50,784 nucleotides of DNA from Synergistaceae bacterium. GTDB lineage: Bacteria; Synergistota; Synergistia; Synergistales; Aminobacteriaceae. Both the position numbers and the translations under genes were made by a program. The DNA lies in assembly GCA_031274425.1 (NCBI GenBank), contig JAISQE010000108.1, positions 1-50,784 of the forward strand. The letters run 5' to 3'. Under the pieces are notes generated by a model. It did not search any database and was not told the DNA's origin. It worked only from the letters and a program-made list of their open reading frames with translations. Shown here one piece after another: positions 1 to 50,784 of this stretch (positions are counted from its first letter, which is position 1; the number at the start of each line of letters is the position of its first letter).

Positions 1-189
1 CGCTTTTTTATTGGCTTCCTTCACTAAGATTCTGTCACTGAATACTTTGCATTTCAAGTTTCTCAGCGCGGCGAATGCTCCCGCAAAATTATAATCGGAT
101 CCTTTCAGCCTGTTATTGACATACTTATAATTTTCCTGGGGATTTACGTTATAATAATTCTGGGGATTTACGTTAATAGAGAATACGAC
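1..189 (-). CDS. possible partial reading frame running off the left edge
   Basis: An uninterrupted minus-strand frame leaves the window at base 1. Its most protein-like part reads KGSDYNFAGAFAALRN followed by KCKVFSDRIL. No start codon with a ribosome site is visible. Two near-identical NVNPQ segments in it come from the 24-bp tandem duplication at 127-174. It overlaps the antisense of a transposase remnant, so it may not be a gene. I do not recognise a family. Confidence 0.22.
127..174. repeat. 24-bp tandem duplication
   Basis: Two adjacent 24-base units (127-150 and 151-174) share the 15-base core CTGGGGATTTACGTT and differ at three or four positions near their left ends. The surrounding 1-360 segment is clearly AT-richer than the genes to its right, which fits decaying mobile-element DNA. 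Confidence 0.75.
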
Positions 190-295
190 GACTAAAAAAG
201 GCCTTGTTGTAAAATGTAGTTTGGATGAGAATAAGTATTCCAAAGGAATAAAAGTAACAGATGATGAAATTAGCAGAAGTTTCCTACGGAAATAG
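158..295 (+). pseudogene. C-terminal remnant of an ISAzo13-type transposase
   Basis: The frame reads LIENTTTKKGLVVKC, then SLDENKYSKGIKVTDDEIS, and stops at 293-295. This pattern (N-T-T-K-x-G-L-x-V, then a LDxNxYxKGxKVxDxE block) is what I recall from the C-terminus of ISAzo13-family transposases; that match is from memory. Upstream the frame is closed by stops at 152-157. Downstream the usual tail is replaced by the 71-bp repeat at 280, so both ends are lost and the fragment cannot be functional. Confidence 0.5.
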
Positions 296-350
296 ATTCG
301 TCTCCTATTTCCATTGCTCGTTGTGATCGCAGATCATGGCTAGTTAGGTT
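280..350 (+). repeat. 71-bp dispersed repeat, copy A
   Basis: This is one of three copies of exactly 71 bases; the others are 15567-15637 (inverted) and 25274-25344. It starts TTTCCTACGGAAATAGATTC and ends AGTTAGGTT. It holds three potential hairpins: TTTCC/GGAAA, GGAAATAG/CTATTTCC, and GATC around a short loop. This copy interrupts the transposase remnant and ends 25 bases before cbiB. Confidence 0.85.
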
Positions 351-375
351 AATTCTGAAAGGAATCACGATCTCG

Positions 376-1320
376 ATGCAAATTTTTGCGGCTCTTTTTC
401 TCGATGCCCTGTTGGGCGATCCGAAGCGCGTTCCGCATCCCGTCGGCGGGATAGGGGCGATCATTCGATTTTGGGAGGGGCGCTTTTACGCCGGAACCGA
501 TAAAAGGCGGCAGGGGAAGTTTTTCTGCGTGGCCGTCTTGGCGACGACCATGGCCGCCGCGGTCGGACTTTTGTTCTGCGCGTCGTTCCTTCCCTGGATT
601 TACGAGGCCGTCGTGGCGTATCTCCTGTACGCGGCCCTGGCGTGGCGCTCGCTGAAGGACCAGTCTTTGCCCGTCGCGCTGGCGCTGTTCGACGGGGACG
701 TGGAGGCGGCGAGGGAAAAACTTTCTCATATCGTAGGGCGCGACACGCGGAACCTGGACGAGGCGGGAATTCTTCGCGCCGCCATCGAAACGATCGGGGA
801 AAACTTCATCGACGGCGTTTTCTCCGTTCTTTTTTTTATGGCGCTGGGCTATGCCTGCGGCGGGGCGGCGGGGGCGGTTTTGGCCTCGTGGTTTTTCAAA
901 GCGGCGAGCACGCTGGACTCCATGGTGGGATACGACGACGAGCGTTATCGCGATTTCGGCCGGGCCAGCGCTCGGCTGGACGACGCGTTGAACTTTATTC
1001 CCGCGCGGTTGGGGGGGCTGACGGTCTTGGCCGCGGGCGCGTGCCTAGGGTACTCCTTCTCCCAGGGGCTGACGGTTTTTCTGCGAGACCGGAAAAAGCA
1101 CAAAAGCCCCAACAGCGCTCACGGCGAAAGCGCCTTCGCGGGACTGCTGGGCGTTCGCCTGGGGGGAGGCGCCGCGTATGGAGGCGTATTCGAGGAAAAG
1201 CCCTCGATCGGGGACCCCGACGCCCGAGACCCGGAGCCCTCCGACGTCCTGCGCTCCCACAACCTTCTCGACGCGTCGGTCGCCCTCTGCGCGCTTGCCT
1301 TGTACCTTTTTTCGAGGTGA
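376..1320 (+). CDS. cbiB: adenosylcobinamide-phosphate synthase CbiB
   Basis: This membrane enzyme attaches (R)-1-amino-2-propanol or its phosphate to adenosylcobyric acid, making adenosylcobinamide (phosphate) in late cobalamin synthesis. The N-terminus carries the family signature LDALLGDPKRVPHPV, and several hydrophobic segments follow (near residues 50-95 and 150-180). The C-terminus HNLLDASVALCALALY is also typical. At 314 aa it has the usual length. The ATG follows AAAGGAA. The next gene, cobD, makes its aminopropanol phosphate substrate and starts 6 bases after the stop, so the two form an operon. No cobalamin riboswitch is visible upstream, where there is only IS debris and repeat A. 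Confidence 0.93.
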   Translation: MQIFAALFLDALLGDPKRVPHPVGGIGAIIRFWEGRFYAGTDKRRQGKFFCVAVLATTMAAAVGLLFCASFLPWIYEAVVAYLLYAALAWRSLKDQSLPVALALFDGDVEAAREKLSHIVGRDTRNLDEAGILRAAIETIGENFIDGVFSVLFFMALGYACGGAAGAVLASWFFKAASTLDSMVGYDDERYRDFGRASARLDDALNFIPARLGGLTVLAAGACLGYSFSQGLTVFLRDRKKHKSPNSAHGESAFAGLLGVRLGGGAAYGGVFEEKPSIGDPDARDPEPSDVLRSHNLLDASVALCALALYLFSR

Positions 1321-1326
1321 TTTCCC

Positions 1327-2394
1327 GTGTCCTTTTTCGATCGCCAGCATGGCGCCAATCCCGAGAAACTGTACGAAACCGCGGCGCTCCCCATGCCGGA
1401 AAAGGTTCTCGACTTCAGCACGAACACCAACGTTCTTCCTTGGAGGGGCTGGGACGAAAAACTGGACTTCGAGCTTCGTCGATACCTGGCCTTTTATCCC
1501 GACGACGAGGCGGCGGAGCTGCGGTCGGAGATAGCCGAGCGCGAGGGGCGTTCCGTCGAGGGCTGTTCCGTAAAAAACGTCCTGGTCGTCAACGGCTCGA
1601 ACGAGGCCGTCTATTTGATCGCCTCGTTCCTCGGAGGCAAAAAAACGGCGATCTGGCAACCCGTCTACGGGGAATATTGCCGCGCGCTCTCCGCTTACGG
1701 CGCGGACGTCCGTTGCGTGTTCGGCGCGGATGAGCTGCCCGAGGACACGGAGGCGTTTTTTTTGTGCAACCCCTGCAATCCAACCGGGGACTATGTGGAA
1801 AGAGAGACGTTGGAAGGGCTTTTCGCCCGTCACGACCGCACCCTGTTCGTGGTCGACGAAGCGTATGTGGATTTTTTGACGGGCGAGCACAGGAAGCTCG
1901 ATTTTCTTCGATACCCGAATGTCCTTGTCCTTCGCTCCTTGACGAAGATCTTCCATTTATGCGGAGCCCGCGTCGGCTACATTTTGTCCCGCGAGGAGCG
2001 CGTCGCGCGACTGAAAACGCGCCAGCCCACGTGGAGCGTCAACGCCGTGGCTCAGGCCGCGGCCCTGGCCTTCATGAGAGACAGCGAGTTTCTGCGGGAA
2101 ACGCGCGATTTTTACGCCGGGGAAATGCCCCGTTTTGTCGCGAAAATCGAAAAGGCGGGTTTTAGGGTCCTGCCCACCCGAGCGAATTTTTTTCTCGTGG
2201 AGGTCGCCGACGACCAAACGGTGATGCGAGCCCTGTTGGAGCGGGGGTTTGTCGTGCGCCACACCCGAAATTTCCCCGGCCTCGACGGCCGATACATCCG
2301 CGTCGCCGTGCGAATGCCGGAGGAAAACGATCTTTTGGTTTGCGCTTTACAGGATATTTTACAGGATATAATGATACGCGAGAACAATCGATAA
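1327..2394 (+). CDS. cobD: L-threonine-O-3-phosphate decarboxylase CobD
   Basis: This PLP enzyme decarboxylates threonine phosphate to (R)-1-amino-2-propanol phosphate for the cobalamin nucleotide loop. At 355 aa it is a normal-length class I/II aminotransferase-fold protein. NPCNPTG lies near residue 148, the PLP-ring aspartate D177 sits in VVDEAYVD, and the Schiff-base lysine K207 sits in SLTKIFHLCGARVGY. The start is GTG, 6 bases after cbiB. The last codons contain a TTTACAGGATAT duplication (about 2346-2369), giving LQDI twice, so the C-terminal tail may have been lengthened by slippage. A histidinol-phosphate aminotransferase is the main alternative, but the pairing with cbiB favours CobD. 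Confidence 0.88.
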   Translation: MSFFDRQHGANPEKLYETAALPMPEKVLDFSTNTNVLPWRGWDEKLDFELRRYLAFYPDDEAAELRSEIAEREGRSVEGCSVKNVLVVNGSNEAVYLIASFLGGKKTAIWQPVYGEYCRALSAYGADVRCVFGADELPEDTEAFFLCNPCNPTGDYVERETLEGLFARHDRTLFVVDEAYVDFLTGEHRKLDFLRYPNVLVLRSLTKIFHLCGARVGYILSREERVARLKTRQPTWSVNAVAQAAALAFMRDSEFLRETRDFYAGEMPRFVAKIEKAGFRVLPTRANFFLVEVADDQTVMRALLERGFVVRHTRNFPGLDGRYIRVAVRMPEENDLLVCALQDILQDIMIRENNR

Positions 2395-2450
2395 AAATAT
2401 AGAATTACCTCGATTGGCTATTCTTTTGCAATTGCGGGAGGGAATTTCGA

Positions 2451-4904
2451 ATGAACCGCAGCACCATGGAATACGCAAATCAACTGAGCGACGCTCTCGC
2501 GCGAATTACAAAAAACTCCGCGCTGACGTCTGGAATATTGCAAGACGCCGCCAACGTCATCGCGCGGGAAGGGTGTCACGCGCTGAACGCGCATCGAGTG
2601 GGAATATGGCGCACGATCAACGACGGACAGGCGCTTCAAAGCATAGCGAGTTACGATATCGTCGCCGACAAGCACGCCGTGCAGGACGACTTCCCCCTCG
2701 ACGACCGCCGGCGTTATGTGAAATTGCTCCACGCCGAGCGCCTCCTCATCATCAACGACGCCATGGACACGGACATTCTGCCCAACCTGCAGGAGACGTA
2801 CGGCCCTGATATTTGCGCCCTGCTCGACGCGCCCATCCGCGTGGGCGGCAGCCTGGTGGGCGTGGTCTGCATCGAGCAGGACCGCTCGGAACAGTTTCCC
2901 TCGAACCGCGTTTGGACGATAGAGGAGCAAAACTTCGCCTCCTCTCTCGCGGATTTCGTGGCTCTCGCCATGGAAAGCGCCGAGCGCCGCCTGCTGATGC
3001 GCCGCACCGAAACCCTTATGAGCAATCTGCCCGGCATGGTCTACCAGTGCCTGAACGATCCGCCCAATTTCACCTTCACCTTTGTGAGCGACGGGTGTTA
3101 CAACCTGGTGGGCTATGCGCCGGAGGAGCTGATCGGCAACAACGTCGTGAAGTTTTTCGACATGGTGCACCCCGACGACGTAGAAGAGCTCCAGGCGATA
3201 AATGCGCAGACGCTTTCCGCCGGCCTGCCCCTGGAAACCACCTTCCGAATGATCATGAAGGACGGCAGCGTAAAATGGGTTTGGGAGCGCAGCCGCGTGA
3301 TAGAGAGGAAACCGGACGGCACGCCTCATCTTCTGGAGGGCTTTTACACGGACATCACCGAACAGCGGCGTCTGGAGGCGGCGGAGCTGGCCAACCGCGC
3401 GAAATCCGAATTTTTGGCCAATATGAGCCATGAAATCCGCACTCCGATGAACGCGATTTTGGGGATGACCGACCTCGCCATCCGCAATTTCCCCCAGGAA
3501 TCGGTGCTCGAGTACCTGGGCAACATCAAGACCGCGGGGACGTCGCTTCTCTCCATCATCAACGATATTCTGGACTTCTCCAAAATCGAGGCCGGGGCGG
3601 TGGAGCTGCTTCCCGACAAATACAATATCCACTCGCTGATCAACGACGTGGTGACCATGATTCATATGCGCATCGGCGATAAACCCCTCGATTTCATCGT
3701 GAACGACGACCCCGGAATGCCTCAGGAGATGCTCGGCGACGTGACGCGCATCAAACAAATAGTCATCAATCTTTTAACCAACGCCGTGAAATTTACGCGC
3801 CAGGGGCATATCATCCTCACGGCGGGAGCGGAGCTTATCGGCGCGGGCGAACGGTGCAAACTGAACTTTTCCGTTCAGGACACCGGCATCGGCATCCGCA
3901 AAGAAGAAATACCGCTTTTGTTCGGCAATTTTTCCCAATTGGACACCCGCAAAAACCGCGGCATCGAGGGCACCGGGTTGGGGCTCGCCATTTCCAAGAA
4001 ACTCGTGGAGCTTATGGAGGGCGAGGTACGCGTCGAGAGCGTTTATGGCGAGGGCTCCTGTTTTTCGTTTTACGTCCTGCAAAAGGTGGAGAACCCCAAG
4101 CCCGCGATCGCGTCGCGGCCGGGCGAGACTCGCCGCGCGGCAGTCTGGCTCTCCAACGCCATAAAAGCGCGCTACCTTTCCGAAAAATTGGTTAAAATGG
4201 GGGTGCCTTGCGACATTGTGGACACGCCCGCTGATTTTGCGAAATATTCGTACGCGTTCTTCGATTTCGAGAGGTATGATCGAGTGGGCCAGGAGGCTCG
4301 TGCGGACACGAAACTGATTGCCCTTTCACGCGACCCTATGGACGAACAAGGTTTGCCGCAACGCGTGAAGGTCGTTTACACGCCGATCACCACCCTTATC
4401 GCGGCGCGTCTGCTGGACGAGAAGGCGTACGCTCAGTTCGACGCGCTGCCGAAAGCGGACGAAGCAGCTTTGCAGTTGCACAGCACGCATCTTCTGGTGG
4501 TGGACGACAACGAAATCAACCTCGTGATCGCCGAAAATGTCCTGCTCACCTACGGCGGCAGCGTGAGCGTCGCGCGCTCCGGCACGGAGGCCGTCGAACT
4601 CGTGAAGCAGAACGACTACGACATCGTCTTCATGGATCACATGATGCCGGAGATGGACGGAGTGGACGCCACGCGGATCATCCGCGCCTTGCCGGAGGGA
4701 AGCCGATCTCGCGTGCCTATCGTGGCGCTCACGGCTAACGTGGTGGGCGACGTGCGCGACATGTTTCTGCAAAGCGGAATGAACGACTTCCTTTCAAAAC
4801 CCCTGGAGTTCCACGAGATCGAACGGGTACTGAAAGAATGGCTCCCCCGCGACAAATGGAGCCTCGCCGAAGAAGGGGAAAGCCAAGCAATGTCAATAGG
4901 TTAA
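2451..4904 (+). CDS. soluble hybrid sensor histidine kinase (GAF-PAS-HisKA-HATPase-REC)
   Basis: This is an 817-aa phosphorelay kinase with no membrane segment, so it should sense a cytoplasmic signal. In order: GAF-like domain (about 20-175); PAS with PAC (185-305); HisKA with phospho-acceptor H327 in MSHEIRTPMN; HATPase_c (about 430-545) with N-box LLTNAVKF, DTGIGI and GTGLGLAI; a degenerate receiver-like segment (560-660) without phosphorylation residues; and an intact receiver (680-800) with D685/D686, acceptor D729 in MDHMMPEMDG and K783. The start follows GGGAGGG. No response regulator, Hpt or target gene lies nearby, so its output is unknown and may need a distant phosphotransfer partner. 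Confidence 0.9.
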   Translation: MNRSTMEYANQLSDALARITKNSALTSGILQDAANVIAREGCHALNAHRVGIWRTINDGQALQSIASYDIVADKHAVQDDFPLDDRRRYVKLLHAERLLIINDAMDTDILPNLQETYGPDICALLDAPIRVGGSLVGVVCIEQDRSEQFPSNRVWTIEEQNFASSLADFVALAMESAERRLLMRRTETLMSNLPGMVYQCLNDPPNFTFTFVSDGCYNLVGYAPEELIGNNVVKFFDMVHPDDVEELQAINAQTLSAGLPLETTFRMIMKDGSVKWVWERSRVIERKPDGTPHLLEGFYTDITEQRRLEAAELANRAKSEFLANMSHEIRTPMNAILGMTDLAIRNFPQESVLEYLGNIKTAGTSLLSIINDILDFSKIEAGAVELLPDKYNIHSLINDVVTMIHMRIGDKPLDFIVNDDPGMPQEMLGDVTRIKQIVINLLTNAVKFTRQGHIILTAGAELIGAGERCKLNFSVQDTGIGIRKEEIPLLFGNFSQLDTRKNRGIEGTGLGLAISKKLVELMEGEVRVESVYGEGSCFSFYVLQKVENPKPAIASRPGETRRAAVWLSNAIKARYLSEKLVKMGVPCDIVDTPADFAKYSYAFFDFERYDRVGQEARADTKLIALSRDPMDEQGLPQRVKVVYTPITTLIAARLLDEKAYAQFDALPKADEAALQLHSTHLLVVDDNEINLVIAENVLLTYGGSVSVARSGTEAVELVKQNDYDIVFMDHMMPEMDGVDATRIIRALPEGSRSRVPIVALTANVVGDVRDMFLQSGMNDFLSKPLEFHEIERVLKEWLPRDKWSLAEEGESQAMSIG

Positions 4905-4910
4905 GCGAAG

Positions 4911-5216
4911 TCAGCAATCAGACTTCATGTTGAGATGGAATTTAGCTTTGCGCGGGAATGGGTTACGTCGCACAGAGCGTCCTTTTCTTTCTGGTATAGC
5001 ATGTTCACCGATAAGTCGTATGAGCTCATCCGTCTTTGCGGCCCGCATCTCATCGCAGGGCTCCAGGAGCGCCAGTATAAAACGGTCTTTAAACGTTCCT
5101 ATAGCATGGTTTACGTTTACTTTGTAGTTGTGCCTGTTGCCTTTGTTCTTCCTGGCTAAGTCTGCCGCAGACTGCGCTTCCTTGACTTCGGCCCTGGATT
5201 TTACACCACAACCCAC
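4911..5216 (-). pseudogene. C-terminal remnant of an IS4-like transposase
   Basis: The 101-codon minus-strand frame ends IPERKGRSVRRNPFPRK followed by AKFHLN. Its body YKVNVNHAIGTFKDRFI looks like the tail of IS4-type transposases, where a Y/F-x-V-N-H-A-x-G-T-F helix precedes a basic R-x-G-R-S-x-P-R-K end. The catalytic DDE part is absent and no terminal inverted repeats could be placed, so this is a fragment. The overlapping plus-strand frame at 4935-5159 looks like its shadow. The family call is from memory. Confidence 0.42.
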
Positions 5217-5293
5217 TAAAAACAGGCCGAAGATTTTGTAACGGAAAAGGCTCTTTCTCCTCTGCGCTACGAGGAATATTTGGAGGTGCGTCC

Positions 5294-5475
5294 ATGAGCG
5301 AACGAGATCAATTTAAAGCAACGCTGCAACTGCTTGTCCCGCTGATCATTAAAGAGATCATAAAAGCAAGCAATGTTTCCGATCAGGAGGCGTTCGCGTT
5401 GCTCTATTCTTCTTTTGTATTGCAACGTACATCGTTGAAGACATCAACCGATTCGTAGACACCCGACGAAAATAG
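5294..5475 (+). pseudogene. small broken gene, possibly DUF3791-like (toxin-antitoxin associated)
   Basis: A 54-codon frame (5294-5458) starts at ATG behind a good GGAGG (5282-5286). It reads SERDQFKATLQLLVPLIIK, then NVSDQEAFALLYSS, before turning into an unlikely tail. In another frame the end of the same stretch reads ATYIVEDINRFVDTRRK and stops at 5473-5475. Together these resemble one short DUF3791-type protein (helical start, VSxxEAxxLL middle, YIVxDIxxFV end) damaged by a frameshift and an internal deletion. Such proteins often sit beside DUF3990 toxins, but none is present here. The family call is tentative; the 54-codon frame could still be expressed. Confidence 0.35.
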
Positions 5476-5503
5476 GGGCATAGTGACAAGGAGGAGATTT
5501 TAG

Positions 5504-5974
5504 ATGATCGAGCAGGGAAAAACGTTACCGGCTTTCGACTTGGCCGACGCGGAGGGGAAGCGGAGGACAAACGCCGAATTTCTCGGACGGTGGCTGGCGC
5601 TTTATTTTTATCCTAAAGACAACACCAGCGGTTGCACCAGCGAGGCCCAAGGTTTCGCCGAGTTGTACGGGGAGTTTCAAAAACACGAAACTGCGGTCGT
5701 TGGAGTCAGCCCGGACGACATCAAGAGCCATGCGAAATTTTCATCCAAGCTGGAGCTTCCCTTCCCCTTGCTTAGCGACCCGGACCACGTTCTGCTGGAG
5801 GCCTGCGGCGTTTGGCGACAAAAGAAAATGTACGGGCGCGAATACATGGGCGTGGCGCGCACAACGCTGCTCGTGGACCCCGAGGGCGTCGTCCGGGAAC
5901 TTTGGGAAAAGGTCAAGGTGACGGGGCACGCCGCGGCCGTGCTGGAGAAGCTGATCCAAGCCCGAAGGCTTTGA
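5504..5974 (+). CDS. bcp: peroxiredoxin of the BCP/PrxQ type
   Basis: This thiol peroxidase reduces hydrogen peroxide and organic peroxides in the cytoplasm. At 156 aa it has the normal size for the group. The peroxidatic cysteine is C44 in KDNTSGCTSEAQ. The resolving cysteine usual for PrxQ five residues later is replaced by Q49; the only other cysteine visible is C101 in LEACGVW. The enzyme is therefore either 1-Cys, using an external thiol, or resolves through C101. The GREYMGVARTTLLVDPEG region is typical. A strong AAGGAGGAG precedes the ATG. It stands alone between IS debris and a convergent gene. Confidence 0.9.
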   Translation: MIEQGKTLPAFDLADAEGKRRTNAEFLGRWLALYFYPKDNTSGCTSEAQGFAELYGEFQKHETAVVGVSPDDIKSHAKFSSKLELPFPLLSDPDHVLLEACGVWRQKKMYGREYMGVARTTLLVDPEGVVRELWEKVKVTGHAAAVLEKLIQARRL

Positions 5975-5985
5975 AATCACGACGC

Positions 5986-7005
5986 TTACGTCAACCGGTT
6001 CAAAAACTCTATCGGCCAGCCGGCGACGTTGCCGCACGCGAAGACGCGCCCTCGGCCTTTCCGCCAGGCCTCGAACGTGAAAAAGTCGCGTATGGCGTCG
6101 TTCCATTCGATGGAGCTTCTTGAGGAGATCACGGGGCGCCGGGTGCGCGTGAAGAGTTTCCCTTTCCAGGGATGGGCTTCGATCCAGGGCAGAAAAGTTT
6201 CAAGCCGCGCATATCGGTCGGGGCGGTGGTGATAAAGCAAAATCGTTTCCTCGGGAAGCCAGCCCGTTTCGGCAAAAAGGCGCGCCGTGCTTTCCGTGTC
6301 GTTGGCGGAGAACGCCACGGCCAGCTCGTCCGTGCCGTTGCGCAGGACGCGAAAATCCGCGATGTCGGGAGGAAGTTCGGACATCGCCCGCGCTCCGCGC
6401 TCCACGTCCAGGAGAAAGGGCGCAAAGCCGTATGTGTCGCACAATTCCAAAACCAGCCGGGCGAGGGACAGGTTCTCGGCATTGTGGGAGGAGAGGTCGC
6501 CGAGAGCGGGAGTGTGCAAAACGTTGCCGTTCGCTTCGAACAGGGCAAGCATCTCAGGGGCGTTCAGCTCTCTGCCCCCCGCCACGGGGACGCCGCGGGG
6601 AATACCCCGCAAAAGCGCCTTCGCCGCGCCCTCTCGCCCGGGGCCCCATACCTCCACGTGGTCGGCGCGCAGCGTCGTCCACACCGTCAAAACGGGAGAG
6701 ACGAGATCCGGGGCGAAGCCCTGCAAGTCGGGGTGAACGGCGCTGTTTTCGACGACCAGGGCCTGGGCCTCCGTCGGTATCTGCGCCATCCACCAGCGCA
6801 TCTCTCGTATATGGGCGGGAGACGCGCGCCGGATGAGGCGCTCCCCCGCCGGTGAAAGCTCTCTTGGGATCACTCCCGTGATGCGCGCGTAGGAGACAAG
6901 CCCGCAAGCCGCAAACCCGGCCCGCAAAAGGCGCGTCAGGCTGCTCTTGCCCCTCGATCCGGTGACGACGATGCGTATGGGAACGCCCTTCAGGTTGCGC
7001 AGCAT
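5986..7005 (-). CDS. PgsB/CapB-like Mur-ligase-family protein
   Basis: This is an ATP-dependent amide ligase-like protein of 339 aa. The P-loop VTGSRGKSSLTRLLRAG lies near residue 13 and has the PgsB/CapB form (GTRGKSS) rather than the classic Mur GTNGKT. Further matches are the E-N-S-A-V-H-P segment near 95 and TTLRADHVEVWGP near 120. PgsB makes poly-gamma-glutamate with membrane partners PgsC and PgsA, which are absent here, so the substrate is open: poly-glutamate or another glutamyl polymer are possibilities. The start codon lies 89 bases beyond the oadB stop, so co-transcription with oadB is possible. Confidence 0.72.
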   Translation of the reverse strand: MLRNLKGVPIRIVVTGSRGKSSLTRLLRAGFAACGLVSYARITGVIPRELSPAGERLIRRASPAHIREMRWWMAQIPTEAQALVVENSAVHPDLQGFAPDLVSPVLTVWTTLRADHVEVWGPGREGAAKALLRGIPRGVPVAGGRELNAPEMLALFEANGNVLHTPALGDLSSHNAENLSLARLVLELCDTYGFAPFLLDVERGARAMSELPPDIADFRVLRNGTDELAVAFSANDTESTARLFAETGWLPEETILLYHHRPDRYARLETFLPWIEAHPWKGKLFTRTRRPVISSRSSIEWNDAIRDFFTFEAWRKGRGRVFACGNVAGWPIEFLNRLT

Positions 7006-7020
7006 TCGAATTCACGCTCA

Positions 7021-7037
7021 GGGGGGCGAAGTCCCCC
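7021..7037. other. GC-rich intergenic hairpin
   Basis: GGGGG (7021-7025) can pair with CCCCC (7033-7037) around a short loop containing GAAG. There is no T-tract, so it is not a normal intrinsic terminator. Related hairpins occur at 15701-15725 and 29664-29704. Confidence 0.45.
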
Positions 7038-7093
7038 GAATTTGAGTATACGGGTTGGTGAGGATAGGCGAGGATTGAACGAATGCGGTTTTT

Positions 7094-8221
7094 CTATAGC
7101 CCCGCCAGGAAGGCCAGCAGCAATCCCCCGGCGAGAACCGACCCGATCTGGCCCGACACGTTGGCGCCCACGGCGTGCATCAGGATGAAATTGTGTTTGT
7201 CCGCCTTCGTCGCCATTTTCTGTATCACGCGGGAGGACATGGGGAAGGCGGAAATTCCCGCCGCTCCGATCATGGGGTTGACCTTGTGGACCAAGAAGAG
7301 GTTCAACGCCTTGGCCGCAAGCACCCCTACCGCCGTGTCCAAGATGAAGGCGACCAGCCCCAGGCCCATGATGCCCAGCGTCATCGGCCGCAAAAACTCC
7401 TCGCCGGTCATTTTGTTCGAAATCGCGAACCCCAGAAGGATCGTCACGATGTTGGCGAGCTCGTTTTGCGCGCCCTTCGCCAGACGATCCACGACGCCGC
7501 TTTCGCGCAATAGGTTGCCGAACATCAAAAAACCGATGAGGGCCGCCGAGGCCGGCACCAAAATCCCCGCCAACAGCGTGACGACAATGGGGAAGAGAAT
7601 TTTGGCCCACTGCGGAACCTGTTTTTCGTTGTACTTCATGGAAATGCGGCGTTCCGCCTCGGTGGTCAAAAGACGGATTACGGGCGGCTGGATGATGGGA
7701 ACCAGCGACATATAAGAATACGCGGCCACCGATATCGATCCCAATAAATTCGGGGCGAAGCGGTTGGCGACGTAAATCGAAGTCGGCCCGTCCGCCGCGC
7801 CGATGATTCCGATAGACGCCGCCTCTTTTATGGAAAATCCGAAAAAGTAATAGGCGATGCCCATCGTGAGAAAAATTCCCCCCTGGGCCAGCAGGCCGAA
7901 CACCATGGCCACGGGCGTCCGAAAAAGAGGCGCGAAGTCGATCATCGCGCCGATCGCGATGAAAATCAAAAGGGGAAAAAGTTCCGTCTGGATCCCCATA
8001 TCGAAAAGGCGGCTGATCGCCCCGATCTCCACATGTCCGTCGCCGATCTGAGTCAGAGCCGAGGAAAAAGGGATGTTGACCAGCATGGTGCCGAAGCCCA
8101 TAGGAAGCAGCAAGGAGGGCTCGTACTCCTTCACGATAGCCAAGTAGATCAACGTCAGACCGACCGCGATCATGACCGTTTGTTGCCAAGTCAAAGAGAG
8201 AATGCCGTTAAAAAGCTCCAT
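7094..8221 (-). CDS. oadB: sodium-translocating decarboxylase beta subunit (OadB/GcdB/MmdB family)
   Basis: This 375-aa polytopic membrane protein couples decarboxylation of a biotin-bound carboxyl group to sodium export. Family features seen are GTMLVNIPF, the IGIIGAADGPTSIYVANRFAP block, GFLMFGNLLRESGVV, and the C-terminal HNFILMHAVGANVSGQIGSV. The ATG at 8221 follows AAGGAGA, whereas an upstream start at 8302 would translate a repeat array. No alpha carboxyltransferase, biotin carrier or gamma subunit is nearby, so partners must be elsewhere. Oxaloacetate, glutaconyl-CoA and methylmalonyl-CoA pumps share this subunit, so the substrate cannot be named. Confidence 0.92.
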   Translation of the reverse strand: MELFNGILSLTWQQTVMIAVGLTLIYLAIVKEYEPSLLLPMGFGTMLVNIPFSSALTQIGDGHVEIGAISRLFDMGIQTELFPLLIFIAIGAMIDFAPLFRTPVAMVFGLLAQGGIFLTMGIAYYFFGFSIKEAASIGIIGAADGPTSIYVANRFAPNLLGSISVAAYSYMSLVPIIQPPVIRLLTTEAERRISMKYNEKQVPQWAKILFPIVVTLLAGILVPASAALIGFLMFGNLLRESGVVDRLAKGAQNELANIVTILLGFAISNKMTGEEFLRPMTLGIMGLGLVAFILDTAVGVLAAKALNLFLVHKVNPMIGAAGISAFPMSSRVIQKMATKADKHNFILMHAVGANVSGQIGSVLAGGLLLAFLAGL

Positions 8222-8240
8222 CCCCGAATCTCCTTTCAAT

Positions 8241-8298
8241 AGATCAATAGACCCTAGATCAATAGACCCTTTCAATAAACCCGTGCAAATAGACCCGT
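8241..8298 (-). repeat. 15-bp tandem repeat array in the oadB leader
   Basis: AGATCAATAGACCCT (plus-strand reading) occurs twice in perfect tandem at 8241-8255 and 8256-8270. Degenerate copies built on the AATA-ACCC core continue to about 8298 and run up to the stop codon of the upstream alcohol dehydrogenase. The array lies directly before the ribosome site of oadB on the minus strand. Confidence 0.85.
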
Positions 8299-9468
8299 TC
8301 AATAAGCCAGTTTGTAAATTTCCAGAATATCGTCGGCGACCAGGGACTTGAGCACTCCGAAAGGAGCGAAAGCGGCGGCGTTTCGGGCAAGGCGCTCGAT
8401 GTCGGCCTCTCCAACCTTTAGCTCTCGCAGGGTCGTGGAGGCCCCTATCGAGCGGTAAAAGCTTTCCAGGCGTTCGATGCCTTCCAGCGCCCGCTCCTCC
8501 TCGTCTCCGGCTTCGACGCCGAACACGGCCTCCGCGAAACGGGCGAAGGGCGTCGGGTTCTCCTTATAAAGATAACGGGCCCACGCGGGCATCATCACGG
8601 CGAGAGTCGCTCCGTGCGGGATGCCGAAGAGCAGGCTCAACGAATGTCCCAATTTATGGGAGGAAAAGTCTCCTTTGTCGCCGCGCCCGCAGGAGAGCGA
8701 GCCGTTGTGCCCCAGCGACGCCGCCCAGGCGTACTGGGCGCGGGCCTCGTAGTTTTCGGGGTTCACGCGCAACTCCGGGATCAATTTGATCATGCTCCTG
8801 ACGATGGCGTACCCCTGGGCGTCCATCAGCTCGACGCCCTCCGCCCCGTCGAAAAGGCGTTCCATCGTATGGGCCATGATGTCGATGCCTCCGTTTACCG
8901 TCTGCTCCTCCGGCAGGGAGGTCTGCACGGATGGATCGACGATGGAGACGCGCGGGAAAATAAAGGGACTGTTGAGGGAGGTCTTCGCCTCCCTTTCCGG
9001 GTTCGAGACGACCGCGATGCTGTTGACCTCGCTAGCCGTGGCCGAGGCCGTCAGAACGCCGAAAATCGGCAGAGCGCGCCTCATCTCCGACGCCTTTCCC
9101 TCGAAAAGATCCCAAGGATCGCCGTCATAAAAGGCCCCGGCCGCTATCGCCTTTGCCGTGTCGAAGACGCTGCCTCCGCCTATGGGAACGATGGCGTCCA
9201 CCGCGGACGCTTTTACCCGGGCCACCCCCTCGCGCACCTTGTCGATCGTGGGGTTGGGCCTCACTCCGCCCAGTTCGGGGAAGGCGATGCCCTTCTTCGT
9301 CAGTGCCTCCGTCGCCTGCAGATACACGCCATTTTTAAAAATCGCCTTGCCGCCGTAGACCACTAGCGCGCTTTTCGCTTTTATCGCGGACAGTTGATCG
9401 GCTATTTGCGGAATCGTGTTTTTGCCGAAAACCACGATCGTGGGGTTCCACCATGTAAAATCCTTCAT
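8299..9468 (-). CDS. iron-containing alcohol dehydrogenase (BdhA/YqhD type)
   Basis: This NAD(P)H-dependent group III alcohol dehydrogenase of 389 aa probably interconverts aldehydes and alcohols during fermentation. It has the nucleotide-binding motif GGGSVFDTAKAIA. The metal ligands can be followed as Asp and His in NGGIDIMAHTMERL, His in HKLGHSLSLLF and His in GIPHGATLAVMMP. The chosen ATG (9468) follows GGAGGTGTGGCA and begins KDFTWWNPT, the typical N-terminus; an upstream in-frame start at 9525 has no such support. It is transcribed toward oadB with 77 bases between them and may share its transcript. Confidence 0.93.
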   Translation of the reverse strand: MKDFTWWNPTIVVFGKNTIPQIADQLSAIKAKSALVVYGGKAIFKNGVYLQATEALTKKGIAFPELGGVRPNPTIDKVREGVARVKASAVDAIVPIGGGSVFDTAKAIAAGAFYDGDPWDLFEGKASEMRRALPIFGVLTASATASEVNSIAVVSNPEREAKTSLNSPFIFPRVSIVDPSVQTSLPEEQTVNGGIDIMAHTMERLFDGAEGVELMDAQGYAIVRSMIKLIPELRVNPENYEARAQYAWAASLGHNGSLSCGRGDKGDFSSHKLGHSLSLLFGIPHGATLAVMMPAWARYLYKENPTPFARFAEAVFGVEAGDEEERALEGIERLESFYRSIGASTTLRELKVGEADIERLARNAAAFAPFGVLKSLVADDILEIYKLAY

Positions 9469-9568
9469 TGCCACACCTCCAGAAAAGGGGCACGACGCCC
9501 TTTTTTCGCGTTTCAACACGCGCACACATTATAAAGGAGCTTCTTTGATTTGATATGAATTTTTTGAT

Positions 9569-10936
9569 TCAACATAAAGAAGCCGTTCGATTTTCGAGTC
9601 CATCCAAGGCCAGGCGCTTGTATTCCCGCAGCAGGAAATAAACGGCCAGCGTTCCGCCCCCGATGTCCATCGCGGGGAAGCAGTACCAGACCCCCAAAAG
9701 CCCCCAGATTTTAGGCAGATACCAGATGGCGGGGATCAGGAAAAGAACCTGACGCGCCAGGTTGAGGAAAAGGCATATTTTGGCTTTGCCCAAGCCCTGG
9801 AAAAAACTGATGCCGATCAGACCGACCCCCACGAACAGCACCCCGGCGTAGGATATGCGGGCCCCGGCGGACGCGATCTTCAAAAGCTCGGCATCGTCCG
9901 TGAAGAGGCGCATCATCTTCTCGGCCCACAGATAAACGCTCGACGCGCTGCAGAGAAAGTACGTCGACGCCAGGATCAGCGCGTACTTCAAAATTTGCAA
10001 AATGCGTTGCATGAGGCGCGCGCCGTAATTATAGGCAAAAAGAGTCTGGACCGCCTCCCCTATACCGATCACTGGCATGAACAAAAGAGAATCCCACCCC
10101 ATGAAGGCCCCCATAGCCGACACCGCCAGGTCGCCTCCGTAGAGGACGAGCGCCCTGTTGAAAAGAATAAAGAAAAGCGTGAAGGAGACCTCCATCAAAA
10201 AAGAGGACAGGCCCAGGGGTAAAGTTTGTTTCAGCAGGGAGAGTTGGGGCACGAGGTTTTTCGCGCTGAAATGCAGCACTCCCAGACGGCGGAAGTAAAA
10301 AGAAACGACCCAGGCGGCGGCGATGCCCTGGGAGATCACCGTTCCCCATGCCGCGCCGGCGATGCCCATGTCCATATAGAGGATGAAGACGGCGTCCAAC
10401 AGAATATTGGAGAACGCCCCCAGCATTTGCGTGCCCATGGCGAAGGCCGGCCGCCCCTCCGCCCGGATGCAGAAGTTCAAGGTGAACGCCACGCCCGAAA
10501 AGGGAACGCCCCACAAAATGATCCTCAGGTACTCCCGCGCCGGCTCCAGGAGGGTCTCGCTGGCTCCGCTGAGTTTCAGAACGAAATCCAGATTCCATGA
10601 GCTGAAAAGCGCTATGGAACAGGCAGCGACGAACACGCTGGTCGCCGTGGTGCCCAGGACGCGCTCCGCTCTTTGTCTGTCGTTTTCGCCCAAGGCAATC
10701 GACATCAGGGGCGAGGCCCCGACGCCGAACAAAAGGCAGACGGCCATATTGAAAATCATGAAGGAAAAGCACAGGCTTATCGCGGCGAGGCCGTCCGGCC
10801 CGACGGCCAATCCGACGAAGATACGGTCCACGATGTTGTAAAGCGCGTTGGCCAACATGCCCGCGATAGAGGGGAGCGCGAAAATCACGATCAATTTCAA
10901 GATGGGTTCGGTTCCCATACGTTCTGGTTTATGCAT
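9569..10936 (-). CDS. MATE-family multidrug/sodium antiporter
   Basis: This inner-membrane exporter of about 455 aa has twelve predicted helices in two halves. Typical MATE features are the first-helix region LPSIAGMLANALYNIVDRIFVG, the repeated P-x-S and G-x-G-A segments, and RAEGRPAFAMGTQMLGAFSN between helices. It would export cationic drugs or metabolites using a sodium or proton gradient. I chose the ATG at 10936, which follows GAGG. A longer frame starting GTG at 11017 adds 27 residues without a ribosome site. It is 100 bases upstream of the alcohol dehydrogenase on the same strand but probably independent. Confidence 0.92.
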   Translation of the reverse strand: MHKPERMGTEPILKLIVIFALPSIAGMLANALYNIVDRIFVGLAVGPDGLAAISLCFSFMIFNMAVCLLFGVGASPLMSIALGENDRQRAERVLGTTATSVFVAACSIALFSSWNLDFVLKLSGASETLLEPAREYLRIILWGVPFSGVAFTLNFCIRAEGRPAFAMGTQMLGAFSNILLDAVFILYMDMGIAGAAWGTVISQGIAAAWVVSFYFRRLGVLHFSAKNLVPQLSLLKQTLPLGLSSFLMEVSFTLFFILFNRALVLYGGDLAVSAMGAFMGWDSLLFMPVIGIGEAVQTLFAYNYGARLMQRILQILKYALILASTYFLCSASSVYLWAEKMMRLFTDDAELLKIASAGARISYAGVLFVGVGLIGISFFQGLGKAKICLFLNLARQVLFLIPAIWYLPKIWGLLGVWYCFPAMDIGGGTLAVYFLLREYKRLALDGLENRTASLC

Positions 10937-11097
10937 GCCCGCGTACCTCGACGGCGTTAGATTTTCGAAAAAGGCGACGAAACTGGAATCGCCGGGTGAG
11001 TAGCTTATCATAAACACACGAAGGCCGAGAGCGCGAGAACGTGTAAACGTTCGATACGCAAGTCCATCTTCTTGCGTCTCATCCTCCTAAAAATTGC

Positions 11098-11103
11098 TAT
11101 AAT
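11098..11103 (+). promoter_or_regulatory. candidate extended -10 promoter for the PH-domain gene
   Basis: TATAAT at 11098-11103 is preceded by TGC, giving an extended -10 element. The best -35-like hexamer, TTGCGT at 11072, is 20 bases away, so recognition would rely on the extended -10. Confidence 0.45.
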
Positions 11104-11188
11104 AAACGGCGGCTATGAATTGCGGTTTGGGTCAACGCAATGTATTTTGAGTCGATAAAATAGTCGATAAAACGAGGAGGTAAAAAAT

Positions 11189-11668
11189 ATGGAGGAACAA
11201 AAATTTACGGAGCAAAGATACAGGCCGGCGTGGAGAAGTTTTTATTGGCACATAACGGCGATGGTGATCTTCTTGATTGCGGCGGTGTTTTTTTCCATAA
11301 AAACGGATGCCTCCCAAAATGTGATATGGGGCGTCTGTTTGATAGCGATTCTTTATACCGCCGGGGACATGACGTATCGGCGCTTCCGCATCATGTTGAT
11401 CGTGAAGCTGGACGAAATCGCGCTTGAAAAGGGTTTCGTCGGACGACACTCCATCGAGATCAGCACCAAGAACATCAAAACGATCCAGGTGAAGCAGAGC
11501 GTCATACAGCGTATCCTGGACACGGGAGACATTCTCGTGGCCTCTCCCGGCACGGACGAGTACGAAATTATCGTCAACAACATGCCCAGCCCTCACGCTA
11601 TTCGGGATATCATGCAAAAACGCGAGCGGGCGCACGACGGCGAGGAAGAATCGCCCTCCTCGGACTAA
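11189..11668 (+). CDS. membrane protein with bacterial PH domain
   Basis: This 159-aa protein has two transmembrane helices near the N-terminus (about 20-40 and 45-62). A bacterial PH-like (bPH2/YdbS-type) beta domain follows, seen as a Y-R-R-F segment and then regular strands (IMLIVKLDEIALEKGFVG, IEISTKNIKTIQVKQS). The end is acidic and Ser-rich. bPH2 proteins are membrane-associated; their function is mostly unknown. The start follows GAGGAGG. Just upstream a GTCGATAAAA duplication (11151-11174, period 12) abuts the ribosome site. It is a single-gene unit with a terminator after it. Confidence 0.7.
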   Translation: MEEQKFTEQRYRPAWRSFYWHITAMVIFLIAAVFFSIKTDASQNVIWGVCLIAILYTAGDMTYRRFRIMLIVKLDEIALEKGFVGRHSIEISTKNIKTIQVKQSVIQRILDTGDILVASPGTDEYEIIVNNMPSPHAIRDIMQKRERAHDGEEESPSSD

Positions 11669-11745
11669 AAAATCGATCTGAAATCGACCTGAGCCGAAGG
11701 GCGCGTCGACCGCAAACGCGATAACCGCAATCGATAACCAGCAAA

Positions 11746-11776
11746 ATCGGGAGCCGAATGTTTTCCAGCTCCCGAT
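11746..11776. terminator. probable bidirectional terminator between the PH-domain gene and metX
   Basis: ATCGGGAGC (11746-11754) pairs perfectly with GCTCCCGAT (11768-11776) around a 13-base loop. ATTTTGATTT follows on the plus strand and TTTTGC on the minus strand. The hairpin sits between two convergent genes, so it can serve both. Confidence 0.65.
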
Positions 11777-11855
11777 ATTTTGATTTGTGCGCTTTCCCGT
11801 CAGCTTGTCATCTTTCGGTCATTTTCCCGTCATCTTCCGCGTCACCTTCCATATA

Positions 11856-13049
11856 TCATCGTCCATAAGAAGGCCGCGCTTTGAACGCGTGTAGGGGGTG
11901 CGTTTTTCCCCGGGACAATCGTGTCCGCCTGGACTCCGACTGCGGGCTCGACAGGGCGTCGTAAAACCCGATGGAGTCGAAAAACGCTTTGAAGATCTCG
12001 GAGAGCTGGTCGGTTTCCACGAGAAACGCGTCGTGTCCGATGTCGCTTCGAAGTTCTCTGTACGAGGCGTACGCGCCCACGTCCAAAGCCGCCTCCACCA
12101 CCTCCTGAACCTGCCAGGGCGGGAAAAGGATGTCGCTGTTGATTCCCACCGCCAGAAAAGGCTTTTTGCGCAAAGACTCCAACGCGGCCTCGGCGTCGCC
12201 GTAGCCCTTCGCCAGGTCGTGCAGGTCCATCATCTTCGTGAGGTACAGATAGCAGTTCGGGTCGAATCGCCTCGTCAAGAGTTTTCCCTGGTGCATCAGG
12301 TAGCTTTCGACGTCGAAACGGCCTCCCCACTCGTCGATGTTTCGCGAGGCCCTCATGTGCCGCCGGACGAAGGATTCTTCGCTGCGGTAGGTGATCATGG
12401 CCAGCATACGGGCGTTGAACAGCCCATTGACAGGTCCTCTTCCGGGACAGTAGTCGCCCTCCAGCCATTCGGGATCCGACGTGATCGCGCGGCGTTGAAC
12501 CCCGTTGAAGGCGATGGCCTGAGGGTAGAGACGCAACGGCGCGGCGATGGAAATGCCGAAATTCATCGCCGCGCCGAATTGGGCCATCCATTCAAGCGCG
12601 ATCATCCCGCCCAGCGAACCGCCGATGACGCCGGCCACGCGCTCGATGCCCAAGGCGTCCAGGGCCATTTTTTGCGAACGCGCGATGTCGCGGGGATCGA
12701 TAAGGGGGAAACGCATTCCCCAAGGGCGCCGAGTGCCGGGTTCAATATCGGTTGGGGCGGAACTTCCGTAAGGGCTGCAAATGTTGTTACAACAGACGAT
12801 GCACAGCTTATCGGTGTCCAGAACTCCACCCGGCCGCACCAGAGGATCCCACCAGGCGTCGGGGAGATCGGAAACGGGTTCTCCCGCCACGTGGTGGCTA
12901 CCCGTCAGCGCATGACAGAGCACCACGACGTTAGAGCCGTCGGGGCGCGGAGTTCCGTTGACGGAATAGGCGACGCGGACTTGCTTCAAAACTTTCCCAG
13001 AGTGGAGCGCAAGCTCCGGAAGCACGACCGAGCCGAATCGTTCGGACAT
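11856..13049 (-). CDS. metX: homoserine O-acyltransferase MetX
   Basis: This enzyme activates homoserine, typically with acetyl-CoA, as the first committed step of methionine synthesis. It is a 397-aa alpha/beta-hydrolase-fold protein. The nucleophile S145 lies in GGSLGGM, and the acid D306 (NSDILFPP) and base H339 (DIGHDAFLV) complete the triad. CHALTGSHH near residue 45 and NNICSPYGSSAP near 89 are family blocks. Its product is the substrate of MetY, whose gene lies 33 bases upstream in the same operon. Acetyl versus succinyl preference cannot be read here, but the MetY neighbour favours acetyl. The ribosome site is weak, which suggests expression follows metY. Confidence 0.93.
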   Translation of the reverse strand: MSERFGSVVLPELALHSGKVLKQVRVAYSVNGTPRPDGSNVVVLCHALTGSHHVAGEPVSDLPDAWWDPLVRPGGVLDTDKLCIVCCNNICSPYGSSAPTDIEPGTRRPWGMRFPLIDPRDIARSQKMALDALGIERVAGVIGGSLGGMIALEWMAQFGAAMNFGISIAAPLRLYPQAIAFNGVQRRAITSDPEWLEGDYCPGRGPVNGLFNARMLAMITYRSEESFVRRHMRASRNIDEWGGRFDVESYLMHQGKLLTRRFDPNCYLYLTKMMDLHDLAKGYGDAEAALESLRKKPFLAVGINSDILFPPWQVQEVVEAALDVGAYASYRELRSDIGHDAFLVETDQLSEIFKAFFDSIGFYDALSSPQSESRRTRLSRGKTHPLHAFKARPSYGR

Positions 13050-13082
13050 AATATTCTTGAGCTTCTTTCTTTAAAAAAATTC

Positions 13083-14378
13083 CTACGCTTTCGCGAGGGC
13101 GTTTTCGATGTCGGCCAGGATGTCGTCGATGTGCTCGATCCCGATAGAAAGCCGAACCAACTCGGGAGGAAGCCCTCCGGCCCGCTGCTGCTCCTCCGTC
13201 AACTGGCTGTGGGAGGTGCTCGCCGGGTGCAGAGCCAAAGACTTCGCGTCGCCTACATTCGCCAGATGGCTGAAAAGTTCGAGCGCCTCGATGAAGCGCG
13301 CTCCCGCTTCGACGCCGCCCTTGACCCCGAACACCACCATGCCGCCGAAGCCCTTCTTGAGATATTTCGACGCCGTGGGGTAGGTCGGGTCTTTTTTGAG
13401 CCCGGGGAAGCGAACCCACTCCACCTTGGGATGAGAAGAGAGGTATTCGGCGACCTTCGCGGCGTTTTCGACGTGGCGATCCATTCTGAAGGGAAGGGTT
13501 TCCAAGCCCTGGAGGAAGATCCACGCGTTGTCGGGAGACAGGCAGGCCCCCAGATTGCGGAGCGGGACGGTGCGCACGCGCAGGGCGTAAGCGATGGGGC
13601 TCAGCGCCTCCGGCAGGTCGTGAGCCCAGCGCAGCCCGTGGTAGTTGGGGTCCGGCTCGTTGAGCAGCGGAAACTTTTTGTTGCCCTTCCAAGAGAACTT
13701 GCCGGAGTCCGTGATGATGCCCCCGATAGCCGTCCCGTGGCCGCCTATCCACTTCGTCAGGGAGTTGACCACGATGTCCGCCCCATGCTCGATCGAGCGC
13801 AGAAGATAGGGGGTGGTGAAGGTCGCGTCCACAATCAGAGGAATCTCCGCCTCGTGAGCGATCTTCGCGACCTCCGCCACGTCCGTCACGTCGAGGGCGG
13901 GATTGCCGATCGTCTCGATGTAGAGGGCCTTCGTTTTGGGGGTGATCGCCTTCTTGAAGTTCTTCGGGTCTCTCGCGTCCACAAAATTCACCTTGACGCC
14001 GAACTGAGGGAAGATGGCGTCGAACATCGTGTAAGTCCCCCCGTAGAGGTTCGTCCCGGAGACGATCTCGTCGCCGACCTGGGTCAGCGTCGCAATGGCG
14101 TAGTGAACCGCGCTGGTTCCCGAAGCCGTCGCCACGGAGGCCGCTCCGCCCTCCAGCAGGGTAACGCGCTGCTCCAGGGTGTCCACCGTGGGGTTCGTCA
14201 GTCGGCTGTAGATGTTGCCCAGCTCCCTCAGCCCGAAAAGGTCGGCCCCATGTTTCACGCTCTTGAAGACGAAAGAGCTCGTCCTGCTGATCGGAACTCC
14301 CCGCGACAAAGTCGCCGGGTCGGGCTCCTGCCCTCCGTGGATCGCCAATGTCTCGAAACGCCACTTCTTATTGCTCAT
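13083..14378 (-). CDS. metY: O-acetylhomoserine sulfhydrylase MetY
   Basis: This PLP enzyme converts O-acetylhomoserine plus sulfide to homocysteine. At 431 aa it has the length typical of the O-acetylhomoserine aminocarboxypropyltransferase branch of the Cys/Met-metabolism family. It shows the N-terminus RFETLAIHGGQEPDP, YSRLTNPT near 57, the VDATFTTP strand near 183 and the PLP lysine K209 in NSLTKWIGGHG. A strong GGGAGGAA precedes the ATG. It is the first structural gene behind the methionine-rich leader peptide and terminator at 14438-14582, and metX follows. Direct sulfhydrylation therefore appears to be the route to homocysteine. Confidence 0.95.
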   Translation of the reverse strand: MSNKKWRFETLAIHGGQEPDPATLSRGVPISRTSSFVFKSVKHGADLFGLRELGNIYSRLTNPTVDTLEQRVTLLEGGAASVATASGTSAVHYAIATLTQVGDEIVSGTNLYGGTYTMFDAIFPQFGVKVNFVDARDPKNFKKAITPKTKALYIETIGNPALDVTDVAEVAKIAHEAEIPLIVDATFTTPYLLRSIEHGADIVVNSLTKWIGGHGTAIGGIITDSGKFSWKGNKKFPLLNEPDPNYHGLRWAHDLPEALSPIAYALRVRTVPLRNLGACLSPDNAWIFLQGLETLPFRMDRHVENAAKVAEYLSSHPKVEWVRFPGLKKDPTYPTASKYLKKGFGGMVVFGVKGGVEAGARFIEALELFSHLANVGDAKSLALHPASTSHSQLTEEQQRAGGLPPELVRLSIGIEHIDDILADIENALAKA

Positions 14379-14397
14379 GCTGCATTCCTCCCGTATG

Positions 14398-14426
14398 ATG
14401 ATATTGATAAAAATGATATTGATAAA
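14398..14426. repeat. 15-bp-period direct repeat between attenuator and metY
   Basis: ATGATATTGATAAA occurs at 14398-14411 and again at 14413-14426. It lies in the short gap between the terminator hairpin and the metY ribosome site, so the distance from terminator to gene has probably been set by duplication. Confidence 0.75.
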
Positions 14427-14437
14427 TAAAATGAAAA

Positions 14438-14466
14438 ACGGGGATCCCCTTTTTAGGGATCCCCGT
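14438..14466 (-). terminator. intrinsic terminator of the metY leader (attenuator)
   Basis: On the minus strand ACGGGGATCCC (14466-14456) pairs perfectly with GGGATCCCCGT (14448-14438) around a 7-base loop. The 3' arm runs into TTTTTCATTTT. This 11-bp stem with a T-run stands between the leader peptide stop and metY, so it should end transcription before the structural genes unless an alternative fold forms. Confidence 0.9.
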
Positions 14467-14516
14467 CGCTTGAGCGCACAGACCGACTAGACGCCGATCG
14501 CTCCAGGCGAGGATCC
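14457..14516 (-). promoter_or_regulatory. candidate antiterminator pairing in the met leader
   Basis: Leader codons GGA-TCC-TCG (14516-14508) can form nine consecutive pairs, one of them U-G, with CGGGGATCC (14465-14457), the 5' arm of the terminator. A ribosome stalled at Met14-Met18 would leave these codons free, allowing the antiterminator to form before the terminator 3' arm is made. A ribosome stalled at Met20 or Cys22 would probably cover them, so the design fits methionine sensing better than cysteine sensing. A ribosome at the stop codon sits next to the segment rather than over it, so how it is released in the terminated state is not settled. Confidence 0.6.
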
Positions 14517-14582
14517 GCAGTCCATGCACATCATCATGCTCATCGCAAATTGAGCTTCGATTGACGTCGCGTGCTTGAACAT
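14487..14582 (-). CDS. 31-aa methionine-rich leader peptide of the metY-metX operon
   Basis: A short frame starts ATG at 14582 behind a perfect AAAGGAGG (14591-14598, 8-base gap) and stops with TAG at 14487-14489. The centre reads FAMSMMMCMDCGSS: methionines at 14, 16, 17, 18 and 20 and cysteines at 19 and 22. The codon run ATG-AGC-ATG-ATG-ATG-TGC-ATG is just upstream of an intrinsic terminator and a methionine biosynthetic gene. This is the layout of a classical amino-acid leader peptide. The Gly-Ser-Ser codons (14516-14508) can pair with the 5' arm of the terminator. A self-standing small protein or a peptide precursor is possible but less likely, as no modification or transport gene is near. 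Confidence 0.8.
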   Translation of the reverse strand: MFKHATSIEAQFAMSMMMCMDCGSSPGAIGV

Positions 14583-14656
14583 TTTCAGATCCTCCTTTGG
14601 GCAAAATTTTTTCACATAAATTCCCTGACGCAATCCATTTGTCCCGACAGCTATGA

Positions 14657-14685
14657 ATCTTAATGTAAGCGCCATCTTCTGTCAA
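14657..14685 (-). promoter_or_regulatory. sigma-70-type promoter of the met leader
   Basis: Minus strand: TTGACA (14685-14680), a 17-base spacer, then TAAGAT (14662-14657). Transcription should begin near 14650, giving about 65 bases before the leader peptide ATG and about 210 bases to the terminator. Confidence 0.8.
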
Positions 14686-14737
14686 GTATTGCTTTTTGGA
14701 GTATTGCTTTTAAATTTGAAGATTTGCATTTGAAATA

Positions 14738-14766
14738 TTGACATTCGGAAAATCTTGGTTTATTAT
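14738..14766 (+). promoter_or_regulatory. sigma-70-type promoter of the amidohydrolase gene
   Basis: TTGACA (14738-14743), a 17-base spacer and TATTAT (14761-14766). This near-consensus promoter is divergent from the met leader promoter and sits about 70 bases before the ATG at 14837. Confidence 0.75.
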
Positions 14767-14836
14767 TCTTGTCCATTAATTCTTACTTGATTGCTATGTT
14801 TATAATGTTTGTATTGAGTTGGGGGCGTTATGCGAA

Positions 14837-15559
14837 ATGAAAAAAATCGATGCGCATGCTCATGTGGGGTATTTCGGTTCTTGGTGCGACGTCGGCATAA
14901 CGGCGGAGGAGATGATTGCCGCGATGGGGCGGTACGATATCGAAAAAAGCATCGTCAGCTACCCGGACAACGACGTCACTCTGGCCGCTCTGGAGGGGTG
15001 GCCGACGCGGTTCTGCGGCTTGGCCTGGATGGACCCCAACAAAGGGGAGCAAGCCGTGGCGGATTTCGCCGCCCTGGTCGATCGGAAGGCGGGCGTGTCC
15101 GGCCTGAAACTGCACCCTCTTTTCAACGCCTACACGGCCAACGACCCCATCGCCTTTCCCTTGATCGAGGAGGCCCGCAAGAGGGACCTGCCGGTGTTCA
15201 TCCATTCCGGTCACCCGCCCTTTTCGCTGCCCTGGAGCATCGGCCAGTTAGCGGAGCTTTACCCGGACGTGCGCTTCGTGATGATCCACATGGGTCATGG
15301 TCACGGCGTTTACATCCAGGCCGCCATCGACGTGGCCGCCAAACGCGACAATATTTGGCTGGAGAACTCCGGCATGCCCATGCACACAAAAATCCGGGAG
15401 GCCTACGACAGGGTGGGCTCCGACCGGATTTTTTGGGGGAGCGACGCGCCTTTCCACCATTACGCCGTGGAGATCTTGCGCACGGAGGTCAGCGGTCTGA
15501 GCGAATCCCAGTTGGAGGACGTCTTTTACAACAACGTCAAAAAATTTATGGGCTGGTGA
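14837..15559 (+). CDS. amidohydrolase family 2 (TIM-barrel) hydrolase or decarboxylase
   Basis: This metal-dependent TIM-barrel protein of 240 aa belongs to the Amidohydro_2 group, which includes ACMSD-like decarboxylases and lactone hydrolases. The first-strand motif is KIDAHAHVG. Further candidate metal or catalytic residues are in LKLHPLF, FIHSGHPPF, MIHMGHGHG and the late FWGSDAPFHH, where the Asp ends the barrel. The ATG at 14837 follows GGGGG; TTG at 14819 is possible but would add six unlikely residues. It has its own promoter and no operon partner, so the substrate is unknown. Confidence 0.82.
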   Translation: MKKIDAHAHVGYFGSWCDVGITAEEMIAAMGRYDIEKSIVSYPDNDVTLAALEGWPTRFCGLAWMDPNKGEQAVADFAALVDRKAGVSGLKLHPLFNAYTANDPIAFPLIEEARKRDLPVFIHSGHPPFSLPWSIGQLAELYPDVRFVMIHMGHGHGVYIQAAIDVAAKRDNIWLENSGMPMHTKIREAYDRVGSDRIFWGSDAPFHHYAVEILRTEVSGLSESQLEDVFYNNVKKFMGW

Positions 15560-15566
15560 GGAACAC

Positions 15567-15637
15567 AACCTAACTGGTTATGATCGCCGATCACAACGAG
15601 CAATGGAAATAGGAGACGAATCTATTTTCGTAGAAAA
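15567..15637 (-). repeat. 71-bp dispersed repeat, copy B (inverted)
   Basis: The reverse complement matches copies A and C over the full 71 bases with a handful of differences, including TTTTCTACGAAAA for TTTCCTACGGAAA. Both bases of that first stem have changed together, so pairing is kept. It begins 7 bases after the amidohydrolase stop. Confidence 0.85.
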
Positions 15638-15700
15638 TCCCCGATAAAAACAGTTCGAAGTTTTAACCGTTCGTTACAGACCGCCTCGTCAATGTTCAAG

Positions 15701-15725
15701 CTCAGGGGGGCCGAGCTCCCCTGAG
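15701..15725. other. GC-rich intergenic hairpin
   Basis: CTCAGGGG (15701-15708) pairs with CCCCTGAG (15718-15725) around GGCCGAGCT. No T-tract follows on either strand. It lies in the 324-base gap between the amidohydrolase and cobT, which also holds repeat B and a tandem duplication. Confidence 0.5.
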
Positions 15726-15752
15726 GCCCTTCGACGTCGCCGATGCTTTCTT

Positions 15753-15785
15753 TATCTCAACAGAACCGTATCTCAACAGGAACCG
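15753..15785. repeat. 16-bp tandem duplication upstream of cobT
   Basis: TATCTCAACAGAACCG (15753-15768) is followed directly by TATCTCAACAGGAACCG (15769-15785), differing by one inserted G. It lies about 50 bases upstream of the candidate cobT -10 element. Confidence 0.8.
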
Positions 15786-15833
15786 CGAACTTTAAAGTCG
15801 GATCGCCTTGTCCCTTGGCGGTTCACCGACTGT

Positions 15834-15839
15834 TATAAT
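15834..15839 (+). promoter_or_regulatory. candidate -10 element for cobT
   Basis: A consensus TATAAT lies 45 bases before the cobT ATG. The only TTG-type -35 candidate (TTGTCC at 15808) is 20 bases away, so the promoter may be weak or assisted. Confidence 0.4.
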
Positions 15840-15883
15840 GACGAAAGTTTCAACAAAACATAAGACAGAAAGAGGGAAAACCT

Positions 15884-16981
15884 ATGGAGGACCTTGCCGC
15901 GCGTATTCAGGCACGTATCGCGCAAATCGAGCCCCTGGACTCTCGAAGCATGCAGGAGGCCGCCGCTTATCAAGACACTCTGTTGAAGCCGTCGGGCAGC
16001 CTGGGAGAGCTGGAGGCCATCGCCGTTCGGATCGCGGGGATCACCGGAAGCCTTCACAACCGCGCCGACCGCAAAGTTCATTTCCTATTCGGCTCCGATC
16101 ACGGGGTCTACGACGAGGGGGTCTCCGGCTCGCCCCAATATTTTACGCGCGTTCTGATGGAGTTCTACGCGAAGGGCGAGGGCTGCGGCATCAATGTACT
16201 TTGCAACCGCGCCGGCGTCGACCTGAGGTTGGTCGATATGGGGGTGAAGGAGCTTGGCCCCAATCCGAACATAGACTCGCGTTTTCGCCTGATGCCGGAG
16301 GGCACGGAGAACTTCGCCCGAGGGGTCCCGGCGATGCCGAGAAGCGTCGCGGAAAAGGCGATCGAAGCGGGGTTCGTGTTGGCCGGGGAGGCCAAGGAGG
16401 CAGGTTTTCAGATCGTCGGAACGGGGGAGGTCGGCATGGGGAACACGACGCCGGCCGCGGCCTGCATCATGGCGGCGCTGAAAATCGACGCCCCCGACCT
16501 GGCGGTAGGGCGCGGGGGCGGCCTGACGGACGAAGCGTTCGAGACGAAAAAACGAGTGGTCGTGGAGGCATTGAAAACCCACAGGCCCGACCCCTCCGAT
16601 CCGATAGATATCCTGTCCAAGGTGGGGGGGCTCGATATCGCCGGGATGATGGGGGTCTTTCTCGGAGCGGCGTTCCACAGGCTGCCGGTCGTGATCGATG
16701 GGGTCATCTCCGTCGCGGCGGCGCTTCTGGCCGTCGCCGCCGCCCCTCGCTCCAAGGACTTCATGATCCCCTCGCACCTTTCTCAGGAGCCCGGTTACGC
16801 CCTCGCCATGCGCTCCCTGGAGTTGACGCCGCTTTTGAACCTGGGAATGCGCCTGGGCGAGGGGAGCGGATGCCCCCTCGCGATGGGGATCGTGGACGAC
16901 GCCCTGGCCCTGATGAACTCCATGAACACCTTCGGCGGCGTCTCGCTGGATTCGGAGTACAGGAAGGCGCTGAAGATATAG
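15884..16981 (+). CDS. cobT: nicotinate-nucleotide-dimethylbenzimidazole phosphoribosyltransferase CobT
   Basis: This enzyme activates the lower-ligand base of cobalamin by moving ribose phosphate from nicotinate mononucleotide to dimethylbenzimidazole or a related base. It is 365 aa. Family blocks are LLKPSGSLGELE near residue 28, FGSDHGVYDEGVS near 68, GTGEVGMGNTTPAAA near 180 and the C-terminal MRLGEGSGCPLAMGI, which holds the catalytic Glu region. It is 13 kb from cbiB-cobD, so the pathway genes are scattered. A short unknown gene follows 23 bases downstream and is probably co-transcribed. Confidence 0.95.
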   Translation: MEDLAARIQARIAQIEPLDSRSMQEAAAYQDTLLKPSGSLGELEAIAVRIAGITGSLHNRADRKVHFLFGSDHGVYDEGVSGSPQYFTRVLMEFYAKGEGCGINVLCNRAGVDLRLVDMGVKELGPNPNIDSRFRLMPEGTENFARGVPAMPRSVAEKAIEAGFVLAGEAKEAGFQIVGTGEVGMGNTTPAAACIMAALKIDAPDLAVGRGGGLTDEAFETKKRVVVEALKTHRPDPSDPIDILSKVGGLDIAGMMGVFLGAAFHRLPVVIDGVISVAAALLAVAAAPRSKDFMIPSHLSQEPGYALAMRSLELTPLLNLGMRLGEGSGCPLAMGIVDDALALMNSMNTFGGVSLDSEYRKALKI

Positions 16982-17004
16982 ATAACGGCGAGGAGGAATC
17001 GGGA

Positions 17005-17439
17005 ATGCATGATCACTCGAAACTCGGAGAGAGCATGGAGATGTGGACTTACCTGGGTTTCGAACCGTGGGAACATCGAGGGGCGGAGACGGCCTCGACG
17101 TTGGGCTTCATGAAAGGCGTGGCCCGCAAGATCACCTTGGTCAAGAGCAGCGTTGTGGGGCCGATCGCGACCTATTATGTTTGGGATTACGTTGTCTGGT
17201 CTCACCACAACGCCGCCGAGTACCTTCTTCGGGAATGGAAACCCCTGCCCGACGTCATGACGCAGCGCTTTTTGCTGGTGGGCGCTCCCGCGCCCCGACG
17301 GAAAGCGAAGGGATTTTGGCTGGGCTTCAGGGGTTTTTTGGAAATTTATTCCTACACGCCCGGCGGAGAATACCACTCCAAGGTCAAAGACCTGATCCCC
17401 CCGGTGGATATGGCGTGGGGCACCGCACCCCATGATTGA
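17005..17439 (+). CDS. hypothetical protein downstream of cobT
   Basis: A 144-aa frame starts ATG behind GAGGAGG (16990-16996), 23 bases after cobT. It begins HDHSKLGESMEMWTYLGFE, is rich in Trp, Tyr and His (WDYVVWSHHNAAEYL), and has no signal peptide or clear membrane helix. It overlaps a longer shadow frame that comes from cobT in another phase; only the last 144 codons are plausible. I do not recognise a family. The histidine-rich start and the clustered aromatic residues could bind a metal or cofactor. The cobT context is the only functional hint. Confidence 0.6.
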   Translation: MHDHSKLGESMEMWTYLGFEPWEHRGAETASTLGFMKGVARKITLVKSSVVGPIATYYVWDYVVWSHHNAAEYLLREWKPLPDVMTQRFLLVGAPAPRRKAKGFWLGFRGFLEIYSYTPGGEYHSKVKDLIPPVDMAWGTAPHD

Positions 17440-17477
17440 AGTTCGATATTTTTAGGCATTCCGAGTGAAGATTACGC

Positions 17478-17483
17478 TATAAT
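17478..17483 (+). promoter_or_regulatory. candidate -10 element for cstA
   Basis: TATAAT lies 156 bases before the cstA ATG. No good -35 hexamer is present at 16-18 bases. The long untranslated leader (about 150 bases) contains several purine-rich GGGG and GGAAGG patches but no recognised riboswitch. Confidence 0.35.
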
Positions 17484-17638
17484 ACTTAAAAACTACAGGA
17501 GAGGGGGAAATTTTCTTTTACGGATGCGATATTGAGGGGGCAGAAATTTCGTGCGCAGAAAGAAATAGGGGAAACTTACAGATTGTCGGTGTTCTCGAAG
17601 GAGTACACGACTGATTTCGAAGGAAGGTGAGCAGCTAG

Positions 17639-19420
17639 ATGTTATTAGGATTGTTCGCAGTAGCTGTGGTGGTTTTCGTGATCGCTTACAATACTTACGG
17701 GAAATTCATGGCGGGCATCTATGGACTGAGCGACGACAACAAGACTCCGGCCGAGGCTATGTACGACGGCGTCGACTACTGCCCGGCGCATCCCGCCGTT
17801 CTTTTGGGTCACCATTTCTCCTCCATCGCGGGCGCGGGCCCTATCACTGGCCCCATCACGGCGGCCAACATGTTCGGCTGGCTTCCCACGTACCTGTGGT
17901 GCGTCATCGGTTCGGCGTTTTTGGGCGGACCCCATGACATGGGCGGGCTCGTGGCCTCCATGAGGCACGAGGGGAAGTCCGTGGGCGAGGTCGTCGACCG
18001 CTGGATCGGCCGTAAAGGCAAGGTTCTTTTCCTTCTGTTCACGATCATCCTGATCATTTTGGTCGTCGCCGTCTTCCTTCAGCTCTCGGCCGAATCGTTC
18101 GCGGCGGACCCGGCGGTGGCTTTTTCCTCGACGCTTTACATTTTCATGGCGGTCGCGTTCGGCATCCTGATCTACCGCCTGAACTGCCCCCTGTGGCTGA
18201 TGACGGTGATCATGGTTCCCATCATCATCTACGCCTGCTGGTTCGGCAACGAAAACAAGAGCATCTCCGACCTGTTCTCCTTCTCCGGCAACCCCGCGCT
18301 CGAGTTCCGTACCGGGATCGACAGCGAGGAAACGTTCCAGGCGGCCAAGGCCACCGACGAGGTTTTGAAGGACCTGGAGAACTTCGAGGCCTACACGGCC
18401 GCCAAAAAGGCCTTGAGCACAAAGAACATGGAGGCCTGGCGGTGGGTTCTGGTGGTCTACATCATCCTGGCCTCCGTCCTGCCGGTGTGGCTGCTCTTGC
18501 AACCCCGCGACTACCTGGCCTCCTATTTCCTCTATTTCGCCGTCATCATCGGGGGCATCGGCATGGTCATGGGATCCAGCAGCGGCCTCGAGGTCAAGCT
18601 TCCGGCCTTCAAGAGCGTCGTGGCCGGAAACGGCGACTGGATATGGCCGATGCTCTTCATCACCGTGGCCTGCGGAGCCCTTTCCGGCTTCCACGCCTTG
18701 GTGGGCAGCGGCACGACCTCCAAGCAAATTCGCAAGGAAAAGGACTCTCTCCTCGTGGGCTACGGCGCGATGCTGATCGAGGGCATCGTAGCCACCATCG
18801 CCATCGGAACGATCATGATCTCCGGCCAGATGATCGGCAACCCTACCATCACCTACGCGACGGGGTTCGGCAGGTTCGCGGAAATCGTCGGCATCGACCC
18901 CATCGTCGGCAGGTCCCTGGGGCTCTTGGCCATGAACAGCTTCCTTCTGACCTCCCTGGACACGGCGACCCGACTGGGTCGTTACCTGATTCAGGAACTG
19001 TTCAACATGAAAATCGACCGCTACTCGTCCACCGTTGCCGTGGTCGCCGCCGCGATGGGGTTGCTCGTGACGAAGACCACCAACCTCACGACGGGCGCCG
19101 TAGTGCCGACGTGGGCGGCTCTGTGGCCGATGTTCGGTTCGGCGAACCAGCTCGTGGGCGCTCTCGTTCTTTTGGGCGTCGCCGTGTGGGTGAAGCGGGC
19201 CCTGAAAAAACGCAACGACTGGCTGATGTACCCCATGTGGTTCATGCTGGTGACGACCTGCGCCGCCCTGGGCTTCATGATCAAGTCCAACCTGGTCGAC
19301 CCCATGATGGCCGAGAAAACCCCGAATTGGCTTCTGGGCGGCCTGTCTATCGTCCTGCTGATTCTGGCGCTGGCGATGGTGCAGCAAGCATTCTCCGCCC
19401 TAAAGCGGGAAAGCGCCTAG
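17639..19420 (+). CDS. cstA: CstA-family carbon starvation protein (peptide or pyruvate transporter)
   Basis: This large polytopic inner-membrane transporter has 593 aa, shorter than the roughly 700-aa enterobacterial CstA/BtsT. It has the conserved N-terminal block MYDGVDYCPAHPAVLLGHHF, GAGPITGPI, FLGGPHDMGG and the C-terminal SLDTATRLGRYLIQE. Family members import peptides or pyruvate under carbon limitation. About 14-16 helices are expected. It starts at ATG after GAAGGAAGGTGAG. A hairpin and a GntP-type permease gene follow on the same strand. Confidence 0.92.
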   Translation: MLLGLFAVAVVVFVIAYNTYGKFMAGIYGLSDDNKTPAEAMYDGVDYCPAHPAVLLGHHFSSIAGAGPITGPITAANMFGWLPTYLWCVIGSAFLGGPHDMGGLVASMRHEGKSVGEVVDRWIGRKGKVLFLLFTIILIILVVAVFLQLSAESFAADPAVAFSSTLYIFMAVAFGILIYRLNCPLWLMTVIMVPIIIYACWFGNENKSISDLFSFSGNPALEFRTGIDSEETFQAAKATDEVLKDLENFEAYTAAKKALSTKNMEAWRWVLVVYIILASVLPVWLLLQPRDYLASYFLYFAVIIGGIGMVMGSSSGLEVKLPAFKSVVAGNGDWIWPMLFITVACGALSGFHALVGSGTTSKQIRKEKDSLLVGYGAMLIEGIVATIAIGTIMISGQMIGNPTITYATGFGRFAEIVGIDPIVGRSLGLLAMNSFLLTSLDTATRLGRYLIQELFNMKIDRYSSTVAVVAAAMGLLVTKTTNLTTGAVVPTWAALWPMFGSANQLVGALVLLGVAVWVKRALKKRNDWLMYPMWFMLVTTCAALGFMIKSNLVDPMMAEKTPNWLLGGLSIVLLILALAMVQQAFSALKRESA

Positions 19421-19451
19421 TTTTTCGTCGACAGTTTGCTTGATTCGTACG

Positions 19452-19481
19452 CGAGGCTCCCGAGTTCCACCGGGAGCCTCG
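19452..19481 (+). terminator. strong hairpin between cstA and the GntP permease
   Basis: CGAGGCTCCCG (19452-19462) pairs perfectly with CGGGAGCCTCG (19471-19481) around an 8-base loop. Only TT-C-T follows, so termination would be partial; it may instead protect cstA mRNA or dampen read-through into the next gene. Confidence 0.5.
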
Positions 19482-19493
19482 TTCTAGAAGGAG

Positions 19494-19542
19494 TTTTGGA
19501 AGAAAAAGTTTTAGTTGGAAGAAAGAGTTTTGGAAGGAGGAG
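19494..19542 (+). repeat. purine-rich repeats before the GntP permease start
   Basis: Three imperfect copies of AGTTTT plus GGAAG occur in a row. The last copy contains the ribosome site GGAGGAG used by the ATG at 19548, so earlier copies resemble duplicated ribosome sites without start codons. Confidence 0.55.
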
Positions 19543-19547
19543 AAGAA

Positions 19548-20936
19548 ATGTCGGGTTTCGAGCTTATCGTTGCGTTTGCAATCTCCATCGTTGTGATGAT
19601 CTTTGCCATTTCCAAACTCAAGATTCATCCGTTCCTTTCCATTATGACCGTGTCTCTCGCCTTGGGTTTGGTCGCCGGAATTCCCTTGATCAACCAGACC
19701 GTCGACGGGAAGGTGACGCTGGGGCTTGCCAACGTCATCGGCGCCGGGTTCTCTGGGACGTTCACCAGCATCGGCATCGTCATTATTCTTGGAGCTCTGA
19801 TCGGCTCTATCCTCGAGGTTACGGGAGCGGCGTTCAAGCTGGCGGACATGGTCGTCAAACTGGTGGGCCCCCGGCATCCCGAACTGGCTATCGAGTTGAT
19901 GGGTTGGGTCGTCTCCGTTCCCGTTTTTTGCGACAGCGGATTTGTCATTTTGAACCCTATTCGTAAAGCGATGGTTCAACGTACCCGCACCAGCAGCGTC
20001 GCGATGACGGTGGCGTTGTCCGCCGGCCTTTACGCGTCGCACGTGTTCGTTCCCCCGACGCCGGGACCCATCGCGGCGGCCAATACGCTCGGTGTGGGGA
20101 ATAATTTGCTGCTCGTGATCGCGGTGGGCGCTGTGGTTTCCATTCCGGCGTTGCTGGGTTCCTACATCTACGCAAAGTTTATCGGCAGGAAAGTGAAGTC
20201 CGCCGACGAGCTCAAAACCGATGAAGTGGCGAAAACCTACGAAGAGATCGTGGCCGAGTACGGCGAACTGCCCGGCGGATTTCTCGCGCTCTCGCCGATT
20301 GTCGTTCCCATCCTGCTCATGTCGTTGGGTTCCATCGCGGCTATGGCCAAATGGGAAGGCAATCTGTTCGCCGTTTCTTCGTTTCTGGGCACGCCGATCA
20401 TCGCGCTGGCGGTGGGCACGATTTGCGGGGTGTTCTTGTTGGCCTCGACTCACACCCTGAACAAATTTTACGACATCACCAACGACACCTTGAAAACAGT
20501 GGGGCCGATTCTTTTCGTAACCGCGGCGGGAGGCGTTCTCGGCAGAGTCATCGCCGTATCCGGCATGGTCGAGTACATCACCGCGAATTCGTCGATGCTG
20601 GAGACTGTGGGGATCTTTTTCCCGTTCATTTTGGCCGCCATTCTCAAGACGGCGCAAGGTTCCTCCACCGTCGCCATCACCACGTCGGCCGGGATCATGG
20701 CCCCTCTGATGGAGATGATGGGCTTCGCTTCTCCCTTATTGTCGGCGTTGACGGTTATGGCCATCGGAGCCGGAGCGATGACGGTTTCTCATGCCAACGA
20801 CTCTTATTTCTGGGTTGTGACCAACTTCGGCGATATGACTCCCCAGCAGGGCTATAAAACTCAGACTATGGTCACTCTTGTGGAAGGCCTTTGCGCCATG
20901 GCCGGAATTTACGCTTTTGCCGCTCTCCTGCGCTGA
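19548..20936 (+). CDS. GntP-family permease (gluconate or other organic acid)
   Basis: This 462-aa membrane symporter has about 12 helices. GntP features are LGALIGSILEVTGAA, the VFCDSGFVILNPI segment, ASHVFVPPTPGPIAAA and the late GSSTVAITTSAGI and VSHANDSYFWVVT blocks. The family moves gluconate, other sugar acids or hydroxy acids. No sugar-acid enzyme gene lies beside it, so the substrate is not defined. The ATG at 19548 follows GGAGGAG; a longer frame from 19515 would translate the purine-rich repeats. It is downstream of cstA, separated by a hairpin. Confidence 0.9.
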   Translation: MSGFELIVAFAISIVVMIFAISKLKIHPFLSIMTVSLALGLVAGIPLINQTVDGKVTLGLANVIGAGFSGTFTSIGIVIILGALIGSILEVTGAAFKLADMVVKLVGPRHPELAIELMGWVVSVPVFCDSGFVILNPIRKAMVQRTRTSSVAMTVALSAGLYASHVFVPPTPGPIAAANTLGVGNNLLLVIAVGAVVSIPALLGSYIYAKFIGRKVKSADELKTDEVAKTYEEIVAEYGELPGGFLALSPIVVPILLMSLGSIAAMAKWEGNLFAVSSFLGTPIIALAVGTICGVFLLASTHTLNKFYDITNDTLKTVGPILFVTAAGGVLGRVIAVSGMVEYITANSSMLETVGIFFPFILAAILKTAQGSSTVAITTSAGIMAPLMEMMGFASPLLSALTVMAIGAGAMTVSHANDSYFWVVTNFGDMTPQQGYKTQTMVTLVEGLCAMAGIYAFAALLR

Positions 20937-20977
20937 ACGAAGCTGACCGCAATGGGCCGAACGCAATAGAAGATAAT

Positions 20978-21015
20978 GAGGACGCTCCCGTCGCTGGAAG
21001 CGCCCTCTCTTTTCT
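20978..21015 (+). terminator. intrinsic terminator after the GntP permease
   Basis: GAGG-A-CGCT (20978-20986) pairs with AGCG-C-CCTC (20999-21007) with one internal mismatch, followed by TCTTTTCTC. It lies between this gene and a convergent gene. Confidence 0.6.
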
Positions 21016-21033
21016 CAAATCAGGCCGGAAGGT

Positions 21034-22326
21034 TCAAAAAAATCTCTCGTAACTCCAGCTTTGACTGATTTTCGCCTCAAAATATACGGCGTTTACCCTG
21101 GGTATCGCTTTGTAAACCACAACCTCAGAAAACCTATCATACTCAAAAAAACCGTTAATAGAACTCAATCGGTTGCCGGCGTCGTTATATATGGTATGTA
21201 CTTTGGGTGTCCCTGGGCTTTCGGCGATCCCCATGTTAAGAGAAATTTGCGCGTCAAGGGAAAATTCGCTTCTTAATTGCTGCCCGGAACCGTTCCAGTT
21301 GGTCCAAGTGGGTTGAATCCATCCAGAAGCGGCCTCGGATACGGCGCCTGCCGTGATACTATTCACAATTTGTTTGAACAGGCGTTTGACCCTCTCGAAC
21401 ATGCTTCCTTTGGGAGTTTTCGATATATCCGCATTCGCTTCCTTCTCGGGCTCCGGCTTGTACTGTTGACTGAACGCGATGAGTTTTTCATGCGCCTGCT
21501 TGAGGTCGTTGATCTCTGTTTCCAGGCGTTTGACGCCCTCCTTAGCCGATTTCGCGTCCATGAGGATAATCGTGTCGCTCGCCTCGAGTTTTTGGCGTAC
21601 CGTAGGGGCGTCTTTGTCATTACTGAGAACGAGCCATCCGCCTCCCACACGTTCCCCAAAATTCAGCATAACAGCCGCGGAGGAGTCGATATCCGACGGG
21701 AGCTCGAAAATTTCCCCCGTCTCCACTTGAATTTCCCGATCCCCGACGCGAACCTTTTTGAGTTCGTTGAAAATTTCGCAAGACTCGGCCGCATCCCACT
21801 CTTCGCCCTTCGTGATACGGTCGCGCGCCCGTTCGAACAAGCTTCTTTCGTCTTCGCCGGGAAGAGCCGAAGAGCCCTCTATCAAGGCAACTCCTTTTAG
21901 CGCATCAAGAGGCAGCGGGGCCTCTCCCTCTACCCCCAGCATATCGGCTAACTTCATGTGCGCCTCGCTCGCGGTTTTCCTGAGTTCTTCTCTCAAGTCC
22001 TCCATTTTGATCTGCATCTCGATGCGGTCCAACTTGGTGAGTTTTTCGCCCTGCACAGCCACCGCCAAGGCTTTCATCTCGTCGAGAATTTCCTCCACCT
22101 GCGAGAGGGATTTGTCCATCAATTCTAGGGCCGGATCGCCGTTGGCCGCCGCCAGTCGTTCACCCAGCTTTGCGGCGTCTCCCGAATGAAAACGAAGGCG
22201 CTTGGCCGCTTCGGAAATATTCACAGTATCCAGATTTGCAATATCCGCGTCCTTTCCGATCCCAAAAGGGTTGCATTTTAGATTCCTACGAAAAACATCC
22301 AAGAACAGAGCACAACAAAACAACAT
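21034..22326 (-). CDS. hypothetical protein with a flagellin-like helical segment
   Basis: This 430-aa protein is not recognised as a whole. Residues 65-130 (PALELMDKSLSQVEEIL, then DRIEMQIKMEDLREELRK) have the heptad pattern and DRxEMQ wording of the flagellin N-terminal rod domain. Another coiled-coil-prone stretch is 262-290. The C-terminal 90 residues are Ser/Asn/aromatic-rich, with alternating hydrophobic residues ending in FF, as in beta-strand proteins. The first 12 residues are hydrophobic (LFCCALFLDVF) but there is no clear ribosome site, so the true start may differ or the gene may be truncated. No flagellar genes are near. It stands alone in a repeat-rich region. Confidence 0.55.
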   Translation of the reverse strand: MLFCCALFLDVFRRNLKCNPFGIGKDADIANLDTVNISEAAKRLRFHSGDAAKLGERLAAANGDPALELMDKSLSQVEEILDEMKALAVAVQGEKLTKLDRIEMQIKMEDLREELRKTASEAHMKLADMLGVEGEAPLPLDALKGVALIEGSSALPGEDERSLFERARDRITKGEEWDAAESCEIFNELKKVRVGDREIQVETGEIFELPSDIDSSAAVMLNFGERVGGGWLVLSNDKDAPTVRQKLEASDTIILMDAKSAKEGVKRLETEINDLKQAHEKLIAFSQQYKPEPEKEANADISKTPKGSMFERVKRLFKQIVNSITAGAVSEAASGWIQPTWTNWNGSGQQLRSEFSLDAQISLNMGIAESPGTPKVHTIYNDAGNRLSSINGFFEYDRFSEVVVYKAIPRVNAVYFEAKISQSWSYERFF

Positions 22327-22444
22327 AAGCCCGGCTGATTGGGCTAAACAATGCGGGAATCGATGTGCATAACTATATTACGCGCACCGAACTGGCGCAC
22401 TCCACAGTAGTCTCGTTTTCCGAGAGACAACTTTGCACCTTTTA

Positions 22445-22527
22445 GTGAATACCTATCGAGCTCGTAAATACCTTACAATACTGCTTTCAGTTATACTTTC
22501 CCAAATTTATCTCGCGGATTAGGGGAG
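22445..22527 (+). repeat. 83-bp inverted repeat, left copy (flanks thrS)
   Basis: GTGAATACCTATCGAG through CTCGCGGATTAGGGGAG is nearly identical to the reverse complement of 25051-25133, with about two differences. The copies face each other across the T-box and thrS. The end carries CTCGCGGATT, the terminal motif of the element at 25057-25275, so this is a truncated copy of that element. Confidence 0.88.
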
Positions 22528-22537
22528 CATTATTTTC

Positions 22538-22565
22538 TTGACAAAAGGTATTTAGATGTTATCCT
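22538..22565 (+). promoter_or_regulatory. promoter of the thrS T-box transcript
   Basis: TTGACA (22538-22543), a 16-base spacer and TATCCT (22560-22565). It sits 11 bases after the inverted repeat and about 40 bases before the T-box start. Confidence 0.6.
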
Positions 22566-22600
22566 TTCCTCTATGACCGACGGGTCGAATGGTATATAAC

Positions 22601-22917
22601 ATGCGATGAAGAGGACGAGTAGCTTTTAAGAAACGTACAGAGAGGCGGGAGCCAATGGGTTCGGGGGGCCAGTGATCCTTTCGAGCCGAGAGCTGAGAGT
22701 CCCCGCTGCGAAAACAAAGCGAAAACCCCCTCCGAGCTGGTGTCGAAGCCGGATTTTGTGTTTGGAAATCGGATAAGGCGCTGGGGAGCCGCCCCTTACA
22801 GCGGTTTTAAGAGTCGCCCCCACGGAAGATTCCCAGGGAGTGCGGAAATGGAGTGGAACCGCGATGATCGATGCGCCCACGTCGTCTCCATATATGGAGA
22901 TGGCGTGGGCGTTTTTT
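22601..22917 (+). promoter_or_regulatory. T-box riboswitch controlling thrS
   Basis: The leader has the T-box stem I start GATGAAGAGGACGAGTAG, an AGAGAG segment, and the T-box core GTGGAACCGCG (22853-22863). The core bulge TGGA would pair with the tRNA 3' end UCCA. A terminator hairpin follows at 22873-22917. In this family uncharged tRNA binding stabilises an antiterminator, so thrS should be induced by threonine starvation. The specifier codon could not be placed with certainty; an ACC lies in GCGAAAACCCCC near 22725. The stem I region contains the 19-base segment GGGTTCGGGGGGCCAGTGA, repeated at 23005-23023. Confidence 0.88.
22873..22917 (+). terminator. regulatory terminator of the T-box
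   Basis: GCGCCCACG and CGTGGGCG form the lower stem, and TCTCCA and TGGAGA the upper stem, around TATA. GTTTTTT follows. It lies directly after the T-box core and competes with the antiterminator. Confidence 0.85.
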
Positions 22918-22936
22918 GGCTTGTGGCTCAAGATTT

Positions 22937-23074
22937 CCGGGGACGGGGTCAATGAGAACCTGAAGGGCCGAACGAGTTCCGCTCCCCCGAATTGAATTAT
23001 AGGGGGTTCGGGGGGGCCAGTGAGGACCCGAAGGGCCGAACGGGCTCCGCCTCCCCGAGTTTAAATTAAGGAGG
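22937..23074 (+). repeat. 68-bp-period tandem duplication in the thrS leader
   Basis: Two 56-base units (22951-23006 and 23019-23074) align with start-to-start distance 68. Both contain GAAGGGCCGAACG, a CCGC-CCCCGA block and an A/T-rich stretch. Both end in a purine-rich ribosome-site-like patch (AGGGGG in the first, AAGGAGG in the second). Only the second is used by thrS. Confidence 0.75.
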
Positions 23075-23083
23075 CTGGCAGAG

Positions 23084-25021
23084 GTGTTGAAGTTCGAGGG
23101 AAATAACGGAAAAATCTGTGAGTTCCAGACGGAGTCGGTGAAAGTGTCCGAGGCGCTGTCCGAGCTGGGACTTTTAAAAAAGGCATTGGCGGGCAAGGTG
23201 AATGGAGAGCTGCTGGACCTCGATCGCGGAATATCGCAAGGCGGCAGGGCCGAGCCCGTGCTCGCGAGCTCCGAAGAAGGACTGGAGATCTTACGCCATT
23301 CCGCCGCGCATCTGATGGCGCAGGCGATCGAAAAGCTGTATCCCGGCGCGAAGTTCGGGATCGGCCCCTGCATCAAAGACGGGTTTTACTACGACATCGA
23401 CCTTCCGATCGCTTTGACGGAACAGGACCTGCCGGTGATCGAGGCGGAGATGCGTAAATTCGCGGGCGCTTCGTCGAAGGTTGAGAGAATCGACATGGCG
23501 AGGGACGAGGCGCTCGCTTTTTTCAAGGAGCGCGGCGACCCCTACAAGGTCGAGTTGATCTCGGCTCTGGAAGCTCCAACCGTGTCGCTCTACAAGCAGG
23601 GCGACTACGTGGACCTCTGCCGCGGGCCCCACGTGCCGGACACGTCCTGGATACGGAACTTCAAGTTGCTCTCCTTAGCCGGGGCTTACTGGCGCGGAGA
23701 CGAGAAGAACGTCATGCTGACCCGCGTCTACGGAACGGCTTTCGCCACTCCGGACGAGCTGAAAGAACATCTGCGGCGTCTGGAGGAGGCAAAATTGCGC
23801 GACCACCGCAAGCTGGGCAAGGAACTGGACCTTTTCAGCCTGCACGACGAGGGGCAGGGGTTCCCGTTCTTCCACCCCAAGGGAATGGCGGTGATCAACA
23901 CGCTGATGGAGTTCTGGCAGCGCGAACACACGCGACGCGGCTACGACGAAATACGCACGCCTCTCATCTTGGACCGTTCCCTCTGGCTTCAGTCCGGCCA
24001 CTGGGATCACTACAAGGAAAATATGTACTTCACGGAGATTGACGAGCAGCCCTTTGCCATAAAGCCCATGAACTGCCCCGGCGGGATGCTGGTCTACAAA
24101 ACCCAGATTCGCAGCTACCGCGACCTGCCGCTCCGCATGGCGGAACGGGGCATCGTGCACCGCCACGAGCGCAGCGGCGCTCTGCACGGTCTGATGCGCG
24201 TGCGCTGTTTCACCCAGGACGACGCCCATCTGTACTGCATGCCCGACCAGGTCCGGCAGGAGGTCGTCGGGGTCATGGACCTGTGCGACTATATTTACAA
24301 AAAAGTGTTTGGATTCAATTACAGGGTAGAGCTCTCCACGCGCCCGGAAAATTCTTTGGGGGAGACCGCGCAATGGGAGATGGCGGAGGCAGCGCTGAAA
24401 GACGCCCTCGAGTCCTCGGGGACGCCCTATCGCGTCAACGAAGGCGACGGCGCGTTCTATGGCCCCAAAATCGACTTTCACCTGGAGGACTGCATCGGCA
24501 GAACCTGGCAATGCGGCACCATCCAGCTCGACTTTCAGATGCCGGAGCGCTTCGACCTGACCTACGTCGGACCCGACGGAAAAGAACACCGCCCCGTCAT
24601 GTTGCATCGGACGATTTTGGGCAGCATCGAGCGTTTCCTGGGCATTTTGATCGAAAACTACGCGGGGGCGTTTCCGTTCTGGATCGCGCCCGTGCAGGTC
24701 AAACTGATCCCCATTCAAACCCGAGGGACGGCCCCCGAGATCTCCCAGGCGGAAACCCACGAGAAGTACGTTCGGGAGCTGGCGGACACGTTCAGGGACT
24801 GGGACCTGAGAGTGGAGGTCGACAATCGGGACGAAAAGCTGGGCAAGCGGATACGAGACGCCCAGCTCCAGAAGGTGCCCTACATGATCGTGATCGGCGA
24901 CAAAGAGGTGGAATTGCGCACCGTCGCAGTACGCGAACGCAGCAAAGGCGACCTAGGCAGCATGTCCCTAGACGCCCTCAAGTCCGTCTGGGAGGCTGAG
25001 TTCAATCCATTGAAAAGGTAG
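23084..25021 (+). CDS. thrS: threonyl-tRNA synthetase
   Basis: This enzyme charges tRNA-Thr. It is 645 aa with full domain order: TGS-like N-terminus (1-60); tRNA-SAD editing domain with HSAAHLMAQAIEKLYPG near 73; class II core with MNCPGGM (zinc ligand C331) and RHERSGALHGLMRVRCF near 365; and the anticodon-binding domain with KLGKRIRDAQLQKVPYMIV near the end. The start is GTG behind AAGGAGG. Expression is governed by the upstream T-box. The gene lies between inverted 83-bp repeats. Confidence 0.97.
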   Translation: MLKFEGNNGKICEFQTESVKVSEALSELGLLKKALAGKVNGELLDLDRGISQGGRAEPVLASSEEGLEILRHSAAHLMAQAIEKLYPGAKFGIGPCIKDGFYYDIDLPIALTEQDLPVIEAEMRKFAGASSKVERIDMARDEALAFFKERGDPYKVELISALEAPTVSLYKQGDYVDLCRGPHVPDTSWIRNFKLLSLAGAYWRGDEKNVMLTRVYGTAFATPDELKEHLRRLEEAKLRDHRKLGKELDLFSLHDEGQGFPFFHPKGMAVINTLMEFWQREHTRRGYDEIRTPLILDRSLWLQSGHWDHYKENMYFTEIDEQPFAIKPMNCPGGMLVYKTQIRSYRDLPLRMAERGIVHRHERSGALHGLMRVRCFTQDDAHLYCMPDQVRQEVVGVMDLCDYIYKKVFGFNYRVELSTRPENSLGETAQWEMAEAALKDALESSGTPYRVNEGDGAFYGPKIDFHLEDCIGRTWQCGTIQLDFQMPERFDLTYVGPDGKEHRPVMLHRTILGSIERFLGILIENYAGAFPFWIAPVQVKLIPIQTRGTAPEISQAETHEKYVRELADTFRDWDLRVEVDNRDEKLGKRIRDAQLQKVPYMIVIGDKEVELRTVAVRERSKGDLGSMSLDALKSVWEAEFNPLKR

Positions 25022-25050
25022 TATCGTGAAAGCAGGTATAAATAAATTGG

Positions 25051-25133
25051 CTCCCTAATCCGCGAGATAAATTTGGGAAAGTATAACTGAAAGCAGTATT
25101 GTAAGGTATTTACGAACTCGATAGGTATTCACC
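25051..25133 (-). repeat. 83-bp inverted repeat, right copy (flanks thrS)
   Basis: Its reverse complement matches 22445-22527 almost base for base. It begins 30 bases after the thrS stop and forms the left 83 bases of the MITE-like element. Confidence 0.88.
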
Positions 25134-25275
25134 AAGTCTGATATGTATGTTTTATTGCCCAAGAGCGGGAAGAAAGATCCTTTTGGGATAGCAGTGAAAA
25201 CTTTTGGCCCTATGTACTCATGGACTATAGGGATTGAGAACCGCAATGGAGTTATCCACATTTTCCTCGCGGATT
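25057..25275. mobile_element. 219-bp MITE-like element with terminal inverted repeats
   Basis: AATCCGCGAG at 25057-25066 is mirrored by CTCGCGGATT at 25266-25275, and the match extends inward to about 17 of 20 positions. A 68-codon minus-strand frame (25261 to 25055) fills the element and ends LSVILSQIYLAD at its tip. The same tail is encoded in the truncated copy at 22445-22527. No transposase domain is visible. Clear target-site duplications are not seen. Confidence 0.6.
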
Positions 25276-25344
25276 TCCTACGGAAATAGATTCTCCTCCT
25301 ATTTTCATTGCTCGTTGTGATCGGCGATCATGGTCAGTTAGGTT
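25274..25344 (+). repeat. 71-bp dispersed repeat, copy C
   Basis: It is the same length and layout as copies A and B, starting TTTCCTACGGAAATAG and ending CAGTTAGGTT. It abuts the right tip of the MITE-like element, overlapping by two bases, and ends 13 bases before the promoter of the first peptide-transport operon. Confidence 0.85.
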
Positions 25345-25356
25345 TCCCGCTACCGC

Positions 25357-25385
25357 TTGACAAGTCGGCGACATGGAGATAACAT
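25357..25385 (+). promoter_or_regulatory. promoter of the first peptide ABC operon
   Basis: TTGACA (25357-25362), a 17-base spacer and TAACAT (25380-25385). It lies about 95 bases before the permease start. Confidence 0.55.
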
Positions 25386-25478
25386 TTCATCTCAGTCATT
25401 TTAGTATACATATATAAATAATAAGGTTTCCAGGAGCGTTTACAGAAACATTTGCAGAGAATCAAAGGAGGGGAAGAT

Positions 25479-26405
25479 GTGCTTCGTTACGTGACGTGGC
25501 GTTTGATTTCGCTGATTCCCGTCCTGGTTGGCGTGGCGTTTATCGTGTTCACGCTTTTGTATATCACGCCGGGAGATCCGGCCCGCATGGTTTTGGGCGA
25601 CTTGGCCACGGACGATATGATAGCGGAGTTTCGCGAGCGGGAGGGGTTGAACGACCCCTTTCTGTTGCAGTTCGGCCGCTACCTTTACAACGCCGCCGCC
25701 AAGGGGGACATCGGCAAGTCCTACATGACGAAGGCGTCGGTCTCCTCGGAGCTGAGGGCCTCTTTCCCGGACACCTTCAAGATCTCCATCTTCGCCATCC
25801 TCATCGCCCTGATTTTGGGCGTTCCGTTCGGCATCGTCTCGGCGGTCAAACAGTACTCGATTTTCGACTCCATCACGATGGTCTTCGCTATGGTGGGGAT
25901 GTCGATGCCGGTTTTCTGGCTGGGGCTGCTGCTCATTCTGACGTTTTCGGTCCATCTGCGCTGGCTGCCCTCGTCGGGGCTGGACTCGTTTTCGGCTATG
26001 ATCCTGCCGTCGGCGACTTTGGCCACGCAAAGCCTGGCCATCATCACCCGCATGACGCGCTCCAGCATGCTGGAGGTCATCCGCCAAGACTACATCCGAA
26101 CCGCGCGCGCCAAGGGGCAGAGGGAGTCCGTCGTGATTCTGCGTCATGCCCTGCGCAACGCGATGATTCCCATCGTCACCGTGGCGGGGGTTCAGTTCGG
26201 GGTGCTCCTGGGGGGCGCGGTGCTGACGGAGTCCATTTTTTCCATTCCCGGCGTGGGGCGTCTCATGGTCAGTTCCATCAAGATGCGCGACTACCCCATC
26301 GTGCAGGGAGGCGTGCTTTTTATCGCGTTCGCGGCGAGTTTCGTCAACTTGATCGTGGATATCCTCTACGTCTATATCGACCCGCGAATTAAAGTCCAGC
26401 GTTAA
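25479..26405 (+). CDS. peptide/nickel-type ABC transporter permease (DppB family), system 1
   Basis: This 308-aa inner-membrane subunit has about six helices. The family N-terminus is RYVTWRLISLIPVLVGV followed by YITPGDPARMVLG. The EAA-like coupling loop RQDYIRTARAKGQRESVV contacts the ATPase. I chose GTG at 25479, preceded by AAAGGAGG with a 9-base gap; the longer frame from 25452 would start before that site. The DppC partner follows after 30 bases. Substrate by family: di- or oligopeptides, nickel or glutathione. No ATPase gene is linked. Confidence 0.92.
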   Translation: MLRYVTWRLISLIPVLVGVAFIVFTLLYITPGDPARMVLGDLATDDMIAEFREREGLNDPFLLQFGRYLYNAAAKGDIGKSYMTKASVSSELRASFPDTFKISIFAILIALILGVPFGIVSAVKQYSIFDSITMVFAMVGMSMPVFWLGLLLILTFSVHLRWLPSSGLDSFSAMILPSATLATQSLAIITRMTRSSMLEVIRQDYIRTARAKGQRESVVILRHALRNAMIPIVTVAGVQFGVLLGGAVLTESIFSIPGVGRLMVSSIKMRDYPIVQGGVLFIAFAASFVNLIVDILYVYIDPRIKVQR

Positions 26406-26435
26406 TCTTAAATCTTAAACGTCGGAGGGAACGCC

Positions 26436-27299
26436 ATGGAAAACGTCGCGGGCAAAAACGGCAGGTCTCCGTCGCGGGTTTTGAAGGTGCTGTTGAGAAA
26501 TCGCTTGGCCGTTTTGGGGATGATCATCATCGTTCTGCTGGTTCTGGGAGCCGTCTTCGCGCCTTTGATCGCGCCCTACGATTACGCCCGCCAGAGGCTC
26601 GACCGGGGCTACGAAACGTCGTCCAAAGATTTTTGGCTGGGAACGGACGAATACGGCCGCGACGTATTTTCGCGGATCGTCTATGGGGCGCGCATTTCGC
26701 TGGCCGTGGGGTTTCTGACGGTGGGGATCGCTTTGTCGATGGGGATTCTGGTTGGGGTTTCCGCTGGCTACTACGGGGGAAAAATGGGGGGCGTCCTGAT
26801 GCGCCTGATGGACATTCTGTTGGCCATGCCCTCGATTCTGCTGGCTATCGCTATCGCGGCCTCACTGGGGCCGGGGCTCTTCAACTTGATGGTCGCGGTG
26901 GGGATCTCCAACATCCCCCGCTACGCGCGCATCGCCCGGGGCTCCGTGCTGTCGATCCGGGAGATGGAGTACATCGAGGCGGCCAAGGCGGTGGGGTCCA
27001 GCGACCTGCGCATTCTGACGCGCCACGTCGTTCCCAACTGCATGGCCCCCCTGATCGTGCAGGCCACCTTGGGGATCGCCTCGGCCATACTGAACGCGGC
27101 GGCGCTCTCCTTCATCGGCCTGGGCGTGCAGCCGCCCTTTCCGGAGTGGGGGGCCATGTTGTCGGAGGGGCGGCAGTTCATACGGGAGCTTCCCCACCTG
27201 ACGATCTTTCCCGGCCTGGCCATCATGTTCACGATTCTGGGATTCAACTTTCTGGGCGACGGGCTGCGCGACGCGCTGGACCCCAAACTGAGGCGCTAG
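26436..27299 (+). CDS. peptide/nickel-type ABC transporter permease (DppC family), system 1
   Basis: This second permease subunit has 287 aa, with the N-terminal helix RNRLAVLGMIIIVLLVLG, the periplasmic-side motif WLGTDEYGRDVFSRIVYGAR and the coupling loop EYIEAAKAVGSSDLRIL. It pairs with the preceding DppB-type protein. The ATG follows CGGAGGG. The stop is 2 bases before the GTG of the next, unknown membrane gene. It is closely similar in wording to the system 2 counterpart at 43714, so the two systems are paralogues. Confidence 0.92.
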   Translation: MENVAGKNGRSPSRVLKVLLRNRLAVLGMIIIVLLVLGAVFAPLIAPYDYARQRLDRGYETSSKDFWLGTDEYGRDVFSRIVYGARISLAVGFLTVGIALSMGILVGVSAGYYGGKMGGVLMRLMDILLAMPSILLAIAIAASLGPGLFNLMVAVGISNIPRYARIARGSVLSIREMEYIEAAKAVGSSDLRILTRHVVPNCMAPLIVQATLGIASAILNAAALSFIGLGVQPPFPEWGAMLSEGRQFIRELPHLTIFPGLAIMFTILGFNFLGDGLRDALDPKLRR

Positions 27300-27301
27300 A
27301 C

Positions 27302-27922
27302 GTGGACATCCCCCTGGAGAGATTTTTTACGAAAAAGGGTCCGCCCCCGGTCTCGGACGCCCCCGACCTGGCCCTTTCCTGGGAGGTTCGGGTGCCGATG
27401 CTGACCAATCCCGTTTTTATGCTGGACGCCCTGGCGGCTTTGGCGGGCGCGTGGTTCTTCCCCTCCGCCCTGTTCGCCTTCATCCTGAATTTGTCGGGGT
27501 TCGGGCTGGACGCGATTCTTCTCGTCGTCTCGTGGATCGGTCTGTGCGTCGCGCTTTTGGCGGGCACGTGCTTTTTCTTCATCCTGGTCCGTTTCGGGAA
27601 CGCTTACTACGCCAGGTACACGCTCTCCGCCTCGGGAATTTCCTGCGAAACCTCCCACGAATCCGCATCGGACGCCGGGAAGGGCGGTTTTTTTGCGTGC
27701 CGCGCCGCGCCGGTGCCCTCCGGGAGCATGTCCTCCGCCAAACTCGAAAAGTGGGCGGGCTGGGATAAAATCCGCAAAATGAAGGCGCTGCCCTCTTTGA
27801 GGGTCGTCACCTTGTCGGACGCTTTTTTGCCCGTTTTCCGCATTTTTTGCCCTGACGACCCGACCTTCGCCCAAACGCGGGAGCTGTGCGCGGCGATGCT
27901 GGCTTACCGAGAACGCAAGTAA
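27302..27922 (+). CDS. hypothetical membrane protein in the peptide ABC operon
   Basis: A 206-aa protein starts GTG two bases after the permease stop, with GAGG inside the end of the upstream gene. Two hydrophobic helices lie at about 40-65 and 70-97, between a short N-terminus rich in Pro and charged residues and a C-terminal soluble part (FGNAYYARYTLSASGISCE). That layout resembles small membrane proteins with a PH-like or YcxB-like C-terminus, but I cannot assign a family. The tight spacing implies co-expression with the importer. System 2 has no such gene. Confidence 0.55.
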   Translation: MDIPLERFFTKKGPPPVSDAPDLALSWEVRVPMLTNPVFMLDALAALAGAWFFPSALFAFILNLSGFGLDAILLVVSWIGLCVALLAGTCFFFILVRFGNAYYARYTLSASGISCETSHESASDAGKGGFFACRAAPVPSGSMSSAKLEKWAGWDKIRKMKALPSLRVVTLSDAFLPVFRIFCPDDPTFAQTRELCAAMLAYRERK

Positions 27923-28020
27923 GGGCTTACGTTATAGTGAATTGAAGTAAAAAGCCTAAAGTTAGAATAGCTAAAAACAGTTTTTTAAAGGGTTTAACTC
28001 ATTTTTACCAGTACGTTCTT

Positions 28021-28048
28021 TTGTAAAGCGCTATACATATTTTAAATA
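28021..28048 (+). promoter_or_regulatory. candidate promoter of binding protein 1
   Basis: TTGTAA (28021-28026), a 16-base spacer and TAAATA (28043-28048) lie directly before the GGAGGAGG ribosome site. The transcript would start very close to that site, so the assignment is tentative. Confidence 0.35.
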
Positions 28049-28075
28049 TATCTCAAATGGAGGAGGCAACAAGCA

Positions 28076-29626
28076 ATGAAGAAATTTTTTTTGAGTTTTT
28101 TGGGGACGGCGGCGTTTCTTTGGATCGCGGCGTTCGGAGCGTACGGGGCATACGGAAAAGCCGCGGCCGCCGAGAAGGATACGTTCGTCTACGGGAACGG
28201 GTACGACATCCGAACGCTCGACCCGATAGCCACCAGCGACGCTCCCTCGTGGCAGGCGTGCCGGCACATCTATCAGACGCTCATCGAGCTGGACGACGAC
28301 TTGAACGTGACGCCGGAGCTGGCGGAAAAGTACGAGGTCGTTTCCCCGACGCTTTATCGTTTTTTCCTGAAAAAGGGCGTGAAGTTTCACAACGGGGAAG
28401 AAGTGAAAGCCGATGACGTCGTGTTTTCGCTCTCGCGGGCCCTTTCCCCGGCGGGCAGCGCGGTGCGCGCGTTCGTCGCGGACATCGACTCGGTGGAGGC
28501 GGTCGACGAGTACACCGTGGACATCAAGCTGAAAAAGGTCTCGACGCCCTTCATCATGAACCTCTCCGTTCCCTGGGCGGGGATTCTCAACCGCAAGGCC
28601 GTGGAGGAGGCCGGTGAAAACTACGCCCAAAACCCCGTGGGCTCCGGGCCCTTCCGTTTCGAAAGCTGGAGAAAAGGGGACCGTGTGGTTCTGGAGCGTT
28701 TCGAGGATTTCGCCGGGCCGAAGCCCAAGTACAAGACCCTGGTCATCCGGGCGATCCCGGAGGCCAACATCCGGGCTATAGAATTGGAAAGCGGCGCGGT
28801 GGACCTCATCTACCTTCCATCGACCAGCGACCTGCTGCGCCTCGAAGGGGATTCGCGCTTCGTGACCTATCGGGACACCCGGCCGGCCGCCACGAACTTC
28901 CTGGGCTTCAACACCCAAAAGCCCGGACTGGACAACCCCAAGGTCCGTCAGGCCCTGGCGTACGGGGTCAACGTGAAGGGCATCGTGCAAAGCGTTTTCA
29001 GGAACATCGGATGCAGCCCCGCGCAGAATGCCCTGCCTCCCGGCGTGATCTATTTCGACGCCGAAAACAACCGGGTGCAGGAGTACGACCCCGAAAAGGG
29101 CAAGGCTCTTTTGGGGGAGACCGGCTACAAGCCGGACAAACTGCAGCTCGTCACCAACGAGCGGTCCGACAGGCAGGCCATGGCCACGATCATCCAGGCC
29201 GGATTCAAGGAACTGGGCGTCGACGTGGAAATTCAGATCCTGGAGTGGGCCGCGTTTTTGGACTTCCTGAAGGAGGGCAAACACGACCTCTGCATTCTCG
29301 GAAACTTCGCGCCCATACCGGACCCGGACGCCATTTTGCAGAGCTCCTTCCACTCCTCCATGGCCAGGCAGACCAACTACGCGAATTTCGCCGACCCGGA
29401 GACGGACGAGCTTCTCGAAAAAGGCGTCGCCATGCCCGCCGGGGAGGAGCGCAAGGAACTGTACTTCAAGTTGCAGCGGCTTCTGGACGAGAAAAAACCC
29501 TGGGTTCCCCTGGTCTATCTCGTGGCCACCCAACTGGGCTCGGCAAGGCTCGAAGGGGTCAATCCCAGGTCCAACGGCGGCGGCTTCTACGACTTCCGCA
29601 AGATTTCCTTCAAGCCCGCGGATTGA
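28076..29626 (+). CDS. peptide-type ABC substrate-binding protein (SBP family 5), system 1
   Basis: This periplasmic solute-binding protein has 516 aa. A signal peptide comes first (KKFFLSFLGTAAFLWIAAF, likely cut near residue 34). The SBP_bac_5 fold follows, with YDIRTLDPIATSDAPSW, GVKFHNGEEVKADDVVFSL near 102, NPVGSGPFRFESW near 185 and the late PWVPLVYL. It probably feeds the permeases just upstream (25479-27299). The ligand may be peptides, though opines, nickel-chelates and other molecules use the same fold. It has its own likely promoter and is followed by a strong terminator. Confidence 0.9.
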   Translation: MKKFFLSFLGTAAFLWIAAFGAYGAYGKAAAAEKDTFVYGNGYDIRTLDPIATSDAPSWQACRHIYQTLIELDDDLNVTPELAEKYEVVSPTLYRFFLKKGVKFHNGEEVKADDVVFSLSRALSPAGSAVRAFVADIDSVEAVDEYTVDIKLKKVSTPFIMNLSVPWAGILNRKAVEEAGENYAQNPVGSGPFRFESWRKGDRVVLERFEDFAGPKPKYKTLVIRAIPEANIRAIELESGAVDLIYLPSTSDLLRLEGDSRFVTYRDTRPAATNFLGFNTQKPGLDNPKVRQALAYGVNVKGIVQSVFRNIGCSPAQNALPPGVIYFDAENNRVQEYDPEKGKALLGETGYKPDKLQLVTNERSDRQAMATIIQAGFKELGVDVEIQILEWAAFLDFLKEGKHDLCILGNFAPIPDPDAILQSSFHSSMARQTNYANFADPETDELLEKGVAMPAGEERKELYFKLQRLLDEKKPWVPLVYLVATQLGSARLEGVNPRSNGGGFYDFRKISFKPAD

Positions 29627-29663
29627 TGTTGCGTTAACATCGCAAAGAAAAAATTAATGGGGT

Positions 29664-29704
29664 CAGGGGACGAGTCCCCTGCGGGGCGCGGGGCTCCGCC
29701 CCGC
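29664..29704. other. double GC-rich hairpin
   Basis: CAGGGGAC/GTCCCCTG (29664-29671, 29674-29681) is followed at once by GCGGGGCG/CGCCCCGC (29681-29688, 29697-29704). Neither has a T-tract beyond GGTTTT. Similar stems occur at 7021 and 15701. Confidence 0.55.
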
Positions 29705-29715
29705 GGTTTTGGCTT

Positions 29716-29751
29716 AAAAAAATGCCGTCCATCGCTGGACGGCATTTTTTT
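29716..29751. terminator. bidirectional terminator between binding protein 1 and glgC
   Basis: AAAAAAATGCCGTCCA (29716-29731) pairs perfectly with TGGACGGCATTTTTTT (29736-29751) around TCGC. The T-tract on both strands suits the convergent genes on either side. Confidence 0.93.
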
Positions 29752-29772
29752 CGATGACTCTGACTGGGCGAA

Positions 29773-31101
29773 CTAACTGAAGGTGGACCAGGAAAAGGCG
29801 TCGAGGGCTTTTTCGTCGACGTCTTTTTGGTATTGGATGCGAGGCATTCCCATGGTGACGATGCCGGAGGAGGGGTCGATGGCGTACTCGAGCGCGTCGG
29901 CCTCGGGATCCTCGCCGATGACGGTGTTGTCGGGGATATAGTTGTGCGCGTCGATCACCGCGCGTTTGATGCGGCAATTCCGGCCGATGACGACGCCCTG
30001 GCCGATGACGCTTTCTTCTATGAGCGATCCCGGCTGAACCACGCAGTTGCGCGACAAAACGGACCGGAACACCCGCGCTCCCAATATCCGGCTTCCCTCG
30101 GCCAAAAGAGCCCGGTTGACGGTGCAATCGTGCCCCTCGGCCGGATAGGAATAAGAAGGGGGGTCGGCGAAAGAAACGGTACGGATCGGCCACATGGGGT
30201 TGTAGAGCGTCATCTCCGAATCGTAGGACAGGAGTTCCATGTGAGCCTGCCAATAGGCTTTGATGGTCCCCACGTCGCGCCAGTAGGGTTTATCGTCGCG
30301 CCACTGATGCATTTTCTCGATTTCGCGCGTGGAGTGCGGCAGGACGTTGGTCGAGAAGTCGTAGGCGTAAACCCGCGCTTTCTGCTGCACCAGGCCGGGG
30401 ATGATGTCGCGTCCGAAATCGTGGCTGGTCGGCTGTTGGGAATCGTAAATCAGGGTTTCCTCCAGGATGCTGCGCTCGAAGATGTAGTTGCCCATGGAGA
30501 CGTAGCAGAATCCCGGCCTGTCGGGAATTTCGGGGGGCACGGCCGGTTTTTCCAGGAAGTCGACGATGCGCCCCGACGCGTCGGTTCTGATGCAGCCGAA
30601 CTGATAGGCTTCGGCAAGGGGAACCACGTTGGCCGCGACGGTGACGTCCGCTTTCTGAGCGAGGTGGGAGTCCAGCATTTGTTCGACGTCCATTTTGTAG
30701 ATGTGGTCCGCCGCGAAAATGCAAACCTGGTCGGCCTTGAAGAGCGAGACCAGGTGCAGGTTCTGAAACACGGCGTCCGCCGTGCCCTGGAACCAATGTT
30801 CCCCCCGCCACATCTGCGCGGGGACGAGGGTCACGAAAAAGTCGCGGCCGCGCAAAGCGCCGCCGAACTGCCATCCCTGTTCGATGTGTTCGTTGAGGGA
30901 CTGGCTCTTGAATTGGACGAGGACATAAATAGCAAAAATGCCGCTGTTGACGAGATTGGAAAGCGCAAAATCGATGATGCGGTATTTGGCCCCGAAATAA
31001 ACGGCCGGTTTGGCCCGATAGCGAGTCAACGGCATCAAGCGCTCGCCTTTGCCTCCCGCGAGAACGATTCCGAGAACCCTCCCGTACTTTCCTCCGTACA
31101 T
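29773..31101 (-). CDS. glgC: glucose-1-phosphate adenylyltransferase
   Basis: This enzyme makes ADP-glucose from glucose-1-phosphate and ATP, the committed step of glycogen synthesis. It is 442 aa. The N-terminal nucleotidyltransferase carries LAGGKGERLMPLT and YRIIDFALSNLVNSG. The sugar-phosphate region follows (FLEKPAVPP near 180). The C-terminus is a left-handed beta-helix with repeats such as GSLIEESVIGQGVVIG. The bacterial allosteric type is expected. It is the last gene of the minus-strand order glgP-glgA-glgC, 27 bases after glgA. Confidence 0.96.
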   Translation of the reverse strand: MYGGKYGRVLGIVLAGGKGERLMPLTRYRAKPAVYFGAKYRIIDFALSNLVNSGIFAIYVLVQFKSQSLNEHIEQGWQFGGALRGRDFFVTLVPAQMWRGEHWFQGTADAVFQNLHLVSLFKADQVCIFAADHIYKMDVEQMLDSHLAQKADVTVAANVVPLAEAYQFGCIRTDASGRIVDFLEKPAVPPEIPDRPGFCYVSMGNYIFERSILEETLIYDSQQPTSHDFGRDIIPGLVQQKARVYAYDFSTNVLPHSTREIEKMHQWRDDKPYWRDVGTIKAYWQAHMELLSYDSEMTLYNPMWPIRTVSFADPPSYSYPAEGHDCTVNRALLAEGSRILGARVFRSVLSRNCVVQPGSLIEESVIGQGVVIGRNCRIKRAVIDAHNYIPDNTVIGEDPEADALEYAIDPSSGIVTMGMPRIQYQKDVDEKALDAFSWSTFS

Positions 31102-31128
31102 GGTCTATACCCTCTCTCCGCGTCTACC

Positions 31129-32562
31129 TTAAAGAATGTTTCGATACAGCTCTTTGTAAAGCTGCGCCGATCTATCCCAGGAAAAGTCCTCCCGCATTCC
31201 CCTCGCGCGTATTTTATTCCACGCCTTGGCGTTGGAAAAACGCTCTATGGCGCGACACAACGACCAGAGCATCCCCTGCATATCGTACGTCAAGAAGGTA
31301 AATCCGTTGCCGCCCCCCTCCGAGTCGGCGTCGGTCACGGTATCGTGCAGTCCCCCCACCTCGCGGACGACGGGAACGGTCCCATAGCGCATCGCGATCA
31401 TCTGCGACAGTCCGCAGGGCTCGAAAAGCGAGGGCATCAGGTAGATGTCGCCGCCCGCGTAAAGAAGGTGGGCAAGCGACTCGTTATATCCGGGGAAAAA
31501 GCAAAGCGAATCTTTGTTCATGGCGCTGGCGTCCCTCAGGGCGTCCTCTATCCAGCGATGCCCGCTGCCCAGAAAAATGAACTTCGCCCCCAGGCTCTCG
31601 ATCTGTTTCAGGGCGGGCAAGACGATGTCGAAGCCCTTCTGCTCCACGAGACGAGAGACGCAGACCACAATCGGGCCCTCGTAGGCGGGGTCGAAACGGG
31701 TGTTCTTCAAAAGCTCTTTGCGGCACGCCGTCTTGCCGGCCATGGAGTCGGCCGAGTAACATTCCGGCAGGAGAGGATCCCTGGACGGGTTCCAATAAGC
31801 GGTGTCGAGGCCGTTCAAAATGCCGCTCAACTTGTGCCGCTGCGCGTAGATCACGCCGGACAGGGCCTGCGTGGACTCGTAGGTCTGTATTTCCCACGCG
31901 TAGCGCGGGGAAACGGTGGTGATCGCGGCCGCGCTGACGATCGCGCCCTTCAGGAGATTGACCTGCCCGTAAAATTCGAGCTCCCGCATGTTGAAGCAAG
32001 CGGGGTCCATGCCGGATTCATCGAAAAACGGCCCTGGGAAAAACATCCCCTGGTGCGCGACGTTATGCAGCGTCAGCACGCTCTTCCGCTTCACGTCGCG
32101 AAGCTGGCGGTGCCAAGCCAGCGCGCAGGGCAGGTAGGCGCTGGTCCAATCGTGACAGTGGAAAACGTCGGGGGACCACCCCACGACTTTTTTCAAGTTC
32201 AGGGCCTGCATGCAAAAAACGGCGAAGGGGCGCACCGTCCAGGAGTTCAGCTCCCACGGATACATCTCGCCCGCGTAGTAGTCCGACTCCAAAAGATACA
32301 CCGGCACACCGTCCACGTCGACGCGGTGCACGACGGCGTCCGCTGCCTGCCATGCGTAGGAGGCGCTGGCCCTCTGAGAAAACGTGGAGACTTTATAGCC
32401 CGCGTCCCGGACCTTCTTCATGACGCCCGACCACAGGGGCGTGACCACGCGAACGTCAATGCCGCATTTGAGCAGGGCCTTCGGCAGCGAACCCATCACG
32501 TCGCCCAGCCCTCCCACTTTGGAAAAAGGGGAAAACTCGGTTCCGACAAAAAGAACCTTCAA
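31129..32562 (-). CDS. glgA: glycogen synthase (ADP-glucose)
   Basis: This GT5 enzyme adds glucose from ADP-glucose to alpha-1,4-glucan. The N-terminus KVLFVGTEFSPFSKVGGLGD contains the K-x-G-G site. The C-terminal half has VSRLVEQKGFDIV and the retaining-glucosyltransferase block PSLFEPCGLSQMIAMRYG. I chose TTG at 32562, which has GAGGA nine bases upstream and gives 477 aa, a normal length. The same frame is open to an ATG at 32664, which would add 34 low-complexity residues (TAQQSPRQNLKGSDF and on) without a good ribosome site. It lies between glgP and glgC. Confidence 0.94.
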   Translation of the reverse strand: MKVLFVGTEFSPFSKVGGLGDVMGSLPKALLKCGIDVRVVTPLWSGVMKKVRDAGYKVSTFSQRASASYAWQAADAVVHRVDVDGVPVYLLESDYYAGEMYPWELNSWTVRPFAVFCMQALNLKKVVGWSPDVFHCHDWTSAYLPCALAWHRQLRDVKRKSVLTLHNVAHQGMFFPGPFFDESGMDPACFNMRELEFYGQVNLLKGAIVSAAAITTVSPRYAWEIQTYESTQALSGVIYAQRHKLSGILNGLDTAYWNPSRDPLLPECYSADSMAGKTACRKELLKNTRFDPAYEGPIVVCVSRLVEQKGFDIVLPALKQIESLGAKFIFLGSGHRWIEDALRDASAMNKDSLCFFPGYNESLAHLLYAGGDIYLMPSLFEPCGLSQMIAMRYGTVPVVREVGGLHDTVTDADSEGGGNGFTFLTYDMQGMLWSLCRAIERFSNAKAWNKIRARGMREDFSWDRSAQLYKELYRNIL

Positions 32563-32676
32563 GTTCGAAGTCCTCGGGTCTTGGGGTTTCGGACTCGAAT
32601 TTTTAAGTTTTGGACGAAAATCGGAACCCTTCAGGTTCTGCCGGGGACTCTGCTGCGCCGTCATGACCGGTCTCGC

Positions 32677-34422
32677 CTACATGCCCCTAAAGTCGATGGA
32701 ATAGGCTTTCGAAGCGTATTCTCTGACCACGCGGTGAGTGTTGAAAAACGACGCGTTGAGAGCGATGGTATGTTGCATCATGCTCACCCATTTGTCGTGT
32801 TCGCCGTAATACGTGGGGATGATCTTCTTTTGGAGTTTATCGTAAAGGTCGATGACGTCCAGGGATTCGTCGTAGTGATGGTCGTAGTCGGACACACTGG
32901 GCTCGGGGCCGATGGACCATCCGGTCACGTCCTCGATCCAGCCCTCGATCCACCAGCCGTCCAAAACGGAGAAATTCATGATCCCGTTCATGGTGCACTT
33001 CATGCCGCTGGTTCCGCTGGCTTCCCGGGGGCGCACAGGGGTGTTCAGCCACAGGTCCACGCCCTGGGTCAACAAAGAAGCGATCTCCATGTTGTAGTTG
33101 TCGATGAAGACGATGGGGATCGTGTCCTCCAGGTCTTTCGCCGTCTTTTTGATGCGCTGCAGGACGGCTTTGCCACCGTTGTCGTTGGGGTGCGCCTTGC
33201 CCGCGAAGATAAACTGAACCTTGCGGTTCCCCGCGACTTCCATGAAGCGCTTGAGGTTCGAGAAAAGCAGGTCGGCCCGTTTGTACGTCGCGGCGCGGCG
33301 CGCGAACCCCAAGGTCAGGATCTCCGGGTCCAGTTGTTTGCCGGTGCTCTCCAGCACGCGGGCGAAAAGGCGCAACTTGGCGGCCTGATGGGCCGACCAG
33401 AGTTCCTGCTTGGGAATGGTCAGGGCCTGGACGAGGCGTCCGGGGTCTTGTTCCCATCCGGGGATGTGTTTGGTGTAAATTTTGCGCATACCGGGGCTCA
33501 CCCAAGTGATCGGATGCACTCCGTTGGTCACCCAGTCCACGGTTTCCATTTTGAACATGGCGTTGCTGACCTCGGCGTGCTTTTTGGCGACGCCGTTGAC
33601 GTAACGGCTGTAGCGCAACCCCAGGTCGGTCATGGACACCCCCTGCATGTCGGGCATCATGCGCTTGATCGTGGCGAGGGCCTCGGCGGGGAAAACGCGA
33701 TCGATGAGGCCGAACTCGAAATAATCGTGCCCCGCGGGCACGGGGGTGTGGGTGGTGAACACCACCTGCTCCCGGATCTTGTCGGGATCGTAGTACCCCT
33801 GTTCCCGCATCAGTTCCAGGGTGAGGAATCCCGCGTGGCCCTCGTTCAGGTGGAAGGTCTCGATGTTCATATAGCCCAGGTCCCGTAGCATACGGAGCCC
33901 TCCGACGCCCAAAATGAACTCCTGACAGAGGCGGTAGTTGTTGTCGCCTCCGTAAAGATACCAGCAGAGTTTGCGGTCGTCGGGATGGTTGGGCTCGAAA
34001 TCGGTGTCCAGAAAGTAGACGGGCAGCGGGTAGCCCGTGGAGCCGATGACCTCGTAAACCCAAACCCCGACCTGTATTTCACGCCCCTGGAGGGTCAGGG
34101 ATATCCGATTGGGAAGCAGAGTCAGCTCATGCGCGGGGTTCCACTGGACGGGCTTTTCTTTCTGCCAACCGTCGTTGTTGAACTCCTGCACGAAGTACCC
34201 CTTGCGGTAAAGCAACGTAACGCCCGCCATAGGAACGCCCAGATCGGCCGCGCTCTTCAGGATGTCGCCGGCCAGGACCCCAAGTCCCCCAGAGTAAGTG
34301 GGGATCGATTCTTTCAGACCCACCTCCATCGAAAAATAAGCGAGAGGTCTGAATGCGGGATCGTTTTCCATCAGGCTTCTCAAAGAATTGCCGAGATCGC
34401 TCCTATGAAGTCTCTGTATCAT
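32677..34422 (-). CDS. glgP: alpha-glucan (glycogen/maltodextrin) phosphorylase, short form
   Basis: This GT35 enzyme releases glucose-1-phosphate from alpha-1,4-glucan with phosphate. At 581 aa it is the short type found in thermophiles and many anaerobes, not the roughly 800-aa form. It has AYFSMEVGLKESIPTYSGGLG near the N-terminus, FHLNEGHAGFL near 205 and the PLP lysine in EASGTSGMKCTMNG. ATG at 34422 is nine bases from AAGGAG; the TTG two codons upstream is too close to that site. It starts the tight group with glgA and glgC, so synthesis and breakdown of glycogen are co-encoded. Confidence 0.95.
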   Translation of the reverse strand: MIQRLHRSDLGNSLRSLMENDPAFRPLAYFSMEVGLKESIPTYSGGLGVLAGDILKSAADLGVPMAGVTLLYRKGYFVQEFNNDGWQKEKPVQWNPAHELTLLPNRISLTLQGREIQVGVWVYEVIGSTGYPLPVYFLDTDFEPNHPDDRKLCWYLYGGDNNYRLCQEFILGVGGLRMLRDLGYMNIETFHLNEGHAGFLTLELMREQGYYDPDKIREQVVFTTHTPVPAGHDYFEFGLIDRVFPAEALATIKRMMPDMQGVSMTDLGLRYSRYVNGVAKKHAEVSNAMFKMETVDWVTNGVHPITWVSPGMRKIYTKHIPGWEQDPGRLVQALTIPKQELWSAHQAAKLRLFARVLESTGKQLDPEILTLGFARRAATYKRADLLFSNLKRFMEVAGNRKVQFIFAGKAHPNDNGGKAVLQRIKKTAKDLEDTIPIVFIDNYNMEIASLLTQGVDLWLNTPVRPREASGTSGMKCTMNGIMNFSVLDGWWIEGWIEDVTGWSIGPEPSVSDYDHHYDESLDVIDLYDKLQKKIIPTYYGEHDKWVSMMQHTIALNASFFNTHRVVREYASKAYSIDFRGM

Positions 34423-34577
34423 TCCCAAAAACTCCTTTCCCAGTTCCCCTGGTCAGGGGGTGTTGCCGTCCATATTCGCAAAACCGCAAAATTGTTGAAA
34501 ATGCAGTCGAATAAGACATCTTAGATTATCTCATAAAAATTTTTATGACAATACGCTATCTTCCGAATTCGTGAGCG

Positions 34578-36092
34578 TCACGCGTACTTAGGCTCGGCGG
34601 GGTGGAGGCAGCGGCCGTAAAGCCTCGCGAGGGCTCGGATGCGGGCCGCCAAGTCTTTCGTGGCTTGTCCCGGCGTCATGCGCCATTCCCAGTTTCCGCT
34701 GGGCGTGGACGGGACGTTTACGCGCGCCTCCGCCCCCAACTCCAGATAATCCTGCATCTGCACGATGGCCGTCTCGGCGACGGAGGACATCGCCATGCGT
34801 ATCATGTCGCCGCAGATCGTGTCACGGGTGATCTCCCTGCCGAGGTAGAGGATCAGATTGGAGATCTCTTTGGAAGAACCCTCCTTTTCGAACCAGCCGA
34901 TGGAGGTGTTGTTGTCGTGGGTCCCCGTGTAAACGACGTTGTCGGGCGTGTGGTTGTGGGGGGCGTAGGGGTTTTGCGCCGGATCTCCGAAGGCGAAATG
35001 CAGGACGAGCATCCCGGAAAGCCCCATTCCCCTGCGGGCGACTTCTATTTCAGGCGTGAGGACCCCCAGGTTTTCGGCCCAGAAGGGCCTCTGGGGAAAC
35101 TCCCGGCACAGGCGTTCGAAAAAACGTTCGTGGGGCACGCCCCGCCAGCATCCTTTCTCGGCGGTCAAGGAGTCCGCCGGCAGCGACCAGTAGCCGATGA
35201 GCCCCCGGAAGTGATCGATCCTGATTTTGTCGAAAAGGGTCAGGAGGTGGCGCAGGCGATTCATCCACCATTGGAATCCGTCGGCCTCCATGGCGTCCCA
35301 GCGGTAGAGGGGGTTTCCCCAAAGCTGCCCCGTCTCGCTGTAATAATCGGGAGGAACCCCCGCGATGGAAATGGGTTTCAGATGGTCGTCCAGCTCGAAA
35401 AGATGGGGGTTCGCCCACACGTCGGCGCTGTCGAGGGTCACGTAGATGGGCATGTCCCCCACGAGCTCGATGCCGAACTCATCGAGGCACTCCCGAAGAG
35501 CCGCCATCTGAGAATGAAAGACGAACTGGACGAAACGGTGGTACTCGATTTCGTCCCGATGGGTTTCCCAGGTTTTGTGCAGCGCTTCGTGGTGGCGATA
35601 CTTCAGATCTTCCGGCCATTCGTACCAGCATTTCCCGCCCTGGATGTCTTTGAGGGCGGCGAAAAAGCTATACGACTCCAGCCAATGCCGATTGGCGTAA
35701 AAGAAATGCTCGTACTCGGTCTGTCGTTCCGTTTTTTTGAAGTTCGCCCAGGCGCGGCGCAAAAAACTTTCTTTGAGGGTGCGCGCCAAGCCGTAGTCCA
35801 CGCGTCCGTGGCTCACGGGCACGTTTTTGAGGTCGTCCTTGTCGAGAAACCCCGCGGCGGCCATCGCCTCGGGGCTGATGAGCAAGGGATTGCCCGCAAA
35901 AGCCGAGGGAGGGCTGTAGGGGGAGTTGCCGTTTCCGCCGTCCACCGCCGTCAAAGGCAAGACCTGCCATACCGTCTGCCCGGCTTCCTTCAAAAACTCG
36001 GCAAATCGGGTCGCCTCCGGTCCCAGATCTCCTATTCCATATTTCGAGGGCAAGGAAGTCAGAGGTAGAAGTATTCCGCTTTTACGTACCAT
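34578..36092 (-). CDS. malQ: 4-alpha-glucanotransferase (amylomaltase)
   Basis: This GH77 enzyme moves alpha-1,4-glucan segments between maltodextrins, making longer chains for GlgP. It is 504 aa. It has the N-terminus SGILLPLTSLPSKYGIGDLG, NSPYSPPSAFAGNPLLIS, the catalytic Asp region IRIDHFRGLIGYW, the Glu in WAENLGVLTPE and YTGTHDNNTSIGWF. It is upstream of glgP on the same strand with a 155-base gap and is probably the first gene of the glycogen cluster. Its promoter region holds paired direct repeats. Confidence 0.95.
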   Translation of the reverse strand: MVRKSGILLPLTSLPSKYGIGDLGPEATRFAEFLKEAGQTVWQVLPLTAVDGGNGNSPYSPPSAFAGNPLLISPEAMAAAGFLDKDDLKNVPVSHGRVDYGLARTLKESFLRRAWANFKKTERQTEYEHFFYANRHWLESYSFFAALKDIQGGKCWYEWPEDLKYRHHEALHKTWETHRDEIEYHRFVQFVFHSQMAALRECLDEFGIELVGDMPIYVTLDSADVWANPHLFELDDHLKPISIAGVPPDYYSETGQLWGNPLYRWDAMEADGFQWWMNRLRHLLTLFDKIRIDHFRGLIGYWSLPADSLTAEKGCWRGVPHERFFERLCREFPQRPFWAENLGVLTPEIEVARRGMGLSGMLVLHFAFGDPAQNPYAPHNHTPDNVVYTGTHDNNTSIGWFEKEGSSKEISNLILYLGREITRDTICGDMIRMAMSSVAETAIVQMQDYLELGAEARVNVPSTPSGNWEWRMTPGQATKDLAARIRALARLYGRCLHPAEPKYA

Positions 36093-36160
36093 CGAGATTC
36101 ATCTCCCATCGCCCTGCTGCGCGAATCGTCATAATAAAAACACTTCCGCAACTCGACTTT

Positions 36161-36196
36161 ATTGTATCACTTCAATCTCAATCCCACTTCAATCTC
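36161..36196 (-). promoter_or_regulatory. malQ promoter with paired direct repeats
   Basis: Minus strand: TACAAT (36166-36161) is a good -10, but no -35 hexamer stands at 16-18 bases. Instead GAGATTGAAGTG occurs twice (36196-36185 and 36179-36168), 17 bases apart. Direct repeats replacing a -35 suggest an activator-binding site, for example for a maltodextrin regulator; no regulator gene is in the window. Confidence 0.5.
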
Positions 36197-36242
36197 GCTC
36201 GCTTCATAATCGTCGCAAATCCGCTCCGCCCCGTTCTCTCGG

Positions 36243-37871
36243 TCAACGATCGACGTTTTCGCTTCTATAGGTGATCCGTCCGCCGCAGAAGGTCATCGCC
36301 ACGTCGACCTGCCAGAGGTCCGCCGCGGGCGTCAGGAAGGGATCCTGATCCAGAACGGCCAGGTCGGCGTCGCGACCCGGCGCGATTTCCCCCCGCCTCT
36401 TCTCGTTGCCTCCGTGCCACGCGCCGCCCCAGGTGTAAAGAGAAATCGCCTCGGCCACCGAAAGTTTCTCCTCGGGCACCCAACCTCCGTCGGGCGCTCC
36501 GGCTTGATCCTGGCGGGTGACGGCCGCGTGGATGCCGTAGAGAGGGCGCAGGCTTTCGATGGGGGCGTCCGAGCCGGCTGACAAAGCGATGCCTTTGCGC
36601 AGCATCGTCTTCCAGCGATAACTCCGCACGGCCCAGGCCGGGCCCAGGCGTTCGACGGCCATTTCCCGGTCGGAGGGGACGAAACAGGGCTGGATCGCCG
36701 CGCCGACGTGAAGGTTTTTCATGCGGTCGAGCTGCCGGTCGTCGGCGATCTGAGCGTGAACGATCTGATGGCGGATGATTCCGGGGCTTGCGGCCTGAGC
36801 GGCCTCGAAGGCGTCCAGGCACATCTCCAGGGCGCCGTCGCCGATGGCGTGCACCGCCACCTGCATACCGGACGAGTGGGCGATGGAGATCATCTCGTTC
36901 AAATCGCCCTGCTCGAACATGGCGACCCCGCGATCTCCCGGCGCGTCCGCGTAGTCGTTGAGCAAAAACGCCGTGCGCCCCCCCAGAGAACCGTCGCTGA
37001 GAAGTTTCAGCGGCCCGATCTGGTAGAACGGGGTGCCGTCCCCCGTGCGCCATCCCTCGGACAGAAAGTCCAGCAGCAATTCCCGCTTGGGGAGCATGAA
37101 CTGTTGACGGACACGGAAGGGCAACTTCCCGTCCCTCTCGGCTCCGATGTAGAAATCGATCGCGCGCCGAAAGTCGAAGCCGAACATGCCGATGTCGTCC
37201 GTGTTCAACTGGGTCAGGCCGAAACTCGCCGCCAGCGGTCCGTATTTTTCGAGGATGCGGCGCATGTCGTCGTCTTGAAGTCTGGGAATGCAACTATAGG
37301 CGTATCGGATCGCCGCCTCGCGGAGGACGCCGTCGGGCTCCCCGTCGTCGCCGATCCCCACGACGCCGCCCTCGATGTGCGTGTCCGCGGTGATGCCCGC
37401 GAGCTGGAGGGCCACGGTGTTGAGCACGGCGACGTGGCCGCAGATCCGCGTCAGGATGACGGGATTGCGCGGGGACAGATCGTCGAGGTCGCGGCGGTTC
37501 GGCGTCCGGCCATCGATCATGTTGGCGTCGTTCCAGCCCCGGCCCCGATGCCATCCGCCCTCGGACGCGGGGTGAGCGTCGATATGCGCCCTCAGGGACG
37601 CTCGAAGCTCCTCGATGGACCGGCAGGCTCTCAGGTCCAAAAGCTCCTGGGACTCCGCCCATGCCATGAAGTGCATGTGGGAATCCCCGAAGCCTGGAAA
37701 CACGGACCGGCCCTTCAGGTCGAAGATCTCCGCGTTCGTTCCGCCCGTCCGCGACGAAATGTCGGAGCTCGTCCCCAGCTCCGCGATACGCCCGCCCTCG
37801 ATCGAGAGGGCTTCCCTGACCCCCAAAGGTGTGTGGATGCGCCCATTGACGAGCGCAATCTTTTTATGCAT
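36243..37871 (-). CDS. amidohydrolase family 3 protein (YtcJ-like)
   Basis: This metal-dependent hydrolase has 542 aa. An N-terminal beta-domain is followed by FPGFGDSHMHFMAWAES (metal H-x-H), then LKLLSDGSLGGRTAFLL, AVHAIGDGALEMCLDAF, HAQIADDRQLDRM and SAGSDAPIESLRPLYGI, the usual order of YtcJ-type enzymes. The substrate is unknown; relatives act on amides, ureas or cyclic amines. ATG at 37871 follows AGGAGG; the upstream start at 37946 lacks one. It lies between the FAH-family gene and malQ on the same strand, with a gap of 121 bases from the former. Confidence 0.9.
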   Translation of the reverse strand: MHKKIALVNGRIHTPLGVREALSIEGGRIAELGTSSDISSRTGGTNAEIFDLKGRSVFPGFGDSHMHFMAWAESQELLDLRACRSIEELRASLRAHIDAHPASEGGWHRGRGWNDANMIDGRTPNRRDLDDLSPRNPVILTRICGHVAVLNTVALQLAGITADTHIEGGVVGIGDDGEPDGVLREAAIRYAYSCIPRLQDDDMRRILEKYGPLAASFGLTQLNTDDIGMFGFDFRRAIDFYIGAERDGKLPFRVRQQFMLPKRELLLDFLSEGWRTGDGTPFYQIGPLKLLSDGSLGGRTAFLLNDYADAPGDRGVAMFEQGDLNEMISIAHSSGMQVAVHAIGDGALEMCLDAFEAAQAASPGIIRHQIVHAQIADDRQLDRMKNLHVGAAIQPCFVPSDREMAVERLGPAWAVRSYRWKTMLRKGIALSAGSDAPIESLRPLYGIHAAVTRQDQAGAPDGGWVPEEKLSVAEAISLYTWGGAWHGGNEKRRGEIAPGRDADLAVLDQDPFLTPAADLWQVDVAMTFCGGRITYRSENVDR

Positions 37872-37992
37872 ACGCAGCCTCCTGAATTTTCGGCCCGGGA
37901 GCGGAGCTCTCCGGCTCTCTAACATATTCCAGCAATTATAGCGCAAATCCCCCTCGCGCCGGGCGATTCGCTCTTTAGATTCACTCCTCGCT

Positions 37993-38787
37993 TCACTCCG
38001 CGACGAAGGGGCTCTTCAAAGTTCCCACGCCGTCGATGGAGATCTCCACGACGTCGCCCGGCTTGACGGGGCCGACGCCGCTTGGGGTTCCCGTGGCGAT
38101 GACGTCGCCCGCCTCCAAAGTCGCGAAACGGCTGAGGTGGGAGACGATGGCGGCCACGGGGAAGATCATGTCCCCGAAATGGCTCTTTTGGACGATGGCG
38201 CCGTTCAGGCGCGTCGTCAGTTCGGACGCGCTCGGCAGCTCCTTCGTCAACAACAGGACGGGCCCGAAGGGTCCGAAGGTGTCGAAACCCTTGGCGCGAA
38301 TCCACTGCCCATCTTTTTTCTGCAGCACCCTGGCGGAAACGTCGTTGAAGCAGGAGTACCCCAGGACGTAGTCGAGGGCCTTGCTCTCGTCCACGTTTTT
38401 GCACGTTTTGCCGATGACGACGGCAAGCTCTCCCTCGTAGTCGACGCGTCCCGCCCAAGAGGGGAGCTTCACGGGCTCGCCGTGGGCCGCGACGCAGGTT
38501 TGCGGTTTCATGAAGACGCAGGGTTCGTCGGGGACCTCCATCTTCGATTCCTTGGCGTGTTCGCGGTAGTTCAACCCGATGCACCAGATCTTGACGGGGT
38601 CGATCGGGGTTCCGAACCTGGAGTCCGCGGCCTTGCGCTTCTCCCCCGTGGGGGTCAGATTCGCGTCCAGCAGCTCCACGTCCTCCCCCGTCGTTCTGCC
38701 CCACCGAAGGCCGCCCGCCTCCGCGACGCGCGCCAGCCGCGTCCCCTCTTCCAGTTTTCTTATATTCTCCCAGATCCCATTTGCCAT
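37993..38787 (-). CDS. fumarylacetoacetate hydrolase family protein
   Basis: This FAH-fold enzyme has 264 aa and probably hydrolyses or decarboxylates a 2-oxo acid such as acylpyruvate or a catechol-pathway product. It shows CIGLNYREHAKESKMEVP, the metal-binding VDYEGELAVVIGK (two Glu), GYSCFNDVSAR and GTPSGVGPVKPGDVVEISI. I chose ATG at 38787 because AAAGGA lies 12 bases upstream; the earlier ATG at 38799 overlaps that site. The family is broad, so the specific reaction is open. It is divergent from gpmA. Confidence 0.88.
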   Translation of the reverse strand: MANGIWENIRKLEEGTRLARVAEAGGLRWGRTTGEDVELLDANLTPTGEKRKAADSRFGTPIDPVKIWCIGLNYREHAKESKMEVPDEPCVFMKPQTCVAAHGEPVKLPSWAGRVDYEGELAVVIGKTCKNVDESKALDYVLGYSCFNDVSARVLQKKDGQWIRAKGFDTFGPFGPVLLLTKELPSASELTTRLNGAIVQKSHFGDMIFPVAAIVSHLSRFATLEAGDVIATGTPSGVGPVKPGDVVEISIDGVGTLKSPFVAE

Positions 38788-38935
38788 TTTTATGACCATT
38801 CCTTTCGCTTTCAGGTATTTCCCATTGTCTCATAGTATAGTGCTTTAACAAAAAAAGGTGTTTTACGTTTTTTGATGAGTGCTTTATAGCCGCGTTGAAG
38901 ATATACTTTGCGAAAAAGGAGGGATTTGCCCAATC

Positions 38936-39682
38936 ATGTACAAAGTGGTTTTGATACGTCATGGCGAAAGCGAATGGAACAAAGAAAACCGTTTTACCGG
39001 ATGGACCGACGTCCCCCTGTCGGAAAAGGGCACGGCCGAGGCGCGGGAGGCGGGGAAGTTGTTGAAACGGGAGGGGTTCGTTTTCGACCTTGCCTTCACC
39101 TCCGTTCTGAAGCGCGCCGTCAAAACGCTGTGGCTGACGCTTGAGGAAATGGACTTGATGTGGATCCCCATAACGCACTCCTGGCGTTTGAACGAACGCC
39201 ACTACGGGGCTTTGCAGGGGCTGAACAAGGCGGAGACGGCCGCGAAGTACGGCGACGAACAGGTGAAGATCTGGCGCCGGAGCTACGACGTGCGGCCTCC
39301 CCTGCTCGAAAAAAGCGACCCGCGGCATCCGGGAAAGGATCCGCGCTACGCGTCGCTCTCCTCGGGAGAGCTCCCCGACGGCGAGTGCCTGGCCGACACC
39401 GTCGCCCGGGCGATCCCCTATTGGGAGAGCGTGATCGTGCCCGAGATTCGGGCCGGCAAGAAAGTCGTCATCGCCGCGCACGGCAACAGCCTCCGCGCCC
39501 TGGTGAAGTACTTGGACGCCATCTCGGAGAAAGACATTCTCGAGCTCAACATCCCGACGGGCGTTCCTCTGCTTTACGAGCTGGGGGCGGACATGAAGCC
39601 CGCGGGACATCGCTACCTGGGCGACCAGGAAGCCATCGCCAAAGCCCAGGCCGCCGTGGCCAACCAGGGAAAGGCGAAATAA
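38936..39682 (+). CDS. gpmA: 2,3-bisphosphoglycerate-dependent phosphoglycerate mutase
   Basis: This glycolytic enzyme interconverts 3- and 2-phosphoglycerate. It is 248 aa with the phosphohistidine motif [10 protein letters not shown] (H9), [29 protein letters not shown] and [12 protein letters not shown] near the C-terminus. GGAGGG lies 12 bases upstream. An aminotransferase gene starts 47 bases after the stop. The presence of the dPGM type suggests use of glycogen-derived hexose through glycolysis. Confidence 0.96.
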
Positions 39683-39729
39683 CGCCGCGGTTTTTACCCG
39701 CGACGAACACGATAATCGAGGAGGCAACC

Positions 39730-40935
39730 ATGCATTTTTCGGAACGCATCAAAGCGATGCAGTCGTCCCCTATTCGTAGACTTCTGCCGTTTTCCGACGA
39801 GGCCAAGAAAGCGGGCAAGAAAGTCTACCACCTGAATATCGGCCAACCCGACATCAAGACCCCCGAGGAGTATTTTCGGGCCGTGCGGGACTTCAAGGCC
39901 GACACCATCGCCTATGCCGCGTCTCAGGGCAACGACGGCCTGCGCGACGCCATCTCCGCTTATTACGCCAGTTGGGATATCCCCTACGAGCGGAACGACA
40001 TCTACATCACAAACGGAGGCAGCGAGGCTCTGTGGTTCGCCGTCATGGCCATCTGCGACGCGGGCGACGAGCTGTTGGTGCCGGAGCCCTTCTACGCCAA
40101 CTACAACGCGTTCGCTCAGGCCTCCCTGGCCAAGCTCGTCCCCATCCCGACGAAAGCGGAGGAGGGTTTCCACCTGCCGCCCGCGTCCGTTGTCGAAGGG
40201 CTGATCACCCCCAGAACCCGAGCCATCTGGATCTCGAACCCCGGCAACCCCACAGGCGCCGTTTACACGGCCGCGGAGCTGGAAATGTTGGCCTCCCTCG
40301 CGAAAAAACACGACATCTACCTGATTTCCGACGAAGTCTACCGCGAGTTCACCTACGACGGGGAAAAATTCACGAGCCTCGGGCACATGAAGGACGTTCT
40401 CGACCGGGTCATCATGGTCGATTCCGTATCCAAACGTTTCAGCGCTTGCGGGGCGCGCATCGGCTGCATCGCCATCAAAAACAGGGAATTTTTGGCCCAG
40501 GCCCTGAAGCTCTGTCAGGGAAGGCTTTGCGTTTCCACCCTGGAACAGGTGGCGGCGACGGGGCTCTACAAAACCTCCAAAAGCTACCTCGAAGAGGTCA
40601 ACAAGGAGTACAGGTCGAGGCGGGACACGCTCTACAAGGCCCTGAAAAGAATGGACGGCGTGGTCTGCGAAGAGCCCAAGGGAGCGTTTTACGTGATGGT
40701 GAAGATGCCCGTCGACGACGCCGAAAAATTCATCGTCTGGATGCTCCAAAACTACGACCAAAACGGCGAGACGATGATGGGGGCTCCCGGAAGCGGATTT
40801 TATTCGTCGGATCGAGGCAAGGACGAGATGCGCCTGGCCTATGTCCTGAAAAACGAGGACCTGCTCAAGGCCACGCGCATCCTCGAAGGAGCCCTGAAAG
40901 TCTATCCCGGAAGGATCGAGGCCATCAAAGCCTGA
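39730..40935 (+). CDS. class I/II PLP aminotransferase (aspartate-aminotransferase-like)
   Basis: This 401-aa fold type I aminotransferase has NIGQPDIKTPEEYF near 36, GNDGLRDAISAYY, the NPGNPTGAVY segment near 170, SDEVYREFTYDG near 200 and the PLP lysine K235 in DSVSKRFSACGARIG. GAGGAGGCAA precedes the ATG. The substrate is not decidable by eye; aspartate, alanine or aromatic amino acids are candidates. It follows gpmA closely and may be co-transcribed. It would supply 2-oxo acids in amino-acid fermentation. Confidence 0.9.
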   Translation: MHFSERIKAMQSSPIRRLLPFSDEAKKAGKKVYHLNIGQPDIKTPEEYFRAVRDFKADTIAYAASQGNDGLRDAISAYYASWDIPYERNDIYITNGGSEALWFAVMAICDAGDELLVPEPFYANYNAFAQASLAKLVPIPTKAEEGFHLPPASVVEGLITPRTRAIWISNPGNPTGAVYTAAELEMLASLAKKHDIYLISDEVYREFTYDGEKFTSLGHMKDVLDRVIMVDSVSKRFSACGARIGCIAIKNREFLAQALKLCQGRLCVSTLEQVAATGLYKTSKSYLEEVNKEYRSRRDTLYKALKRMDGVVCEEPKGAFYVMVKMPVDDAEKFIVWMLQNYDQNGETMMGAPGSGFYSSDRGKDEMRLAYVLKNEDLLKATRILEGALKVYPGRIEAIKA

Positions 40936-41003
40936 GTGTGCCCGCCCCGTAACGGCGAGCGTCGACTCCAATCCGATTGGGCCGAACCACGAGAAGATTA
41001 GAA

Positions 41004-41035
41004 CTCCAGATCTTGTAACAGGCTCCAGATCTTGT
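41004..41035. repeat. 13-bp direct repeat upstream of binding protein 2
   Basis: CTCCAGATCTTGT occurs at 41004-41016 and again at 41023-41035, start-to-start 19 bases. Each holds the palindrome AGATCT. The repeats are about 110 bases before the ATG, where an operator could sit. Near the start codon GCGAATATTAG is also partly doubled. Confidence 0.7.
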
Positions 41036-41144
41036 GCTTTACTTTATTAGAAGATCGGAGTACCATGCTTCTCAATTTGCAACGCGTGTTTTAAGATTCT
41101 GAAGTTCAGGCCAAATATTAGCGAATATTAGGAGGAGAGTATCG

Positions 41145-42653
41145 ATGAAGAAGACGTTGTCGTTATGGGTGATTCTTGTTGTCGTCCTTACCGCCGGCTG
41201 CGCGTTTGCGCAAGGGGACACTTTGACCGTGGCCATGGCCGCCGACTCGAAGAGCCTGGACCCCCACGCGGCTCCGGATCTGGCGTCCACGAGCGTGATG
41301 ACTCAGATGATGGAATCTCTAGTCACTATCGACGCGAAAGGGGAGATCGCGCCGCTTCTGGCGGAGTCCTTCGAGAAGCTGGACGAGCTGAACTACAAGT
41401 TCGTTCTCCGCAAAGGCGTCAAGTTTCACAACGGCGAGGAGATGAAAGCCGGCGACGTCAAGTTCACCTTTACCCGCGCGGTCAACACGGGCAAGGTCAT
41501 CGACTACGTCGTTCGCAACATCGACGTGGACAACATAAAGATCATCGACGACTACACGATCGTCGTCCCCAGCAAGACGCCGGACAGCAGCTTTCTGGCC
41601 TGCCTTTCCCATTACTGCGCGGGCGTGATTCTGAGCGAGAAGGCCGTAAACGAGGCCGGCGAGAACGTCGGCACCCAGCCTGTGGGTACCGGTCCCTACA
41701 AGTTCGTCAATTGGCAGAAGGGAAACCGCGTCGTTTTGGAGCGTTTCGACGACTATTGGGGAGAAAAGGCCAAGACCCCCAACCTGGTTTTCCGCGCCAT
41801 CACGGAGGGCACCAATCGTTGCATCGAACTGGAGACGGGCGGCGCGGACGTCGCGTTGAGCCTTTTGCCCATCGACGTCAACAGGGTGGCGGAAAATTCC
41901 AAGCTCAGTCTGATTCGCGTTCCGGCCCCCTCCGTCATGTACTTGGGCATGAACGTCTCAGAGGAGCCTCTCAGCGACATCCGGGTCCGTCAGGCCATTT
42001 CTCTCGCCATCGACAACAGGGCCATCGTCAAAATCGCCTTCAAGGGCGTGGGGCTGGCCGCGCGCGGCCCCGTGCCCCCGACCATCAAGTACTACGACGC
42101 CTCTCTGCCGGAGATCCTTCCTGACGTGGACAAGGCCAAGGCGTTGATGGAGGAGGCGGGATACAAGGACGGTTTCAAAACGGAGCTCTGGTGCCGGGAC
42201 GACAAGAGCTACATCGACACGGCCACCATCATTCAGGCCCAGCTCAAGAAAATCGGCATTGACGTCTCCATTCAGGTCATGGAGTGGGGCGCGTTTCTTG
42301 AGAAACTGAAGCAACGCGAGCAGAAACTTTACCTCCAGGCGTGGAACTCCGTCATCGCGGACCCCGATTATAGCTTGTTCGGCGTGTTTCACTCCTCCCA
42401 GAAATTGACCGGCCTCAACCGTGGGGTGTACGGCAATCCCGAGGTCGACAAGCTATTGGACGAGGGCAAGCTCGTCACCGACGGACCTGAAAGGGAGGCC
42501 ATCTATCTCAAGCTTCAGCGGTTGATCGTCGACGATGCCGCGTGGGGCTTTTTGCACGTCAACGAACTTCTTATCGGAATGCAGAAGAACGTGCGAGGCT
42601 TCATCTTCGACCCATCCGGCAACCACAAGTACTATCAGGTTTCCTTCGATTAA
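41145..42653 (+). CDS. peptide-type ABC substrate-binding protein (SBP family 5), system 2
   Basis: This secreted binding protein has 502 aa. The signal peptide KKTLSLWVILVVVLTAGCAFA is probably cut after AFA; a lipobox reading (TAG before Cys) is poor because position -3 is Thr. SBP_bac_5 features are SKSLDPHAAPDLAS, GVKFHNGEEMKAGDVKFTF, QPVGTGPYKFVNW and the late AAWGFLHVNELLIG. It precedes its two permeases, the reverse of the system 1 order. A hairpin follows. Peptide import is the default guess. Confidence 0.92.
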   Translation: MKKTLSLWVILVVVLTAGCAFAQGDTLTVAMAADSKSLDPHAAPDLASTSVMTQMMESLVTIDAKGEIAPLLAESFEKLDELNYKFVLRKGVKFHNGEEMKAGDVKFTFTRAVNTGKVIDYVVRNIDVDNIKIIDDYTIVVPSKTPDSSFLACLSHYCAGVILSEKAVNEAGENVGTQPVGTGPYKFVNWQKGNRVVLERFDDYWGEKAKTPNLVFRAITEGTNRCIELETGGADVALSLLPIDVNRVAENSKLSLIRVPAPSVMYLGMNVSEEPLSDIRVRQAISLAIDNRAIVKIAFKGVGLAARGPVPPTIKYYDASLPEILPDVDKAKALMEEAGYKDGFKTELWCRDDKSYIDTATIIQAQLKKIGIDVSIQVMEWGAFLEKLKQREQKLYLQAWNSVIADPDYSLFGVFHSSQKLTGLNRGVYGNPEVDKLLDEGKLVTDGPEREAIYLKLQRLIVDDAAWGFLHVNELLIGMQKNVRGFIFDPSGNHKYYQVSFD

Positions 42654-42704
42654 GGGCTCGGTTTCGGGGATCACTCCATATAATATTTAAATTTGCGATG
42701 CTTG

Positions 42705-42728
42705 ACGTGCCCTCTCGCGGGGGCACGT
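42705..42728 (+). other. intergenic hairpin between binding protein 2 and its permeases
   Basis: ACGTGCCC (42705-42712) pairs with GGGCACGT (42721-42728) around an 8-base loop, without a T-tract. Such hairpins often stabilise the upstream binding-protein mRNA so that it exceeds permease expression. A TATAAT at 42679-42684 upstream could also give a separate transcript. Confidence 0.5.
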
Positions 42729-42758
42729 TCTCCACATTACGGACTCGAGGTGAGAGTT

Positions 42759-43691
42759 GTGTGGCGATATATCCTCCGCAGAATCGTGTATCTTGCGCCT
42801 GTTTTCATCGGCATCAGTTTTTTCGTCTTCTTCATGCTGCACATGACCCCGGGAGATCCCGCGAAGATGATCTTGGGCGACACGGCGACCGAGGAGAACG
42901 TTCAGTTGCTTCGGGCGGAAATGGGGCTCAACGACCCCTTTCTGGTGCAGTATTGGCGCTATATCAAAAACGCCGTGCGCGGAGACATCGGCAAGTCCTA
43001 CATCACAAAGAGCAGCGTTGCGCGCGAGGTTTCCCAGGCATTTCCCGCGACGGTCAAACTGGCGCTTTTCTCCATAACGATCGCGATCTTCGTGGGCGTT
43101 CCGTTGGGCATCATCTCCGCCATACGACAGTATTCCCTGTTGGACAACATCGCGATGGGGTTTGCGCTGATCGGCATATCCATGCCCGTTTTCTGGCTGG
43201 GGCTTTTGCTGATCCTATTTTTTTGCGTCAAGTTGGGGTGGTTTCCGGCCTCCGGCTTTGACACCCTTAAACAGATGATTCTGCCAGCCGTCACTTTGTC
43301 CACCCCCTCGTTGGCCATCATATCGCGCATTTCGCGCTCCAGCATGCTCGAGGTGATCCGTCAGGACTACATCCGTACGGCAAGGGCGAAGGGTCAAGCG
43401 GAGTTGCGCGTTATATGGGACCACGCGCTGGGCAACGCCCTCATCCCCATTGTGACCATCGTGGGGTTGCAGTTCGGCGGGCTTCTGGAGGGAGCGGTGG
43501 TGACCGAGGCCGTCTTCGCCGTGCCGGGCATCGGCAGCCTTCTGGTCGAGGCCATCAAAACCCGAGATTACCCTATGGTTCTGGGGGGCGTGCTTTTCAT
43601 CGGCATCGTCTTCAGTCTCGTCAACCTAGCGGTAGATGTGCTTTACGCTTATATCGACCCTCGCATCAAGGCTCAATACCAAAGCCCTTAG
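42759..43691 (+). CDS. peptide/nickel-type ABC transporter permease (DppB family), system 2
   Basis: This 310-aa permease has about six helices. The N-terminus is WRYILRRIVYLAPVFIG, then MLHMTPGDPAKMILGD; the coupling loop is RQDYIRTARAKGQAELRV, nearly the same as in system 1. GTG at 42759 is eight bases after GAGG; earlier in-frame starts would cross the hairpin. DppC follows after 22 bases. No ATPase subunit gene is linked. Confidence 0.92.
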   Translation: MWRYILRRIVYLAPVFIGISFFVFFMLHMTPGDPAKMILGDTATEENVQLLRAEMGLNDPFLVQYWRYIKNAVRGDIGKSYITKSSVAREVSQAFPATVKLALFSITIAIFVGVPLGIISAIRQYSLLDNIAMGFALIGISMPVFWLGLLLILFFCVKLGWFPASGFDTLKQMILPAVTLSTPSLAIISRISRSSMLEVIRQDYIRTARAKGQAELRVIWDHALGNALIPIVTIVGLQFGGLLEGAVVTEAVFAVPGIGSLLVEAIKTRDYPMVLGGVLFIGIVFSLVNLAVDVLYAYIDPRIKAQYQSP

Positions 43692-43713
43692 GCTCTCCGA
43701 CGAGGTGAAAACA

Positions 43714-44565
43714 ATGAACGCCGCGAAAAACAAACAGACCGGTTTCTGGTTGCGCTTCAGGAAAAACAAGATGGCCTTTTGCGGGGCGCTTATGATTCTG
43801 GGGCTGGCGATTGCCGCCGTTTTTGCCCCTCTGATCGCCCCATATCCCTTCGACGAGCAGGATTTTTCCGTAGCGCAGGAGCCGCCGTCGTCCGCGCATT
43901 GGTTCGGAACGGACGAGTTCGGGCGCGATATTTTCAGCCGCATCGTCTACGCGTCCCGTATTTCTCTTGAGGTCGGTTTTGTCGCCGTGAGCATCGGCAT
44001 GTTCATCGGCGGGCTGCTGGGTGCGGTGGCCGGGTTTTACGGACACCTGATCGACAACGTCATCATGCGCTCTATGGATATTCTTTTGGCCGTGCCCTCC
44101 ACGATTTTGGCTATAGCGATCGCGGCGACGTTGGGGCCGGGGCTTTTCAACCTGATGCTGGCCGTAGGCATAGCGACGATTCCCCGTTACGCGCGCATCG
44201 TTCGCGCCTCTGTGCTTTCCCTCCGTCACTTGGAGTTCATCGAGGCCGCCCAGGCCGTGGGGTCCAGCGACTTCCGCATCATCCGCAAACATATTCTCCC
44301 CAACTGCATGGCTCCCGTCATCGTGCAGGCGACGCTGGGCGTGGCGTCGGCCATACTGAACACGGCCGGCCTTTCCTTCATCGGACTGGGCATCCAGCCT
44401 CCGACCCCGGAGTGGGGAGCCATGCTCTCGGGCGCGCGCAGCTACATCCGGGACTACCCCTACATGACGATCTTCCCCGGCCTGGCGATCATGCTGACGG
44501 TTCTTTCGCTGAACTTCTTGGGAGACGGACTTCGAGACGCCCTCGACCCCAAATTGAAGCGCTAG
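43714..44565 (+). CDS. peptide/nickel-type ABC transporter permease (DppC family), system 2
   Basis: This 283-aa partner of the preceding permease has FRKNKMAFCGALMILGLAI, WFGTDEFGRDIFSRIVYASR, the coupling loop EFIEAAQAVGSSDFRII and the end FLGDGLRDALDPKLKR, which is nearly identical to the end of system 1. The ATG follows GAGGTG; a longer frame from 43636 overlaps the DppB gene and is not used. It ends the operon. Confidence 0.92.
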   Translation: MNAAKNKQTGFWLRFRKNKMAFCGALMILGLAIAAVFAPLIAPYPFDEQDFSVAQEPPSSAHWFGTDEFGRDIFSRIVYASRISLEVGFVAVSIGMFIGGLLGAVAGFYGHLIDNVIMRSMDILLAVPSTILAIAIAATLGPGLFNLMLAVGIATIPRYARIVRASVLSLRHLEFIEAAQAVGSSDFRIIRKHILPNCMAPVIVQATLGVASAILNTAGLSFIGLGIQPPTPEWGAMLSGARSYIRDYPYMTIFPGLAIMLTVLSLNFLGDGLRDALDPKLKR

Positions 44566-44579
44566 AATTTCGACCGTTC

Positions 44580-44608
44580 TTTAGAGTTCTTTTGCGGAGT
44601 GCTATACT
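44580..44608 (+). promoter_or_regulatory. candidate promoter of the CUT2 sugar-importer operon
   Basis: TTTAGA (44580-44585), a 17-base spacer and TATACT (44603-44608). It lies 80 bases before the binding-protein ATG, in the 122-base gap after the preceding permease. Confidence 0.5.
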
Positions 44609-44687
44609 TTAGGGGTAGCCGGTTGCATCTGGAACACATGAACACGCACTGAGCTTCACGATATACCGATCAAGGAGGGACTATTTT

Positions 44688-45683
44688 ATGAAAAAGTTCT
44701 GTTCGTTATTGGTGCTCGTATTGGCGGTCGTGGCTGTTGTTCTTTGCCCTGCCGCCGGGGCGGCTACAAAAGCCCCGGCCGAGTATAGGGTGGTCATGAT
44801 CGTGAAACAGAGCGACCCTTGGTTTGACGACATGACCTTGGGCATCGAGAGGTTGAAATCCGAAATGGGCGTCAACGCCTACGTGCTCACCCCCGAGAGC
44901 GGCGACCCCGCGCTCCAGATCGCCATCATGGAGGATTTGATTTCTCAAGGCGTGGATGCGATCTGCATCGTTCCCAACGACCCGCAGGCCATCCTGCCCA
45001 CCGTCAAAAAGGCGCGGGACGCGGGCATCGTGGTGGTGACGCATGAAGCTCCGGGTATCGCTTCCGAGGTGAACCTGGACGTGGAGGCCTTCGTCAACGC
45101 CGAATTCGGCGCGTTGATGGGCGAGGCCGTGGGCAAAGCAGCCGAGGGCAAGGGCGAGTACGCGGGTTTCGTGGGCGGCTTGACCATGGACACGCATATG
45201 GAGTGGTACAAAGCCGCGGTGGCCGCTATCAAACAAAAATATCCCGACATGACGAACATCTCCGACGAACCCTTCGAGGACAAAAACAGCATCGAAGTCG
45301 CTTACGACAAAACCGTCGAACTCTTGAAGGCCTATCCCAACCTGAAGGCCATCTTCGACTGCTCGGCGCACGGTTCGGGCGTCGCCCAGGCCGTCAAGGA
45401 CAAAGGGCGTGGGGACATCAAAGTGGTTTCCTTGGCTATTCCGTCCATGTCCGCCAGCTACATCAAGGACGGTTCGATGGTTCACGGGCAGGCATGGCGG
45501 CCAGCCGACGCCGGCTACGCGACCTGCTACGCCGCCTACCTGTTGGCTTCGGGCGCGGGCGTCTCCACCGGCGCGAACCTGAAAGCCACCGGCTACGAAG
45601 ACGTCAAGGTGGAGGGCAATATCGCCTACGGTTACGCTCCGTTGGTGTTCACCGCCGACAATATCGACGAGTTCCATTTCTAG
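44688..45683 (+). CDS. CUT2-type sugar ABC substrate-binding protein
   Basis: This periplasmic protein of the Peripla_BP_4 (RbsB/LsrB/RhaS) class has 331 aa. The signal peptide is KKFCSLLVLVLAVVAVVLC, with a likely cut after GAA. The body shows VKQSDPWFDDMTLGIERLK, MEDLISQGVDAICIVPNDP, DAGIVVVTHEAPG and VVSLAIPSMSASYIKDGS. The wording resembles LsrB and rhamnose-type binders, so aldoses, deoxy sugars or AI-2-like molecules are possible. AAGGAGGG precedes the ATG. It is the first gene of a five-gene operon. Confidence 0.88.
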   Translation: MKKFCSLLVLVLAVVAVVLCPAAGAATKAPAEYRVVMIVKQSDPWFDDMTLGIERLKSEMGVNAYVLTPESGDPALQIAIMEDLISQGVDAICIVPNDPQAILPTVKKARDAGIVVVTHEAPGIASEVNLDVEAFVNAEFGALMGEAVGKAAEGKGEYAGFVGGLTMDTHMEWYKAAVAAIKQKYPDMTNISDEPFEDKNSIEVAYDKTVELLKAYPNLKAIFDCSAHGSGVAQAVKDKGRGDIKVVSLAIPSMSASYIKDGSMVHGQAWRPADAGYATCYAAYLLASGAGVSTGANLKATGYEDVKVEGNIAYGYAPLVFTADNIDEFHF

Positions 45684-45724
45684 CTTCGGGAGCGCCGACC
45701 GGCCGACAAGTAGGGGGAGCGGAC

Positions 45725-47263
45725 ATGTCAAACCTTGTGTTGCAAGCCAAGGCCCTGAGTAAAAAATTCGTGGGCGTGCAGGCGCTGGACAAGGTGAGTC
45801 TCGACATCGAAGCGGGCACCATTCACTGCCTTGCCGGCGAAAACGGGAGCGGCAAATCCACCTTCGTCAAGACGATATCCGGCATCTACCAGCCGGATGA
45901 GGGCGAGATCGTGTTGAACGGCAACGTCTACGCGGCTCTCACGCCCGCACATGCTATGAGGGAAGGGGTACAGGTCATCTATCAGGACCTGTCCCTCTTC
46001 CCTTATATGAGTCTGGCGGAGAACATCGCGCTCAACCGGTTGCGCCTCGACGGCGTGAAAATCGTCGACTGGAAAGAGGTGTGGCGCGTCGCCAAGGAGC
46101 AAACCGAAAAAATCGGCGTCGACGTCGACCTGAACGCAACGGCGATAGAGACCTCCATGGCCGGCCGGCAGATCGCCGCCATCTGCCGCGCGCTTTCGCA
46201 GGACGCCAGGCTTCTGTTCATGGACGAACCCACCGCCGCTCTGACTCGGCAGGAAGTGGACCGCCTTTTGAAAGTGGTCTGCGAACTCAAAAATAACGGA
46301 CTGTCGGTGGTCTTCATCAGCCATAAGCTGGATGAGATTTTCAGAATTTCCGACAACATCACCATCTTTCGGGATGGCAAAAAAGTCGGCGATTTCGAAA
46401 GCGCTCGACTGGACGAAAAATCCCTGGCCTACCACATGACCGGCCGAGACGTCCGCTATCCGCGTTACAGGCGCGAAGCCGAGGCCGCCGCCGCGCCTCT
46501 GCTGGCGGTGAAGGGCTTGAGCAAACAAGGCCATTATCACGACGTCAGCTTCGAGATCCGCCGGGGGGACATCCTGGGTCTTATCGGTCTGTTGGGCTCG
46601 GGCCGCACCGAACTCGCCATGTCCTTATTCGGACTCAACCCGCCGGACACGGGAGTCGTTGCCTTCGAGGGGAAGACCGCGCGCATTTCCTCCCCGGTGG
46701 AGGCCAAGCGTCTCGGCATCGCCTTGCTGCCGGAAGACCGAGGCTCCCAGGGACTTTTTAGGGAACGCGGCATTCGGGAGAACATTACGTCGACGTTGTT
46801 GGATCGTCTTGCGGTCGGTCTTCGAGCGATAGACGCGCATAGAGAGCGGGAGATCGCCGAAGAGGGCGTAAAAAAACTACGCATCCGCGCTCCCGGCGTC
46901 GAAACGCCCGTCGGGACCCTCTCCGGGGGCAACGCCCAAAAAGTGGTGGTGGCCAAATGGAGCGCCGCGAACCCCAAACTGTTCATCATGGACAGCCCCA
47001 CCGTTGGCATCGATATCGGCTCGAAGGCCGAAATTTACGAAATGGTGCAGTCCTTCGCGAAGGGCCACATGGCGGTTCTGTTCATCACCGACGAATTGGA
47101 AGAGTTAATGTGCAACTGCAACAGGGTGCTCGTAATGGCGAATCACCGGATCATAGCGGCGTTGGACGAGGGCGACATGGAACAGCCCGGCGCGGAGCGG
47201 CGCATAGCGGACCTTATCGGCGGCTCCGCCCGAAAAGAAGAGGAAAGAGGAGTGAGAATATGA
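45725..47263 (+). CDS. CUT2-type sugar ABC transporter ATPase (two nucleotide-binding domains)
   Basis: This 512-aa double-domain ATPase (RbsA/LsrA type) has a first Walker A GENGSGKST (38-46), Walker B LLFMDEPTAAL and a degenerate signature SMAGRQ. The second domain has the degenerate Walker A GLLGSGRTEL typical of CUT2, signature LSGGNAQKVVVAKW and a Walker B variant LFIMDSPTVGID, where the usual Glu is Ser, as is common in domain 2. The ATG follows GGGGGA. Its TGA overlaps the ATG of the first permease (47260-47263), implying translational coupling. Confidence 0.93.
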   Translation: MSNLVLQAKALSKKFVGVQALDKVSLDIEAGTIHCLAGENGSGKSTFVKTISGIYQPDEGEIVLNGNVYAALTPAHAMREGVQVIYQDLSLFPYMSLAENIALNRLRLDGVKIVDWKEVWRVAKEQTEKIGVDVDLNATAIETSMAGRQIAAICRALSQDARLLFMDEPTAALTRQEVDRLLKVVCELKNNGLSVVFISHKLDEIFRISDNITIFRDGKKVGDFESARLDEKSLAYHMTGRDVRYPRYRREAEAAAAPLLAVKGLSKQGHYHDVSFEIRRGDILGLIGLLGSGRTELAMSLFGLNPPDTGVVAFEGKTARISSPVEAKRLGIALLPEDRGSQGLFRERGIRENITSTLLDRLAVGLRAIDAHREREIAEEGVKKLRIRAPGVETPVGTLSGGNAQKVVVAKWSAANPKLFIMDSPTVGIDIGSKAEIYEMVQSFAKGHMAVLFITDELEELMCNCNRVLVMANHRIIAALDEGDMEQPGAERRIADLIGGSARKEEERGVRI

Positions 47264-48276
47264 GCGAGGGCGCGATCCAACGTCGGCGCGTCAGCGCCAC
47301 GGAGGGAATATTGGCCTGCGTCGTTCTGCTCTACTGCGTCATGGTCGCGGCGGTCAACCCGGCTTTTCTGAGCGTCGAAACCCTGTTCGACATCGTTCGC
47401 TCTTCCTCGACCGCCGTTATCGTGGGCATGGGGTTGCTGTTGGTCATGCTTTCCGGCGGCATCGACGTCTCTTTCATGAGCATAGCGCTGTTCGGAAGCT
47501 ACGTCGCCGCTTACTTGATGATCCGCCTGAAGATCGACAGCCTCGCCTTCGCGTTCGCCGTTTCCATCGGCCTGGGGACGACATTGGGTCTGGTGAACGC
47601 CTTGCTCGTCAACTGGCTGAACCTGCCGCCCTTCATCATCACCCTCGGCACCCAAAACCTCTTCCACGGAGTGATGACCACCTTCATCAGCGACAAGACC
47701 TTCGGGGCGGGGGTCATGCCCTCCGTTCTGTCCAAATTCGGCTCGGCCACCCTGTTCACCCTGAAAACCCGTCAGGGCGTCATGGGGTTGACGGTCGCCG
47801 TCATTCCCATGTGCCTTTCCATCCTGCTCACATGGTTTATCGTCTACCGCACCATGACGGGCCGGGGCGTGGTCGCCATGGGCAACTCTCCCGAGTCGGC
47901 CAGGCGCGCCGGTTTCAACCTGTTGAAGCTGCGGTTGTTCACCTATGGATATATCGGCGCTTTGGCCGCGGTGATGGGCGTGGTCTACATCTCGCAGGTG
48001 AACGCCGTTTACCCCAACAAGCTAGTGGGCAACGAGCTAATGATCATCGCCGGGGCGGTCATCGGAGGAGTCAAGGACACGGGCGGCCGCGGAAAAATTC
48101 TCGGCGTTATCCTCGGCATCGCGATCATCTACCTGTTGAACTCCACGCTCATATTCCTGGGGTTGTCCTCCTCTTGGAACAACTTTTTCGTGGGGACGCT
48201 CTTGGTGGCGTCGGTGGCCGTCACTTCTTGGCAAAACCGTCGTAAAAATCGCAAAAACCTGCTATTCATGGAATAA
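47260..48276 (+). CDS. CUT2-type sugar ABC transporter permease 1
   Basis: This inner-membrane permease (BPD_transp_2/RbsC class) has 338 aa and about 8-10 helices. The first-third motif is LLLVMLSGGIDVSFMSIALFG and the coupling region GNSPESARRAGFNLLKLRLF; GAVIGGVKDTGGRGKILGV near 265 is the family block. The ATG overlaps the ATPase stop (ATGA). It forms a heterodimer with permease 2, as in LsrC/LsrD. Confidence 0.92.
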   Translation: MSEGAIQRRRVSATEGILACVVLLYCVMVAAVNPAFLSVETLFDIVRSSSTAVIVGMGLLLVMLSGGIDVSFMSIALFGSYVAAYLMIRLKIDSLAFAFAVSIGLGTTLGLVNALLVNWLNLPPFIITLGTQNLFHGVMTTFISDKTFGAGVMPSVLSKFGSATLFTLKTRQGVMGLTVAVIPMCLSILLTWFIVYRTMTGRGVVAMGNSPESARRAGFNLLKLRLFTYGYIGALAAVMGVVYISQVNAVYPNKLVGNELMIIAGAVIGGVKDTGGRGKILGVILGIAIIYLLNSTLIFLGLSSSWNNFFVGTLLVASVAVTSWQNRRKNRKNLLFME

Positions 48277-48287
48277 GGAGCGTAAGG

Positions 48288-49289
48288 ATGAGTAATCTGG
48301 CGAGTCGGAGGGATCACGACCTCTATATCCTGATCGGCCTCACGTTGGTCCTGGCCGCGGTGTTCGCCGTCGTGTTCGGGGAATCCATGTACTCGGCGCG
48401 CAACCTGCGCAGCATGGCGTATCAGATGCCGGAGTTCGGGCTTCTGGCCTTGGGCATGATGTTGGCCTTCCTCATCGGCGGCATCGATTTGTCGATCGTC
48501 GCCGTCGCCAATACGTCGGGCATCATGACGGCTCTGGTGCTCACAGGGGTTTGGTTGCCCGGACTTTCCGGTTATGGGGTGGTTGCGGCGGCAGTGGCGA
48601 CGGGTTTGACCGCCGCCGTGGCGTTCGGCCTGTTCAACGGGTTTTTGATCGCCAAACTATCGGCCTCGCCCATCATCGCCACCTTGGGCACGATGACTTT
48701 CTACTCTGGAATCGGCATGGCCCTCACGGGCGGCAAGGGCATTACCGGTCTGCCGTCCGCTTTCACCTCGTTCGGAACCGCCGAGATGCTGGGGGTTCCG
48801 GTCATTTTCGTCTGCTTCGTGGCCGTCGCGGCGGCGCTCTCGGCGTTTTTGTCCCGTACGGCGCTGGGTCGCCGGATGTACCTTTACGGCGAGAATCCCT
48901 TGGCCGCCCGTTTTTCGGCTATCGACGTCGAACGCATCGGCTTTTGGGTCTATGGCGTCATCGGACTCCTGGCGGGCATGTCGGGGCATATCGTCATCAG
49001 CAGGGTCAATTCCGCCAAAGTGGGTTACGGTGACGCCTATCAGCTACAGGCGCTGTTGGTGTGCGTGATCGGGGGCATCCACCCTCAAGGCGGCCGCGGC
49101 AAAACGCTGGGGGTCGTATGCGCCGTGATTCTGATGCAGATGCTTTCCAGCGCCTTCACCATCCTGCGGTTTTCGCCTTACGCCAAAAAACTCATTTGGG
49201 GCTCCATGCTGATCGTCATGTTGGGGCTCGAGTACCTGTCGGCGAAACAGAATGTCCGTCGGGAGTTGAGGCAAAAGATCGTTCATTAA
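48288..49289 (+). CDS. CUT2-type sugar ABC transporter permease 2
   Basis: This second permease has 333 aa. It has LALGMMLAFLIGGIDLSIVAV, ASPIIATLGTMTFYSGIGM, the coupling segment ENPLAARFSAIDVERIGFW and VIGGIHPQGGRGKTLGVV. It begins 11 bases after permease 1, with AAGGAGCG as ribosome site. The pair-of-permeases plan is that of AI-2, rhamnose and autoinducer-like importers, whereas ribose systems usually have one permease. Confidence 0.92.
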   Translation: MSNLASRRDHDLYILIGLTLVLAAVFAVVFGESMYSARNLRSMAYQMPEFGLLALGMMLAFLIGGIDLSIVAVANTSGIMTALVLTGVWLPGLSGYGVVAAAVATGLTAAVAFGLFNGFLIAKLSASPIIATLGTMTFYSGIGMALTGGKGITGLPSAFTSFGTAEMLGVPVIFVCFVAVAAALSAFLSRTALGRRMYLYGENPLAARFSAIDVERIGFWVYGVIGLLAGMSGHIVISRVNSAKVGYGDAYQLQALLVCVIGGIHPQGGRGKTLGVVCAVILMQMLSSAFTILRFSPYAKKLIWGSMLIVMLGLEYLSAKQNVRRELRQKIVH

Positions 49290-49322
49290 AGATTATATAT
49301 TAGGGATATTGGGGTGGATGTG

Positions 49323-49904
49323 ATGGATATTGGGAACGTTGCAAAACAATATGAAACGCTCTACGATGTGGTGTTGACGGAGCATCGCAAGGTGTTTGAA
49401 AAACAGGACGTCGCCGAGATCGAGGCATTTATGAACGCCATCGTGAAAGCCCAGCGCATTTTCGTGATGGGCGTCGGGCGCGAGGGGATCGCCGCGCGGG
49501 GCTTCGCCATGCGATTGATGCACCTTGGAAAAGAGGTGCACTGGATTTGGGACGACACCACCCCCGGCATGGGGGCGGGAGATTTGTTCATCGTCGTCAA
49601 CGGCTCCGGGAAAATCGGACATATCCACTACGTGGTGGAGGAGGCGAAAAAAAACGGGGTCACGATTGCCGTGGTCACCGGAACGCCGAAGGAGAAAACT
49701 CCCGCGCTGGCCGATCTGACGTTGTTCGTGCCGGCCTGCGTGTTCAACGGCACCGACGAGCGGGCCGTGCCCTCTATCCAGCCGATGGGCGCGCTTTTCG
49801 AGCAGCACTGTTTCCTTTTGTACGACATCATCATCGTGATGCTGGAGAAAGCCATGGGGCGCACCCACGAAGAGATGGAAAAACGTCACCGCAACGTGGA
49901 GTAA
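49323..49904 (+). CDS. SIS-domain protein (6-phospho-3-hexuloisomerase-like)
   Basis: This 193-aa single SIS domain protein has IFVMGVGREGIAARGFAMRL near 45 and LFIVVNGSGKIGHIHYVVEE near 90, the two phosphosugar-binding loops, and the C-terminal helix with EQHCFLLYDIIIVMLEKAMG seen in HxlB-type isomerases. The start is uncertain: ATG at 49323 has GGGGTGG five bases before it, but GTG at 49314 is also in frame. It ends the CUT2 operon, 33 bases after permease 2, and likely isomerises the phosphorylated imported sugar. No HxlA synthase is present. Confidence 0.85.
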   Translation: MDIGNVAKQYETLYDVVLTEHRKVFEKQDVAEIEAFMNAIVKAQRIFVMGVGREGIAARGFAMRLMHLGKEVHWIWDDTTPGMGAGDLFIVVNGSGKIGHIHYVVEEAKKNGVTIAVVTGTPKEKTPALADLTLFVPACVFNGTDERAVPSIQPMGALFEQHCFLLYDIIIVMLEKAMGRTHEEMEKRHRNVE

Positions 49905-49981
49905 GCCTATCCAAAGCAGCGCCGATTTGTGCTATTTTAAACGGAGAGAGTAAATTTATTCGAACTGGAGACGTGGCTTAC

Positions 49982-50784
49982 GTGCAGAAAGAATTTTTAT
50001 CGCCGGCGGAGATTACGGAAAGTTTTATCGGAACGGGTCAGAAAAAGGCCGCGCTTTCCGTCGTCGAGCAGATCGTTCTGGGCGTTCTGGCGGGCGCGTT
50101 TATCGCGTTCGCGTCCGAGGGGTCGAACGCGGCGATTCACACCATCGAATCGGTGGGGCTGGGCAAGGCCCTTGCGGGAGCGCTCTTTTCCACGGGGCTG
50201 ATGCTGGTTGTCGTCGCCGGGGGGGAGCTTTTCACCGGCAACTGCCTGATGATCATCGCCTGCCTGGAACGCAAAATATCGTTTTTTTCCATGCTTCGCG
50301 GTTGGGCGTGCGTGTATCTCGGCAACTTCATCGGTTCCGTCGCGCTCGCCTATTTTGTCAATCGGTCGGGGCAACTGGGCTTTTCGGGGGGGATGCTGGG
50401 GGGATTCACCGTGAAACTGGCCGTGTATAAGACGGAACTTTCCTTCTCGAACGCCTTCTTCATGGGCATTCTCTGCAATTGGCTGGTCTGCCTCGCGGTG
50501 TGGATGGCGGCGGCGGCGAACGACGTAGCCGGCAAGCTCCTGGCCATCTTTTTCCCCATCTGGCTCTTCATCACCTCCGGGTTCGAGCACAGCGTCGCGA
50601 ACATGTACTACATTCCGGCGGGCATCATGGCGAAGACCAATCCCCTTTTCATCGAACAGGCGGCCAAGCTGGGAGTCACGCCCCAAAGCCTAGCGCTTCT
50701 CGATTGGAATACGTTCTTCATCAACAACCTTCTTCCCGTGACGCTGGGCAACATCCTGGGAGGAGGCTTTTTCGTCGGGTTCGT
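49982..50784 (+). CDS. formate/nitrite transporter family channel (partial)
   Basis: The first 267 codons of an FNT channel lie in the window; the gene continues past the right edge. It shows AGGELFTGNCLMIIACLER, NAFFMGILCNWLVCLAVW, the FFPIWLFITSGFEHSVANMY block and the start of NNLLPVTLGNILGGGFFVG. The family passes formate, nitrite, lactate or hydrosulfide. The start is GTG at 49982 with GGAG eleven bases upstream; a GTG three codons earlier is too close to that site. It fits formate export or uptake in a fermenter. Confidence 0.9.
   Translation, partial: MQKEFLSPAEITESFIGTGQKKAALSVVEQIVLGVLAGAFIAFASEGSNAAIHTIESVGLGKALAGALFSTGLMLVVVAGGELFTGNCLMIIACLERKISFFSMLRGWACVYLGNFIGSVALAYFVNRSGQLGFSGGMLGGFTVKLAVYKTELSFSNAFFMGILCNWLVCLAVWMAAAANDVAGKLLAIFFPIWLFITSGFEHSVANMYYIPAGIMAKTNPLFIEQAAKLGVTPQSLALLDWNTFFINNLLPVTLGNILGGGFFVGF

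Follow-up and report, generated by a model that had tools for sequence, protein, structure and literature searches.

In the enterobacterial attenuators of the trp, his, leu, thr, ilv and phe type, a leader ORF with control codons is followed by mutually exclusive antiterminator and terminator structures. PMC3766115 lists attenuators specific for His, Leu, Thr and Trp, together with Ile/Val and Phe, and places their presumed origin in the gammaproteobacteria. Outside the Proteobacteria, leader peptides have been reported for trp, ilv and cys in Actinobacteria (PMC1262725), for His in Firmicutes (PMC2965389, PMC9413887) and for ilv in S. aureus (PMC5794164). These too are short ORFs with runs of cognate codons before biosynthetic genes; in the actinobacterial survey, Met operons showed no conserved upstream RNA structure (PMC1262725).

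Two other kinds of RNA come close. The SAM-I riboswitch of Xanthomonas combines SAM sensing with Met-tRNA charging for met genes: it also senses uncharged initiator tRNA, which it binds directly, and exerts mainly translational control (PMC7270179). T-boxes are modular sensors of tRNA charging with a codon-like specificity element, and tandems occur among T-boxes and riboswitches (PMC12452182).

Here we analyze the metY-metX leader found in a contig of 50,784 nucleotides from a Synergistaceae bacterium (the window, by which we mean the whole stretch of DNA that was analyzed). We interpret it as a ribosome-mediated transcription attenuator that senses Met-tRNA charging, a reading to which we assign a probability of roughly 0.9; stalling, termination and the response to the amino acid are inferred, as there are no expression data. 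Like the enterobacterial leaders, it has a leader ORF with control codons, exclusive antiterminator and terminator folds, and RNA segments 1 to 4 with the roles that they have there. It differs from them in being Met-specific and in belonging to one homologous scaffold that, in Synergistota, precedes Met, Cys, BCAA and aspartate-family genes. For the leader peptides outside the Proteobacteria, we found no description of one in Synergistota, nor of a common scaffold with swapped codons. In contrast to T-boxes, the Synergistota leader has no T-box aptamer and its codons are translated; and whereas Xanthomonas relies on one riboswitch, the Synergistota tandems presented below are predicted to have a separate terminator in each of their two parts and to involve a translating ribosome.

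Our literature search retrieved no Met leader peptide, no Synergistota attenuator and no tandem of a SAM riboswitch and a leader; subscription papers were mostly outside this search, and a description elsewhere is possible. Met-specific translational attenuation is not described in the literature that the search covered, and we consider the leader a new variant of a known attenuator type. The original prediction had called a translational Met attenuator in such an organism not a well-described system, as far as known; we found neither an Rfam family nor a paper on a Met-specific attenuator.

Layout of the metY-metX leader

The features of the leader and of the two genes behind it are the following, in the direction of transcription:

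14657-14685, minus strand: sigma-70-like promoter TTGACA-N17-TAAGAT, consensus score 10/12 (read in the sequence as TTGACA at 14685-14680, N17 and TAAGAT at 14662-14657)
14587-14598, minus strand: RNA segment 1, the leader Shine-Dalgarno AAAGGAGG (14598-14591) and the ATCT after it, with capacity to pair with segment 2
14490-14582, minus strand: 31-codon leader peptide MFKHATSIEAQFAMSMMMCMDCGSSPGAIGV, with stop codon TAG at 14489-14487
14523-14543, minus strand: control codons Met14, Met16 to Met18, Cys19 and Met20, from the reading of the ORF
14508-14516, minus strand: RNA segment 2, GGATCCTCG, formed by the Gly-Ser-Ser codons, outer 5' strand of the antiterminator
14499-14503, minus strand: 5' strand of the inner antiterminator helix, GAGCG (partner CGCTC at 14476-14472)
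14482-14498, minus strand: apical hairpin ATCGGC/GTCGGT surrounding the leader stop codon
14472-14476, minus strand: 3' strand of the inner antiterminator helix, CGCTC
14456-14466, minus strand: RNA segment 3, the arm used by both folds, as 3' strand in the antiterminator and as 5' arm in the terminator
14434-14448, minus strand: RNA segment 4, the terminator 3' arm GGGATCCCCGT and the T-run
13083-14378, minus strand: metY, O-acetylhomoserine sulfhydrylase (TIGR01326, 612 bits against a cut-off of 495)
11856-13049, minus strand: metX, homoserine O-acetyltransferase (NF001209 (PRK00175), above cut-off)

This layout is observed directly, and the elements listed in the original prediction (the promoter, the 31-codon frame, Met at residues 14, 16, 17, 18 and 20, Cys at residues 19 and 22, the 11-bp terminator and the 9-base pairing) were all confirmed in the sequence. 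The terminator stem, ACGGGGATCCC (14466-14456) with GGGATCCCCGT (14448-14438), is a perfect 11-bp helix followed by the T-run, and the hairpin scan gave 13 pairs when G-T was allowed. Segment 2, GGATCCTCG (14516-14508), can pair over nine bases with CGGGGATCC (14465-14457), at -16.3 kcal/mol, and the duplex between segments 1 and 2 reaches -13.5 kcal/mol. The fold of the metY leader is better than that of 200 out of 200 dinucleotide shuffles, with a z of -4.4.

Simple terminators are common, and one could argue that we are looking at the plain terminator of an upstream transcript next to a short ORF that arose by chance. However, the nearest upstream ORF (plus strand, from 14830) is divergent from metY, so the terminator sits within metY's own leader and ends no upstream gene. 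Homologous layouts also recur before amino-acid genes across the phylum, a conservation that already refutes this explanation, and we rejected it as having virtually no chance of being right.

The leader could instead be a metabolite-binding RNA (a riboswitch, for example for SAM) or a tRNA-binding T-box, with the leader ORF as a by-product, and both SAM-I and T-box RNAs exist in the genome of the window. Against this, the Rfam search of the metY leader gave no family at the gathering threshold and only noise matches (His, Leu, Thr and Trp leaders included), and found neither the SAM-I aptamer (RF00162) nor the T-box aptamer (RF00230) there. Twenty homologous loci compared with the Rfam leader families gave none above cut-off. 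Besides, the sole variable that depends on the gene is the in-frame codon block behind the Shine-Dalgarno. On this evidence we rejected a riboswitch or T-box, which is barely credible here.

Alternative folds and the inferred mechanism

If the leader acts as an attenuator, a shortage of Met-tRNA would stall the ribosome on the MMMC codons, and its leading edge would halt just before segment 2 (the GGATCC strand). Segment 2, left free, would then pair with segment 3 in a long antiterminator, and RNA polymerase would enter metY. With ample Met, translation would continue to the stop codon, where the ribosome would mask the inner stretch of segment 2, and the 3:4 terminator would form. In an untranslated leader, the ribosome-binding site (segment 1) would pair with segment 2 and the gene would stay off; this role of the 1:2 pairing as an off-state is plausible and remains an inference. 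The control codons lie mostly at positions -7 to -4 from the antiterminator helix (for Met this is partly a matter of ascertainment), and a ribosome whose A site holds codon -5 would, by its usual footprint, end just before segment 2. As a caveat, a ribosome that terminates at the stop codon would leave part of segment 2 uncovered. The conserved core, MMMC at codons -7 to -4 relative to the Gly codon, includes the Cys codon, and the attenuator probably reads Cys-tRNA charging as well.

The first homologues, from relatives and from paralogues in the same genome, were obtained by DNA similarity. In all 13 of these leaders, the antiterminator (2:3) and the terminator (3:4) are mutually exclusive and have one arm in common, with energies of about -25 to -38 kcal/mol for the former and -22 to -38 kcal/mol for the latter, the comparable stability that the original prediction had expected of the two folds. 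Among 97 distinct sequences, 88.3% of the antiterminator cells were paired, compared to 80.9% in shuffles. Double-sided changes were found in 120 cells versus 41.5 in shuffles, a level attained by 0 of 500 shuffles, and sliding the alignment brought the pairing down to 38-54%. A caveat is that the structure was used to fit this alignment, which therefore leans towards it.

Segments 2, 3 and 4 co-vary at one position, where the triples T-A-T, C-G-C and G-C-G were observed, and the third base of the Gly codon, which is free for the peptide, varies together with the terminator arm. We analyzed 147 homologous sites, each together with its leader ORF and the gene that follows. In 130 of them, the 3' strand of the antiterminator overlaps the terminator arm (23 of 294 in shuffled sequence), and the remaining 17 failed this overlap test. 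A terminator was detected before the first gene in 146 of the 147, with a permissive finder that also reported some hairpin in 175 of 294 shuffles. The pairing of segment 2 with the ribosome-binding site of the leader has a median of -13.8 kcal/mol, versus -8.4 kcal/mol for a shuffled segment 2. Covariation across related leaders had been put forward as support for a Met attenuator, and it is observed: the antiterminator strands covary and the terminators use the same arm. Together with the match between codons and genes described below, the covariation and the shared arm support the reading as a ribosome-mediated Met attenuator, while the response to Met supply stays inferred.

These leaders also bear on two explanations at the level of the peptide. 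The ORF could encode a functional small protein, with its C-terminal GSSPGAIG motif under protein-level selection and the hairpin being incidental. A Gly-Ser-(Ser/Pro)-Pro-Gly motif is in frame in nearly all leaders, and its Pro (+4) and Gly (+5) codons vary in the third base, as such a protein would allow. Nevertheless, the N-termini vary in length and sequence, the codon core changes according to the gene that follows, the third base of the Gly codon varies along with the terminator arm, and several leaders stop right after the motif or miss one of its codons, all of which led us to reject a small protein as very improbable. The other explanation is a nascent-chain arrest peptide. In SecM and TnaC, the tail of the peptide stalls the ribosome, and the GS(S/P)PG tail could do so in response to a small molecule, in which case the Met codons would not be the sensor. 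PPG is an EF-P-dependent pause motif, and PPG or SPG is present in most leaders; but the part that varies is the control-codon block, which follows the gene, and the leader in the window has SPG rather than PPG, while others have SPE or PEV. We judged an arrest peptide very improbable on these grounds and rejected it as well.

As a separate observation, the PPG or SPG of most leaders is found at codons +3 to +5 from the conserved Gly, with free third bases in the Pro and Gly codons. In a leader that works as an attenuator, this tail might hold the ribosome over segment 2 by way of an EF-P-dependent pause, but the motif varies to SPE and PEV.

Control codons and downstream genes in Synergistota

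A covariance model (R1) built from the 13 leaders, none of which precedes ilv, aspartokinase or cysE, identified 102 sites in 69 of the 188 genomes of the phylum. A second model, built from 100 sites, found leader homologues in 111 of them. A search of the second-model type gave no leader matches in a sample of 598 genomes drawn from three other phyla; its first pass is limited, and absence outside Synergistota is likely, without proof. The E-values are rough, given the short calibration. A 26-nt motif match in loci L014 and L015 was discarded as a coincidence, lying inside a long protein frame (PSSPGAIGVYEA).

All 147 sites have a candidate short ORF, and in 125 the Shine-Dalgarno sequence is matched over 5 nt or more. 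Of 144 homologous leaders, 128 have a promoter-like site (at least 9/12, within 180 nt upstream), compared with 19 for shuffled sequence. With homologous leaders throughout the phylum, the layout of the metY leader exceeds chance. Strong comparative evidence, drawn from sequences alone, indicates that it is one member of a Synergistota-wide modular attenuator family, in which a common RNA scaffold carries differing control codons. The original prediction had placed a Met attenuator at metY-metX; this part stands, but its scope was too narrow.

Downstream genes were assigned with Pfam and NCBIfam on representatives, and then by BLAST to those representatives. Leaders before met genes (metY, metX, metQ and metN) carry at least two consecutive Met within the ten codons before Gly in 56 out of 56 cases (27 of 27 genera). 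Those before ilvH or ilvC contain at least five Ile/Leu/Val in the ten codons in 30 out of 30 cases (21 of 21 genera) and a Met pair in none of the 30. Fisher's test gives 8e-24 for the association of Met and BCAA codons with their genes; as the sequences are related, this overstates independence, and the genus counts are safer. Both types of leader coexist in 13 genomes. Met codons occupy positions -7, -6 and -5 in 52, 55 and 52 of the 56 met leaders, respectively, a sharpness that is partly ascertainment, the first model having been trained on MMMC leaders. Aspartokinase leaders read CAMTMTS or close to it, with Met/Thr codons, and homoserine dehydrogenase leaders have Met and Thr codons. 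Leaders of cysteine and sulfur genes (cysE, sulfonate and cystine-like transporters, and others) contain Cys in 16 of 16 cases, at codon -4 in 14. Since ilv, aspartokinase and cysE were absent from the training set, those classes are independent finds.

The match between codons and genes is an observation, and we regard it as the strongest evidence for the attenuator, given that a hairpin without a codon sensor would not be expected to produce it. The Met codons are conserved and the N-terminal flanks variable, as had been anticipated for a Met sensor. Homologues that keep the hairpin and lose the Met codons had been named as a case that would refute it. They do occur, but their codons change to Ile/Val/Leu, Cys or Thr/Met, matching the gene; because these swaps track the downstream gene, such homologues support the mechanism instead of refuting it.

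The genes behind 37 of the 147 leaders, about one in four, fall into none of the four assigned classes. Of these leaders, 26 have BCAA codons, which is consistent with an unrecognised BCAA link, as yet unproven. Two caveats apply. For some leaders of the BCAA type, the gene that follows has no clear role connected with BCAA. And since Met occurs commonly in proteins and also serves as the start codon, its codons signal specificity less cleanly than those of Trp or His.

It is customary to regard leader-peptide attenuators as one-off systems, each of which evolved independently. A single scaffold with different codons before different pathways, often in one genome, would make their evolution traceable, as for T-boxes.

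SAM-I tandems, T-boxes and further leader loci

SAM riboswitches had been considered the usual regulators of met genes, which is half right. SAM-I riboswitches are indeed common in Synergistota (113 of 188 genomes), and the single SAM-I match in the genome of the window (contig C168) lies before metK, but metY-metX has the Met leader instead. In addition, both elements occur together at seven loci of six genomes (L161, L173, L198, L159, L178, L151 and L162), before metQ, metX or metY: a SAM-I aptamer and a terminator-like hairpin ending 77-115 nt upstream of the Met leader, which has its own second terminator. Such tandems suggest that transcription has to pass two independent checkpoints, one for SAM and one for Met-tRNA, to enter met genes, and would constitute a natural two-input gate in which product and precursor are sensed by different chemistry. 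Taken as a whole, we find it likely that one ancestral scaffold spread in Synergistota and was re-targeted by codon swaps to yield Met, Cys, Ile/Val/Leu and Thr/Met sensors, and that in several lineages it was put behind a SAM-I riboswitch that has a terminator of its own. Under this arrangement, met genes would be read only if SAM and charged Met-tRNA are both low.

The window also holds a T-box leader (22597-22892, plus strand; its RF00230 match scores 79.7 bits, short of the gathering score of 93) that precedes thrS (23084-25021), which shows that this genome employs T-boxes besides leader attenuators.

In a poorly studied phylum, leader codons allow the annotation of unknown transporters and enzymes. 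Membrane proteins follow BCAA-type or Tyr/Phe/Ile-rich leaders at L187, L207, L272 and L254; the one at L187 has no Pfam or NCBIfam match, the others resemble it or are unclassified, and we consider them candidate amino-acid transporters. Nine loci with unassigned downstream genes (L242, L244, L248, L249, L251, L257, L265, L274 and L275) form a sub-family of BCAA-codon leaders that end in GPPSGGFG* or near it, followed in some of them by small frames with WRGPFEGF repeats. At L013, a strongly Met-rich leader (KMMMCMMRS, about 447-542) precedes a phenylacetate-CoA-ligase-like gene with no evident Met link. Finally, a radical-SAM protein of unknown role (NF045502) lies behind the Met/Cys leaders NKMACMES and NTMKCTES at L171 and L165 (at L171, the ORF is 99 bases past the start of the leader match), which suggests a link of this protein to sulfur amino acids.
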